From assembly GCF_003862475.1 (NCBI RefSeq), contig NZ_RRCO01000003.1:310001-374000 (forward strand): a stretch of 64,000 nucleotides of DNA. The letters are read 5' to 3'. The notes under the pieces were generated by a model that was not told where the DNA came from, did not search any database, and saw only the letters and a list, made by a program, of their open reading frames with translations. This document shows positions 1 through 64,000 of the stretch, in pieces (positions within the stretch are counted from its first letter, which is position 1; each line of letters begins with the position of its first letter). The DNA is from Lachnoanaerobaculum gingivalis. GTDB taxonomy: Bacteria; Bacillota; Clostridia; Lachnospirales; Lachnospiraceae. The translations under genes were made by a program, and so were the position numbers.

Positions 1-591
1 ATGAGGTAATATTACAGGCTCACCGATAGCCTTTGCTTTTGTATAAACCTCAGAGCAATACTCTATCTCTTCTACGATATTGAAAGCGTTGAGAAGATCA
101 TTTGCACCTGCAAGAATTCCATGGTTTGCCAATATAACGGCTTTTCTGTCCTTCATTGCCTCAAAAGCATTCTTTGCAAGCTCAGGACTTCCGTATGTAG
201 CATACTCTGCTACTCTTACATTCTCTCCGGCCACTGCAATCATATAATGAGTTGCAGGAAGTTCCTGTCTAAGACAAGCCATAACAGTTGCATACATTGT
301 ATGAGCATGAATAACCGCATCGATATCATCTCTGTACTTATATGGCATTACATGCATTGCCCACTCTGATGAAGGTGTTCTGTTACCTTCTATCACATTT
401 CCGTCAACATCTATGATAACGATATCCTCAGGCTGTATCTCAAAGAAATCTATTCCTGAAGGAGTGATTGCCACATGTCCGTTCTTTCTGTCAAATATAC
501 TCAGGTTACCACCTGTACCCTTGGTAAGGCCTGCTTTTACAAGTTTCTTTCCGTACTCTATTAAAAGCAGTCTTTCCTTCTCCATCAACAT
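1..591 (-). CDS. fucA: L-fuculose-phosphate aldolase (class II aldolase), 3' end outside the window
   Basis: Cleaves L-fuculose 1-phosphate into dihydroxyacetone phosphate and L-lactaldehyde, the last step of the cytoplasmic fucose pathway. The visible 197 residues carry the class II aldolase landmarks: a GTGGNLS phosphate-binding loop, SSEWAMH with the catalytic Glu, the zinc-binding HAH pair and a later NHG histidine. The family is about 215 residues, so only the C-terminal tail is missing at base 1. The ATG at 591 was preferred over the in-frame ATG at 585 because a GGGGA ribosome site lies nine bases upstream of it. It follows fucI by 54 bases in the same direction, so it is probably the third gene of the fuc operon. 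A ribulose-phosphate epimerase/aldolase of the same fold is the alternative, but the neighbours argue for fuculose phosphate. Confidence 0.88.
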   Translation of the reverse strand, partial: MLMEKERLLLIEYGKKLVKAGLTKGTGGNLSIFDRKNGHVAITPSGIDFFEIQPEDIVIIDVDGNVIEGNRTPSSEWAMHVMPYKYRDDIDAVIHAHTMYATVMACLRQELPATHYMIAVAGENVRVAEYATYGSPELAKNAFEAMKDRKAVILANHGILAGANDLLNAFNIVEEIEYCSEVYTKAKAIGEPVILPH

Positions 592-645
592 AATATTTTT
601 CCCCTTTACTATCAAGAGGGCAAATCGCCCTCCTGTATTTAATTC

Positions 646-2427
646 TTACTTATAAAGCGGACCATAGTAAGCACATGCTCTGTAGTCCTGTCCCTCTAAA
701 TCAGCTGTACCAAATCCGTTAAATGAATGCGGTCTGAATATTCTCTCGCCCTCAATATTGTGGAATGCTACAGGGATTCTAAGCATTGAAGCCAATGTAA
801 GAAGTCTGTCTCCTACATGTCCTTCTACTGTTGCACCGTGGTTTGCACCCCACTTAGCCATAACATTATATACTGAATCCGCAGCGCCTACACCGATCTT
901 TGGTGCGAACCATGTTGTCGGCCAAGTCTTGCTTGTTCTCTCATCAAGGATTCTATGTACATCATCATCAAGTACACATGTATGTCCTTCTATTACCTGA
1001 AGTGTAGGTCCTACACCTTCAACCATATTTACTCTGATCATAGTAACAGGCATTTCTGCTGATGTCTTAAAGTGTGATGAGAAACCGCCGCCTCTAAAGT
1101 ACTCATAGTCGGCTCTGCACCAGTCGGTAGCCTCACAGCATGCCTTAACATCTTCATCTGTAAGGTTCCACCACTCCTTCATTGTTCCGTTACCGTTCTC
1201 ATCCTTAGCTGCCGCACTTGCGTCAAGACAGCTTGCACCTGAGTTGATAAGATGGATGATACCGTTCTTAGCATATCCGCCAAGTTCTTTTCCGCTTACT
1301 CTCTTTACTGCATCAGGTGACCAGTATGTTCTGACATCTGAGAAGATAGGAGCCTTTCCTGTAGAAAGCCATCCGAACATCATAGCTACACCGTTTAATG
1401 TATCATTCTCTGTTGCAAACGGAGTCGGCATTTTCTTACCGTTCCAGTTGAAACCTGAAGCCATAATAGCCTCTGTAAAGTCTGCGTTCGGAAGCCAGTC
1501 TGTCCACATTCTCTGTCCCTGGAATCCGCCTGCAATACCGTTTCTTCCAAGTGACTCCTCATGCCATCCCATTTCGGCAAGCTTCGGATTTCCTTCAAGG
1601 ATATCTCTTACTACCATTGCATGCTTTACGCAGAATTCCCACTGCTCGTCATCCTTGATATATCTTGATTTCTTTATTATCTCAGGGAAGTCCTTACCTG
1701 CATTGATATCCATACCCTCTTTGCAGTATTCCTTTACCCATGCAAGAGCTCTTTCAAACTCTTCATGATCATAGATACCAAGTGTAATTCTTCTAAGAAC
1801 CTCTGTCATATCTACCCATTCGGTTCTCATTCCGAGATACTTCTGTAAGAAGTCTACGTTTACCACACTACCTGCAATACCCATAGATACCGAACCGATA
1901 TTTACATATGACTTATTCTTCATGATACCGACTGCAACAGCTCCTCTTGCAAAGTCTAAGATCTTCTTTGCAACGTCTGCTGTAATAGTTGTTTCATCCT
2001 TATCCTGAACTTCTGTTCCATAAATTGAGAATGCAGGAAGTCCTCTCTGTGCATATGCAGCCATAACTGCCGCAAGGTAAACTGCACCAGGTCTCTCTGT
2101 TCCGTTGAATCCCCAAACAGCTTTAATTGTGTTTGGATTCAAGTCCATTGTCTCTGTTCCGTAGCACCAGCATGGTGTAACTGTAAGTGTTCCCACTACA
2201 TTCTGATTTGCAAAGAACTCTTCACAAACAGCAGCCTCTGCACCGCCACCGATAGTTGTAGGTGATATTACTACCTCTACCTTTTCTCCATCAGGATATC
2301 TTAAGTTGTCCTCTATAAGTTTAGCCGCTCTTTTTGCCATTCCCATTGTCTGTTCTTCAAGTGACTCTCTAACGCCACCCCATCTGCCGTCTATTGTAGG
2401 TCTTATACCTATCTTTGGATGATTCAT
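646..2427 (-). CDS. fucI: L-fucose isomerase
   Basis: Converts L-fucose to L-fuculose with a Mn2+ cofactor; cytoplasmic, probably hexameric as in the family. The protein is 593 residues, the normal length for FucI, and starts with the family-typical IGIRPTIDGRWGGVRESLE segment, with the TVTPCWCYG and GFNGTERPGAVYL blocks further on. The start at 2427 has GGAGGG just upstream. It sits 12 bases after the kinase gene and before the aldolase, giving the order kinase-isomerase-aldolase. L-arabinose isomerase is a related fold, but the N-terminal block and length are those of fucose isomerase. Nothing unusual was seen in the sequence. Confidence 0.95.
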   Translation of the reverse strand: MNHPKIGIRPTIDGRWGGVRESLEEQTMGMAKRAAKLIEDNLRYPDGEKVEVVISPTTIGGGAEAAVCEEFFANQNVVGTLTVTPCWCYGTETMDLNPNTIKAVWGFNGTERPGAVYLAAVMAAYAQRGLPAFSIYGTEVQDKDETTITADVAKKILDFARGAVAVGIMKNKSYVNIGSVSMGIAGSVVNVDFLQKYLGMRTEWVDMTEVLRRITLGIYDHEEFERALAWVKEYCKEGMDINAGKDFPEIIKKSRYIKDDEQWEFCVKHAMVVRDILEGNPKLAEMGWHEESLGRNGIAGGFQGQRMWTDWLPNADFTEAIMASGFNWNGKKMPTPFATENDTLNGVAMMFGWLSTGKAPIFSDVRTYWSPDAVKRVSGKELGGYAKNGIIHLINSGASCLDASAAAKDENGNGTMKEWWNLTDEDVKACCEATDWCRADYEYFRGGGFSSHFKTSAEMPVTMIRVNMVEGVGPTLQVIEGHTCVLDDDVHRILDERTSKTWPTTWFAPKIGVGAADSVYNVMAKWGANHGATVEGHVGDRLLTLASMLRIPVAFHNIEGERIFRPHSFNGFGTADLEGQDYRACAYYGPLYK

Positions 2428-2439
2428 ATTCCCTCCTTA

Positions 2440-3852
2440 TTATTTTGAATCTATTCTTTTTATCTCGCATGATCCTAAGATCAATTCAATACCGCTTTTT
2501 AAATCATTTACTTCATTAAGATGTAATAGTGAAAGAAGAATATTTCCAAGAGCTGAACTCTCGTAAGGTCCCGCCTTTACATCTACCCCCATTTTATTTG
2601 CAATCATAGATGTAAGTACGCTTGACTTAGCACCGCCCCCGATCATATGGATCTTCTTGAAATTCTTATTCAAAATCTTTTCAATGTCGGCCTTTACTTC
2701 CATATACTTTGCTACCATGCTCTCATAAATAACAGCAAAATAGTCAAAGTCATGTTCAGGAGTATTGCCTCCCTGATTTCTTATAAAATTATCAATCTCA
2801 CTCTTTACATCAATACCCTCTTTTGCGAATATTTCCGCATCCATATCTATGAGTGAAAGTTTCTTATCAAGTTTGTTTACATAATCACTGATATCATCAA
2901 ATGGAATCTTTTTGCCAAGCTTTGTTTCAAGCTGTGCTTTGTACTTTTCCAACAGATAAAGTCCTGTGATATTTTTGAAAAACATAGGCTTTGAGTCAAA
3001 TCCCAATTCATTTGTAAGATTATTCTCATAAGCTTTTTCGTTTATGATACATTTATCCACCACGCTACCTATAAGTGACCATGTTCCACAACTTAAGAAC
3101 ATACTGTCCTCATCAAGGAAGCTGTCCGTCATAAGAAGTGCACTTGCAGTGTCATGAGTACATACCGGTATCACATCGATTGAAAGTTCCCTTAATGCCT
3201 CTATTCCCGAATCTTTTGTATTGCCGACTACTTCTGTAGCTTTTACAATCTCCGGAACCAGACTCTTTTTCAAATCAAGTTTTTCAAATATAGTGTCTGA
3301 AACTTTTCTCTGTCCCATATCATAAAGTCCTGTTGTAGACCAGATAGTTTCTTCTCCTATTTTCTTTCCTGTAAGCATATAGAAAATCAGATCCGGCATC
3401 ATAAGCATCTTATCCGCCTTTTCATATATGTCAGGATTTAACTTCTTTAATGTAAGCAGCTGGAATATTGTATTTATGGTCATTATCTGATTTCCACTGT
3501 TTTTGAATATTTCAAGCTCACTTATCTTTGCTTTCGCTTCTTCTCTTCCTATAGCATATTTCTCATCTCTATAGGAGAATGGAGTATCTATCAGTTTTCC
3601 ATCCTTATCGATTACTCCGAAGTCAACGCCCCAAGTATCAATACCGATGCATGATACATCCTTGTTCTCAATGATTGTACTGACTATTTTTTCTAAAATA
3701 GCATCAAAGTCCCAGTACAATCTTCCGTTTTTATCCTTTATACTATGGGACATTCTCATAACTTCTTCCGTTACAAGTTTTCCATCCTTAACATATCCTA
3801 TAATACCTCTGATGGATGTTGCACCCATATCGAAAGCCAATACTCTTTTCAT
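2440..3852 (-). CDS. fucK: FGGY-family sugar kinase, probable L-fuculokinase
   Basis: Phosphorylates a ketose at C1, here most likely L-fuculose, using ATP. The 470 residues show the FGGY pattern: an N-terminal phosphate-1 loop (FDMGATSIRG), the GIDTWGVDFG substrate block, and a C-terminal IHMIGGGAKSS adenosine-binding motif. The closest subfamily by eye is RhaB-like (rhamnulokinase), which clostridial fucose operons commonly use for L-fuculose, so the substrate is inferred from the adjacent isomerase and aldolase rather than from the protein. It is the first gene of the operon, 302 bases from the divergent DeoR regulator. Confidence 0.85.
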   Translation of the reverse strand: MKRVLAFDMGATSIRGIIGYVKDGKLVTEEVMRMSHSIKDKNGRLYWDFDAILEKIVSTIIENKDVSCIGIDTWGVDFGVIDKDGKLIDTPFSYRDEKYAIGREEAKAKISELEIFKNSGNQIMTINTIFQLLTLKKLNPDIYEKADKMLMMPDLIFYMLTGKKIGEETIWSTTGLYDMGQRKVSDTIFEKLDLKKSLVPEIVKATEVVGNTKDSGIEALRELSIDVIPVCTHDTASALLMTDSFLDEDSMFLSCGTWSLIGSVVDKCIINEKAYENNLTNELGFDSKPMFFKNITGLYLLEKYKAQLETKLGKKIPFDDISDYVNKLDKKLSLIDMDAEIFAKEGIDVKSEIDNFIRNQGGNTPEHDFDYFAVIYESMVAKYMEVKADIEKILNKNFKKIHMIGGGAKSSVLTSMIANKMGVDVKAGPYESSALGNILLSLLHLNEVNDLKSGIELILGSCEIKRIDSK

Positions 3853-3955
3853 ACTTCACCAACTTTCAATAATAAAATCGGCAATCTTTCGGAAATATGC
3901 TACAACCCCAAAAAAATTCCAAAGCTTTTCTCTTGTTTTTATTTTCATATCTACG

Positions 3956-3975
3956 AAACATTGTCGAAAATGTTT
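3956..3975. promoter_or_regulatory. Perfect inverted repeat, candidate operator of the fuc operon
   Basis: AAACATT and AATGTTT form perfect 7-base arms around a 6-base spacer in the gap between fucK and the divergent deoR-type gene. Position and symmetry fit a DeoR-family operator controlling the fuc genes. The promoter of fucK itself could not be placed with confidence; the rest of the 3853-4154 gap is very AT-rich. Confidence 0.45.
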
Positions 3976-4031
3976 TTCAGTAAAAACAATATAACATATT
4001 TAATAATAAAAATATATATATGGATATATTC

Positions 4032-4062
4032 TTGAATACTTTTTTTTATTTTATGCTATAAT
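4032..4062 (+). promoter_or_regulatory. Promoter of the DeoR-type regulator
   Basis: A TATAAT box at 4057-4062 is preceded directly by TGC, giving an extended -10. A TTGAAT -35 lies at 4032-4037 with a long 19-base spacer that the extended -10 would compensate. Confidence 0.6.
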
Positions 4063-4154
4063 GTTCATGTATGAATTTTTTTGTTCAAACCTGTCGGTAA
4101 CTCCTATATTTGCTTAACGGAAGTTACTGTAAAATAAAAGTAAGAGGATTATTT

Positions 4155-4910
4155 ATGGATTCGAATGGAAGAAAACAACAGATACTTGATGTTTTAAATA
4201 AGAGCAACGGTATATCAAGTATAGACGGCTTATGTCATAGAGTTTTTGCTTCACGCTCTACTATAAGAAGAGATTTAATCGCACTGGAAGAAGAAGGCAT
4301 TGTAAAGAGATCTCACGGCTATGTATCTGTGATTGAGAAATCAGCTAACGAAAGCCCTATCGGTATGAGAAGGATAGAAAATCTGGATAAAAAACAGATT
4401 ATTGCCGGCAAGACAGCACCGCTTTTAAAAGACGGTATGGTGATATTTTTGGACTCGTCATCAACAGTCTGTCAGTTGGCCCCTTTGCTTAAATTAAGGC
4501 ATAATATCACTATCATTACCAATGGTATCAATATAGCAAATGAACTTTCAAATGCACAGGATTTAAAATGTTTTCTGTGCCCCGGTGTATTAAAACATAA
4601 AAGTTTGTCCATAGTTGGAGAATTTGCTTCAAGCTTTATTAAAAACTTTAATGCGGAGCTTGCAATTATTTCATGTAAAGCCATTAATACCAAGGGTATA
4701 TTTGAGGGTGATGATTCTCAGGGACTTGTCAAAAAAAGTATGATAGAAAATGCTAACAAGACTGTACTTCTTTGCGACAACACAAAGGAAGAAGCCGGAG
4801 GTTTTTTCAAACTTACAGACTTCAGGGATATTGACGTTTTAATTTCAAACGGACAATTCTCAACTGAGCTTGATGAAATTCTTTCAAAAAACATTTCTAA
4901 GATAATATAA
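4155..4910 (+). CDS. DeoR-family transcriptional regulator of the fucose genes
   Basis: Predicted DNA-binding repressor that responds to a phosphorylated sugar. The N-terminal winged helix-turn-helix is visible at about residues 5-55 (RKQQILDVLN through STIRRDLIALEEEG), followed by the DeoRC sensor domain with the usual KQIIAGKTA, FLDSSSTV and TNGINIA blocks. The start at 4155 is chosen because AGAGGA lies six bases upstream; a longer reading from 4110 has no such site and would add 15 residues unlike the family. Divergent orientation next to fucK makes the fuc operon its natural target. The exact effector (probably fuculose 1-phosphate) is inference. Confidence 0.85.
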   Translation: MDSNGRKQQILDVLNKSNGISSIDGLCHRVFASRSTIRRDLIALEEEGIVKRSHGYVSVIEKSANESPIGMRRIENLDKKQIIAGKTAPLLKDGMVIFLDSSSTVCQLAPLLKLRHNITIITNGINIANELSNAQDLKCFLCPGVLKHKSLSIVGEFASSFIKNFNAELAIISCKAINTKGIFEGDDSQGLVKKSMIENANKTVLLCDNTKEEAGGFFKLTDFRDIDVLISNGQFSTELDEILSKNISKII

Positions 4911-4916
4911 ATATAA

Positions 4917-4960
4917 AAGAACTGAAGCCTTTCTTAAATGCGAAAGTCTTCAGTCCTTTA
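4917..4960. terminator. Bidirectional terminator between converging genes
   Basis: ACTGAAGCCTTTC at 4921-4933 pairs with GAAAGTCTTCAGT at 4942-4954 (12 of 13 positions) around an 8-base loop. Short A and T runs flank it on both sides, so it can serve the regulator on the plus strand and the protease gene on the minus strand. Confidence 0.75.
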
Positions 4961-4965
4961 TATCT

Positions 4966-6882
4966 TTATTTAAAATAATTTTCCCATTGTCCGGTTCCCT
5001 GATATAGGATATGAAGATATCCTAATTCAGCACCCGCAGACTTATCTGTTTCGTTGGTAGATATTTTTGCTTTTCCTCCTACATTTCGGATTTCAAAACG
5101 TTTCATGCCTACATTACTTTCATCCTGATCGTCAGAATCGCTTATATATACAGCCTTCAACTTCCCGTTCAAGTCATATTCGGCACCCCACAAAGTAACT
5201 ATATGATTACTCTTTGAAAACACTTTATGAGAAAGTCCTACTATGCCGCCATTACCCAAGATTTCTTTAAGAAGATTACTTAGTGATTCATAGTTTCCAC
5301 CATAAGTACGGTCTGTAAGTTTTTTCCCCTTGAAAACATCATAGAAGAATCCGCCGTTATTATTTGGGATAAGATCATCACTTTCTATATTTGTTCCACC
5401 CTTTGGGTTTGGAGTATATCCGTTAATAAATAAATCCATCAAAAGATCCGAATAAAACCCTCTCTCATTATATCCGTACAATACTTTATACAGCTCAAAT
5501 ATTTTACTGTTTTCCGGATTTTCAAAGGAAGTTTTTAAATCTGAAAGTTTTCTGTTGGCACGAATTATATCTCCGTTTTTTTCTATATATCTGTCAACAT
5601 ATTCAATATTTTGATCAAACCACCAATGAAGCATATTTGATGATACCGCTGCAAAGCAAAGATTTTTATCTATATCGATATTTCCACCGCTTCTTGTTTT
5701 ATTAACATCATACCATCCGTCTCCGCTTGAATATGGTACAGTATACATTACATAAGTATTCTTACCGCCTTGTGTAATCTCTTTATGAAAGTCTCCACCT
5801 TCTCCCATAACAGGTCCGTTAATTCCCTTTACCCATATGATGGTTCGTATTTCACCGTCTTCATTTGTATACTGAACAACATTGTCATTCTCTGAAGTAA
5901 TTAATGATTCTTTAAATCTCTCAGCCCTGTTTTGTGTACTCTCTTTTCTTTCTGCCTCAGGCTTTTTACTTTCCTTTGACTCTATATCCTTTTTTTCCTC
6001 TTCTTTCGGTATCTCGACATTTGAGGAAGTGGCCGGTTTTACAGGGCTCTCATTTGACTTTGTGGTATACTCTTTATTTGTATTTTTTTCTATGCTTCCG
6101 GCTTTCTCACTATTTCCTGTTTTATTATCTGCAATCAAGCTGTTATTTTTATCCGAGCTTAAGTCTTGTCTTGAACCTACCAAGTCTTCACTTCTTTTGG
6201 AACTTGAGTTTTCAGCCTTTCCTTTTGATTCTCCTAATATTCTGTTTTCTTCTCTTTTTTCTCCTTGATTTAAAAAGCTTGAGCCTCCGCTTTTACCGGA
6301 ACTTCCGCCCTTGCTTGAGCCTCCGCTTTTTCCGGAGCTTCCGCCCTTGCTTGAGCCTCCGCTTTTACCGCTTTTTTCCGAACTTCCTGCAACACTTGTT
6401 TTCTTTGCTGTATTCGATGAACTTTGTGAAGCATTACCTGTACTTATACCTTTACCGGCTTCATAATATTCTGCTCCGCTTTCATTAATCCATCTTCCTA
6501 AAGCATCAACTTTATATCCGCTGACAAGAGTATTTGAATACATCTTTCCGAATGTATTATTATCTATTCCCTCAAAATAATAGCAATATCCGTCTATCCA
6601 CTGCCATCCTGATAAAAGCACTCCCTCATTGGCAGTTTTAGAGCTGTCTAAAAAATACCAATTATTTGCGGCGTCCATATACCAACCGGTTTTTAAACTT
6701 CCGTCTTCATTAAAGAAATACCAATTATTATTTATCTGCTGCCAAGCCTTTAGAGCCTTATCTTCTTTATAATATTTCCAACTGTTATTTTCCTGTTTCC
6801 ATCCATCAACACCTGCATAGGCATTAAAGGACATCAACATAGTAAGTCCCAACAATACAGGACCGACTTTATATTTTTTCAT
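4966..6882 (-). CDS. Secreted IdeS/Mac-like cysteine protease (peptidase family C66) with wall-binding repeats
   Basis: Predicted extracellular endopeptidase of the streptococcal IdeS/Mac type, enzymes that cut immunoglobulin in the hinge. The 638 residues comprise a signal peptide (1-23), Trp/Tyr-rich choline-binding-like repeats (about 25-140), a low-complexity Ser/Gly/Lys and then charged linker (150-330), and a protease domain (340-638). The domain keeps the IdeS landmarks: DGWYDVNKT with the oxyanion Lys395, catalytic Cys409 followed by SSNMLHWWFDQN, LFINGY, NHIVTLWGAEYD with His560, and SDSD with Asp582/Asp584. Family membership is clear; the substrate (IgG, IgM or another protein) cannot be read from sequence. 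The repeats suggest non-covalent attachment to the cell wall. It lies 53 bases after the GH18 gene without an obvious terminator and may be co-transcribed. Confidence 0.85.
   Translation of the reverse strand: MKKYKVGPVLLGLTMLMSFNAYAGVDGWKQENNSWKYYKEDKALKAWQQINNNWYFFNEDGSLKTGWYMDAANNWYFLDSSKTANEGVLLSGWQWIDGYCYYFEGIDNNTFGKMYSNTLVSGYKVDALGRWINESGAEYYEAGKGISTGNASQSSSNTAKKTSVAGSSEKSGKSGGSSKGGSSGKSGGSSKGGSSGKSGGSSFLNQGEKREENRILGESKGKAENSSSKRSEDLVGSRQDLSSDKNNSLIADNKTGNSEKAGSIEKNTNKEYTTKSNESPVKPATSSNVEIPKEEEKKDIESKESKKPEAERKESTQNRAERFKESLITSENDNVVQYTNEDGEIRTIIWVKGINGPVMGEGGDFHKEITQGGKNTYVMYTVPYSSGDGWYDVNKTRSGGNIDIDKNLCFAAVSSNMLHWWFDQNIEYVDRYIEKNGDIIRANRKLSDLKTSFENPENSKIFELYKVLYGYNERGFYSDLLMDLFINGYTPNPKGGTNIESDDLIPNNNGGFFYDVFKGKKLTDRTYGGNYESLSNLLKEILGNGGIVGLSHKVFSKSNHIVTLWGAEYDLNGKLKAVYISDSDDQDESNVGMKRFEIRNVGGKAKISTNETDKSAGAELGYLHILYQGTGQWENYFK
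6282..6375. repeat. In-gene tandem repeat encoding a Gly-Ser-Lys linker
   Basis: Tandem copies of a unit encoding GGSSKGGSSGKS, roughly residues 169-202 of the C66 protease. The repeated codons make the tract prone to expansion or contraction, so linker length may differ between strains. Confidence 0.7.
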
Positions 6883-6935
6883 TTTACCAAACCTTTCACT
6901 ACTCTAAATCGTACAAAAAACGGGCATATCCATTA

Positions 6936-8588
6936 TCATTTATATGATATAACATCCCAAATCTCTTTCGGTTCAAGTCCCAGTTTCCAAACCGCTACTC
7001 CCGCCAAGTCCGCTTCTTTTACCGCATCCATTTTGAGTTTCATAGAGCGCTCATCTTCCATCCATATATACTTGGTGGCATTTCCTACCGTGGTTTGCCC
7101 TACATACTGTCCCACTTCCTCGTCCCAGGTAAGATTTACATTATTTTCCTTTACCCATGTAGCTGCTCCTACCATTCCGAGCGCCGTTGATGTAACCTTA
7201 TCGTTTTCCTTGGTCCAAACTCTTGTATATACCGGAACAGCATTTATAAGTTTTTCCTTAGGTACTTCTGTAAGGCTGTCTGTAATAGAATTTTTTACAA
7301 AGTCTATAGAAGCACTGCTTCCTTCATCAGATCCGCTGTAATGCTCATCATATCCCATGTTTATTACATAATCCACAACTTCAGCCAACTCATCTCTCTC
7401 ATAATACATATTGTAAGATGCCGGAATAGGTACATCCACACTCAATACAATTTTATTGTTTCTGCAGGAAACAGAAAGCTCTCTGATAAACTGGATAAAA
7501 TGCGGTGCATTATCCTGAGTAAGTGACTCAAAATCTATGTTTATTCCGTCAAAACCATATTTCTTTGCATCTGCAATCAGATTTGAAATAAGATTTTTTC
7601 TGTTTTCGGAAGAAGATAGTATCTTTAATGTACTGATATCCTTACTGAAATTATCAATTAAAGGCCATACCTGTAAGTTCTTTTTATGTGCCGCATCCAC
7701 ATAATCCTTACTTGCTATAGAAGTATAATTGCCCTTATTATCTGAAAGTTTGAACCATGTCGGTGATATTACATTCATCCCGCTTGTATTTGCAACAACC
7801 TTCTCCATACCGCTGTTTGCGGCAGCTGTCGTTACCTGGTGCCATCCCAGAACAACCTTCTCATCCATTGATATTGAAGTATATTCCGGCTTTACAAACG
7901 CACTTTGTCTTTCAGCTTTTGTGAAATTTTTCAAGTGATTTTTCTTTACATATCCCATCAAACCGCTTTGTGTGAAAACTTTATACCACTTCTCATTTTG
8001 CTCAACTATTGTAACATTTTCATCTTTCTTAAGTTCTGCATTTTCTATACTTGCAGACCAATTATCGGCATCTACTCTCAGTCCCGACTTTGACTTTATT
8101 GTAGCAACATCATAACTACCGAAAGTATTATTGATATACATTTTTTTAATTTCACTGTCAGTATATGAATCTACCCATACGTCTGTATAAGCCTTTATGG
8201 TTTCTATAGACAAATAAACCTTTCCGTCCGATTCAAGCAAAAGCGGCTTTCCGTTATTATCCACATTCTCAAAATTTGCATATACTATTTCTGTAGGCAA
8301 AGCGTATGAAAGAAGCTTTTCATCATCACTGTAATAAAATTTATCATTGAGTATGGCTCTGGTCCAATTTAGAGGTACATATACTACTCCATCTTTATAT
8401 ATTGCCTTGGCCTTTTGTAAAGAATAATTATATACAAGCGCTACTTCATCACCCTCTACCTGATATAACTGCTCCTGCGTAACCTTCTCTTTTGAGCCTA
8501 TAATTCCATCCATTTCTCTTGATATAAATATAATTCCAAGTATGATACATAGAACTACAACAATACCTATTAAAACCTTCTTCTTCAC
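6936..8588 (-). CDS. Membrane-anchored SH3b-GH18 glycosidase
   Basis: Probable cell-wall or chitin-type glycoside hydrolase of family 18, of the YaaH-like class that acts on peptidoglycan-related glycans. The 550 residues hold an N-terminal membrane anchor (5-23), a copper-amine-oxidase-N-like region (about 45-155), a bacterial SH3 domain (about 160-222) and a GH18 barrel (about 245-550). The GH18 catalytic motif DGINIDFE is intact at 347-354 with Glu354 as proton donor. Ribosome site GGAGG lies upstream of the start. Lipid- or peptide-linked substrates cannot be distinguished. It precedes the C66 protease gene and follows the DUF1722 gene. Confidence 0.85.
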   Translation of the reverse strand: MKKKVLIGIVVVLCIILGIIFISREMDGIIGSKEKVTQEQLYQVEGDEVALVYNYSLQKAKAIYKDGVVYVPLNWTRAILNDKFYYSDDEKLLSYALPTEIVYANFENVDNNGKPLLLESDGKVYLSIETIKAYTDVWVDSYTDSEIKKMYINNTFGSYDVATIKSKSGLRVDADNWSASIENAELKKDENVTIVEQNEKWYKVFTQSGLMGYVKKNHLKNFTKAERQSAFVKPEYTSISMDEKVVLGWHQVTTAAANSGMEKVVANTSGMNVISPTWFKLSDNKGNYTSIASKDYVDAAHKKNLQVWPLIDNFSKDISTLKILSSSENRKNLISNLIADAKKYGFDGINIDFESLTQDNAPHFIQFIRELSVSCRNNKIVLSVDVPIPASYNMYYERDELAEVVDYVINMGYDEHYSGSDEGSSASIDFVKNSITDSLTEVPKEKLINAVPVYTRVWTKENDKVTSTALGMVGAATWVKENNVNLTWDEEVGQYVGQTTVGNATKYIWMEDERSMKLKMDAVKEADLAGVAVWKLGLEPKEIWDVISYK

Positions 8589-8752
8589 TTTTCCTCCATA
8601 AAAAATAAGTTATTGTAAAGCCTTCACTATTATATATCATAAATATGTATAAATATTTAAGATAATATTTTTATAGGCGAAATTTTACGTTCCGGAAAAA
8701 GTATCTATACTGTACAATCAGCCGGTTTTTAGGTAATAAATGTATGATTTTT

Positions 8753-9157
8753 TCATGCCATAGTCTCATTATATTCTCCTGTTAAGAAAGTGGAGTTTTC
8801 CAAATATTCATTTGGGTATTTCTTTAGTAAAGTGTTTATATAGTCAATTACAACTGTCTGACTGCTTCTCTCTTCCATATATTCATTTAATATATTAAAT
8901 AATTCTTGTTTCTCTACAGCACTTGCATACTCTTTAAAATATCCCCACACATGAAGAACGGCATTGCTGAAATCTTTCCTACTCTCATTCATGTCTTTTA
9001 TTTTTTGTATGTTCTCTTTCAGAAATGAAACATCCAATTCATTCCCTTTCAGGTACTCTCTTAGCCCGAGATATTCCTTATGTGATTTACTCAGTACATA
9101 GTATTTATTTTTTGCCCACAGCTCTTCGCATTCTTTCCTTATGTTTTTATAACTCAT
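8753..9157 (-). CDS. DUF1722/YbgA-family protein
   Basis: A 134-residue cytoplasmic protein resembling the DUF1722 (YbgA) domain: an N-terminal LWAKNKYYVLSKSHKEY block, a central LHVWGYFK block and a C-terminal LLKKYPNEYLENSTFL block, in the same order as in YbgA. In many bacteria this domain is fused to DUF523; here it stands alone. The molecular function of the family is not settled, so none is assigned. It has its own promoter and is separated from its neighbours on both sides. Confidence 0.65.
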   Translation of the reverse strand: MSYKNIRKECEELWAKNKYYVLSKSHKEYLGLREYLKGNELDVSFLKENIQKIKDMNESRKDFSNAVLHVWGYFKEYASAVEKQELFNILNEYMEERSSQTVVIDYINTLLKKYPNEYLENSTFLTGEYNETMA

Positions 9158-9192
9158 ACTCTCTTTTCTTTCAAAATACTTGAATGTTTAAT

Positions 9193-9221
9193 ATTATAAT
9201 AAATTACGTAAGATTAAACAA
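9193..9221 (-). promoter_or_regulatory. Promoter of the DUF1722 gene
   Basis: On the minus strand TTGTTT (9216-9221) and a perfect TATAAT (9193-9198) are 17 bases apart, about 35 bases upstream of the start codon. Confidence 0.55.
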
Positions 9222-9311
9222 ATTCAAAACTAATATCGTCATATTGTATCAAATATAATTACAATAATATAGTCAAAGCTTAAAATAAATCTCTGACGAT
9301 TCAATATTTAC

Positions 9312-9783
9312 AATACAAAAACTGCCAAAATATATCTCATATCCTGACAGTTATACTTACATGGCCTTCTTTATTTTTCAATATGTTAGGTATCAATGAG
9401 CGGCTACCTAGTAAGCCTTTACTGTGACACTTCTTTCATTGATACTTAACAGTTATAAACCATTCTTTATTTGATTTTTTACATAGAGTCAGACGGTTTT
9501 TATGCAATATATAAAAACCTATCTGTCTGCAACTTATATATTCGCTACAACCTGCGTGGGCTTTGCTTTAAGTAGTATTTTTATATATTTTTGTATGTAA
9601 AAATCGTATTTGGGATCTTCAGATTGAATAATCATTTAGAATACTATGATTTCCTGTTCTACAGATTGACAGGTTTATTTCATAGAAATTGAATTTTAGA
9701 ATTTTAACTTTTATATTGGGGACTTTGATGGCTAAACTATCATTTATAAAAGTTATTTATAAATTTCTCCTTTCTCCGTCTTT
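9312..9783 (-). ncRNA. Candidate large structured non-coding RNA, about 470 nt
   Basis: The 744-base gap between the DUF1722 gene and the subtilase has no credible reading frame but a complete transcription unit on the minus strand: promoter at 9790-9818, intrinsic terminator at 9317-9351, and four strong hairpins between them. The arms are 9706-9715 with 9745-9754 (10 perfect pairs); 9644-9649 with 9680-9685 enclosing 9653-9657 with 9669-9673; 9495-9503 with 9511-9519 extended by 9490-9494 with 9525-9529; and 9385-9399 with 9436-9450 (14 of 15). Size, isolation and density of stems recall the large ornate RNAs of Firmicutes (ROOL, GOLLD, OLE class), but no family was recognised. A leader or decayed element cannot be excluded. 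Confidence 0.6.
9317..9351 (-). terminator. Terminator of the candidate structured RNA
   Basis: On the minus strand GACAGT's complement ACTGTC (9346-9351) pairs with GGCAGT (9321-9326), one U-G pair, and is followed by a run of five T. Confidence 0.6.
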
Positions 9784-9789
9784 ACATAA

Positions 9790-9818
9790 ATTATAACCCT
9801 CAAACGCTTTACACGCAA
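9790..9818 (-). promoter_or_regulatory. Promoter of the candidate structured RNA
   Basis: On the minus strand a perfect TATAAT (9790-9795) and TTGCGT (9813-9818) are separated by 17 bases. No open reading frame follows. Predicted start of the transcript is near 9783. Confidence 0.6.
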
Positions 9819-9861
9819 TATGGAATAGTTGTTCGGTCGATATATGGCAAGATAGATTGTG

Positions 9862-9897
9862 TAAAATAAAAAGAGAGCCCTAAACAGCTCTCCTTCT
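9862..9897 (-). terminator. Terminator of the subtilase gene
   Basis: On the minus strand GAGAGC and GCTCTC form a stem directly followed by TTTTTATTTT, just after the stop codon of the subtilase gene at 9902. It separates that operon from the structured RNA. Confidence 0.8.
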
Positions 9898-9901
9898 TCT
9901 A

Positions 9902-12900
9902 CTAATTATTTTTTGCTCTATAGATGTATATGGTCTTTTCAGATTTATTTCCGGCAAGATCTATGGCACTTATTTTTATACTGTTTTGCCCCTCGTTTAG
10001 CGGAACTTCTATTTGTGTAACTATCTGCGTAGTATTACCGTCTTTACCTTCAATATAAGAAATTGAGGTTTTATCATCAGTACCTATAAGTGAGTCTCCG
10101 TTATAAAGATTTAATTTAAATGAATTATCACGTGAGCGAATCTTTATTTTTACCATATCGGAATCAAGTTCTCTTTCATATACCTTATAATCAATAAAAG
10201 GATTTATCTTATCGTAGAACAATCTTCTTACCATACTTGCCGATTTTCCGTTTTTAGTACTTACCTCAACTTTTATATTAACATTAAATGCTTCAAGCTT
10301 CAGTTTACTTTCAAAAGAATAGGCCTCGCCCTTATATATTACATTTCCATTTTTTCTATAGATAATATTGCTTTTTACAAAATCCTCTTTTCCTATATTT
10401 ATTGGACTTGAAAGTTCATTTCCGTCATTATCTACAAGCTTTATTTGCACACTTTCTACACTGTCATCCTCGTCCACATATCCTACAAAACCTGATACAT
10501 CTATCTGCTTCTCTTCACCTTCTGTATTGCCAAGTACATCAAAAAACTCAGGTGTTTTAAGGAATACTGCAGGATAGGGTTTCTTTTCTGCATTTGACGC
10601 AGTAGCATTATTAATTGTGATATCTGTAATACCTGCTTCTTCCATGCTCTCATGAGTATTTTGCATAGGCTTTCCGTCTCTAAATACTGTTGTAATATCA
10701 AAGCTTGTTTCAATAGGATTTATTGTAAATTCATAGTAAAGCTTGTCCTCATCATATTTAAAATTGTATTTTTTTGATATTTCGGAATTTACTTTATTAT
10801 CCAAAATAATATTTTCTTCGATATTATCATGTTTCAAAGTAAGTTTATGCAAATGTGACTCTTCATCCGCCAGCTTTATCCTAATCACCGCTTCCTTTTC
10901 TATCAGACTGTAAGTCATATCATCAAGCTTTATATCGTTTACATAAACGCTTGCATTTTTATTGCTTATATAGTCAAAAAAGTTAAGGAAATTAATTTGA
11001 TTATAATTGCCTTCTCTGACCTCTGAAAGCGTGGTCCTGCTTTTATTATCCATATAGTCAACGGCATCTATTATAAGATCTGAAGTATCTGTGAAATACG
11101 GACAATGTACTTCAATATTTGAATTTCTGTAACCGTTGGTATAAACATATACTTCCCCCCTTGCAGTTGGGCTGTCAGGTACTGCTTCCAAAGGTATATT
11201 CAGCTTGCCGTCTTCAACTTTTACAAGCTCTTTTCCATCCTTCATAGGCTCATCTTGGAATCTTATAACAAAGGATTTTCCATACCTTATACTTGTATCG
11301 GCCTTATCATCCTGTGTATATCTTATTGACTGCAAATATACATTCTCTATACCTATGCCCTTGTCATGAACATTAAATACTATCTCCTTCATATTGCCGT
11401 CAATATCATTTACCTGCACTTCATCAGCGGTACTTAGATTAGGAGCCATGCTGTCCACACGTACAGGGAATTTATAGACCTGTTCTCCGTTGCCTCCTAC
11501 ATTATTAGTATTAAGCTTTGCCTTTATACAATATATATACTCGGCACCGTCCTCTGCAATTCCTTCGCCAATTTTCCCGTCCCATACCGACTCCGGCATA
11601 AACTTAAAGCTTTTATTGACTGAAAGTCTGCTAAGCTTCCTTACCTGCTTTGAAACTCCTAAAACTCTTAAAGTTTCCTCTGTCTTAGCATCAAGTATTG
11701 AATACTCTATCTGCTCCATATTTCTGAGTGGTGCTATTCTTGCCGCCACATCGGGATAGTACTTACTGTTCGGTGAAAAATATATTTCATTATTGTACAG
11801 TGGAAGTTTAAGCATCATACTTGTTCCAAGCATTGAAGAGCTTACTCCCGCATTTTTATTTACAAAAAATTGTACATTTCTTTTTTCACTTCCAAGTTCA
11901 GGAAGCTGAAATGCATCTATAGCTTTTTGTTTGCCCCAATCTCCATAAAATCCGAGGAAAGGTATACTAAGATCTGATATACCATCTTTGTCCTTAAGGC
12001 TTATAAAACCTTCTATAAAGTTGTCCTCTTCAAAGTTTACGGCATCCGAGTAATCCATAGTAAAATCTATACTTGCTGATGAATGTGCTTCCACGCTTAT
12101 CTCTCTGCTTATATTAGACTCATTTGAATGTAATATTTCAGATCTTTGGAGCCTGTATTTACCGTCTGTAGGCTCATAAAGTGCAACCGAATTTATATCA
12201 TAGCTTTTTGTACTGTCTCCAAAGTTTTCAAGACTAAGTCTTACATCAAAACTTTTATCCTTAAGTTCTTTAAGCTCAAGCTTTCCGTCGGCTATATTGT
12301 CATTGGTTCCTTCCGCCCTTACTACTACAGTGGTTTTTAATGCATTTTCAATATTTAGAGCACCGCTTCCCTGTTGTCTTACAAAATAGGGTATATCTTC
12401 AAAAATCCCCTCATCCTTTAAAGGAGTGGCAGTATTCATAAGTAAAAGTTTTATAAATTCAGAACTGTTATCTGTTTGTATATTCTTTGCCTTTATATAT
12501 TGTTTAAGTATAGCTGTAGCTCCGGTTACCTGAGGAGCCGCCATGGAAGTACCGGACATATCCTTATACTTATCGTCTTCAACGCTTGAGTATATATGTC
12601 CTCCAGGAGCGGTTATCTCCGGCTTAATTCTAAGATCGGGAGTGGGCCCCCACGAAGAAAACTTTGAAACACTTCCTGCCGCTACATTGTCGACATCAGT
12701 CATTTCAGTAAATATTTCAGGTCTCAGATTATTATTATAACCGTATTCCTCCATTAACTTATCATAGGTACTTCTTTTTATACGGATACAGGTAAGCTTT
12801 CCCGCATTACCGGGAACTTCAAGATTTCCGCCTATCTGCTCAGCCATGCTCCTGTTATTGTAAAAAACAATGGCGGCAGGTTTTAATTCGGCTATTGCCT

Positions 12901-14332
12901 CAAGCTTATCCCCGAATCCTAAACTGTCCCTTGTGGTAGGAATCTCAAAGAGTACCAGTTTACCTTCTATATTTTCTTTTTTAATAAGCTCTTGCTTAGC
13001 ATTTTTTAAATCAAATATATCCGCACTTATTATCTTTTTCGGATTTTCTCCTTTATGCAAATCCATCTCTTCATTTACATAAGCATCCCAGCTGTCTTTC
13101 CACCTTATGACATACATATGTCTTTTGGTATTTTCCATGGATGCAACTGCTATAGTTCCTTCATTTACAGCAGGATTTGCAATTAAAGCGGTATCATAAT
13201 TCTCTTTTAAAGGTTCTACATTATTTATATTTCCGGAAGTAATATTTCCGTCATTACCGGCAGCTACCGAAATTACTATTCCGGCTTTTCTTGCCTTTTC
13301 TATAACTTCATTTTCCGGATAAGCTCTGTTCTCCATTGAAAATCCGGCTGCCGTTCCCAGGCTTAAGTTTATTACATCAGCCTTTAATGTTATAGCATCA
13401 TCCAAGGCCTTCAACCAAATATCGGTAAATGTTGTAGGATACTCAAGGTCATCTGAAAACACCTTAAGTGCAAGTATTTGTGCATTAGGCGCTACTCCGA
13501 AAATACTGTTTTCGACATCATTGGCTGCAGCTATTCCAGATACATGCATACCGTGCATTACACCGAAACTGTTACGTAAGTTCTTATTAAAATCATAATA
13601 ATTATAGCCATAAGGTACTTTATCCGAATAATAAGAGCCCTTTAATCCGTTTTCAGCTATTATCTTTTCTATATCTGCCTTTGTATACATAGGATGTACC
13701 GATTCATCCAGTCTAAGTGCTTTATGTCTGTAATCTATACCTGAGTCTATTACTGCAATAACGCTGCCCTCGCCCTTGTAGCCAAGCGTATTCCACGCAT
13801 ATCCCGAACCTATTATACTGTTTGAAGACTTAAGATAAGGTCTTTGAAACTCCTGTGATACATACACGCTTTTTACTCCGGGAAGCGCTTCTATTTTTTC
13901 TATTTCAGTCGCATCGGCACTTAATGATATACCGTTAAATACTGTATCATAGTGCCTTATCTCCTTAAAATCCGCCTTTATATCCTCATTTTTTATATCT
14001 GTTACAAGCTTGTCCTGATCTTCTTTCAACTCCTGCTTTTTTTCATCTATAAAGGAATCATCCAGTTTATCATAGTCCATATCTTTATTTATGGCTTCTT
14101 CTATCAAGGAGTCCTTATCAAGCTCTATTATAAGCCTAAGCTCTTTTGGCTTATCTTCATTTTTTTCGGCATCTATATCAGCCGAATTTAATTTTTTATC
14201 TGCCTCTTTTACATACTCTGAAACTCTATCCCCGTTATTTTGTGCCGCAAATCCCGGCTTAGCTGTAGAAACCAAGGGATTTATAAGAAGTACGGCACAA
14301 AACAAGGCAAGTTTTTTACTTATTCTATTCAT
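9902..14332 (-). CDS. Secreted subtilase (S8) of the C5a peptidase/lactocepin type
   Basis: Large extracellular serine endoprotease, 1476 residues. Visible parts: signal peptide (1-30), an inhibitor-I9-like propeptide (about 64-162), an S8 catalytic domain with Asp196 (VIDSG), His260 (HGMHVSG), Asn360 and Ser596 (SGTSMAAP), a protease-associated insert (about 430-530), then a long beta-rich tail with Fn3-like and Ig-like segments ending near residue 1470. The HGMHVSG form and PA insert are typical of streptococcal C5a peptidase and lactococcal cell-envelope proteinases. No LPXTG sorting signal or membrane tail is visible, so attachment may depend on another protein, perhaps the SLH-like protein encoded 8 bases upstream. 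All catalytic residues are intact. The substrate is unknown. Confidence 0.9.
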   Translation of the reverse strand: MNRISKKLALFCAVLLINPLVSTAKPGFAAQNNGDRVSEYVKEADKKLNSADIDAEKNEDKPKELRLIIELDKDSLIEEAINKDMDYDKLDDSFIDEKKQELKEDQDKLVTDIKNEDIKADFKEIRHYDTVFNGISLSADATEIEKIEALPGVKSVYVSQEFQRPYLKSSNSIIGSGYAWNTLGYKGEGSVIAVIDSGIDYRHKALRLDESVHPMYTKADIEKIIAENGLKGSYYSDKVPYGYNYYDFNKNLRNSFGVMHGMHVSGIAAANDVENSIFGVAPNAQILALKVFSDDLEYPTTFTDIWLKALDDAITLKADVINLSLGTAAGFSMENRAYPENEVIEKARKAGIVISVAAGNDGNITSGNINNVEPLKENYDTALIANPAVNEGTIAVASMENTKRHMYVIRWKDSWDAYVNEEMDLHKGENPKKIISADIFDLKNAKQELIKKENIEGKLVLFEIPTTRDSLGFGDKLEAIAELKPAAIVFYNNRSMAEQIGGNLEVPGNAGKLTCIRIKRSTYDKLMEEYGYNNNLRPEIFTEMTDVDNVAAGSVSKFSSWGPTPDLRIKPEITAPGGHIYSSVEDDKYKDMSGTSMAAPQVTGATAILKQYIKAKNIQTDNSSEFIKLLLMNTATPLKDEGIFEDIPYFVRQQGSGALNIENALKTTVVVRAEGTNDNIADGKLELKELKDKSFDVRLSLENFGDSTKSYDINSVALYEPTDGKYRLQRSEILHSNESNISREISVEAHSSASIDFTMDYSDAVNFEEDNFIEGFISLKDKDGISDLSIPFLGFYGDWGKQKAIDAFQLPELGSEKRNVQFFVNKNAGVSSSMLGTSMMLKLPLYNNEIYFSPNSKYYPDVAARIAPLRNMEQIEYSILDAKTEETLRVLGVSKQVRKLSRLSVNKSFKFMPESVWDGKIGEGIAEDGAEYIYCIKAKLNTNNVGGNGEQVYKFPVRVDSMAPNLSTADEVQVNDIDGNMKEIVFNVHDKGIGIENVYLQSIRYTQDDKADTSIRYGKSFVIRFQDEPMKDGKELVKVEDGKLNIPLEAVPDSPTARGEVYVYTNGYRNSNIEVHCPYFTDTSDLIIDAVDYMDNKSRTTLSEVREGNYNQINFLNFFDYISNKNASVYVNDIKLDDMTYSLIEKEAVIRIKLADEESHLHKLTLKHDNIEENIILDNKVNSEISKKYNFKYDEDKLYYEFTINPIETSFDITTVFRDGKPMQNTHESMEEAGITDITINNATASNAEKKPYPAVFLKTPEFFDVLGNTEGEEKQIDVSGFVGYVDEDDSVESVQIKLVDNDGNELSSPINIGKEDFVKSNIIYRKNGNVIYKGEAYSFESKLKLEAFNVNIKVEVSTKNGKSASMVRRLFYDKINPFIDYKVYERELDSDMVKIKIRSRDNSFKLNLYNGDSLIGTDDKTSISYIEGKDGNTTQIVTQIEVPLNEGQNSIKISAIDLAGNKSEKTIYIYRAKNN

Positions 14333-14339
14333 AACTCAC

Positions 14340-15764
14340 CTATTCTATAATTATTTTAACTATAAATTTTACCTTACCATAGTTCTTGTCATTGATTACA
14401 AGATCCTCTAAGCTGCTTACAGCAAGCCGATATTCTCCTTTTTGAGAGTTTTTTACCTGCTGAAGACTATCACCTTCCCACTTTACATTAAGCTTTACTC
14501 CGTTATTTTCTCCGCTTAATTTAAGCCCTATAAGTGCTTTGTCTTCAAGGTTCACTCCTTGAGCGGCTTTATATTTTAATGTTTTATCGGCATATAAATG
14601 TTCATTCAGTACTATAAAGTCTTCACTCAAATTTTGTGTTGCACTGTTTTTGTCACCTTCATTATGAGCACCTTCATTTACTTTGGGAGGGACTTCGCTT
14701 TGAGTTTTCTTATTTTCAGTAATCTTTCCGGTACCGGTCTTCTCCTCCGGCTTAACTATATCCTTGTCTTGAGGTGTTGCTTTTTCTTCAGTTTCTTTAT
14801 CACTTTGAGATTTATTTTCTTTTTGACTGTTGTTTCCAAAATAACTGCCTGATGAACTGTGACTTCTACTTCCCTTTATTATCTTCTTAACCGGCTTTCT
14901 ACCTTCAGGTTTATACTCCTCCGGATTTGGCAAAGGTACTACCTTCCCGTCAGATCCCAAACTTGTATAGGTAATATTTTTACCGAGGCTTTTTGCCGAT
15001 TGTAACTTTGAGTTTGAAAGTTGCACCTCAAAGTTTTGACTTCCTGCGGCAATATAGATTTTACTTATATCTGAATTCATTATTCTTAATTTTCCGTTAC
15101 TCGCCTTTTGGTTTATAAGTATCGGATTATGTATTTTAATATTTTCTATAACGGCATCATTGGTATTGACAACTATAAAAGCCTTTGACTTATTGTTTTC
15201 ATCCACCTTGAAATTTTGAGAGGTATTGATAACCGTAAGGAAAAGCTCTTTAATTACATTCCTTAACTCACCTCTGTTTAACACTTTATCCGGCTCAAAG
15301 TTCTTATCTTTTCCTTCAATAACACCAAGGTTCTCCAATTCTTTTATATAGCCTCTTGACCATGACTGCAATTTCTCATCATCAATAAAAGCTGTTTTTC
15401 CCTCAGCCGCTCCAATGCCTATATACCTTGCAAGTAGGTAATAGACTTCTTCCTTTTTAGGACTTTCATAAAGATTGGCAAATGATACATGCTCATCTAT
15501 TATATTTAGTCCTTTTAATTTCTCTGCAGAGCTTTTAATATACTCTTCATCCGCATTTGCGTAATTTCCTATGTCCGCTATGTCGGATCCCAAGTTACCT
15601 GAAAGCTTTTCAAGTAATATAATCAAGTCTTTTTTGCTGATATTTACTTCGTTATCCATATATTTTTTTTGCTCCGCTTTTGCAATTGGAGCATTAAAAA
15701 ATAATTGAATACATATAGCTATACTTAACAACAAAGTAAATTTTATTGCTTTTTTCATACTCAT
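14340..15764 (-). CDS. Secreted SLH-like surface protein
   Basis: Exported protein of 474 residues with a signal peptide ending near residue 30 (PIAKA). Residues 38-180 contain two or three S-layer-homology-like units, seen as repeated LLARYIG and WSRGYIKELENLGVIEG type helices with the GELRNVIKEL end. A beta-rich stretch follows (about 185-275), then a long Lys/Ser/Glu-rich linker (285-375) and a compact C-terminal domain (about 380-474). SLH units bind pyruvylated wall polymers in related bacteria. It is the first gene of a two-gene unit with the subtilase and may anchor or present it, which is inference from position. Start supported by AGGAG six bases upstream. Confidence 0.65.
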   Translation of the reverse strand: MSMKKAIKFTLLLSIAICIQLFFNAPIAKAEQKKYMDNEVNISKKDLIILLEKLSGNLGSDIADIGNYANADEEYIKSSAEKLKGLNIIDEHVSFANLYESPKKEEVYYLLARYIGIGAAEGKTAFIDDEKLQSWSRGYIKELENLGVIEGKDKNFEPDKVLNRGELRNVIKELFLTVINTSQNFKVDENNKSKAFIVVNTNDAVIENIKIHNPILINQKASNGKLRIMNSDISKIYIAAGSQNFEVQLSNSKLQSAKSLGKNITYTSLGSDGKVVPLPNPEEYKPEGRKPVKKIIKGSRSHSSSGSYFGNNSQKENKSQSDKETEEKATPQDKDIVKPEEKTGTGKITENKKTQSEVPPKVNEGAHNEGDKNSATQNLSEDFIVLNEHLYADKTLKYKAAQGVNLEDKALIGLKLSGENNGVKLNVKWEGDSLQQVKNSQKGEYRLAVSSLEDLVINDKNYGKVKFIVKIIIE

Positions 15765-15894
15765 TTGTTTCTCCTAATTTTATTCTAAAGTGTTGTATCT
15801 TCTGAATTTGTCCGGACATAAAAAGATAAATCACTTTAATTTTTTTAATCGCACTTATTGGCTAAACAATATCTATATATACATATAGTAGTAA

Positions 15895-15922
15895 ATTATA
15901 GCAGAAAAATGTGAAATGTAAA
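15895..15922 (-). promoter_or_regulatory. Promoter of the SLH protein-subtilase operon
   Basis: On the minus strand TTTACA (15917-15922), a 16-base spacer ending in TGC, and a perfect TATAAT (15895-15900). The leader of about 125 bases contains no clear riboswitch. Confidence 0.65.
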
Positions 15923-15962
15923 TAATATGCATATTTTTTCGAAAAAAATTAATCTCTACATA

Positions 15963-16018
15963 AAAAAATATCCCGACAAATACAAGGCATATTGTCCTTG
16001 TGACTTTGTCAGGATATC
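15963..16018 (-). terminator. Terminator of queT
   Basis: A long hairpin: ATATCC pairs with GGATAT, GACAAA with TTTGTC and ACAAGG with CCTTGT, followed on the minus strand by seven T. It lies 23 bases after the queT stop codon. Confidence 0.8.
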
Positions 16019-16040
16019 TCATTATAAAAAATTTTATTTT

Positions 16041-16550
16041 CTAAACTTTTTGGCTAACCTTGTTCTCGCTTCCGAAAACAAACGAACTTTTCGGTTCAAG
16101 AGCAAGCATCAATAAATTACCTAAAACGCCTACCGCAAGGACTTCTCCTATACCCACTGTAAGCATCATGTAAGGTATCAAATCCGGTAAACCGTAAGCA
16201 TACTTTAATACAAACGGAATAATAATTGCATTTGCAAGTATCGGTGGTACACATACCAACCATTTTGAAATACTTCTGAGTCTGTAGCTTAATATTGCAC
16301 CTATAAGTGTAGCCAATGTTCCGAATATAATATCAGTAAGTGCCGCTCCACCAAGTATATTTGCCAAAAGACATCCTATACTAACTCCGGGTATTGCCGC
16401 CACTGTAAAGAACGGCAGAATACAAAGTGCCTCAGAAATTCTGAACTGGATAGCACCGAAGCTGATAGGGGCAAATGCAAGTGTAAGCACTACATACACT
16501 GCCGCTATGACTGCACTCTGTGCCATCATTTTTGTTGTAATATTTTTCAT
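16041..16550 (-). CDS. queT: Queuosine-precursor (preQ) transporter QueT
   Basis: Integral membrane protein of 169 residues that acts as the substrate-binding (S) component of an energy-coupling-factor uptake system for queuosine precursors. Five or six hydrophobic segments run through the protein, and the family pattern is clear: an N-terminal AAVYVVLTLAFAPISFGAIQFRISEAL block, the ANILGG and DIIFGTLATLIGA blocks, and GIGEVLAVGVLGN near the end. The ECF ATPase and T component are not in this window. A preQ1-I riboswitch sits in its leader and overlaps the ribosome site, which supports the substrate assignment independently. It is transcribed alone between a promoter and a terminator. Confidence 0.92.
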   Translation of the reverse strand: MKNITTKMMAQSAVIAAVYVVLTLAFAPISFGAIQFRISEALCILPFFTVAAIPGVSIGCLLANILGGAALTDIIFGTLATLIGAILSYRLRSISKWLVCVPPILANAIIIPFVLKYAYGLPDLIPYMMLTVGIGEVLAVGVLGNLLMLALEPKSSFVFGSENKVSQKV

Positions 16551-16555
16551 TTTTT

Positions 16556-16598
16556 CTCCTTTAGTTTTGTTTTAGGTGAGGAAGGTCTCGAACTCACC
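16556..16598 (-). promoter_or_regulatory. preQ1 class I riboswitch controlling queT translation
   Basis: Read on the minus strand: P1 stem GGTGAG/CTCACC (16593-16598 with 16575-16580), a 12-base loop beginning TTCGAGACC, then an A-rich tail ending in ACTAAAGGAG. This matches the H-type pseudoknot layout of preQ1-I aptamers. The loop's CCTT (16582-16585) can pair with AAGG of the ribosome site (16558-16561), so ligand binding would hide the Shine-Dalgarno sequence and shut queT. Confidence 0.8.
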
Positions 16599-16611
16599 AA
16601 GTACGCTAGAT

Positions 16612-16640
16612 ACTTTACGGTATTTTAGAAAATAAATCAA
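16612..16640 (-). promoter_or_regulatory. Promoter of queT
   Basis: On the minus strand TTGATT (16635-16640) and TAAAGT (16612-16617) with a 17-base spacer. The predicted transcript starts about eight bases before the riboswitch stem. Confidence 0.55.
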
Positions 16641-16669
16641 GTGTTTTTATAGTATTAATATGTTTTATA

Positions 16670-17839
16670 CTATAAACATGCCTTATAGATTTCAACTATG
16701 TCCTCATTTGTAAGTGCTACAAATGCATCTTTTAAATATCCTCCGATATTTGCATGCTCAGCCATTGCCACAAAATGTTTGTCATCAATACCAAGCTCTG
16801 TAAGAGTCATAGGAATACCTGTCTCTTTAAAGTAATTTTCAAGTGCATCTATTCCCGCAAATGCCAACGCTCTCTCATCATCACCGCTAAGCCCCATTAC
16901 ATTCTTTGCAAATTTTACAAATCTCTCTGTAGCACTTGCATCTTTATTAAGAATATGGCGCATCCATCTTACCGTTAAAATAGCAAGACCTACTCCATGA
17001 GTAATATCATAATATGCAGACAGTTCATGTTCCATTGCATGACATGGCCATCCCGTTTCCTGCTTACCGTATTCCGGTATACCTGAGCAAGCTATGGAAG
17101 AGTTTGCCATAAGATTTGCTCTTGCAGAATAGTTTGTAGGATCTTTGAGTGCTATCTTACAATTTTTCATAACAGACTTTAATATAGTCTCCGATATTCC
17201 GTCCGATAAATCGCTGTCCATTGTTCTTGAAAAATATCCTTCAAATATATGGCTCATTATATCTGCACTGCCTGCAGCTGTTTGATAAGGTGATACTGTA
17301 TAAGTATATGTTGGATCGCATATACTTACTGCAGGATAGGTATATACCGCACCAAGCTTTTCATTTGTGTCAAGATTTGATATTACTCCGCCGGCATCAA
17401 ACTCCGAGCCTGTTGCACTGAGTGTAAGTATATCTACAAGTGGAAGTGCTTTTGCTCTTCTAAAGCTTGTTTTCACCATCTCCCAGAGGTCATCACCCTC
17501 ATAGTAATATCCTACCGCTATTGCCTTTGCACAGTCAATGGTGCTTCCACCACCTACTGCCAAGATCACATCTATATTGTTCTCCTTGCAAAGTTTTACG
17601 CCTCGTTTTACTGAAGTTATCCTTGGGTTCGGCTCAATTCCGTCACATTCGGTGATATTGAAATTATTCTCCTTTAAAATCTTTATCACTTCATCATAAA
17701 GCCCCATCTTCTTGATTGAGCCGCCGCCAAGGACGAACAAAACATTTTTACCGAACGGCTCCAATGATTTTGCCAATCTTTTTATCTGTCCCTCTCCAAA
17801 ATACAATTTTGTAGGAATATCGTGTTTAAAACTAAGCAT
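16670..17839 (-). CDS. Iron-containing alcohol dehydrogenase (butanol dehydrogenase type)
   Basis: NAD(P)H-dependent alcohol/aldehyde oxidoreductase of the Fe-ADH family, 389 residues from the chosen start. The nucleotide-binding region shows VLFVLGGGSIKK and ILAVGGGSTIDCAK; the metal ligands are in DIMSHIFEGYF and the later WPCHAMEHELSAYYDITHG segment. It is closest to the YqhD/BdhA group, which reduces aldehydes and butyraldehyde. The ATG at 17839 has GGAGG six bases upstream; an earlier in-frame start at 17893 would add 18 residues that do not resemble the family. Physiological substrate unknown. It sits between queT and lon with no evident shared role. Confidence 0.88.
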   Translation of the reverse strand: MLSFKHDIPTKLYFGEGQIKRLAKSLEPFGKNVLFVLGGGSIKKMGLYDEVIKILKENNFNITECDGIEPNPRITSVKRGVKLCKENNIDVILAVGGGSTIDCAKAIAVGYYYEGDDLWEMVKTSFRRAKALPLVDILTLSATGSEFDAGGVISNLDTNEKLGAVYTYPAVSICDPTYTYTVSPYQTAAGSADIMSHIFEGYFSRTMDSDLSDGISETILKSVMKNCKIALKDPTNYSARANLMANSSIACSGIPEYGKQETGWPCHAMEHELSAYYDITHGVGLAILTVRWMRHILNKDASATERFVKFAKNVMGLSGDDERALAFAGIDALENYFKETGIPMTLTELGIDDKHFVAMAEHANIGGYLKDAFVALTNEDIVEIYKACL

Positions 17840-17906
17840 GTTGTACCTCCACTTTTCACATGCGCAAACCGGGAATTTTATTTCCAAAATCACTGCAATA
17901 TTAGCT

Positions 17907-20165
17907 TTATTTTAATACAACACTCAGTACATCTTCAACTCTTTTTACAGGAATTATTTCAAGTTCATTCAAAACTTCCTCTGCCACTTCTTTTAGATCA
18001 TCCTTGTTCTCATCAGGAATAAATACCTTCTTTATTCCCGCTCTGGCAGCGGCCATAAGTTTTTCAGGAAGTCCACCTATAGGCATTACATTTCCCCTCA
18101 AAGAAACCTCACCTGTCATGGCATACTCAGGTGATACCGGAATATTATTTACAAGTGATGAGAGCGCTGTAGTCATTGTAATACCTGCACTCGGTCCGTC
18201 CTTTGGCACTGCTCCGGCAGGTACATGGATATGAATATCATTGTTTTCAAATACTTCATGACTTTCAGGGTACATATTCTTTACAAGGCTGAGTGCAATA
18301 TCCACACTCTCTTTCATTACATCACCCAGCTGTCCTGTAATCTTCACTTTGCCCTTGCCCTTTGTAAGCATTGTCTCTATAAAGAGTATTTCTCCGCCTA
18401 CAGCAGTCCATGCAAGACCTGTAACTACTCCTGCCTGTTTCTTCTCCAATATACTCTCATGTCTTATCGGTCTTTGGTCAAGATATTCCTGCAGATCTTC
18501 AGGCTTTACATCCAATATTTCTTTATTGTTCTTAACAAGCTCAACTGCGGCATGTCGGCAAAGAGCACTTATTTGCTTCTTTAATCCACGCACTCCTGCT
18601 TCCATAGTATAGCCGTTTATAAGTGCCTTTATAGTTTCATCTTCTATTATAAGATTGTCCTCACTGATTCCCGCCTTTTTCTTTGCCTTTGGTATCAAAT
18701 GATCCTTTGCAATAGAAAACTTTTCAAGTGCGGTATAGCCTGTAAATCTGATAACTTCCATTCTGTCAAGCAGCGGTCCCGGTATGGTATCAAGAGAGTT
18801 TGCGGTACATACAAATAATACATCTGAAAGATCATACGGTACATTCATATAATGATCTGTGAAAGTATTGTTTTGCTCCGGGTCAAGTACTTCAAGAAGT
18901 GCACTTGCAGGATCTCCATTGTATGATGATGCAAGCTTATCAATCTCATCCAGTACCATCACAGGATTTGATGTACCGGCCTTTTTCATGCCGTCCATTA
19001 TTCTTCCGGGCATTGCACCTATATAAGTTCTTCTATGTCCTCTGATATCGGCCTCATCTCTGACACCTCCGAGAGAGATTCTTACATACTCTCTGCCAAG
19101 TGCCTCTGCAATGCTCTTTCCTATACTGGTCTTACCCGTACCCGGTGCGCCTACAAAAAGAAGTATTGATCCGCTTTGTTTTTTATTTAAAGACATTACC
19201 GCCAGTTGCTCTATAATTCTCTTTTTAACCTTTTTAAGTCCATAATGCTCTCTGTCAAGGACTTCCATAGCATTATCAAGTTCTATATCCTTCGGCTCTT
19301 CTTTTTTCCAATGTAATGAAGTGACAAAGTCCAAATAATTGTAAAGAAGTCCATACTCATGACTGTCCTTACCCTCCTGCTTCATTCTATTTAAAACATT
19401 GTCGGCTTCTTTTCTGGCAACTTCATTCATTCCCGAATTTTCTATTTTTTCTTCAAACTTTCTTACTTCGGAAATATTTTCAGGATGCATCTCATCCAAA
19501 GCTTTTTGCAAGAAATTTATCTGCTTTTTAATAGCATCTTCCCTATATGCCTTCTCATGAAGCTCTTTTTGTGCCTGCTTTGCCTCTTCACTTACTTCAT
19601 TTATAGCCATAAACTCTCTGGCATATTGAGCTATAAGCTCAGCCCTTGCTTTGGTTGAATCCTCTGAGAGCACAGCATATTTTTCTTCAGGAGTAATATT
19701 CATAAAAGGTGAAAGTCCTACCATCACCTCATTCATATTCTTCCATGCCAGTACATAGCCTCTTGCCATAAGCCCCCATTGAAACTTGGTGACATAACTT
19801 AAAAGTTCATCTCTAAGTCCTACAAGCATTGCATTTGCATCATTAGGATCCAGATCATCTATCTCAGGTCTTTGTACTCCGATGACATTTTGTGTATCAA
19901 AGTCTATATATTCAACATTAATTCTGTTAAATGCCTCAAGGTTGGCACCACCCTCATCATCTACAGATAATACCTGTCCGGCAACAGCTATAGGATAGAT
20001 ATCTTCCATTGCAATATCTTTATCTTTCGGCTCTCTCAGATAAAGAAATGTTACCTTTTCACCAACAGATATCTTATCTACACCGGCCTCCTGTAAATAG
20101 TCTTTTCTGAAATATATTTTTGAACCCGGTAAAACCACCGTATTGTATGTCGGTATTAAAATCAT
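17907..20165 (-). CDS. lon: ATP-dependent protease Lon
   Basis: Cytoplasmic AAA+ serine protease that degrades misfolded and regulatory proteins. The 752 residues contain the LonN substrate domain, a coiled region, the ATPase with Walker A GAPGTGKTS and Walker B VMVLDEIDKL, and the C-terminal proteolytic domain with Ser659 (PKDGPSAG) and Lys702. It is slightly shorter than Bacillus LonA (about 774) mainly in the N-terminal domain, but no key motif is missing. AGGAGG precedes the start. A CIRCE element lies 14-40 bases upstream of the start, so heat-shock control by HrcA is expected. No partner gene is linked. Confidence 0.96.
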   Translation of the reverse strand: MILIPTYNTVVLPGSKIYFRKDYLQEAGVDKISVGEKVTFLYLREPKDKDIAMEDIYPIAVAGQVLSVDDEGGANLEAFNRINVEYIDFDTQNVIGVQRPEIDDLDPNDANAMLVGLRDELLSYVTKFQWGLMARGYVLAWKNMNEVMVGLSPFMNITPEEKYAVLSEDSTKARAELIAQYAREFMAINEVSEEAKQAQKELHEKAYREDAIKKQINFLQKALDEMHPENISEVRKFEEKIENSGMNEVARKEADNVLNRMKQEGKDSHEYGLLYNYLDFVTSLHWKKEEPKDIELDNAMEVLDREHYGLKKVKKRIIEQLAVMSLNKKQSGSILLFVGAPGTGKTSIGKSIAEALGREYVRISLGGVRDEADIRGHRRTYIGAMPGRIMDGMKKAGTSNPVMVLDEIDKLASSYNGDPASALLEVLDPEQNNTFTDHYMNVPYDLSDVLFVCTANSLDTIPGPLLDRMEVIRFTGYTALEKFSIAKDHLIPKAKKKAGISEDNLIIEDETIKALINGYTMEAGVRGLKKQISALCRHAAVELVKNNKEILDVKPEDLQEYLDQRPIRHESILEKKQAGVVTGLAWTAVGGEILFIETMLTKGKGKVKITGQLGDVMKESVDIALSLVKNMYPESHEVFENNDIHIHVPAGAVPKDGPSAGITMTTALSSLVNNIPVSPEYAMTGEVSLRGNVMPIGGLPEKLMAAARAGIKKVFIPDENKDDLKEVAEEVLNELEIIPVKRVEDVLSVVLK

Positions 20166-20178
20166 ATAGCCTCCTTTA

Positions 20179-20205
20179 CTAGCACTTATTATTAAAGAGT
20201 GCTAA
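20179..20205. promoter_or_regulatory. CIRCE element (HrcA operator) upstream of lon
   Basis: On the minus strand TTAGCACTC, nine bases, AAGTGCTAG: the first arm is the exact CIRCE half-site and the second matches GAGTGCTAA in seven of nine positions. The 9-9-9 geometry is exact. It lies 14 bases before the lon start codon, next to the ribosome site. Confidence 0.85.
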
Positions 20206-20215
20206 GGTGAATTTA

Positions 20216-20254
20216 TAAAAAAGAGGTTGAAACAATGGCTTGTTTACAACCTCC
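20216..20254 (-). terminator. Terminator of the aminotransferase gene
   Basis: On the minus strand GAGGTTG and CAACCTC pair (20223-20229 with 20247-20253), with further pairs inside, followed by TTTTTTAT. It closes the metabolic operon before lon. Confidence 0.75.
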
Positions 20255-20326
20255 CCATGTATATGGCTAAATTATATCACTGGCACTCTCATCCGTCAAG
20301 TGATAATTAGATTTTGTAAAATTAAT

Positions 20327-21499
20327 TCACAAACTCTTAATCGCCTTTGCCAAACTGTCAAGTGCCATCTTCAAGTATTCTCTCGGACATGCGATATTAA
20401 ATCTCTCAAATCCCTCTCCGTCTACGCCGAACATAGCCCCTGAATCTATCCAAAGCTTTGCTTTATTTACTATGAGATCTTCTCTCTCTTCTTCGGTAAG
20501 ACCAAGTTCTCTAAAGTCCACCCATACAAGATATGTGCCTTCCGGCTCTATAAGCTTTAACTGTGGGATATTCTCTTTTAAATAATCTCTGAGGAAATCA
20601 AGATTTCCCTTTATATACTCTCTTACAGCATCCAACCATTCCTGTCCGGACTCATAGGCCGCTCTTGCAGCTACAAGTCCCATAGTATTCATCTGTGAAT
20701 ATCCTGATTTAACTATTTCATTTTTAAAAGCATCTTTAAGCTTCTTATTTTCTATAAAAATATTTGAAACCTGAAGACCTGCTATATTAAAGCTCTTACT
20801 TGGTGCTGTAGCTATTACGGCGTTTTTAGCATATTCTTCTCCCAATGAAGCAAATACCGTATGCTTATTTCCCGGATATACAAAATCCGCATGAATCTCA
20901 TCACTGAAGATAACCACATTGTGCTTTATACAGATATCTCCTATTCTCTTTAATTCATCCTTACTCCAAACTCTACCTACCGGATTATGTGGAGAGCAAA
21001 GTATAAAGAGTTTTACCTGATTGTCCACTATCTTCTTTTCAAAATCTTCAAAGTTCATCTCATATCTGCCGTCTTTGATTACAAGCGGAGAGTTGATAAG
21101 CTTTCTGTTATTACATAGTATCATCTCACTGAAAGGATAGTATACAGGTTGTTGTATAATAACACCGTCTCCCTCTTTTGAAAATGCCTTTACAGCCATT
21201 GCTATGGCATATACTACTCCCGGTGTCTTAACTAATGTACCTTTTTTAGGCTCCCATGAAAAGTTCTTTACAAACCAGTTCTTTACCACTTCAAAATAGT
21301 CTGTCTGTACTTCCGTATATCCGTAGATTCCATGGTCCACTCTTCTTTGCAAAGCATCTGTAATCGGCTGTGCCACAGGAAAGTCCATGTCTGCAACCCA
21401 GAGTGAAAGCTCGTCACCTTTTTTACCTCTAAGCTTTGCACAGTCAAACTTCAAGCTGTCTGTACCTTTTCGGTCTGTGATCTTATCAAAATCGTACAT
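20327..21499 (-). CDS. patB: MalY/PatB-type PLP enzyme, probable cystathionine beta-lyase
   Basis: Fold-type I PLP enzyme of 390 residues in the MalY/PatB class, which cleaves cystathionine to homocysteine, pyruvate and ammonia. The signs are an N-terminal YDFDKITDRKGTDSLKFD block, WVADMDFP, the CSPHNPVGRVW segment, and the PLP lysine in APSKSFNIAGLQ. Some members act instead as aminotransferases or as cysteine desulfhydrases. It is 12 bases downstream of a Cys/Met-metabolism PLP gene, and the pair would give cystathionine synthesis and cleavage. A regulatory role on maltose-type genes as in E. coli MalY cannot be judged here. Confidence 0.85.
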   Translation of the reverse strand: MYDFDKITDRKGTDSLKFDCAKLRGKKGDELSLWVADMDFPVAQPITDALQRRVDHGIYGYTEVQTDYFEVVKNWFVKNFSWEPKKGTLVKTPGVVYAIAMAVKAFSKEGDGVIIQQPVYYPFSEMILCNNRKLINSPLVIKDGRYEMNFEDFEKKIVDNQVKLFILCSPHNPVGRVWSKDELKRIGDICIKHNVVIFSDEIHADFVYPGNKHTVFASLGEEYAKNAVIATAPSKSFNIAGLQVSNIFIENKKLKDAFKNEIVKSGYSQMNTMGLVAARAAYESGQEWLDAVREYIKGNLDFLRDYLKENIPQLKLIEPEGTYLVWVDFRELGLTEEEREDLIVNKAKLWIDSGAMFGVDGEGFERFNIACPREYLKMALDSLAKAIKSL

Positions 21500-21511
21500 A
21501 TATCCCCCTTA

Positions 21512-22651
21512 TCATTTCAATGCCCTATCAAGATCCTTTATCAGATCGTCTACATTTTCTATTCCGACAGAAAGTCTTAAAAACGTATCTGTTATTCCAA
21601 GTCTCTCTCTTACCTCTACAGGCACATCCGCATGTGTCTGTATCATAGGGAAGGTAATCAAAGACTCTACTCCGCCAAGACTTTCCGCATATTTTATTAT
21701 TTCAATTTTTTCAAATGCATCCCTTGCAGTTTTGGCAGTATCTGTTGTAAATGCAATCATTCCACCGAAACCGCTTGACTGAGATTTGTTTATCTCATAT
21801 CCCGGATGTTCAGGCAAACCTACATAATATACATTTGTAACCTTTTTATTTGCTTTAAGGAAGTTTGCAATCTTTAATGCATTTTCCTGTATTCTGTCCA
21901 TTCTTACAGCCAATGTTTTCAGTCCTCTAAGTACAAGGAAGCTGTCAAATGGTGAAAGGCTTGGACCTATTGTCTTATACATAAATCTGATTTTTTCAGA
22001 TAATTCTTCATTTGCAGTACATACAAACCCCGCCAAAGTATCATTATGACCTGCAATATATTTTGTACCACTGTGGATGACAATATCCGCACCGAGCTTT
22101 ATCGGGTTTTGAAAATACGGACTTAAAAAAGTATTGTCAACAATCAATAAAAGTTTATGTTTCTTTGCAATCTTTGCCATCTCTCTTATATCTGTAACAA
22201 GCATTGTAGGATTGCTTGGTGTTTCAATAAATATAGCCTTTGTATTCTCATTTATTGCATTTAGTACATTTTCAGGCTTTGTTGTATCCACATAGCTGAA
22301 TTTTCTGCCTCTTTCAATTCCAAGTGTATTAAAGAGTCTGGTACTTCCGCCGTAAATATCCTCCTGAGATATTATGTGATCACCTGAATTAAAAAGCTCA
22401 AGTACCAAAGAACATGCCGCCATTCCGGTAGAAGTCGCCACCGTATCATAAGCACCTTCCATAGCGCTTATGCAGTCCTCAAGCTCCGTTCTTGTAGGAT
22501 TTGATTGACGTGAGTAGTCATATCCCGTACTTTCGCCTACTCCCGGATGAGAGAAGGTAGCTGTCTGAAATATAGGCACCGTCATTGCACCGTATGCATG
22601 AGCATTCTTATCTTCATTTGGACTGTGTACACATAATGTTTCAATATTCAT
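21512..22651 (-). CDS. Cys/Met-metabolism PLP enzyme, cystathionine gamma-synthase or gamma-lyase type
   Basis: A 379-residue trans-sulfuration enzyme. Family marks are the start METLCVHSPN-like block, YDYSRQSNPTR, the SEDIYGGSTRL-like loop, DNTFLSPYFQNP, and the PLP lysine in HSGTKYIAGHND. With the adjacent PatB-type lyase the most economical role is cystathionine gamma-synthase (MetB) in methionine synthesis, but cystathionine gamma-lyase and methionine gamma-lyase share every motif seen. It is the first gene of the two-gene unit and has a well-formed promoter set inside an inverted repeat at 22690-22738, so regulation by a sulfur-responsive repressor is plausible. Confidence 0.88.
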   Translation of the reverse strand: MNIETLCVHSPNEDKNAHAYGAMTVPIFQTATFSHPGVGESTGYDYSRQSNPTRTELEDCISAMEGAYDTVATSTGMAACSLVLELFNSGDHIISQEDIYGGSTRLFNTLGIERGRKFSYVDTTKPENVLNAINENTKAIFIETPSNPTMLVTDIREMAKIAKKHKLLLIVDNTFLSPYFQNPIKLGADIVIHSGTKYIAGHNDTLAGFVCTANEELSEKIRFMYKTIGPSLSPFDSFLVLRGLKTLAVRMDRIQENALKIANFLKANKKVTNVYYVGLPEHPGYEINKSQSSGFGGMIAFTTDTAKTARDAFEKIEIIKYAESLGGVESLITFPMIQTHADVPVEVRERLGITDTFLRLSVGIENVDDLIKDLDRALK

Positions 22652-22689
22652 AAATTCACCTGACTTTTCTAAAAACTATTATTAACAAT

Positions 22690-22738
22690 AGAAAACATTT
22701 TACAGTCTCATATTTTCTCGGTCAATAAGATGTTTTCT
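22690..22738 (-). promoter_or_regulatory. Promoter inside an inverted repeat, upstream of the trans-sulfuration genes
   Basis: On the minus strand TTGACC (22720-22725), 17 bases, TAAAAT (22697-22702). Arms AGAAAACATTTT (22690-22701) and AAGATGTTTTCT (22727-22738) match in 11 of 12 positions and embrace the promoter, one arm covering the -10 box, the other abutting the -35. This looks like an operator-controlled promoter. Confidence 0.6.
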
Positions 22739-22765
22739 TGCTCTGGTTATAAGGAAAGCCTATAT

Positions 22766-23308
22766 CTATAAATTATACTTATTCTTATATGCTATAATGG
22801 CAGCCACCGTCTTTGAATCCTTCAATTCACCCTTGTAAATCAAATCCACCAGATCATCAAGTGCCCACTCTTCCACATCAATGCTCTCATCTTCATCCAG
22901 ATGCTGCTCACTCTTAATAAGATTTCTTGCCACAAAGATATCAATTTCCTCATCACCGAAAGCAACCATAGTATCAATTCTTATCAAGAACTCAAGTTCA
23001 TCCGGTGCAGCAACCTTATAACCGGTCTCTTCTTCAAGTTCTCTGAATGCACATATTCTTCTCGGCTCATCCTTAGAATCCACCTTACCTGCCGGAAGTT
23101 CAAGAGTATATCTGTTCAGCGCATTTCTGTACTGACGTACCAAAAGTATCTTACCGTTTTCAAGTACAGGTACTACTGCAGCCGCACCGTTGTGCTGTAT
23201 ATAATCCCATACAGCTTTTCTGCCGTCTATCAGCATATGGTCTTTATATACCTTTACAATTGCTCCTTCATAAGCAAGCTCTCTTTTTTCTCTGATTATA
23301 TCTCCCAT
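22766..23308 (-). CDS. Nudix hydrolase, ADP-ribose pyrophosphatase type
   Basis: A 180-residue Nudix protein with the box GKVDSKDEPRRICAF followed by RELEEETGY, which fits the GX5EX7REUXEEXGU pattern. The N-terminal WDYIQHNGAAAVVPVLENGKILLVRQYR segment is that of the ADP-ribose pyrophosphatase (NudF/YqkG) branch, which hydrolyses ADP-ribose to AMP and ribose 5-phosphate. Its start overlaps the end of the upstream small gene by 13 bases, so the two are translationally coupled. Last gene of a run that begins near clpX. Confidence 0.88.
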   Translation of the reverse strand: MGDIIREKRELAYEGAIVKVYKDHMLIDGRKAVWDYIQHNGAAAVVPVLENGKILLVRQYRNALNRYTLELPAGKVDSKDEPRRICAFRELEEETGYKVAAPDELEFLIRIDTMVAFGDEEIDIFVARNLIKSEQHLDEDESIDVEEWALDDLVDLIYKGELKDSKTVAAIIAYKNKYNL

Positions 23309-23616
23309 GCTTTCTCCTTATCCGACTTTAATGTCTGTGCCATATTGTTTAAAAATTCAACCGCCTCATCCAGTCCCACACTTGTATAATCAAAATACCG
23401 GTCTTTTTTCTTATCATCTTCAGTATGGTCAAAATTAAAGGGCTCAGGCCATACTGTCAGTTTCAGCTTGGCCTCGCCCCTCTTATCCTTAGGCGTAAAA
23501 TTAACCTTTTCAAGCGGATCTCTTCCCAACCTGAATCTTACACCCTCCAGACTTCCTGTGAAATATTGGCCATAATCATAATATCCTATATTTAACAAGT
23601 CACCTTTTTTTAACAT
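23296..23616 (-). CDS. Small conserved-looking protein of unknown function
   Basis: A 106-residue soluble protein that I do not recognise. It is rich in charged and aromatic residues, has no signal peptide or membrane segment, and includes GDLLNIGYYDYGQYFTGS near the start and WPEPFNFDHTEDDKK in the middle. Both ends overlap neighbours: 7 bases with the HAD phosphatase gene and 13 bases with the Nudix gene. That tight packing argues that it is a real, co-translated gene. A role linked to nucleotide housekeeping is only guilt by association. Confidence 0.7.
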   Translation of the reverse strand: MLKKGDLLNIGYYDYGQYFTGSLEGVRFRLGRDPLEKVNFTPKDKRGEAKLKLTVWPEPFNFDHTEDDKKKDRYFDYTSVGLDEAVEFLNNMAQTLKSDKEKAWEI

Positions 23617-24254
23617 AAAAACATATCTCTCAAATCTTCTACATTCCTTACAATATAATTTGCGCCTTCAAACTCCTCCAAGCCGCCATAACCGTAAAGT
23701 ACTCCGATACTCTTAAGACCTGTATTACCTGCACCTACTATATCATGGCTCTTGTCTCCTACCATTATAGCAAAGTTCCTGTCCATTATTTTGTTTGTCT
23801 CAAGCACATACTCAATCACTGCAGTCTTTGTGTCTCTTTTTGTATTAAAGTCTCCGTCGGAACCGCCTACAAATGTAAAATATTTTTCCAGTCCGAAATG
23901 CTCAATTACTCTTTTTGCCTCTCTTTCAGGCTTTGAAGTCGCCACATAAAGCTTATATTCTTTTGACAAGCTATTAAGCATCTCTTCTATACCGTCATAA
24001 AGCTCACATTCAAATATACCTACAGATCTGTAATAATCGTGGAATACATCAAGCGCCTCTTTATATTGCTCCAAACTGAATCCGTAAAGATTTGTATAGC
24101 TCTCCACCATCGGAGGTCCTACAAACTTTTTCAAAGCATCAAGTTCCTCATATATACCGAAGTGCTCAAGTGATTTTTGTACGCCCTTTGTAATACCGAG
24201 GTCTGACCTTACTATAGTTCCGTCCAAATCAAATAAAATATGCTTTTGCTTCAT
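23610..24254 (-). CDS. HAD-family phosphatase, phosphoglycolate phosphatase/PpaX-like
   Basis: A 214-residue haloacid-dehalogenase hydrolase. Motif I is FDLDGTIVRSD, motif II is the TSKP segment, and motifs III/IV are in VGDKSHDIVGAGNTGLKSIGV. A helical cap (about residues 15-85) places it with phosphoglycolate and pyrophosphate phosphatases. The start overlaps the stop of the preceding CorC-like gene (TAATG), with AAGGAG upstream. The true substrate of this promiscuous family cannot be read from sequence. Confidence 0.85.
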   Translation of the reverse strand: MKQKHILFDLDGTIVRSDLGITKGVQKSLEHFGIYEELDALKKFVGPPMVESYTNLYGFSLEQYKEALDVFHDYYRSVGIFECELYDGIEEMLNSLSKEYKLYVATSKPEREAKRVIEHFGLEKYFTFVGGSDGDFNTKRDTKTAVIEYVLETNKIMDRNFAIMVGDKSHDIVGAGNTGLKSIGVLYGYGGLEEFEGANYIVRNVEDLRDMFLC

Positions 24255-25519
24255 TACTGCTCCTTAACCAAAGAAGGTTTTAACTTTAATCCTACCTTCT
24301 CAATTCTTGCATGATCCATTTTCTTTACTGTCAGTATAATATTGTCAAATGTGATAATCTCTCCCTCTACGGGCAATCTTCCAAGCTTCTCCATTATGAT
24401 TCCGCCAATAGACTCATACTCCTCCGAACTAAGTTCCAGTCCGATTCTGTCATTGACATCATCCAGATTTGTTGAACCGTCTATAAGGTACTCCGTTTCG
24501 GAAATCTTTGTTATCCCTTCATCCTCTTCGGCATCAAACTCATCTCTGATTTCACCTACAATCTCTTCAAGCATATCTTCCAGAGTAATCAGTCCTACAG
24601 TGGTACCATATTCATCCAGTACTATTACTATATTGGCACCTGTCTTTCTCATATCCACCATAAGTGATGAAGTCTTTTTATATTCATAGGTATAAAGAGG
24701 TTCTCTCAAATGTTCCTTTACAGAAAAAGTCTCCTTATCCTCTATCAGCAAAAAGTCTTTTACATTAAGTATTCCGATAACATTATCAGGGCTTTCTTCG
24801 TACACCGGTATTCTTGTGTATCTCTCTTCTCTGAAGATTTTAAGTATCTCTTCATAAGAGGATTCCACAGATACCATCACCATATCGACTCTCGGGAGCA
24901 TTATATCTCCGGCAACCGTATCTCCGAAGTCCACCACATTTACAATCATCTTCTTTTCTTCTTTTTCAATAACTCCGTCCTCATGGCTGACTTCCACCAT
25001 TGCTCTAAGTTCGTCCTCGGTCACCATATTATTGTCATCATTATTTTTAACGAAGAGGGAAATAACGATTCCGGCAACCTTGTTTACCACATAGATTACA
25101 GGTGTCAAAATAACGACCAATACGGAAATAATTCCGATATATTTTAACGCAATATTCTCTGCATTCTTTGATGCTACATTCTTAGGTGTTATTTCGCCGA
25201 ATACCAGTATAAGGAATGTCAATATACCTGTAGCAATACCTACCAGACTGCTGCCGAACACCTTTAATGTAAGTGTAGTGGACAGTGCCGAAGCGGAAAG
25301 ATTTACTATATTATTTCCAATCAAAATAGCGGAAAGCATCTTATCCGTATTTGCTGTGATTTCCAAAACCTTTTCGGCTCTTTTATCACCGTTTTCCGCC
25401 AAATTTCTTATTCTTAATTTATTTGAAGTCATGAGGGCCGTTTCAGCGGATGAAAAAAATGCTGAAGCAGACAATAATAATACCAAAATGACTAACTGTA
25501 ATATGTCACTCGTTTCCAA
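24254..25519 (-). CDS. CorC/HlyC-like membrane protein with DUF21, CBS pair and CorC domain
   Basis: Cyclin M/CorC-type membrane protein implicated in divalent cation (Mg2+) efflux or homeostasis. The N-terminal DUF21 domain has three to four membrane helices (about residues 5-150) with the SAFFSSAETALM motif, followed by two CBS units (around TRIPVYEESPDNVIGIL and ANIVIVLDEYGTTVGLITLED) and a C-terminal CorC/HlyC domain. The start is taken as the TTG at 25519 because AGGAG lies five bases upstream; the longer reading from the TTG at 25558 would overlap lspA and has no ribosome site. About 421 residues from this start. Confidence 0.88.
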   Translation of the reverse strand: METSDILQLVILVLLLSASAFFSSAETALMTSNKLRIRNLAENGDKRAEKVLEITANTDKMLSAILIGNNIVNLSASALSTTLTLKVFGSSLVGIATGILTFLILVFGEITPKNVASKNAENIALKYIGIISVLVVILTPVIYVVNKVAGIVISLFVKNNDDNNMVTEDELRAMVEVSHEDGVIEKEEKKMIVNVVDFGDTVAGDIMLPRVDMVMVSVESSYEEILKIFREERYTRIPVYEESPDNVIGILNVKDFLLIEDKETFSVKEHLREPLYTYEYKKTSSLMVDMRKTGANIVIVLDEYGTTVGLITLEDMLEEIVGEIRDEFDAEEDEGITKISETEYLIDGSTNLDDVNDRIGLELSSEEYESIGGIIMEKLGRLPVEGEIITFDNIILTVKKMDHARIEKVGLKLKPSLVKEQ

Positions 25520-25538
25520 AATTTCTCCTATAATCGAA

Positions 25539-26018
25539 TTACTCTTCTTCTGATACAATATCCGGCAATATTTCTTTTGTTTTTTTCTTTACTCCAAAAG
25601 GCATTATCAGACTGCCAAGCAATATAAATATATCTCCCAGATTAAAAATCACCTTATCGGCACCCTTAGTCTTTATACGTATATAATCCACCACATAGCC
25701 TCTTGTAAATCTGTCAAAGATATTGCTAAGTGAACCTGCAATAATAAGGCTTAAAGATAACTTTCTGATTGTATTTCCCTTTTTGGGAAGTAAAACAGAA
25801 AGAAGTCCCACCAGTATTGAAGTAATAAATACCGGAACATACTTTACTATTTTCTTCTTTTTCTTAAGCTTTCCAAACACAAAGCCGTCATTGTAAAATT
25901 TATCTATTTCTATCTTTTTTGCAAAAACTCTCGGCAGTTCTTTTTTATCCATTGAATTTACTGCATATTTCAAGACTATATCAAGACCTGCAAGTATCGG
26001 TATCAAAACAGCAAACAT
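25539..26018 (-). CDS. lspA: Lipoprotein signal peptidase (signal peptidase II)
   Basis: Membrane aspartic protease that removes signal peptides from prolipoproteins. At 159 residues with four hydrophobic segments it has the family's size. The conserved blocks are recognisable though divergent: LDIVLKYAV, FYNDGFVFG, GSLSNIFDRFTRGYVVDYI with the first catalytic Asp, and IFNLGDIFILLG with the second. The lysine-rich cytoplasmic loop (KLKKKKK) is unusual. Strong AGGAGG site before the start. It lies between clpX and the CorC-like gene with gaps of 8 and 19 bases, so an operon is likely. Confidence 0.82.
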   Translation of the reverse strand: MFAVLIPILAGLDIVLKYAVNSMDKKELPRVFAKKIEIDKFYNDGFVFGKLKKKKKIVKYVPVFITSILVGLLSVLLPKKGNTIRKLSLSLIIAGSLSNIFDRFTRGYVVDYIRIKTKGADKVIFNLGDIFILLGSLIMPFGVKKKTKEILPDIVSEEE

Positions 26019-26026
26019 ATATCCTC

Positions 26027-27424
26027 CTATATATTTCTGAACACTATATTCGGACTGCCCTTATGCTCCAAATAATCTCTTGTAATAATAACTTTACCGA
26101 TGTTTTTATCTTTCGGTGTCTCATACATTATATCAAGCATAAACTCCTCTATAATGGAACGAAGTGCTCTTGCACCCGTATCCTTTTTCATGGCCTGCTC
26201 GGCAATCCAATCCATTGCATCATCATCAAATGAAAGCTCCACTTCATCCAACTCCAAAAGTCGCTTATACTGTTTCAAAATAGCATTCTTAGGCTCTATG
26301 AGGATTTTCTTGAAAGCTTCCTTATCAAGTTTTGAAAGTGTGCATATAACAGGTAATCTTCCTATAAACTCAGGTATCATACCGAATTTTCTGATATCCT
26401 CATTGGTTACCTTTGCATAGAGATTGTCATCATTATCATATTTGTCTTTAAGATCCGAGTTAAATCCCATGCTTGTATTCTTTTGAAGTCTTTCCTTTAT
26501 AATATCATCAAGTGCAGGGAAAGCTCCTCCACAGATAAAGAGTATATTATCCGTGTTTACAGTTTCCATGGGTGCCATGACATTCTTTTGATTTGTACCT
26601 ACAGGCACCTCAACCTTACTGCCTTCCAAGAGCTTTAAAAGTTCCTGTTGTACGCTCTCACCGCTTACATCTCTTGAATTGGTATTTTTCTTTTTTGCAA
26701 TCTTGTCTATCTCATCTATAAAAACAATACCGCATTCGGCCCTTTCCACATCATTACCTGCTGAAAGCAAAAGCTTTGATATAACACTTTCTATATCATC
26801 ACCTATATATCCGGCCTCGGTAAGAGAGGTGGCATCTGCTATAGCCAAAGGTACATTAAGAAGCTTTGCAAGAGTCTTTACCAGATAAGTCTTTCCGCTT
26901 CCTGTCGGTCCTATCATAAGGATGTTTGACTTATCAACTCTTGTTCCTTCCTTATCTTTGTCTAAAAATATTCTCTTGTAATGATTGTATACGGCAACCG
27001 AAATTATCCTCTTAGCCTGATCCTGACCTATTACATATTCATCCAACATTTCTTTTATCTTATGCGGCGCAGGTATATCCTTCATTGTAAAGAGCGGCTC
27101 TGTTCTCTTCTCATCCCTTTTCTTTACTCTGGCTCTTTCAGGTATGGGGTTCAAATTCATATTCGGTATTGTAAAGCTGCCAAGATCCACATTTTTTAAA
27201 TCATCCATATTGATTTTTGACATATTGGTAAGCTTACTCATATCCATACTCTGCATAGAGTTGAAGGTTTTTTGTATACAGTCAGGGCAGATATCTATAC
27301 CGCCCGGCATTGATATCATAGTACCGGTCTTTGATTCCGGTCTCCTGCACATATAACAAATTTTTTCATAATTATTATTTTTATCATCTTTATCGTTTTT
27401 ATTATAATCTATCTTGTCTTCCAT
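26027..27424 (-). CDS. clpX: ATP-dependent Clp protease ATP-binding subunit ClpX
   Basis: AAA+ unfoldase that feeds substrates to ClpP in the cytoplasm. The 465 residues start with a zinc-binding domain (CYMCRRP and ICPDC at about 19-50), then a linker longer than usual, and the ATPase core with Walker A GPTGSGKT, Walker B IVFIDEIDKI, the sensor region and FIGRLPV. The usual ClpX of about 410-430 residues lacks part of the Asn/Met-rich linker seen at 50-105. clpP and tig, its common neighbours, are not in this window; instead it heads a run with lspA and the CorC-like gene. Confidence 0.93.
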   Translation of the reverse strand: MEDKIDYNKNDKDDKNNNYEKICYMCRRPESKTGTMISMPGGIDICPDCIQKTFNSMQSMDMSKLTNMSKINMDDLKNVDLGSFTIPNMNLNPIPERARVKKRDEKRTEPLFTMKDIPAPHKIKEMLDEYVIGQDQAKRIISVAVYNHYKRIFLDKDKEGTRVDKSNILMIGPTGSGKTYLVKTLAKLLNVPLAIADATSLTEAGYIGDDIESVISKLLLSAGNDVERAECGIVFIDEIDKIAKKKNTNSRDVSGESVQQELLKLLEGSKVEVPVGTNQKNVMAPMETVNTDNILFICGGAFPALDDIIKERLQKNTSMGFNSDLKDKYDNDDNLYAKVTNEDIRKFGMIPEFIGRLPVICTLSKLDKEAFKKILIEPKNAILKQYKRLLELDEVELSFDDDAMDWIAEQAMKKDTGARALRSIIEEFMLDIMYETPKDKNIGKVIITRDYLEHKGSPNIVFRNI

Positions 27425-27470
27425 TTTTCCATTCCTAATGTTTCAAACAGTTTTATGTTATTCTAACACA

Positions 27471-27512
27471 AAAAGAAAAAATGTGCCATATTAGGGAAAT
27501 ACGGCACATTTT
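27471..27512 (-). terminator. Terminator of the amino-acid ABC transporter operon
   Basis: AAAATGTGCC and GGCACATTTT form a stem that continues with TAT/ATA pairs, followed on the minus strand by TTTTTTCTTTTT. It lies between glnQ-type gene and clpX. Confidence 0.8.
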
Positions 27513-27579
27513 ATGTTTATATTAAATTTTAGTCTTCCTTTGTGTTCCAAGTGATGCATTTGATCCGAGTGAAACTTTT

Positions 27580-28338
27580 TTATAAAACCTTACTTAGGAA
27601 GGTCTTCAATCTTTCATTTTTAGGATTTGTGAAGAATTCCTCCGGTGCATTCTCTTCCACAAACTCACCTTCATCAAGGAAAACCACTCTGTTTGCCACC
27701 TCTCTGGCAAAGCCCATCTCATGTGTTACCACTACCATGGTCATCTTCTGCTGCGCAAGATCCTTCATAACTGTAAGTACTTCTCCTACCATCTCTGGAT
27801 CAAGAGCTGAAGTAGGCTCATCAAAGAGCATTACATCAGGCTTCATGCAAAGTGCTCTGACTATAGCAACTCTTTGCTGCTGTCCGCCTGAAAGCTTTGA
27901 AGGATATTCATTCGCTCTGTCTGCAAGTCCTACCTTTTCCAAAAGACTCATCGCATACTCCGTTGCAGACTCTTCATCAACCCCCTGAAGCTTCATCGGG
28001 GCTATGATTAAATTCTTAAGCACTGTCATATGTGGGAAAAGATTAAACTGCTGAAAAACCATTCCCATTTTCTGACGGTGTAAATCTATATTTACATCTT
28101 TTTTGCATATGTCCGTGCCTTCAAACAATATCTCACCGCTGTTTGCTTCCTCAAGTCTGTTCAAGCATCTGAGAAATGTTGACTTACCCGAACCGGAAGG
28201 ACCGATAAGACATACTACATCTCCTTTATTTATATCCAGAGATATATCTTTAAGTACCTGCTTTTTATGAAAATGCTTGCTTAAGTTTCTTACTTCAATA
28301 AGTTTTTTACCTTCCACTTCTAGCCAACCTCCTCTCAA
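27580..28338 (-). CDS. Polar amino-acid ABC transporter, ATP-binding subunit
   Basis: ATPase of a polar amino-acid importer, 252 residues. Walker [11 protein letters not shown]-loop [12 protein letters not shown], signature LSGGQQQR, Walker [13 protein letters not shown] and the H-loop THEMGFA are all intact and in order, in the GlnQ/HisP/ArtM subclass. The coding region overlaps the permease gene by 32 bases if the first ATG is used; a start at the later Met-free region is not evident, so coupling is likely. Third and last gene of the transporter operon. Confidence 0.92.
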
Positions 28339-28999
28339 GTAATTTTACCAAATAGCTGAACAGCATTACCATGATAAGATAGAGTAGAGCAACTGCAAGG
28401 AAAGGCATCATTGCCGAATATGTTTTGCTTCTTATAACATCTCCCGCCTTTGTAAGATCATCCAAAGCAATATAACTTGCTACCGAGGTCTCCTTCATCA
28501 AAACTATAAACTCGTTTGCAAGAGTAGGCAATGTATTCTTTATAACCTGTGGCATTATTATATTTATCATTGTTTGAGGATAACTAAATCCCAAACTTCT
28601 TCCGGCTTCCATTTGTCCTTTCGGTACTGAGTTTATACCTGAACGGAATATTTCCGCCTGATACGCTCCCGAGTTTATACCGAATGCAAGTATTGCGGCA
28701 AAGCTTTTATCTATTCTTACAGAACTGAATATAACAAAGTATATTATAAGGAGCTGAACAACTACAGGTGTTCCTCTGATTACTGTAAGATAAATATTGC
28801 AAAGGAAGTTTAAAAACTTCAACTTCTTTGTATTATCGTATATATTTCTTACAACAGCCACTCCAAACCCCAGTATAAAACCAAGGATTACGGCAAAAAA
28901 TGTAATCTTTAATGTGACGGCAAGTCCGTTTATGAGTAAAAGCCATCTGTTATCCGTTATAAAATTTAAAATAAATTGTGATTTTAACTCTTCAAACAT
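28307..28999 (-). CDS. Polar amino-acid ABC transporter, permease subunit
   Basis: Inner-membrane permease of the HisMQ family with about five hydrophobic helices and the EAA-type loop [30 protein letters not shown] that docks the ATPase. The start at 28999 is chosen because it follows the stop of the binding-protein gene by one base with AAGG upstream; an upstream ATG at 29026 would lie inside that gene. Only one permease is encoded, so the transporter probably works with a homodimer of it. Confidence 0.9.
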
Positions 29000-29000
29000 A

Positions 29001-29804
29001 TTAATTAGCCTTGATATATTTTGCAATAATACTGTCCACTGTTCCGTCAGCCTTTAACTCTGAAAGCGCCTTGTTAACCGCATCTGAAAGTGCTGTATTA
29101 CCTTTTTTGATTGCAATGGCATATTCTTCTTCTGCATATGCCTCATCTAAAGTCTTAAGTCCGCTTGTCTCTTCAACAAACTTCTTTGCCACCTCGCTGT
29201 CGATAACTACCGCATCTATCTTTCCCTGGCTGAGTGCCTGAACTGCATCCATACCCTTTGCATATCTCTCAACAGTTGCATCCTTTATGTCACTTACTAA
29301 AATATCACCTGTAGTACCTGTCTGTACACCGAGTGTCTTGCCTTCAAGATCCGCACCTGAAGCTATAGTAGAGTCATCTTTTACAATAATAAGCTGCTTT
29401 GATGTTGTATATGTATCTGAAAAATCAACGCTCTGCTTTCTCTCATCTGTAGCAGAGATACCTGCAATACCTACATCCGCCTTACCTGATGTTACCTCAA
29501 GGATAACGGAATCAAACGCTATATCCTCCACTTCAACTTCAAGTCCGAGCTTACTTGCTATAGCATCAGCAATCTCCATATCAATACCTACAATCTTATC
29601 ACCGTCGTGGTACTCATATGGTGGGAACTCCGCATTTGTTGCCACTATAAGTTTTCCTGACTGTATAGTTTTTACTTCTCCTGAAGCTGTATCTCCCGCA
29701 CTCTCATTTGCAGCTTTTGTTTCGGCAGTCTTTGCACCGCCACATGCCACCAAACTTGTTGCCATAAATCCTGATATAACCAATGCTAATATTTTCTTCT
29801 TCAT
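29001..29804 (-). CDS. Amino-acid-binding lipoprotein of the ABC transporter
   Basis: Extracellular substrate-binding protein, 267 residues from the ATG at 29804, which has GGAGG five bases upstream. The N-terminus is a lipoprotein signal with the lipobox LVAC around residue 20, so it is tethered to the membrane. The SBP family 3 pattern is clear: GIDMEIADAIASKLG, GKADVGIAGISATDERK, VDFSDTYTTSKQ and GVQTGTTGD. The ligand is probably a basic or polar amino acid or cystine; sequence alone does not decide. Confidence 0.92.
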   Translation of the reverse strand: MKKKILALVISGFMATSLVACGGAKTAETKAANESAGDTASGEVKTIQSGKLIVATNAEFPPYEYHDGDKIVGIDMEIADAIASKLGLEVEVEDIAFDSVILEVTSGKADVGIAGISATDERKQSVDFSDTYTTSKQLIIVKDDSTIASGADLEGKTLGVQTGTTGDILVSDIKDATVERYAKGMDAVQALSQGKIDAVVIDSEVAKKFVEETSGLKTLDEAYAEEEYAIAIKKGNTALSDAVNKALSELKADGTVDSIIAKYIKAN

Positions 29805-29833
29805 AATATCCTCCATTTGTATATTTACCAATC

Positions 29834-29877
29834 ACTATTGCATAATAATACACTCTTTTTTATAAGAATGCAATAGT
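29834..29877 (-). promoter_or_regulatory. Promoter of the ABC operon embraced by a perfect inverted repeat
   Basis: On the minus strand TTGCAT (29868-29873), 17 bases, TATTAT (29845-29850). ACTATTGCAT (29834-29843) and ATGCAATAGT (29868-29877) are perfect 10-base arms: one covers the -35, the other lies just past the -10. This is a good operator candidate for a repressor of the transporter. Confidence 0.65.
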
Positions 29878-29901
29878 ATTTTTTAAATCAACACAGGAAA
29901 A

Positions 29902-29967
29902 GACTCTAACTCTGTATTTTTATAAGGTTATAATCCTAACCATAATAGTCCATACAAAATTAGAGTC
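29902..29967. other. Nested inverted-repeat element between the HPr-like gene and the ABC operon
   Basis: Three concentric perfect stems: GACTCTAA/TTAGAGTC (29902-29909 with 29960-29967), TGTAT/ATACA (29913-29917 with 29952-29956) and GGTTA/TAACC (29926-29930 with 29937-29941). The T run after it on the minus strand is weak, so it is not a standard terminator. Could be an attenuator, a small RNA or a short palindromic repeat. Confidence 0.55.
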
Positions 29968-30014
29968 CTAAATCCCAGCGTTTCATACCCCATAAATGCA
30001 ATATATTTCTCAGC

Positions 30015-30275
30015 TTATACTGCTGCTGAAGTCAAATATTTTTCCATCTCGTTCACGGCATGTTCTTCATCATTACCGTCTGCTGATATGTATACCTCTT
30101 TGCCATCACCAAACTTCAATGTCATCATGCCCATGATACTTTTTGCATTTACTTTTTTAGTACCACTTTCAACATAAATCCTGCTTTCAAACTGGCTGGC
30201 CACCTGTACTAGCATAGCTACCGGTCTGGCTTCAGTTTTTGCATCAATTGCAACCTTAACTGACTTCCTAACCAT
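30015..30275 (-). CDS. HPr-like (Crh-type) regulatory protein with Glu at position 15
   Basis: An 86-residue HPr-fold protein. Position 15, His in HPr of the phosphotransferase system, is Glu (AKTEARPVA), so it cannot accept phosphate from enzyme I. Ser46, the HPr kinase site, is kept in KSIMGMM. This is the pattern of Crh-like proteins, which act only in catabolite regulation through CcpA, although Bacillus Crh has Gln at 15. It overlaps whiA by 8 bases and shares the locus with hprK, the enzyme that would phosphorylate Ser46. A role in carbon-source sensing or wall growth follows from the family, not from direct evidence. Confidence 0.85.
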   Translation of the reverse strand: MVRKSVKVAIDAKTEARPVAMLVQVASQFESRIYVESGTKKVNAKSIMGMMTLKFGDGKEVYISADGNDEEHAVNEMEKYLTSAAV

Positions 30276-31230
30276 TTTCTCTCCTTACTTGTTCTCTTAA
30301 CTGGCTTGCGATGTTTGAGAGTTTACGCAACCTATGATTAACCCCACTTTTCCCGAGCTGTGGACTAATCATTTTTCCAAGTTCCACCAATGAAGCATCA
30401 GGATTTTCCAGTCTGGCATTGGCTACCGCCTCCAGATTTGATGTCAATTTATCAAGTCCCATCATCTCTTTAATAAGTTGTATATCCTCAAGTTGAGAAA
30501 GTGATGCAGAAACCGTTTTATTGATATTTGCAGTCTCGCAATTCACTTTTCGATTTACATCGTTTCGCATTCCTTTTAAGATTCGAATATTTTCGAAACT
30601 CATAAGCGATGTAGGCGCTTCCATCAGACCAAGTGCCAATGATATTTGCTCACTGTCCTTTATGTATACTACATAAGCTTTTTTTCTTACAGTAATTTTA
30701 GGTAATAATGACAAGTCTTCCATCAATTCCTTTAAAAAAAGTGCATCATCCATAGTTGAACATACAATCTCCAGATGATATCCTTTTTCGGGATCCGTTA
30801 TTGAGCCCGAGGACAGAAACGCTCCTCTAAAGAAGGCCTTTTTACAACACGAATTCAGTAAGACCGTATTACTGCCAAGCGGCAAATCGTCTACCAACTC
30901 TTGATTTTTAAGAAGCTTTATAGCTTTAAGCACCTCTTTGGCCTCTGCAGCGTCTACAATACTTACAGAATATAGGCGCTTACGTTTCACCAAAGTACTA
31001 TTGCTTATCACTACATCTGTATTTATATTAAATGTTTTTTTTATTAATGTAAAGTACTTTCTGGCAAGTCCTGAAAATTCAGTGTTTATTTTTAAAGACA
31101 ATTCACCATTTTGTGATAAAGAAACAGTACCAATGAAGTAAACAATTGCCAAAATTTCTGCAAGTATGCAATGCCTAACCGTAGGAATTATCCTTGCAAT
31201 TTCATTTTTCACTTCTGAAGAAAATGTCAT
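30268..31230 (-). CDS. whiA: DNA-binding protein WhiA
   Basis: A 320-residue WhiA protein: an N-terminal LAGLIDADG-like domain (FSSEVKNEIARI start, FFRGAFLSSGSITDPEKGYHLEI block) and a C-terminal helix-turn-helix region (around ANARLENPDASLVELGKMI and SGVNHRLRKLSNIA). In Firmicutes it influences chromosome segregation and cell division. GGAG sits five bases upstream of the start. It lies in the common Gram-positive order rapZ-whiA-HPr-like; the usual yvcK/mgfK gene between rapZ and whiA is absent here. Confidence 0.92.
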   Translation of the reverse strand: MTFSSEVKNEIARIIPTVRHCILAEILAIVYFIGTVSLSQNGELSLKINTEFSGLARKYFTLIKKTFNINTDVVISNSTLVKRKRLYSVSIVDAAEAKEVLKAIKLLKNQELVDDLPLGSNTVLLNSCCKKAFFRGAFLSSGSITDPEKGYHLEIVCSTMDDALFLKELMEDLSLLPKITVRKKAYVVYIKDSEQISLALGLMEAPTSLMSFENIRILKGMRNDVNRKVNCETANINKTVSASLSQLEDIQLIKEMMGLDKLTSNLEAVANARLENPDASLVELGKMISPQLGKSGVNHRLRKLSNIASQLREQVRRENG

Positions 31231-31238
31231 CCGCTCTC

Positions 31239-32114
31239 CTATCTTTGTGAAATTCTTGAAATATTTTTGCCCATATCTCTGTGTTCCAGTCTGACACCGA
31301 TACCCTCAATATTATCAAGTCTTTCTTTAATAGCCGCCGCAATAGCTACCGAACGATGTTGTCCGCCTGTACAACCTATACCTATTACCAAAGCGCTCTT
31401 ACCCTCATCAATATATCTGGGTATCAAAAATTTAATCATATCATCAAGCTTATCAAGAAAAATATCCGCATCATTATTTGAGAATACATAATCGGAAACT
31501 TCCTTGTCTTCACCGGTTTTCAGCCTGAGCTTTTGATCGTAAAAAGGATTAGGTAAAAATCTTACATCAAATAAAAGATCGGGATCATCAGGTATACCGT
31601 ACATATATCCGAATGAAAGCACTGTAACAAAAAGATTATTAAAAGACTTTCCGTCAACATAGATTTTTTTAAGTTCCTGTTTCAACTCTTTAGTCAAAAA
31701 TCTGCCTGTATCAAGTATTCTGTCCGCCCTCTCTCTTAAAAATGCCAATCTTTCTCTCTCAAGATTTATTCCGTCTATAAGTCTGCCCTCTACAGCTAAA
31801 GGATGATTTCTTCTGGTCTCTTTATATCTCTTTATCAATGTTTCATCATCCGCATCAAGAAAGAGAATTTCCATATTGATTTTTTTATGGCTAAGTTCAT
31901 CAAATACTTCCTGTAAGCCGTTAAGTCCGCTTCTGATATCAATACCCAGAGCTATACCCTTCATACCTCTTTCGGATTCGATTGTAAGATCTACAAAGTT
32001 TAACAAAAGTTCCAACGGCAAATTGTCGACACAGTAATATCCGAAATCCTCAAACATCTTTAATGCAACAGTCTTACCTGAACCGGACATTCCTGTTACA
32101 ATTATCATCTTCAT
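31239..32114 (-). CDS. rapZ: RNase adapter protein RapZ (YvcJ family)
   Basis: Nucleotide-binding protein of 291 residues. Walker A GMSGSGKT is at the very N-terminus; the family marks DNLPLELL, DADDETLIKRYKETRRNHPL and the C-terminal IGCTGGQHRSVAIA are all present. In E. coli RapZ controls GlmZ/glmS; in Firmicutes YvcJ affects competence and binds nucleotides, so the exact role here is uncertain. Starts one base after the murB stop. Confidence 0.93.
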   Translation of the reverse strand: MKMIIVTGMSGSGKTVALKMFEDFGYYCVDNLPLELLLNFVDLTIESERGMKGIALGIDIRSGLNGLQEVFDELSHKKINMEILFLDADDETLIKRYKETRRNHPLAVEGRLIDGINLERERLAFLRERADRILDTGRFLTKELKQELKKIYVDGKSFNNLFVTVLSFGYMYGIPDDPDLLFDVRFLPNPFYDQKLRLKTGEDKEVSDYVFSNNDADIFLDKLDDMIKFLIPRYIDEGKSALVIGIGCTGGQHRSVAIAAAIKERLDNIEGIGVRLEHRDMGKNISRISQR

Positions 32115-32115
32115 A

Positions 32116-33003
32116 TCAAATCATCCTTACTTCACATTCAAGTTTTACACCGAACTTTTCATCCACTTCTCTCTTTATATGTTCTATCAGCTTCTTTATA
32201 TCATCAGATGAGGCATTGTCATAATTTATTACAAAACCGCAGTGTTTTTGAGATACTGCGGCACCTCCGAGTCTGAAGCCTCTAAGTCCGGCATCATCTA
32301 TAAGTTTACCTGCAAAATACCCTTCCGGTCTCTTAAATGTAGAACCTGCACTGGGATACTCCAGCGGCTGTTTTTCACTTCTCCTGTTGTTTAAATCCTC
32401 TATTTGTGCTCTTATTTCATCCCTATTGCCATACACAAGTTTAAGCTTTGCAGCCAGTACTATTTCATTATTTGCTAAAATGTTACTCTTTCTGTAACCT
32501 AGGTCAAGTTCTGAAACAACTTTCCATTTAATGCTTCCGTCAGGGCAAAGCACCTTTACTTCCATCAGCACATTTGACATTTCTCCGCCATAGGCACCTG
32601 CATTCATTACTATCGCGCCGCCAAGGCTTCCCGGTATACCGCAGGCAAATTCAAAGCCTGTAAGTGAATTTTCCATAGCATAATCACTTATCTTATCAAG
32701 TCCCACTCCGGCACCTGCTTCTATAATATTGCCCTCATGTGTAATACTGTTATTCAAGCCGACCGTGGAGATAATCACTCCGTCATAGCCTTTGTCATCC
32801 GCCAGTATATTGCTGCCTTTTCCAAAAATATAATATTTTAAGTTTCCTCTCTTTATTATATCCATACACAGGCTCAGTTCTTCCTCAGTGACAGGAGTGA
32901 GAAAATAATCACACTCTCCTCCTACTTTAAAAGTAGTATGCTTTTTTAACAATTCACCGGTTTTGCAATTTTCACCAAGGATACTTTTAAAATCCATCTG
33001 CAT
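32116..33003 (-). CDS. murB: UDP-N-acetylenolpyruvoylglucosamine reductase
   Basis: FAD- and NADPH-dependent enzyme that forms UDP-MurNAc in peptidoglycan synthesis. From the chosen start there are 295 residues with FGKGSNILADDKGYDG, the CGIPGSLGGAIVMNAGAYGGE motif and the C-terminal PSAGSTFKRPEG (catalytic Ser) and AAVSQKHCGFVIN blocks; this is the short, type IIb MurB. The ATG at 33003 is preferred because GGAG lies five bases upstream; the open frame reaches 33084 but would then overlap hprK by 55 bases. Confidence 0.94.
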   Translation of the reverse strand: MQMDFKSILGENCKTGELLKKHTTFKVGGECDYFLTPVTEEELSLCMDIIKRGNLKYYIFGKGSNILADDKGYDGVIISTVGLNNSITHEGNIIEAGAGVGLDKISDYAMENSLTGFEFACGIPGSLGGAIVMNAGAYGGEMSNVLMEVKVLCPDGSIKWKVVSELDLGYRKSNILANNEIVLAAKLKLVYGNRDEIRAQIEDLNNRRSEKQPLEYPSAGSTFKRPEGYFAGKLIDDAGLRGFRLGGAAVSQKHCGFVINYDNASSDDIKKLIEHIKREVDEKFGVKLECEVRMI

Positions 33004-33028
33004 TTTGTCTCCGCTACTATTTTTAATA

Positions 33029-33958
33029 TCAATCTTTTCCGGCCATATTTGCCTGTACTCTGTTGTAGAGTTCCTTTGCCGCATTGTATCCCATCTGCTT
33101 CTGTCTGTGATTTACAGCCGCGGTTTCTACAATGATTGCCAGGTTTCTACCGGGTCTTACAGGTAAAACATGACATACCACCTTGTTTCCCAAGTACTCT
33201 ATATAATTATCCTCAAGTCCGAGTCTGTCATAGTCCTTATTTTTTACCCAATCTTCAAGCTGTATCACAAGATCAATTGACTGGGTATCCTTAACACTGA
33301 GTACACCGAATAACGCCTTTACATCTATAATTCCTATTCCTCTAAGCTCAATAAAGTGCTTTGTTATATCAGGTGCCGTTCCTACCAAAGTCTGCTGTGA
33401 AACCTTTCTGATTTCCACAACGTCATCAGATACAAGTCTGTGACCTCTCTTTACAAGCTCAAGAGCCGCCTCACTCTTTCCGATACCGCTGTCTCCGGTT
33501 ATAAGTACTCCTTCACCGTATACATCAACCAAAACACCATGTATTGAAATCACCGGAGCCAATTGTACATTAAGCCATCTTACAAGCTCTGAGGTAATAT
33601 AAGTTGTAGACTGTTCAATACCGAGACATGGCACACCATAATGTACACAGTAAGAGATCATATCCTCATCCGGCTTTATTCCTCTTGCATATAGTACACA
33701 TGGAACCTTATATGAAAGCAACTTATCATAAGTTTCCTTTCTCTTTTCGTCATTTAATGTCTGAATAAATGCGTTCTCCACATTACCTATTATCTGTACT
33801 CTTTCACTGTCAAAATGATCAAAGAAACCTGCCAGCTGTAATGCCGGTCTGTTTATATCAGGATGCTTCAATATTATAGATTCCGTATCTATATCCGGTG
33901 TAAAGTTTTCCAGATTCAAATCCTTTATAAGTTCCTTGATTGTTACGTTTTCTCCCAT
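33029..33958 (-). CDS. hprK: HPr kinase/phosphorylase
   Basis: Bifunctional enzyme that phosphorylates or dephosphorylates Ser46 of HPr-type proteins to set carbon catabolite repression. The protein has the P-loop GDSGIGKSE, the nearby VSDDVVEIRK, and the HprK signature in the LRGIGIIDVKALFGV region. Start at 33958 is preferred since AGGAGG lies five bases upstream; an in-frame ATG at 33973 also has a G-rich site and would add five residues. The target encoded in the same cluster is the HPr-like protein at 30015. Confidence 0.95.
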   Translation of the reverse strand: MGENVTIKELIKDLNLENFTPDIDTESIILKHPDINRPALQLAGFFDHFDSERVQIIGNVENAFIQTLNDEKRKETYDKLLSYKVPCVLYARGIKPDEDMISYCVHYGVPCLGIEQSTTYITSELVRWLNVQLAPVISIHGVLVDVYGEGVLITGDSGIGKSEAALELVKRGHRLVSDDVVEIRKVSQQTLVGTAPDITKHFIELRGIGIIDVKALFGVLSVKDTQSIDLVIQLEDWVKNKDYDRLGLEDNYIEYLGNKVVCHVLPVRPGRNLAIIVETAAVNHRQKQMGYNAAKELYNRVQANMAGKD

Positions 33959-33993
33959 AGTACCTCCTATCATGATTCCCCCTATCTTAAGAC

Positions 33994-36900
33994 TTATCCC
34001 AAAAGTTCAAGCAATTCCTCTTTTGAAATATTTGCCAAGGATATGCCCTCTTCAAAGTTTAATACTCTGTCCGCCAGATCCTTCTTTGACTCTTGAAGCT
34101 TAACTATTTTTTCTTCAATAGTTCCCTTTGCAACAAGTCTGTAAACCGTTACTTTATTTTTTTGCCCTATTCTGTGGGCTCTGTCGGTAGCCTGATTTTG
34201 TGCCGCAAAGTTCCACCATGGATCATAGTGAATAACAATATCTGCGCCCACAAGATTAAGGCCTGTACCTCCCGCTTTCAAAGAAATCAGGAATACATTT
34301 GTACCGTCACTGTTAAAATCATTTACAAACTTGATTCTTTTTTCTTTACTTGTGGAACCCGTAATAACATAACTGCTTATATTTTCTTCTTCAAATCTCT
34401 TTTTTATTATATCAAGCATTGAAGTAAATTGTGAAAATAAAAGAATTTTATGTCCGGCTTCTATACCGCTTTTTACAAGATCGATACAGGTTTCAAGCTT
34501 GGCTGAATCTCCCTCATAATCCTCAAAAATAAGCCTCGGATCACAACAGATTTGTCTCAGCTTTGTAATCTCCGACAATATTATCATCTTTGAACTGTTA
34601 TATTCTTCATTGCCGTTTAATACATTTTTCAGTTTGTTAAGCTCGGTATCATATGCCAACTGCTGCTTTTTATCAAACCTTGATACTCTGACCTCTTCTA
34701 TCTTATCCGGCAAATCCGTTGCCACCTCGGACTTAAGCCTTCTAAGTACAAAAGGACCGATCATCTTTGAAAGAAGTTTTGCGCTTTCCTCATTACCGTC
34801 TTTTACTATCGTATTTTCATACTTTGATTTGAATGCATTATAACTGTACAAAAATCCCGGCATTATATAATCAAAAATACTCCAAAGTTCACTTAATCTG
34901 TTCTCTATCGGTGTTCCGGTCAAAGCATACTTTATATCAGCTTTCACAGTTTTTACCGCTTTTGCAACTCCGGTATTTTGATTTTTTATAAACTGAGCCT
35001 CATCAATTATCTGATGAGAAAATCTCATATCATGATACAGTGAAATATCCCTTCTTAAGGTATCATAAGAACTTATATAAATATCCACAGCTTCGTGCTC
35101 TTCAATAATTCTTTGTCTTTCTTCTTTGGCGGCTGCAAGTACCGATACTCTAAGTTCACCTTTTGTATCAAATTTTGATATTTCCTCACTCCAATTATAT
35201 ACTAAAGATGCCGGACATACTATAAGAGCTTTTTTAAGCCTTCCGTTCTTTTTTGCATCCATCAAAAGAGAGATAATCTGCAGGGTCTTTCCAAGTCCCA
35301 TATCATCTGCCAAAATTCCGCCAAATCCAAGTTCTTCCACAGAGCGCAACCATTTAAAGCCTTCTTTTTGATAGTTTCTTAAAACATTTGACACTTCATC
35401 CGGCGGCACAAAATCCATGCTTTTTATATTGTCAAATTTCTCAATCAGTTTTACAAAGCTCTCATCTCTTCTTTCTACCAGTTCATTATGCGCTTCCATC
35501 ATTTCATCAACATAGAGTGAACGATACAAAGGCACTGTAAGTGCACCGGCTCTCAAATCTTTCGGAGAAATTTCCAGTACATTCAGCATCTCATTAAAAT
35601 TCTTCATGTACTCGGAATCCATATTTATAAAAACTCCGCTCTTTAAACGATAATATTTTTTCTTTTTTCTGTAACTTGTAACAATATTTGCAAGTTCCTC
35701 CGTACTCATATCCTTTGATAAGAATTCAAGTTGTAAAAGATTTGAATTTACAGATACTCCCACTCCTGCAGAAGGTTTTTTGTATACTCTGATATTATTG
35801 AAAGCTTCACTTCCAAGTACCTTGCCGTATTTATTTAATCTGTCGATACCCGAAACCTTCAGCTCATAAAGTTCATCTTCAGTCTCCGCGCTCAGGAAAT
35901 TCGGCTTATCCTCATAAGGAAGATATATCTTTAAAGCCTCTATTGCCTTTTCTTCCTGCTTTTGATTTCTTAAAAGCTCATTATCATTTCTCTCAAGTAT
36001 TTTCCCGGATATAATATCCACTCTGCCGCCGGTATAAGCCGCTTCCACTCTTCCCGTTACAATGTTATCTTCCAGATCAAGATAATATGTAATCTCCGGC
36101 TTGTCAGGCACAAAACTCATTGCCTCGGGAGCATTATCTACTATATTCGCATAATCTTTTATACTTGGCAATACATTGGAATAAAACCTGCCTATATTTC
36201 TTCTTCCTATCTTTATCTCCCGATACCCGTATCCTGAATCATTCATTGCTTTAAATATCTTCAGAAGATTTTCATCGCATCTGTTAAGATAATTATCTTT
36301 AATGCAGTATACATAATTGCTTGATACAAACGACAGTGGAAAATCCACTTCCAGATTTATACCTGCAAACAGATCTCTGTCATAAATAGGATTTATCTCA
36401 ATAGTAATCTTTTCATTGAAGTCTCTAAGCTCAATATCCGTAACAGTCTTCTTAGAAAAGTACTCTGTTGTCAGCTCTACTTTTTCTCCAAAAAGTAAGT
36501 TGAAAATATCATCTATATTTGCTCCGTCTACCTGTATTCTTGATACATTAAGACCTGTCTTTACATAATCAAGCAGTTTATAGCTTATAGATGCCTCCGT
36601 ATCCACAAGTCCTTCAATAAACTTTACATACTTTATACTCTTATCGTCAAATGCCGCATAGCCAAGCTTAACACTGTCATTTTTCCCAAGAGGATAAATT
36701 TCATTATCTCTTAGTGCATCAACAAAATTTCTATAGCTTTTTATCTGTACAAACTTCTTTCTGCCGATTTTAAACTGTATATATAAGCTGCTATCATACG
36801 TGCTCTTATATGACATTATAAGCTTAGGTACTATATGTACAGGTTCTTCATTAAGATCGGTTTCTTCATCAAAATACGAAAGGAATGCCTCTCCGAAGTA

Positions 36901-37419
36901 ATTTGTTTCATCTCCAAGCTCATGGCTGTCTAAATACGCATTTAAAAGAAATACTGCTGCAACCACATGTTCACAATTCCTTGTATCATTAAAGTAACCT
37001 CTAATTCTGTTTTTATCCAAGCATTTCGAACAATTACAATGTGCACTTCTTAAACTGTCTTTGCCAAACTCTATATCCACTTTGCAATTTTCGGATGATT
37101 CAACTTTTGCAACCGCTCTTCCACACACATTCGGGTCCTGAGTATAATACCCGTATACATTTCCATATGCTATTATACCGTCACTTACATCGGTCAGGCG
37201 TATCTGATTGTTTTTTATCAGCTCTTTGGCCTTCTTTGCAGTATCGGCAGACATAGAAAGGCTATCTATAATAGCCTCTCCGTCGAAGTATTTATAAATA
37301 GCCTTTTTCTCTTCCGTATCCGATGCGGATATCATATCCGCCTTTATATTTTCCATATCTTCTTTTTCTTTTTTTAAATCGGCAGCTGTCTTCATGCCTT
37401 TAAGAAAGCGAAAATCCAT
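33994..37419 (-). CDS. SWIM zinc-finger SNF2/RapA-type helicase
   Basis: A 1141-residue Swi2/Snf2 ATPase. Near residue 140 is a SWIM-type zinc motif (HCNCSKC followed by NCEHVV). A long SNF2-associated region follows, then the helicase core: Walker A DDMGLGKTLQ, the Walker B motif IDEAQF (DEAQ rather than DEAH), LTGTPIENRLSELWS, and the C-terminal lobe with LLFSQF, LISLKAGGTGLNL and RAHRIGQ. Bacterial members probably remodel protein-DNA or polymerase-DNA complexes; the exact role is unknown. It sits 3 bases after ctpA and before hprK, a recurring linkage whose meaning is not clear. Confidence 0.88.
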   Translation of the reverse strand: MDFRFLKGMKTAADLKKEKEDMENIKADMISASDTEEKKAIYKYFDGEAIIDSLSMSADTAKKAKELIKNNQIRLTDVSDGIIAYGNVYGYYTQDPNVCGRAVAKVESSENCKVDIEFGKDSLRSAHCNCSKCLDKNRIRGYFNDTRNCEHVVAAVFLLNAYLDSHELGDETNYFGEAFLSYFDEETDLNEEPVHIVPKLIMSYKSTYDSSLYIQFKIGRKKFVQIKSYRNFVDALRDNEIYPLGKNDSVKLGYAAFDDKSIKYVKFIEGLVDTEASISYKLLDYVKTGLNVSRIQVDGANIDDIFNLLFGEKVELTTEYFSKKTVTDIELRDFNEKITIEINPIYDRDLFAGINLEVDFPLSFVSSNYVYCIKDNYLNRCDENLLKIFKAMNDSGYGYREIKIGRRNIGRFYSNVLPSIKDYANIVDNAPEAMSFVPDKPEITYYLDLEDNIVTGRVEAAYTGGRVDIISGKILERNDNELLRNQKQEEKAIEALKIYLPYEDKPNFLSAETEDELYELKVSGIDRLNKYGKVLGSEAFNNIRVYKKPSAGVGVSVNSNLLQLEFLSKDMSTEELANIVTSYRKKKKYYRLKSGVFINMDSEYMKNFNEMLNVLEISPKDLRAGALTVPLYRSLYVDEMMEAHNELVERRDESFVKLIEKFDNIKSMDFVPPDEVSNVLRNYQKEGFKWLRSVEELGFGGILADDMGLGKTLQIISLLMDAKKNGRLKKALIVCPASLVYNWSEEISKFDTKGELRVSVLAAAKEERQRIIEEHEAVDIYISSYDTLRRDISLYHDMRFSHQIIDEAQFIKNQNTGVAKAVKTVKADIKYALTGTPIENRLSELWSIFDYIMPGFLYSYNAFKSKYENTIVKDGNEESAKLLSKMIGPFVLRRLKSEVATDLPDKIEEVRVSRFDKKQQLAYDTELNKLKNVLNGNEEYNSSKMIILSEITKLRQICCDPRLIFEDYEGDSAKLETCIDLVKSGIEAGHKILLFSQFTSMLDIIKKRFEEENISSYVITGSTSKEKRIKFVNDFNSDGTNVFLISLKAGGTGLNLVGADIVIHYDPWWNFAAQNQATDRAHRIGQKNKVTVYRLVAKGTIEEKIVKLQESKKDLADRVLNFEEGISLANISKEELLELLG

Positions 37420-37421
37420 TT

Positions 37422-38747
37422 TTATTCCTCATTCTTTAATATATCGATAGCGGTACTGAGCTGATTGTCGGAATCGGTTCCTATCTTTGCACCTTCATTC
37501 AAATCAACCTCTACATCAGGCTTTATTCCTACCTTATGTAAGTCATAACCTGACGGCGGATAGTAATGCTGTGTAGTAATTTTAACTGCGGTACCGTCTC
37601 CAAGCGGAAGTACATTTTGTACTATACCCTTACCGAATGTAGTTTTTCCTACCACTTTACCCCACTCAAAGTCTCTAAATGTAGCTGTAAAAACCTCCGA
37701 TGCGGATGCCGAGTTCTCATTTACAAGTACAACCATAGGAATCTTCAACTCATGACTTCCGTCAGAATAATATTCCTCTCTTTCTCCGTACTTATCTTCT
37801 GTATATAAAACCAATCCCTCAGGCAGAATATAATCAAGCATATCCACCACCTGATCAAGCAATCCTCCGGGATTTCCACGAAGGTCCACTATCAATTTTT
37901 TCATTCCCTGTGACTGTAACGACTCTATATTTGATTTGAACTGTTCTGAGGTAACCGCATCAAACTGACTTACGGCTATATAGCCGATATTGTTATCAAG
38001 CATTTTACCCGCTACGGTCTCCACCTCTATAGATCTTCTTGTAAGGTCAAGTTCAACTTCTTTTCTGTCATCACCTCTGAGGACTGTCATTTTAAAACTT
38101 GTGCCCTCTTCACCTCTGATTTTGGTCTTTACAAGTATATCCATATCCGTTCCGGCAACTTCTTCACCGTCTATCTTATAGATAATATCTCCGACCTGAA
38201 GCCCCGCATCATTTGCCGGACTGTTATCAAATATCTTTACAATAGTGATAATCTTAGTATTCGGATTTTGTGAAACCATGGCACCTATACCTGAGTACTT
38301 ACCCTCGGTATCTTCATTGAGCGCCTTGTATTCCTCCTTTGTATAATATACTGTATAAGGATCTCCCAGGCCGTTCATCATTCCGGCGTAAATACCGTCT
38401 TCCACCTTTGTCATATCTTCATCAAAGAGAAAATATCTGTCTATAATATTTTGTAGAACCGATGTCTTTTCTTCAATTTTTTTATAGTCAAGCTTATTAT
38501 TTCTCTTTAAAAACAGAGACAGTACATTTCCGTTATTGAATGCAAAAGCAAAACCTACATATACTAAAACAAACGATGTCATAATTCCCAGAATAAATCC
38601 TATAACCCCGTTCATTCTTCCTTTTCTTTTTTGATTTCTTTCCCGGTTTCTTTCTTCTCTTAAACCCGGTCCTTCCATGCCGGCTCTTCCTTGTTGCCTT
38701 TCATTGATATATTTCTCATAGTCATCTATTTCACGATGCTCAAACAT
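37422..38747 (-). CDS. ctpA: C-terminal processing protease, S41 family
   Basis: Membrane-anchored serine protease of 441 residues: a short cytoplasmic segment, one membrane helix (about 45-70), a PDZ domain (about 135-215, IGAMVSQNPNTK through GDIIYKIDGEEV) and the S41 catalytic domain. The Ser/Lys dyad is in NENSASASEVF and VVGKTTFGKGIVQ. Such enzymes trim exported proteins or regulatory substrates outside the membrane. It heads the run that continues through the SNF2 helicase to the HPr-like gene. Confidence 0.92.
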   Translation of the reverse strand: MFEHREIDDYEKYINERQQGRAGMEGPGLREERNRERNQKRKGRMNGVIGFILGIMTSFVLVYVGFAFAFNNGNVLSLFLKRNNKLDYKKIEEKTSVLQNIIDRYFLFDEDMTKVEDGIYAGMMNGLGDPYTVYYTKEEYKALNEDTEGKYSGIGAMVSQNPNTKIITIVKIFDNSPANDAGLQVGDIIYKIDGEEVAGTDMDILVKTKIRGEEGTSFKMTVLRGDDRKEVELDLTRRSIEVETVAGKMLDNNIGYIAVSQFDAVTSEQFKSNIESLQSQGMKKLIVDLRGNPGGLLDQVVDMLDYILPEGLVLYTEDKYGEREEYYSDGSHELKIPMVVLVNENSASASEVFTATFRDFEWGKVVGKTTFGKGIVQNVLPLGDGTAVKITTQHYYPPSGYDLHKVGIKPDVEVDLNEGAKIGTDSDNQLSTAIDILKNEE

Positions 38748-38792
38748 ATAACACCTCCATTTTCTCTATCCTCTACTATATCACACATTAAA

Positions 38793-38820
38793 AATAAAGG
38801 GGAGATATAAATCTCCCCAT
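38793..38820 (-). terminator. Terminator of the CdaR-type regulator gene
   Basis: GGGGAGAT and ATCTCCCC (38799-38806 with 38811-38818) form a perfect 8-base stem around a 4-base loop, followed on the minus strand by TTTATTTTT. Confidence 0.85.
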
Positions 38821-38850
38821 ATCATAATTTATTAAATTTTATTTTCAAGC

Positions 38851-39939
38851 TTAGTAACCGAGCTTATCCATGTATGACATATACTTTACAACCATCAATG
38901 CAATCTTAAAAGTGATTGCATCCTCAAACATTCTAAGATCAAGTCCTGTACTCTTTTGAAGCTTATCCAAACGATATACCAAAGTATTTCTGTGGATAAA
39001 GAGCTGTCTTGATGTCTCGGATACATTTAAGCTGTTTTCAAAGAATTTGTTGATTGTAGTAAGTGTCTCTTCGTCAAGATCCTCAGGATTCTTTCCGTCA
39101 AATATCTCCTTGATAAACATCTTGCAAAGAGGTATAGGTAACTGATATATAAGTCTTCCTATTCCAAGTCTTGAATATGCAACAATGTTCTCCGCAGCAT
39201 AGAATATCTTACCTACATCAAGTGCCATCTTAGCCTCTTTATAAGACTTTGACACCTCTTTAATCTCATTTACTATAGTTCCGTAAGCAACTGTAACGTT
39301 CAAAATTCCGATAGAATTAAGCTCATCAATAACAGATCTTGCCACTCTGTCCAGATCCTCGTATGCAGATCCTTCCTTCATCTCTTTTACAAGAATGATA
39401 TCTCTCTCATCAACAGCTGTAACAAAGTCCTTATTTCTTGATGCAAAAAGAGCTTTTACAGCTTCAAGACTTGATACATCTCTCTCATTCTTTGTTTCAA
39501 TAATATACACCACTCTTCTTACAGTAGTCTCGATATGTAATTTCTTTGCTCTGTTGTAGATATCTACAAGCAACAAATTGTCAAGCAAGAGATTCTTTAT
39601 GAAGTTGTCTTTATCAAATCTCTCCTTATACGCTATAAGAAGGTTCTCCACCTGGAATGATGCCATTCTTCCCACCATATAGGTGTCATCGGTTGTTCCC
39701 TCAACCATAAGAACATACTCAAGCTGGTGCTCATCAAAAATCTTGAAAAACTGGAATCCTCCTATTGCCTGAGAGTCTGCCAAAGAACTCGCAAATGTAC
39801 TTACCTGTAATCCGTAAGTATCGGCCTCGGCAAAAGTTGTTGCTAAAACCTTACCCTCAATGTCACAAACACAAAGTTCTGTTCTCGTAATACTCTTTAA
39901 ACCATCTATGGTATTTTGAAGAATCTGGTTTGAGATCAT
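38851..39939 (-). CDS. CdaR/PucR-family transcriptional regulator
   Basis: A 362-residue regulator with an N-terminal sensory region, a central CdaR GGDEF-like domain and a C-terminal PucR-type helix-turn-helix visible in SLNVSETSRQLFIHRNTLVYRLDKL. Relatives control sugar-diacid, purine or amino-acid use; the effector here is unknown. Start supported by AAAGGAG. It is a stand-alone gene between terminator and promoter. No neighbouring catabolic gene points to a target, so it could be a global regulator. Confidence 0.85.
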   Translation of the reverse strand: MISNQILQNTIDGLKSITRTELCVCDIEGKVLATTFAEADTYGLQVSTFASSLADSQAIGGFQFFKIFDEHQLEYVLMVEGTTDDTYMVGRMASFQVENLLIAYKERFDKDNFIKNLLLDNLLLVDIYNRAKKLHIETTVRRVVYIIETKNERDVSSLEAVKALFASRNKDFVTAVDERDIILVKEMKEGSAYEDLDRVARSVIDELNSIGILNVTVAYGTIVNEIKEVSKSYKEAKMALDVGKIFYAAENIVAYSRLGIGRLIYQLPIPLCKMFIKEIFDGKNPEDLDEETLTTINKFFENSLNVSETSRQLFIHRNTLVYRLDKLQKSTGLDLRMFEDAITFKIALMVVKYMSYMDKLGY

Positions 39940-40266
39940 ATAACTATCTCCTTTACTCTATTACTTTTCTCTACCATCTCATACAAAAATCAGAATGAGA
40001 CAGTCATTAATCGGTCGTCATATTTGACAACAATTAATTTTCGAATTCGATCTGCTCTAAATACCTGATAGCAGATATTAACAAGTTTCACATAAATAAT
40101 AATGCATTATCACAAGTAAATCAATAGGAAATACGATTTTTTTTAATTTGTTTATGTAATTTTGCCTATACATAACAGGGTATGCAGGTGTTCTATTAAA
40201 AATTTACCATATCTATAAAGAACGTCATGTACCGTTTTTACTTATTGTGTATTTTATATGAAAACT
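39940..40266. other. Gene-free stretch between dapF and the CdaR-type gene
   Basis: No coding frame is credible here. It holds the promoter at 40096-40124 and, nearer the gene, an imperfect palindrome GTCGTCA-TATT-TGACAAC at 40014-40031 (six of seven pairs) that could be an operator. A short AAACTTTTAAAGTTT palindrome lies right after dapF without a T run. Confidence 0.5.
40096..40124 (-). promoter_or_regulatory. Promoter of the CdaR-type regulator
   Basis: On the minus strand TTGATT (40119-40124), 17 bases, TATTAT (40096-40101). This implies a leader of about 150 bases. Confidence 0.45.
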
Positions 40267-41070
40267 TTAAAAGTTTATTTCACCTGTAAATACATACTCG
40301 GCTTTACCTCTCATATATATCTCATCACCGACAAGACTGATATCAAGATTCCCTCCAAGCAGGTGAACTCTTACCGTAGTTTCACATAATCCTCTTTTCA
40401 TTGTAGCAAACGCACTTGCACATGCCCCCGTACCGCAGGCAAGAGTTTCTCCCGAGCCTCTCTCCCATACTCTCATATGAATATTCTTTCTGTCTTCTAT
40501 ATAGATAAATTCTGAATTTACCTTTTGAGGAAATCTCTCATGTTTCTCATAGTACTCGCCGACATTTTCAAGATTCATCTCTTTAAGTTTTTTCAAAGAA
40601 TTTACATAATATACGGCATGCGGATTTCCTATATCCACTCCTATAAACTCTTTCTCTTCACCGTTTATCAATATCTTCTCAGGAAAATCGGATGTAATGG
40701 TTGCCTTGCCCATGTTTACATTAATATATTCGGCAACACCGTCTTTTGGCTCCACTTCAATATACTTAATACCTGCGCCTGTTTCCATGGTAAACTTTTC
40801 AGACTTCACATAGCCATGGTCGTATACATATTTAGCCACACATCTTGAGCCGTTTCCACACATAAGCCCCCTACTTCCGTCGGCATTGTACATATCCATC
40901 TTTACATCCGCTATATCTGAAGGGCATATAAGTATCAGACCGTCACTTCCGATACCGAAATGTCTGTCACTTACCTTTACAGCAACCTCACTTGGATTTT
41001 CCACCTTTTCCTTGAAGCAGTCCACATATACATAGTCGTTTCCCGCTCCCTGCATTTTTACAAACTTCAT
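40267..41070 (-). CDS. dapF: Diaminopimelate epimerase
   Basis: Interconverts LL- and meso-diaminopimelate for lysine and peptidoglycan synthesis. The two catalytic cysteines are in MCGNGSRC and ACGTGACAS; the start MKFVKMQGAGND is standard. The ATG at 41070 has GGAGA six bases upstream, better than the in-frame ATG at 41082. About 267 residues, normal length. It ends the arg-gln-dap run. Confidence 0.95.
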   Translation of the reverse strand: MKFVKMQGAGNDYVYVDCFKEKVENPSEVAVKVSDRHFGIGSDGLILICPSDIADVKMDMYNADGSRGLMCGNGSRCVAKYVYDHGYVKSEKFTMETGAGIKYIEVEPKDGVAEYINVNMGKATITSDFPEKILINGEEKEFIGVDIGNPHAVYYVNSLKKLKEMNLENVGEYYEKHERFPQKVNSEFIYIEDRKNIHMRVWERGSGETLACGTGACASAFATMKRGLCETTVRVHLLGGNLDISLVGDEIYMRGKAEYVFTGEINF

Positions 41071-41088
41071 ACTATTCTCCATCTATAT

Positions 41089-41640
41089 TTATTCCTTACC
41101 ACCATATAACAAACAAATCTTTTTTGCCGTATTGATAATGGTTTCTCCGTTTTTCATACTGCTGATCTGCAAATATTTATGCGCCTCAGGCTCAGTCATA
41201 TTTTTGTGCTTTATCAAAAGTTCCTTGGCTTTTTGTATAGCCATAAAATTTTTGCCGCCTCGCTCTTCCTGCTTTTTCTTTCTTTTCCGCTCATAATAAA
41301 GTTTATCCGATATTTCACTCACCTTTTTTACCAGTTCTATTACTTTAAAAGGCATCGGTAAAAAGTTTATATCATCATCAGGCGCCTCATTAAGCTTGCC
41401 CGGTGAACATACCAGCAAAAGCTCGCAGGTTTCATTCATATTCTCCTTAAGCTCCATATATTGCATATCATTAAGCTGATAAGCACAGACCACAATGCCA
41501 TAATCAATATCGTCAGACAGATTTATTGCCTGAGCACCTGATGCCACTACTCCGACAATAGAATATCCGTTTTTTATCAAAATCGACCTCAAAACCTTGC
41601 TGTCACCCGGATTTGGAAATGCAATGATTATATCCGACAT
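41089..41640 (-). CDS. ANTAR-domain response regulator (RNA-binding antiterminator)
   Basis: A 183-residue protein with an N-terminal receiver-like domain (IIIAFPNPGDSKVLRSILIKNGY) and a C-terminal ANTAR domain (AIQKAKELLIKHKNMTEPEAHKYLQISSMKNGETI), which binds two-hairpin RNA targets and prevents termination. The receiver appears degenerate: the usual phospho-acceptor aspartate segment reads DIDYGIVVCAY. In Clostridia such genes lie next to glnA and act on nitrogen genes, which is the case here (41 bases away). The RNA target was not located. Confidence 0.85.
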   Translation of the reverse strand: MSDIIIAFPNPGDSKVLRSILIKNGYSIVGVVASGAQAINLSDDIDYGIVVCAYQLNDMQYMELKENMNETCELLLVCSPGKLNEAPDDDINFLPMPFKVIELVKKVSEISDKLYYERKRKKKQEERGGKNFMAIQKAKELLIKHKNMTEPEAHKYLQISSMKNGETIINTAKKICLLYGGKE

Positions 41641-41655
41641 TACTGTCCTTTCTCC

Positions 41656-41671
41656 TTGATTAAAAAATCAA
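41656..41671. other. Small hairpin before the ANTAR gene
   Basis: TTGATT and AATCAA pair perfectly around a 4-base loop in the 41-base gap between glnA and the ANTAR gene. Its 3' arm touches the ribosome site, so it could modulate translation. The loop is too short for a standard ANTAR hexaloop target. Confidence 0.35.
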
Positions 41672-41681
41672 AAGTTCTTTA

Positions 41682-42986
41682 CTAGAATCTTTCCAGATAT
41701 TTCTTAATCTCCCAGTCTGTTATAGCATTGTTAAACTCGTTCCATTCGATTTTCTTTGCCTCTACGTACTCATTAAATATTTGAGTTCCAAGCTTTTCCT
41801 TCACAAAATTTGAATTTTCAAATTCATCAATCGCCTCACTTAATGTATCCGGAAGCTTTTTAATATTATAATTTTTTCCTGAGTACATATTTTCATTAAT
41901 AGCATCTTCAAGCTCCATACTGTTTTCAAGTCCGTCCAGTATTGAATATATAAGCATAGCTATACAAAGATACGGATTTGTAGCGGAATCGGGACTTCTA
42001 AGCTCAAGTTTTATCTGATTGTTTCTTTCTGTCGGTATTCTAAGAAGAGCACTTCTGTTGGAATTTGAACTCCATGACACATAAACCGGTGCATCAAAAT
42101 TCGGCTTCAATCTCTTATACGAATTTACCAAAGGATTATTTATAAGTGATAATTCCCTTGAGTGATGAAGAATTCCTGCAATTGTTGATTTTGCCCTGTC
42201 ACTGAGCTTAGCATTATCTTCAAATATATTCTTTCCGTTATCGTCAAAAGCGGATATTTTAAAATGCATTCCGCTTCCGTTTTCATTCTCAAAAAGTTTC
42301 GGCATAAAGGAAGCACTGAGACCATGTCTTTTTGCCAAAGTTTTTACCGCCATTCTGAATGTCTGAATGGCGTCCGCACATTTTAATGCATCCTGATCCG
42401 TAAAGTCTATCTCGTGCTGTGCCTTTGCTATCTCATGATGTGAAGACTTTATCTTTATACCCATCTCTTCCAAAGTCAGTACAATATCTCTTCTGATATT
42501 TTCAGACATATCAAGAGGGCCGATATCAAAATAGCTGGCCTTTTCCCTCACATTCAGACTTACCTCACCTTTATCATCAGTGTTGAGCAAAAAGAATTCA
42601 CACTCGGCTTCAATAAATATATTAAGTCCTAACCTCCTTGCTTTATCATATGCATCAAGCAATACCGCCCTTGGGTCGGCTTCAAAAACGCTTCCGTCAG
42701 TTCTGTGAATATTGCAGATAAATCTTGCAACCTTCCCCTGCTGCGGCCTCCATGGGAATATACAAAAGGTAGAAAGATCCGGATGTAAATACAAATCCGA
42801 ATCTTCTATAGGTGCAAATCCCTTTACACTTGAACCGTCAAAAAGGATCCTGTTTTCCATGGCATCCTCAAGCTGGCTTGCAGTTATTGCGATATTTTTC
42901 AAAGTTCCGAAAATATCGGTAAACTGTAATCTGATAAATTCTACATCTTCCTCTTCAACTATGGCAAAAATCTCTTCCTTCGTCAT
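41682..42986 (-). CDS. glnA: Glutamine synthetase (GSI)
   Basis: Makes glutamine from glutamate, ammonia and ATP; dodecameric cytoplasmic enzyme. The 434 residues are the length of GSI-alpha. The beta-grasp domain has DIFGTLKNI and RILFDGSSVKGF; the catalytic core has EAECEFFLL, HHEIAKAQHEIDF, NGSGMHF and RSALLRIP. No adenylylation-type Tyr block was sought. It follows argD by 14 bases and precedes the ANTAR regulator, tying ammonia assimilation to arginine synthesis in one transcription unit. Confidence 0.95.
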   Translation of the reverse strand: MTKEEIFAIVEEEDVEFIRLQFTDIFGTLKNIAITASQLEDAMENRILFDGSSVKGFAPIEDSDLYLHPDLSTFCIFPWRPQQGKVARFICNIHRTDGSVFEADPRAVLLDAYDKARRLGLNIFIEAECEFFLLNTDDKGEVSLNVREKASYFDIGPLDMSENIRRDIVLTLEEMGIKIKSSHHEIAKAQHEIDFTDQDALKCADAIQTFRMAVKTLAKRHGLSASFMPKLFENENGSGMHFKISAFDDNGKNIFEDNAKLSDRAKSTIAGILHHSRELSLINNPLVNSYKRLKPNFDAPVYVSWSSNSNRSALLRIPTERNNQIKLELRSPDSATNPYLCIAMLIYSILDGLENSMELEDAINENMYSGKNYNIKKLPDTLSEAIDEFENSNFVKEKLGTQIFNEYVEAKKIEWNEFNNAITDWEIKKYLERF

Positions 42987-43000
42987 TGCTCACCTTTTCT

Positions 43001-44188
43001 TTAAAACTTATTAAGCACCCTTTTTAACCTTTCGAGTGCATCATCAACATCTTCTTTTGAAATAATAAGTGGCGGAATAAATCTCAATACATTGCTTCCG
43101 GCATTTATAAGCACCATTTTCTCATCAACAAGCGCAGACCTTATAATATCAGCCACAGTCATATCAAACTCTACTCCCAGAAGTAATCCCCTGCCTCTGA
43201 CCTCTTTTATAAAAGGATATAAGTCTGCAAGTTCCGTAAGTTTTTCTTTGAGATAATCTCCCACTACTTTTACATTTCCCGTTATGTCATCTTCCTTAAA
43301 GATATCAAGTACCTTGGATGCCACCGCACATACCAAAGGATTCCCTCCATATGTAGAACCGTGATCTCCGGGCTTTAATACATCGCTTGCCTTACCCGAT
43401 GTCAAAAATGCACCTATAGGTACTCCGTTACCAAGTGCCTTTGCCACCGTCATAACATCAGGCTTGATGCCGTATTCCTGCCAGGAAAAATACTGTCCTG
43501 TTCTTCCCATTCCACATTGAATTTCATCCAAAATCAGTATCAAATCATGTTCATCCGTAAGCTTTTTAATACCTTCAAGAAACTCTTTCGTTGCAGGATG
43601 AATTCCACCCTCACCCTGTACCGTCTCAAGTATTATAGCACAGGTTTTGTCACTAACAAGATTTTTTACAGACTCTATATCATTATATTTTGCAAATTTT
43701 ACTCCCGGAATCAGCGGATAAAAATCCTCCCTGTAATGCTCATTTCCTGTTACCGAAAGTGCTCCCAGACTTCTGCCGTGAAAACTTCCTTCCATTGCAA
43801 TTATTTCAAATCTTCCACCGGTTTTTGTACCGTACTTTTTTGCAATCTTTATCGCACCCTCTATAGCTTCCGTACCTGAGTTTGTAAAAAACACCTTTTC
43901 CATCCGGCTGATATCAAGAAGTTTTTCTCCGGCCTCTATCACAGGCTCATTATAAAAATAGTTTGATATATGCCAAAGCTTATCCGCCTGAGATTTTAAT
44001 GCCTCATTTATTCCCCTATAGTTATAACCGAGTCCCTGTACCGCAATACCTGCAAAAAAATCCAGATATTCATTTCCGTCGGTATCAAAAAGTTTTATCC
44101 CGTCACCGTGGTCAAATACCACCTGATACCTGTTGTATGTCTTTAATAATAATTGCTCGGCGCAATCTATTGAATCTTTCATCTTCAT
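43001..44188 (-). CDS. argD: Acetylornithine aminotransferase
   Basis: PLP enzyme that converts N-acetylglutamate semialdehyde to N-acetylornithine. The 395 residues carry [50 protein letters not shown] and the PLP lysine in [14 protein letters not shown]. It overlaps argB by four bases. The same enzyme may serve in lysine synthesis, which is relevant because dapF lies downstream. Confidence 0.95.
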
Positions 44189-45051
44189 AGCTGATCTCCT
44201 ACTATCATGGTGCCTATACCCTTGTTTGTAAACATCTCAAGCAAAAGGCAATGTGCAACTCTGCCGTCGGCAATCGTCACCCTGTTTACTCCGTTTTTTA
44301 CCGCATCTATACAATTTGAAAGCTTCGGCAGCATACCTCCACCCATCTGTCCGTTTTCTATAAACTTTTCAATTTCACTTATGCTTATCTTCTCTATCAG
44401 GCTGCTCTTATCATTAAAGTCCTTGTATACACCTTCAACATCTGTAAGAAATGCCAGCTTTTCAGCCTTCAGCGCCTTTGCAATTGCACATGCCGCATCG
44501 TCCGCATTTACATTGTAGCTTGTATACTCTTTATCAAAACCTACAGGGCATATGACAGGTAAAAAATCTTTTTCCAAAAGATCAAAGATGATGTCGGGGT
44601 TTACCTCACTTACTTCTCCGACAAGGCCTATGTCATCACCTTCCACTTCCTTTTTATGGCAATGTAAAAGGGAACCGTCCTTTCCGCTGATACCTACCGC
44701 CTTCATTCCAAGTTCTCCAATCATCTGCACCAGCTCTTTATTTACTTTGTTTAACACCATTTCAACAACTTCCATGGTTGCATCATCCGTAAACCTTAAG
44801 CCGTTTACAAAATGAGGTTCAATATTCACCTTTTCAAGCCACTTGGAAATCTCCTTGCCTCCTCCGTGAACTATAACAGGCTGCATACCTACAAGCTTTA
44901 AAAGTACGATATCCTGTATTACCTTTTTCTTTAAGTTCTCATCAAGCATTGCGGAACCGCCATACTTTACGACCACTATCTTTTTATTAAACGCCTGTAT
45001 ATAAGGCAAAGCCTCTATAAGAGTCCCCGCCTTCTCAAGTAATTTATCCAT
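44185..45051 (-). CDS. argB: Acetylglutamate kinase
   Basis: Phosphorylates N-acetylglutamate. The 288 residues show [12 protein letters not shown], the [12 protein letters not shown] glycine loop, [17 protein letters not shown], and GGMLPKL. The start ATG has a GAGGTG site. It lies 11 bases after argJ. Whether it is arginine-inhibited cannot be read by eye, though the family with an N-terminal helix usually is. Confidence 0.96.
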
Positions 45052-45062
45052 TACACACCTCT

Positions 45063-46289
45063 CTAGCTTCTGTAGTCCGCATTTATTTTTACATAGTCAA
45101 ATGTCAAATCACATCCCCATGCCGTTGCACAAAAATCTCCCATATTTAACTTTACCAAAGCTCTTACTTCCTTTGCGGATAAGATTTTGGTAGCTTTTTC
45201 CTCATCAAATCCTACAGATACACCGTCCTTATATATCAGAATCTTTCCGTTTTCACTCTCAAAGTAAAGCTCCATATTGTCGGGATCAAACTTTTCACCA
45301 CTGTAGCCAAGCGCACAAAGTATTCTTCCCCAGTTGGCATCATGTCCGAATATGGCAGCCTTTGTAAGTGATGAGGTAACTACAGATTTTGCCAAGGTTC
45401 TTGCAGTCTCCTTAGTCTTTGCACCCTCCACCACGACTTCAAAAAGTGCAGTTGCTCCCTCGCCGTCTCCTGCAATCATCTTTGAAAGAGTGGTTGTAAC
45501 AAAATTTAAATTGCTTTTAAATACTTTGTAGTCTTCACTGTTTTCATCAACTATTTTTTCATTTTCAGCTAAACCGTTTGCAAGTATTATAAGAGAATCG
45601 TTTGTAGATGTATCACCGTCCACACTTACCATATTGAAAGTATCCACCACATCATCTCTGAGCGCCTTTAACAAAAGCTCCTTTGAGATGTTCACATCTG
45701 TTGTGATAAATCCAAGCATTGTGCACATATTCGGATGTATCATACCCGAGCCCTTACACATAGCTCCCATCTTTACCGTCTTTTTTGATATTTCAAACTC
45801 TATTGCAACTTCCTTTGAGACTGTATCAGTAGTCATTATAGCTTTAGCTGCTTCATTGGCAGCTTTCTCACCCTGCTCTAAAGAGTCTGAAAGCGATTCT
45901 ATTCCGGCACAAATCTTGTCTATAGGAAGCTGCATACCTATAACACCTGTGGATGCCAAAAGTATCGAATCTTCTTCCACTCCCAGCTTGTCAGCCGCTT
46001 TTTTTGCACTCTGTTTACAGTACTCCATGCCCTCATCCTTGGTACAGGCATTTGCAATACCTGAATTTATAACTATTGCATTTACAACAGTTTCACTGTC
46101 CGTTATTTTTCTGTCCCAAAGTACAGGTGCAGCCTTTACAAGATTTGTGGTATAGACTCCTGCAGATATTGCAGGGACTTTGGAAAAAATCATGGCCATA
46201 TCGGTTCTGTTTTTATATTTTATATTCGCCTCGATTGCACTTGCCAAAAATCCCTTCGGTGCACATATTCCGCCATTTATTATCTTCAT
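45063..46289 (-). CDS. argJ: Glutamate N-acetyltransferase / amino-acid acetyltransferase
   Basis: Recycles the acetyl group from N-acetylornithine to glutamate and may also start the pathway. A 408-residue precursor cut autocatalytically; the processing site is in [12 protein letters not shown], where the more common Ala before the nucleophilic Thr is Cys. [12 protein letters not shown] at the start and [10 protein letters not shown] and [17 protein letters not shown] later are family blocks. The presence of a GNAT gene upstream raises the question whether ArgJ here is monofunctional. Confidence 0.94.
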
Positions 46290-46312
46290 ACTTTCTCCTT
46301 ATATATTGTTAT

Positions 46313-46335
46313 GATTTATACTCTTTATATAAATC
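46313..46335. other. Hairpin between the GNAT gene and argJ
   Basis: GATTTATA and TATAAATC (46313-46320 with 46328-46335) form a perfect 8-base stem with a 7-base loop. No T run follows, so it is not a clear terminator; it may stabilise an mRNA end within the operon. Confidence 0.4.
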
Positions 46336-46354
46336 TCCTAGGCTGTATCGCCGA

Positions 46355-46816
46355 TTATGCTACTATACTTGATATATTTTCCTCATTCAGTACAAGCTCA
46401 TAGCTGTTTATATCCTTATTTTGCTTCCAGTTTTGACTCTTCCAAAAAATATTTCCTGCAAGATTTTGCTTGAATGCTATAAGAGTTATCTTACTTATTC
46501 CTTCGGCATTTACCCTTTCTATAGCTTCCTTTACCATCTTTGCCGCTATATTCTCACCTCTGTACTGTGAATCCACACATACATGATAAAATGTCGCCTG
46601 TCTGCCGTCATGACCTGAAAGTATGGTTCCTACTATTTTGTTATCTTTTACAGCCACAACACTAAGCCCGATATTTCTTTCAAGAAATCTTTTTATATGT
46701 TCAAAATCATCATCAACCGCCCTGATCCTAAAACCCTTTATACTTTGCCAAAGAGACATTACCTCAGTGTAGTCCTCTATTGTCATTGTCCTTATTTCTG
46801 TATCTTTTCTTATCAT
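46355..46816 (-). CDS. GNAT acetyltransferase inside the arginine operon
   Basis: A 153-residue GCN5-related N-acetyltransferase. The acetyl-CoA loop is seen in VDSQYRGENIAAKM, preceded by the KIVGTILSGHDGRQATFYHVCV strand pair. The ATG at 46816 overlaps the argC stop as ATGA, a strong sign of translational coupling; a longer frame from 46846 would lie inside argC. Its fixed place between argC and argJ suggests a role in arginine synthesis, perhaps a short N-acetylglutamate synthase, but GNAT substrates are not predictable from sequence. Confidence 0.8.
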   Translation of the reverse strand: MIRKDTEIRTMTIEDYTEVMSLWQSIKGFRIRAVDDDFEHIKRFLERNIGLSVVAVKDNKIVGTILSGHDGRQATFYHVCVDSQYRGENIAAKMVKEAIERVNAEGISKITLIAFKQNLAGNIFWKSQNWKQNKDINSYELVLNEENISSIVA

Positions 46817-47853
46817 ATTGACATCGGTAAACTTTTTAATCCACATTCTTCATCTATCCCAAACATTAAATTCATATTCTGTATGGCCTGACCTGCCGCT
46901 CCCTTTATCAGGTTGTCAATCGCACCGGTCACTACTATCCTGTTTGTCCTATTATCTATTACATAGCCTATATCTACAAAATTGCTTCCCTTAACAAATC
47001 TTGTTTCCGCATTCTCATTTTTTCTAAGCAGTCTTATAAACTTCTCATTTGCATACTCACTCTCGTAGGCATTTTTTATATCCTCTTCGGTGGTACCTGC
47101 CTTTAGTGAAGCATATGCAGTCACCAAAATTCCTCTCATCATCGGAACCAGATGAGGTGTAAAACTTATTACAATATCCTCTCCTGCCGCCTTTGAAAGC
47201 TGAGCTTCTATCTCAGGGGTATGTCTGTGACTGCCTATTCCATAAGCCTTCATATTTTCATTTACTTCACAAAAAAGATTGTCAACCTTGCCACTTCTTC
47301 CTGCACCTGAGATTCCCGACTTTGCATCTATTATGATACTTTTTTCATCTATCAGCTTATGCTTTAAAAGCGGTTGCAATGAAAGTATTGAGCAAGTAGG
47401 GTAACATCCCGGATTTGCAACCAGTCTTGCTTTCTTTATCTCTTCACGGTAAAGCTCAGGCAATCCGTATACCGCCTCTTTTATAAGCCCCTTAGACTTG
47501 TGCTCAAGCTTATACCACTTTTCATATACATCCACATCCTTTATTCTGAAGTCCGCCGAAAGGTCTATTACCTTGGCATTTGCAAGTACTTCATCATTTA
47601 TATTCTCAGCCAGAAAGCCTTGAGGTGTGGCCGTAAATATAATGTCCGCTTTCTTTGACAGTTCCGAAACATTGTCGTTTTCACAGACATCATCTGCATA
47701 TTTATACATACTTCTAAAAATACCGGAATAGCTCTCACCTGCAAAGCTCTTTGAACCGTATCCCACTATTTTTACATCTTCTCTTTGCAATAACAGTCTT
47801 ACAAGCTCAGCTCCTGCATATCCCGTAGCTCCCACAATACTCGCCTTTATCAT
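46813..47853 (-). CDS. argC: N-acetyl-gamma-glutamyl-phosphate reductase
   Basis: NADPH-dependent reductase, third step of arginine synthesis. The 346 residues have the Rossmann start KASIVGATGYAGAELVRLL, the catalytic Cys in NPGCYPT, the GISGAGR loop and the HRHTPEIE block. It is the first gene of the arg run, 54 bases downstream of the predicted -10. Confidence 0.96.
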   Translation of the reverse strand: MIKASIVGATGYAGAELVRLLLQREDVKIVGYGSKSFAGESYSGIFRSMYKYADDVCENDNVSELSKKADIIFTATPQGFLAENINDEVLANAKVIDLSADFRIKDVDVYEKWYKLEHKSKGLIKEAVYGLPELYREEIKKARLVANPGCYPTCSILSLQPLLKHKLIDEKSIIIDAKSGISGAGRSGKVDNLFCEVNENMKAYGIGSHRHTPEIEAQLSKAAGEDIVISFTPHLVPMMRGILVTAYASLKAGTTEEDIKNAYESEYANEKFIRLLRKNENAETRFVKGSNFVDIGYVIDNRTNRIVVTGAIDNLIKGAAGQAIQNMNLMFGIDEECGLKSLPMSI

Positions 47854-47907
47854 AAAAACACCTCATTTCCCTTCCTGCTATTTTATAATTACTTTTATAG
47901 TTTCATA

Positions 47908-47935
47908 ATTATACACTTTTTATGAATAAAATCAA
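47908..47935 (-). promoter_or_regulatory. Promoter of the arg operon overlapping an ARG-box-like site
   Basis: On the minus strand TTGATT (47930-47935), 16 bases, TATAAT (47908-47913). The plus-strand stretch TATGAATAAAATCAAG at 47921-47936 resembles the Bacillus AhrC box and covers the -35 and spacer, so repression by ArgR with arginine is expected. A second weaker half lies downstream near 47895-47907. Confidence 0.65.
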
Positions 47936-48004
47936 GGTTTTGTGCATAAAAATTTTGGGCAAATAAAAGAGTCCGGTAGTTTGACGTGCTGATACTCAGC
48001 TTTA

Positions 48005-48045
48005 TGTAATCAAATATTTACATTTGATTACAGCAGTATTATACT
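48005..48045 (+). promoter_or_regulatory. Promoter and operator of the RelB/PIN toxin-antitoxin pair
   Basis: TTTACA (48017-48022), 17 bases, TATACT (48040-48045). A perfect inverted repeat TGTAATCAAAT/ATTTGATTACA (48005-48015 with 48022-48032) overlaps the -35 box. This is the usual arrangement for autorepression by antitoxin. Confidence 0.75.
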
Positions 48046-48082
48046 AAAAATGTAATGATATTTATATTCGGAGGCATTAAAT

Positions 48083-48361
48083 ATGGCAAGTACACTTATC
48101 CAATTTAGAACAGAAGAAACTGAAAAAATTAAGTCCATGCAAATTCTTGATAAACTCGGGCTCTCACTTCCGGCATATCTTAAAATGTGTATGTCAAGAC
48201 TCAATCAGGAACAGGGTATTCCGTTTAGTATGAAGCTTGACAGCACTGATACTCCCGGAATCAGTGCTTTAAAAAAAGCAAGCAAGATTGCAGAGGAATA
48301 TAATATTTCCGATATGTCACAGGATGAGATAAATGCAGAAATAGCAGAGGCAAGAAAATAA
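48083..48361 (+). CDS. RelB/DinJ-family antitoxin
   Basis: A 92-residue antitoxin. The N-terminal ribbon-helix-helix (TLIQFRTEETEKIKSMQILDKLGLSLPAYLKM) is that of RelB/DinJ proteins and would bind the palindrome upstream; the C-terminal acidic region would bind the toxin. Strong GGAGG site. The stop is two bases before the toxin start. Partner is a PIN nuclease, not the RelE-type toxin typical of this antitoxin family. Confidence 0.88.
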   Translation: MASTLIQFRTEETEKIKSMQILDKLGLSLPAYLKMCMSRLNQEQGIPFSMKLDSTDTPGISALKKASKIAEEYNISDMSQDEINAEIAEARK

Positions 48362-48363
48362 TT

Positions 48364-48783
48364 ATGAAGTATTTCGTGGTTATTGATACTAATGTTCTTG
48401 TCTCTGCAGTATTAAAATATAATTCTATTCCTGGAAGTATCATTGAGTTTGCCTTCAATGGTAAAATCATACCTGTATTAAATAAAGAAATCGAATCAGA
48501 ATATAGAAATGTTTTATTGCGTCCAAAATTTCATTTAACAACTGATATTGTAGATGATATCATAAACGAATTTAAGCAAAGAGGACTGTATATTAATGGG
48601 ACTCATGTGGATATTGAATTACCTGATCCTAAAGATGTTGTTTTTTACGAAGTTGTTATGGAACAGAGAGAATCAACTCAAACTTGGCTTGTGACAGGAA
48701 ATATAAAACATTTTCCAATTGAGACATTTATTGTAACTCCAAGGCAAATGCTTGATATTATTTTAAATGAAGACGATTATTAA
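48364..48783 (+). CDS. PIN-domain toxin ribonuclease
   Basis: A 139-residue PIN-fold protein of the type annotated as 'putative toxin-antitoxin system toxin component, PIN family'. The first catalytic Asp is Asp8 in VVIDTNVLVSAVL; the LPDPKDVVFYEV segment and the VTGNIKHFP motif are also family-typical. It would cleave RNA when free of antitoxin. It shares the promoter of the upstream relB-type gene. Intact by length and motifs. Confidence 0.88.
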   Translation: MKYFVVIDTNVLVSAVLKYNSIPGSIIEFAFNGKIIPVLNKEIESEYRNVLLRPKFHLTTDIVDDIINEFKQRGLYINGTHVDIELPDPKDVVFYEVVMEQRESTQTWLVTGNIKHFPIETFIVTPRQMLDIILNEDDY

Positions 48784-48785
48784 AA

Positions 48786-48822
48786 ACATATGGGCCTGTC
48801 ATTTCATGACAGACCCAAATAT
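48786..48822. terminator. Hairpin between converging genes
   Basis: TGGG-CTGTCA and TGACAG-CCCA (48791-48817) pair with one mismatch around a 5-base loop. The minus strand continues into GTTTTTAA, so it serves mainly the minus-strand gene but may work both ways. Confidence 0.65.
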
Positions 48823-48823
48823 A

Positions 48824-49399
48824 TTAGTTAGTATAGATTTTTACATTAACTCCCATATATCCTACTGCATCCAGTGGCTCTCCACCTTCTGTACTATACA
48901 GCTCCGGTTCTCCTCCAACAAACGCAATAGTTACATTTTTACCTTCATACCCTCTCCAAGAAACAAAACTTCCATCCGGTGTATTTTCTGATGCATTACG
49001 AAAATGTATTCTTGACACTGTAGTAACTCTTCTATCTTCTAAAGTAACACAATCTGTTACTACCATCTGCCTTGGATTATTCAAAGTTAGTATTGCAAAG
49101 TTTATATTATCAGGGTACATACTAAGTATTATTCTTCCTGATTGTTGATTATAATATTGTGCCAAGCCTGTTCTTTTATCGTAATATCCAAGATTTCCTG
49201 TAACACTTATACATCTTTGTACTGCTCCGTTTACTGTCCAAGCACAATTTTGATCAACGGTGTAGCCATCTGGAGTAGTTGTATTTATATAGCAATTTCC
49301 ATTCTCGTCAAAGCGATAGCACTCTGCATATCCGTCCAAGTTTCCATCAATCCAAACCCACTCATTTACAGGATATGAGCCCTCTTCTCTTATTATATA
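48824..49399 (-). pseudogene. Signal-peptide-less copy of the wall-binding secreted protein
   Basis: This frame of 191 residues continues directly after the stop codon of the upstream gene in the same reading frame. It opens with REEGSYPVNEWVWIDGN and TTTPDGYTVDQNCAWTV, which parallels NGEYARNEWVNV and SPDGYKINLAGHWI of the upstream protein, so it is a homologous unit without start codon, signal peptide or ribosome site (the only candidate start is a TTG at 49339 with poor context). Either the 3' part of a longer gene cut by one nonsense change, or a tandem paralogue that lost its 5' end by deletion. Confidence 0.65.
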
Positions 49400-50251
49400 T
49401 TACTGAATCAAAAGCTCATCAAACATCACAAAATCCAAGTCAGGACTATCACTTATTGTAAAGTAGGCATTGAACTTTCTTGCCGGAATATATCCCAATC
49501 CCTCTTTATAAAGAAGCACATCACCTGTAATCTTCACTCTATTGCCTTCAATACTTAGTTGCAAATCATTTTCTGACAGATATGCCATACCTGCATCTCC
49601 AAAGTCTCCACTTGCCATTACCCAGTATTTATTCTCTTTTATAGTTGCATACTTTGCAAATGCCTGTATATCACTTTCATTACTTGAGCCTGTAAGGTCT
49701 TTCATAATAGCCATTATATTTTCCTTACCGGCTACTTTATAAGGCTCGTATCCCTTATTTACATTTGTAAGCCTATAATCTCCGTGTTGGTAGATATATG
49801 CATATGTCAAAAATGCTTTATCTTCTGAAGTGAAATTCTCTCTTTTTACATTCATCTTCAAAGTCTTTTGAGAATTATATTTATAATTGAATACCATTGC
49901 AACTATATCAAACATACGCAACATATCATAATCATAGAAATCACCATAAAAATTGTTCAAATCTCTTTCATCAATCCAATGACCTGCAAGATTTATTTTA
50001 TAGCCATCAGGACTTATAGTTGCACTTATAGGATGAGTATTATCAGCTATGTAATACCAAAGTGATCTTCCCTCATAGTTCACATTAACCCATTCATTTC
50101 TTGCATACTCACCATTGTCTTTCTTATAAACACAGCCCTCATTATTTTCACATAAAAGTCCTACAAATCTTTTGTTTGAATACGCAAACACATTAGCTAT
50201 ACTTGTAAATGTAAGCAATGCAGCCATTAAACCAATATATAATTTTTTCAT
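49400..50251 (-). CDS. Secreted protein with wall-binding-like N-terminal repeat, unknown function
   Basis: Exported protein of 283 residues; signal peptide 1-23 (SIANVFA). Residues 40-100 resemble the Trp-rich wall-binding/Ig-like unit seen in other secreted proteins of the window (NGEYARNEWVNVNYEGRSLWYYI, then SPDGYKINLAGHW). The remainder has alternating beta and helical stretches with no catalytic motif that I recognise. It has a good promoter. The stop at 49400 is followed by an in-frame homologous segment, so the protein may have been longer once. Confidence 0.75.
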   Translation of the reverse strand: MKKLYIGLMAALLTFTSIANVFAYSNKRFVGLLCENNEGCVYKKDNGEYARNEWVNVNYEGRSLWYYIADNTHPISATISPDGYKINLAGHWIDERDLNNFYGDFYDYDMLRMFDIVAMVFNYKYNSQKTLKMNVKRENFTSEDKAFLTYAYIYQHGDYRLTNVNKGYEPYKVAGKENIMAIMKDLTGSSNESDIQAFAKYATIKENKYWVMASGDFGDAGMAYLSENDLQLSIEGNRVKITGDVLLYKEGLGYIPARKFNAYFTISDSPDLDFVMFDELLIQ

Positions 50252-50396
50252 ACTATCACCTCATTATAAACAAAAACAAATTCACATCAATACAAAAACA
50301 TCACTCTCAAACCTTCATAATCTATCACCTCTTATATCTATATATTTACACTTCTAACAATTTTTTTTGCGTTGTGATAAATACTTGTATAATTTA

Positions 50397-50425
50397 ATCT
50401 TAATATTTTTGTAATAAAAAGTCAA
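50397..50425 (-). promoter_or_regulatory. Promoter of the secreted protein gene
   Basis: On the minus strand TTGACT (50420-50425), 17 bases, TAAGAT (50397-50402), about 145 bases upstream of the start codon. The leader holds nothing recognisable. Confidence 0.5.
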
Positions 50426-50451
50426 TGTTGTATAGATTTTTAGTTGCACTA

Positions 50452-50520
50452 TTATAAACTTTTTAATAGACTTAAGATTAAGTGTTTTTGTATAGACCTC
50501 TCAGACATAAATCTCCTTAT
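50452..50520 (-). pseudogene. Truncated 5' copy of the Rpn-family nuclease gene
   Basis: The ATG at 50508 with its ribosome site and the first eight codons (MSERSIQK) repeat the start of the intact gene at 51456 (MSDRSIQK); more than 25 bases around it are nearly identical. The frame then diverges and stops after 18 codons. This is the scar of a duplicated gene whose body was deleted. The rest of the 50252-50616 gap holds a promoter and a terminator. Confidence 0.7.
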
Positions 50521-50562
50521 TACCCTCTTTATAGTACATCGTATCAATCCAATTAAAGACAT

Positions 50563-50592
50563 ACAAAAAGGACACCCTTTACAGTGTCCTAA
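50563..50592 (-). terminator. Terminator of the Rpn-family gene
   Basis: AGGACAC and GTGTCCT (50569-50575 with 50584-50590) form a perfect stem, followed on the minus strand by TTTTTG. Lies 25 bases after the stop codon at 50617. Confidence 0.8.
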
Positions 50593-50616
50593 TTATTTTA
50601 AGTCATACCAAGTCAT

Positions 50617-51456
50617 TTACATCTTTTCATTTAAATATTTCTGGAACTTACTTACGCTTAGGTTTGCTCTTTTTGCAGCATCTTCTACTGAAATTATTCC
50701 ATCTTTTACAAGCATAAGTAATGTATTTATTACACCTTCTTTTCTGCCCTCTTTTATCCACTTATTTTTAGATTTTTCTAATACTTCCTGATCAATGTCC
50801 TCTTTAAATATGTCATATAACTCTTTCATCGCATCCGTCATCTTATTACCCTCCTTAACATACTTAAAATCATATTTCATTTTAGATGTTACAGGAAAAT
50901 TGTCACTGTAACAATCATCTTTTGTAAAAACTCCCATTAGTTCAGATAATATGGTACCGTCATTTATATTGGCACTGATATATATTTCTTTAAGCCCATT
51001 GTCAACTTCCGTATTACTTCCGTCTATCACCCTTTTTATTAAATATGAGCTCTTATTTTCTTTGAATATATCAAAATTGCAAATATATATCATACATACT
51101 TCCGGCACATTATCAAAGCTTTCGCCTTTTTTCATCAAGCTTGTAGTCAATACACTACTGTAATATCTCACTCTTTTTTGATGATTTACATTGTCAGCAT
51201 TTTGAACCTCAATATTCACTCGCCTTCCGTCTCTTAACTCACAATATGCATCAAGTATAACGGAGCGTCTTTCTATATTAGTTATAGCATATTGTGACTT
51301 ATTATTTAAGACCTTCAGCTGATAATCTTGCAAAAATGTTCTTAATATTTCTTCACAAAACTCCTTATTCTCTGCCATTTTTCTAAATATAATGTCATCA
51401 ATTGGATTTAACTTTTGTATGTATTCTTTGAATTTTTGTATAGACCTGTCAGACAT
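50617..51456 (-). CDS. Rpn-family recombination-promoting nuclease / PD-(D/E)XK transposase-like protein
   Basis: A 279-residue protein of the Rpn (PDDEXK, YhgA-like) family: KLNPIDDIIFRKMAENKEF at the start, then the nuclease core with VILDAYCELRDGRRVNIEVQNAD supplying the Asp and the Glu-x-Gln motif, followed by RVRYYSSVL. The C-terminal part is helical and lysine-rich (KSKNKWIKEGRKEG), typical of the family's variable tails. Members cut DNA, raise RecA-independent recombination, and some act in phage defence with overlapping small products. A repeat of its 5' end lies downstream. Confidence 0.85.
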   Translation of the reverse strand: MSDRSIQKFKEYIQKLNPIDDIIFRKMAENKEFCEEILRTFLQDYQLKVLNNKSQYAITNIERRSVILDAYCELRDGRRVNIEVQNADNVNHQKRVRYYSSVLTTSLMKKGESFDNVPEVCMIYICNFDIFKENKSSYLIKRVIDGSNTEVDNGLKEIYISANINDGTILSELMGVFTKDDCYSDNFPVTSKMKYDFKYVKEGNKMTDAMKELYDIFKEDIDQEVLEKSKNKWIKEGRKEGVINTLLMLVKDGIISVEDAAKRANLSVSKFQKYLNEKM

Positions 51457-51549
51457 AAACCTCCCTTATAAATAGAACTTTTTAAAATTAGAAAATATAA
51501 GAAATGTAGATACAAAATTATTAGATATAATGAATTTGTATTTTTAATT

Positions 51550-51578
51550 ATTATAATCAATGATTTTGATTAAATCAA
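51550..51578 (-). promoter_or_regulatory. Promoter of the Rpn-family gene
   Basis: On the minus strand TTGATT (51573-51578), 17 bases, TATAAT (51550-51555); about 95 bases from the start codon. Confidence 0.6.
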
Positions 51579-51580
51579 TA

Positions 51581-51605
51581 AAAAATCCCGAGTTTCCTCG
51601 GGTTG
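51581..51605 (-). terminator. Terminator of the orphan antitoxin unit
   Basis: CCCGAG and CTCGGG (51587-51592 with 51597-51602) with a 4-base loop, followed on the minus strand by ATTTTTTATT. Confidence 0.85.
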
Positions 51606-51609
51606 AAAA

Positions 51610-51669
51610 TTAAAATAAATCACTATGGCCACCTGTTCTGATAAGTCTTAGTATCAATTCATCATCCAT
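51610..51669 (-). pseudogene. C-terminal remnant of a YafQ/RelE-type toxin
   Basis: Twenty codons including stop encode MDDELILRLIRTGGHSDLF. The end RTGxHSDLF is the characteristic C-terminus of YafQ-like ribosome-dependent mRNA interferases. The rest of the toxin, about 70 residues, is gone; the remnant begins four bases after the antitoxin stop. A deletion between antitoxin and toxin end is the simplest explanation. Confidence 0.75.
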
Positions 51670-51672
51670 AGC

Positions 51673-51939
51673 TTAAGCATCTAACGCTCTCATCAAATCT
51701 TTTACACTATCAAATGGGCCGTATATGTCTTCATTATTTTTTGCAGACTCCATAGCTTTATATGTGGTTTCGTTCGGCTCATCTATTTTCACCTCAAATG
51801 GTAGGCCATGACATCTAAGAGCCTGTCTGTAAAAAATTCCTGTTGCGGTACTCAAATCCAATCCCAATGCCTTAAACGGTTCCAATGCTTGTACTTTCAA
51901 CTCACTGTCCATCCTTAATGTAAGATTTCCCTTTGCCAT
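51673..51939 (-). CDS. DinJ/RelB-family antitoxin, without an intact toxin
   Basis: An 88-residue antitoxin. The N-terminal LTLRMDSELKVQALEPFKALGLDLSTATGIFYRQALRCHGLPFEV is a textbook DinJ ribbon-helix-helix dimerisation and DNA-binding segment. AGGAGG precedes the start. The gene looks intact, but the toxin reading frame after it is reduced to 19 residues, so it is now an orphan antitoxin that might still neutralise a toxin elsewhere. Confidence 0.85.
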   Translation of the reverse strand: MAKGNLTLRMDSELKVQALEPFKALGLDLSTATGIFYRQALRCHGLPFEVKIDEPNETTYKAMESAKNNEDIYGPFDSVKDLMRALDA

Positions 51940-51962
51940 TTCCGCACCTCCTATCTAACATA

Positions 51963-51990
51963 AGTATAGCAAAAGATATGTATATTACAA
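51963..51990 (-). promoter_or_regulatory. Promoter of the orphan antitoxin
   Basis: On the minus strand TTGTAA (51985-51990), a 16-base spacer ending in TGC, then TATACT (51963-51968); extended -10 type. Confidence 0.55.
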
Positions 51991-51994
51991 GTGC

Positions 51995-52045
51995 ATTGCA
52001 ATAAAAAGCCCCGGTATCCTATTGCAATAAAAAGCCCCGGTATCC
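51995..52045. repeat. 26-base-period tandem duplication of half a terminator
   Basis: ATTGCAATAAAAAGCCCCGG followed by TATCC occurs at 51995-52019 and again, identical, at 52021-52045. The second copy forms the 3' arm side of the terminator for the polysaccharide locus; the first copy lacks its partner arm. Confidence 0.85.
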
Positions 52046-52057
52046 CTGAGGCTTTTT
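52026..52057 (-). terminator. Terminator of the polysaccharide locus
   Basis: On the minus strand AAGCCTCAGG and CCGGGGCTT pair with one bulge around GATA, followed by TTTATTG; A and T runs flank both sides. Confidence 0.75.
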
Positions 52058-52119
52058 TATTATCCTTTTTCACTTCCACCAACGTACCATGAAAGTTTCG
52101 ATATTTTAAATTTCGATTC

Positions 52120-64000: not shown

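Follow-up and report, generated by a model that had tools for sequence, protein, structure and literature searches.

A stand-alone structured RNA gene of Lachnoanaerobaculum and its possible pairing with the rpsF-ssb-rpsR operon

What occupies a long intergenic space in which no protein seems to be encoded? In a genome of Lachnoanaerobaculum (Lachnospiraceae), 744 bases separate an S8 subtilase gene from a DUF1722 gene, and they contain no open reading frame of at least 40 amino acids able to fill them. We studied this space within a stretch of 64,000 nucleotides (the window), whose genome is called G000 here, and compared it with five other genomes of the genus (G001-G005). The questions were whether the space holds an RNA gene and, if so, on what its RNA might act.

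The transcription unit and its conservation

The unit and its surroundings comprise the following features.

8753-9157, minus strand: DUF1722 gene
9317..9352, minus strand: intrinsic terminator, a stem at 9352-9320 followed by five T, from the terminator scan and alignment folding
9317..9783, minus strand: inferred transcript of about 467 nt, both ends inferred from the positions of promoter and terminator; conserved in six of six genomes
9790..9818, minus strand: promoter TTGCGT-17-TATAAT, from the sequence
9828..9866, minus strand: conserved block upstream of the promoter
9873-9892, strand not assigned: terminator-like hairpin separating the RNA gene from the subtilase gene
9902-14332, minus strand: S8 subtilase gene

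In the promoter, the -35 box TTGCGT (9818-9813) and the -10 box TATAAT (9795-9790) lie on the minus strand with a spacer of 17 nt. A promoter scan of the region did not list this pair, and promoter-like matches were no more frequent than expected (12 found, shuffle mean 12.8); support for the promoter comes from TTATAAT and ATTGC, which are identical in all six genomes. Terminator-like sites number two in the region against 0.6 expected. The hairpin at 9873-9892 is listed by the scan on the plus strand, and a T run also trails it on the minus strand.

Every one of the six genomes examined carries the RNA gene, in one full copy and at 71-97% identity to the window. Conservation sets in near 9866, roughly 48 bases ahead of the -35 box, and runs to the terminator, despite differing neighbours: the gene stands between queT and GH18 in G001 and G003, and behind the subtilase gene in G000, G002, G004 and G005; in G002, G004 and G005 a hicB-like gene follows it. 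The block that precedes the promoter is present in all six genomes, next to either of two upstream genes, and is perhaps the site of a regulator; as a shared operator it was rejected, there being one site per genome at up to three mismatches in 24. Between G000 and G001 the 5' domain is identical at 70 of 78 positions, while the neighbouring GH18 genes agree at only 63 of 168 fourfold-degenerate sites. The segment between helices P2 and Hc, described below, agrees at 38 of 108 positions, so conservation is uneven.

No reading frame was found to be kept across the six genomes on either strand. The short frames on the RNA strand (33 codons in G000, 74 in G003) are broken elsewhere, by the lack of an ATG in G001 and by frameshifts in G005 and G003. 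Opposite the RNA, plus-strand positions 9718-9798 read GGGGA-ATG-GCT-AAA and start a frame of 22 codons preceded by a good ribosome site; in G001 the frame is shifted, and in G003 its ATG is missing. Coding on either strand was therefore rejected.

The locus is thus well supported as a stand-alone noncoding RNA gene of Lachnoanaerobaculum with a structured product of about 467 nt, as shown computationally by its presence in six genomes, its promoter and terminator, the lack of a conserved frame, selection, and one well-supported long-range helix. Judged by the sequence comparison, the gene is under strong selection, and it is very probably functional. The original prediction, made from the letters of the window, had named a structured RNA that stands free and has a promoter and terminator of its own, citing an absence of coding frames across the 744 bases, the minus-strand TTGCGT-17-TATAAT, a terminator with five T and isolation by terminators from the subtilase gene. 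These observations were borne out at the coordinates above, and the six-genome comparison supports the proposal as a whole. The prediction had also suggested a search of Rfam, and either membership in a class like OLE, ROOL and GOLLD or a new class. At gathering score no Rfam family was found in the whole window; the region 9100-9950, searched at E up to 10, returned six weak matches, all to unrelated eukaryotic or Listeria families. The OLE, ROOL, GOLLD and raiA families were absent at gathering score from the window and at E<=10 from 9100-9950. Membership in the OLE/ROOL/GOLLD-like class is accordingly not supported, and a new class was the better half of the guess: an RNA gene from a human oral genus goes unmatched among the 4227 families of Rfam.

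The distribution of the gene is narrow in the collections searched. A 19-base gapped pattern drawn from two invariant segments matched five contigs in an 84,980-species set, which may omit the window's own genome; all belong to the genus or to an oral-taxon relative (L. saburreum DSM 3986, L. orale DSM 24553, sp. OBRC5-5, oral taxon 107 F0167 and sp. ICM7). The same pattern had no match in viral contigs, and blastn gave none in plasmids and phages. Across 295 genomes of the order, blastn returned short matches in 14 other genomes (E 3e-5 to 8e-4). Two covariance models (R1 and R2), each run on 397 family genomes that include just three of the six genus members, matched strongly only in those three; weak matches outside the genus occurred in 11 genomes with R1 and in one with R2. 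Weak-match loci (L007, L015-L028, L058-L071 and L075) were checked for four motifs and held, outside the genus, isolated partial matches only; L007 was rejected as a homologue and read as the promoter and ribosome site of another gene. Within these searches the RNA appears restricted to Lachnoanaerobaculum, and "genus-specific" is a statement on the searches, because an exact pattern misses diverged relatives. Among titles and opening lines of abstracts in the open-licence literature, supplements aside, on the genus and on structured-RNA catalogues, we found no paper on this RNA; one human-microbiome RNA catalogue lists candidates 27-219 bases long, and its main text makes no mention of the genus (PMC8040213).

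Fold and invariant segments

The predicted structural elements, all on the minus strand, are these.

9767..9775, minus strand: AGAAAGGAG, a Shine-Dalgarno-like 5' end without a conserved start codon and a proposed stabiliser; invariant in six of six genomes
9705..9755, minus strand: hairpin P2, TAACTTTTATA / TATAAAAGTTA, formable in six of six
9718..9726, minus strand: AAAGUCCCC, an invariant segment in the P2 loop that is complementary to the rpsR Shine-Dalgarno sequence
9594..9605, minus strand: 5' arm of helix Hc
9506..9589, minus strand: possible helix Hd, with arms 9578-9589 and 9506-9517
9488..9530, minus strand: hairpin of the original prediction
9473..9485, minus strand: 3' arm of helix Hc
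9390..9445, minus strand: hairpin P7, GTATCAATG / CATTGATAC, formable in six of six, with two invariant loop segments
9422..9430, minus strand: invariant GUGUCACAG, complement of the start of the rpsF leader, from the six-genome comparison
9402..9412, minus strand: invariant ACUAGGUAGCC, containing ACUAGGUA, which is complementary to a site at the 3' end of rpsF, from the six-genome comparison

When the 507-nt stretch was folded against dinucleotide shuffles, the minus strand gave z -3.2 (0 of 100 shuffles as good) and the plus strand z -2.9 (1 of 100); the plus strand being nearly as good, the strand is not given by folding energy alone. RNAalifold on four divergent sequences favoured the RNA strand, with z -6.7 against -1.4, and with the terminator left out -2.9 against -0.5. 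The terminator itself is strongly supported by alignment folding (z -10.3, 0 of 300 shuffles), and among the other subdomains (4/6 sequences) none stands out: the 5' domain gave z -0.24, the Hc domain -1.2 and the P7 part -0.19. Automatic alignments misplace the arms of Hc and P7, and a pair counter was for this reason left unused.

The one well-supported long-range helix is Hc, in which 9605-9594 pairs with 9485-9473 to close a domain of about 130 nt. With the domain folded alone, its mean pairing is 0.87-0.98 in all six genomes, and end-to-end pairing of this kind was reached by 1, 0, 0 and 1 of 200 shuffles in four representatives. In full-length folds Hc reaches 0.79-0.97 in G005, G001 and G003 and 0.07-0.59 in G000, G004 and G002; insertions in both arms give G005 one extra pair. 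P2 has a full-length pairing probability of 0.83-0.96 in five genomes and 0.17 in G005, and the 12-nt surroundings of AAAGUCCCC have a mean unpaired probability of 0.74-0.86. For P7, whose stem can form 8-9 pairs in all six genomes, the full-length probability is 0.91-1.00 in four and 0.25 in G002 and G003.

Helix Hd is a weaker candidate. It can form in all six genomes, with double-sided changes from A-U to G-C in a hand alignment; that pair table was fitted to the structure and is biased towards it, and position 5 is doubtful. Hd costs 1.5-8.7 kcal/mol relative to the minimum and competes with the hairpin at 9488-9530. Its formation would free CCGUCU to pair with the invariant 5' AGACGG as a pseudoknot. 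The structure of the RNA is partly supported, and so are the strong hairpins first proposed: the terminator and the 9390-9445 stem are formable in all six genomes, and the 9488-9530 hairpin is present only in the four closer ones (G000, G004, G002 and G005) and absent in G001 and G003. An A-C mismatch that had been held against the minus orientation of the 9385-9450 stem belongs to a pair that falls outside the conserved helix.

The 5' end may serve to stabilise the transcript. Shine-Dalgarno-like 5' ends are reported to be able to protect transcripts in Gram-positive bacteria (PMC3997798), and AGAAAGGAG has the STAB-SD arrangement of a strong 5' Shine-Dalgarno sequence without a start codon; its predicted duplex with the 16S 3' end is worth -13.5 kcal/mol. 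By analogy, AGAAAGGAG would shield the RNA from decay.

Complementarity to the rpsF-ssb-rpsR operon

The RNA contains three invariant segments, each an exact complement of an invariant site in the rpsF-ssb-rpsR operon: the start of the leader (9 nt), the 3' end of rpsF (8 nt) and the rpsR Shine-Dalgarno sequence (9 nt). The rpsF leader starts with CTGTGACAC, the complement of GUGUCACAG, and the end of rpsF carries TACCTAGT, the complement of ACUAGGUA, both invariant in the six genomes; GGGGACUUU precedes the rpsR start in each of them and faces AAAGUCCCC. In five of the six, GCCAU of the RNA also pairs with the rpsR start codon region AUGGC, G003 lacking GCCAU. Searched for exactly in 26 other Lachnospiraceae genera, the leader site occurred in one and the rpsF-end and rpsR sites in none. 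The rpsR starts of other genera have AGGAGG-type sites; GGGGACTTT was found at none of 27 other rpsR starts (two of them misassigned) and in none of 26 upstream stretches of 1.5 kb from other genera. The leader site is partly ancestral, which counts against the operon as target: CTGTGACA is also present in two other genera, and the site is near-ancestral in that L113 differs from it by one base. In the genus and in the other Lachnospiraceae examined, an element CCTTGC ... GGCCAGAGACC is kept in the rpsF leader. Rfam, run on the rpsF operon region at E up to 1, gave no match.

Whether such matches could arise by chance was assessed in several ways. When invariant words were restricted to those with at least three G/C, two 9-nt matches fell in the G000 operon, which is 1127 nt long. 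Two of 820 control windows also reached two: the RNA locus itself, and a window whose matches come from two overlapping 5'-end words; without the G/C filter, 73 of 820 windows reached two 9-nt matches. Three 8-nt matches occurred in 7 of 820 windows with the filter and 192 of 820 without it. With sense words the operon gave two 8-nt matches and no 9-nt match, and with reversed and complemented words no match. In sliding windows over 928,000 nt, the operon and three other places outside the RNA locus held two matches within 1127 nt. The mean of 0.06 matches per 1127 nt implies a chance of about 6% that an operon selected for its first match also holds a second, and less than this given that the second match falls in the leader.

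A search for GGGGACTTT-ATG in the six genomes found 19 places: five at the RNA locus, six at the rpsR start (one per genome) and eight others, which lie inside frames of 417-880 amino acids. A backward control pattern occurred at 10 places, so GGGGACTTT-ATG is not enriched in general, and this counts against the target. The stricter pattern with ATGGC was found in 9 of 79 other family genomes, where one or two places resemble gene starts.

Duplex energies rank the rpsR site first, at -23.5 kcal/mol (-18.8 in G003), followed by the leader (-15.9 to -18.6) and the rpsF end (-12.5 to -17.1). Against 415 sampled start regions the same loop reached at best -22.6 kcal/mol, behind rpsR, and the value for G003 falls inside the best dozen of this background. 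The 415 do not include the rpsR start, whose place seems to have been taken by a longer overlapping frame; the rpsR energy was computed separately. Since a whole genome has several times 415 starts, it would hold some as good as rpsR. Another reason for the sequence of the rpsR site is a small hairpin, AAAG-GGGA-CUUU, that it can form, and neither the loop nor its rpsR target ever varies across the six genomes, which again counts against the target.

Possible roles and neighbouring features

Our best reading, a tentative one drawn from sequence, is that the RNA acts in trans as a stabilised, RNAIII-like riboregulator of the S6/SSB/S18 operon; as its target, rpsF-ssb-rpsR is plausible though unproven. 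The exposed invariant segments would base-pair with the operon mRNA, AAAGUCCCC covering the rpsR Shine-Dalgarno sequence and GUGUCACAG binding the first bases of the rpsF leader. The expected effect would be less S18 translation, or an altered S6:S18 feedback, governed by the RNA's own promoter. A fuller version, in which a large genus-specific RNA took over trans control of the operon by binding the start of the leader, the end of rpsF ahead of ssb and the ribosome-binding site of rpsR, with the rpsR Shine-Dalgarno sequence shifted from the AGGAGG type to one that can be covered, is rather doubtful. If the target is true, a trans-encoded RNA would control a ribosomal-protein operon whose known regulation is otherwise feedback by the proteins it encodes, and the ribosome-binding site of rpsR would have changed along with a lineage-specific RNA.

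RNAIII of Staphylococcus aureus (514 nt) and the Rsa RNAs are described as binding Shine-Dalgarno sequences through unpaired UCCC loops (PMC3861533). The RNA studied here resembles them, as far as they are described there, in standing alone, in its RNAIII-like length, in its several hairpins and in an unpaired UCCC-type loop, namely AAAGUCCCC, complementary to a Shine-Dalgarno sequence at rpsR. It differs from RNAIII in having one such loop instead of three and in matching no Rfam family; neither an agr locus among the immediate neighbours nor a conserved frame like delta-hemolysin was found. The operon itself has a described regulator in the S6:S18 feedback element of the rpsF leader (PMC4647458), which is reported as a cis element in the mRNA that binds protein, whereas the RNA here is trans-encoded. 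FoxJ, an sRNA of Fusobacterium nucleatum with essential C residues in its seed, is reported to act on the rpsF-rpsR polycistron (PMC11005410); likened by description only, it differs in that it raises the gene after rpsR, has little effect on rpsF-rpsR and belongs to another phylum.

Instead of carrying antisense seeds, the RNA could be a structural RNA of the OLE/ROOL/GOLLD type, a scaffold of a ribonucleoprotein or a multimer with its own fold, whose invariant loops make tertiary, protein or intermolecular contacts. The genes for those RNAs are described as large and isolated, occurring in Firmicutes or their phages, and the RNAs as structured, some with symmetric kissing loops (PMC12286853), and the present gene is like them, to judge from that account, in size, isolation and invariant loops; its CUAG and GUG-U-CAC are self-complementary, and the pseudoknot AGACGG:CCGUCU is possible in all six genomes. 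It is nevertheless smaller than they are, restricted to one genus and unmatched in Rfam, it has fewer firm helices than such RNAs lead one to expect, and its subdomains, the terminator apart, fold in alignment no better than shuffles. ROOL and GOLLD are associated with phages or prophages near tRNA genes; among the neighbours here, which are subtilase, DUF1722, GH18, queT or hicB, neither a tRNA island nor a phage setting was seen. The complementarity to the operon would, moreover, have to be chance, and we regard this reading as unlikely. Another comparable RNA is a long, abundant one of 520 nt in Lactobacillus salivarius, reported as lineage-restricted and without known function (PMC5643018); this Firmicutes RNA is megaplasmid-borne and species-specific, and the two are likened by description only.

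A trans-acting regulatory RNA with other targets, for which the operon matches are chance, is less probable again. A UCCC loop can reach any G-rich Shine-Dalgarno sequence, and sampled start regions come near the rpsR energy (-22.6, -22.3 and -20.9 kcal/mol); two 9-nt matches and one 8-nt match nevertheless fall in a single operon, and two of the sites are missing from 26 other genera. That the locus is the mRNA of a small protein or the remains of a mobile element is very unlikely: short frames exist on both strands and in three genomes two copies of the RNA tail flank hicB, but the frames are not kept, each genome has one full copy and selection acts on the RNA.

The hicB-like gene (PF15919; L033 1408-2165 in G004, L031 in G002, L034 in G005) has no hicA in its spacer. 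Behind it the final 70-130 nt of the RNA, terminator included, are repeated. Neither hicB nor this repeat is present in G000, which does retain the flank of the repeat, and the arrangement looks like an insertion or deletion between direct repeats. HicB was dropped as a partner of the RNA, for it has its own promoter and stands beside the RNA in three of six genomes; only distant relatives (30-34%) occur in G000 and G003, and none in G001. Its promoter region (L033 about 1440-1480, with matching regions in L031 and L034) contains TTGACA together with repeats of GTACG, which may be a site of autoregulation.

Elsewhere in the window, 4966-6882 encodes a protein with a Mac-1 domain (an IgG-cleaving protease family) and choline-binding repeats. 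A 75-base segment comprising the DUF1722 leader and the start of the gene (9102-9176) recurs at 83% identity at G000:C1:526793-526867, and similar copies of it occur in G002, G003 and G005. In G004 a pyrimidine dimer DNA glycosylase-like gene (PF03013; L033 2646-3014) follows the DUF1722 gene.
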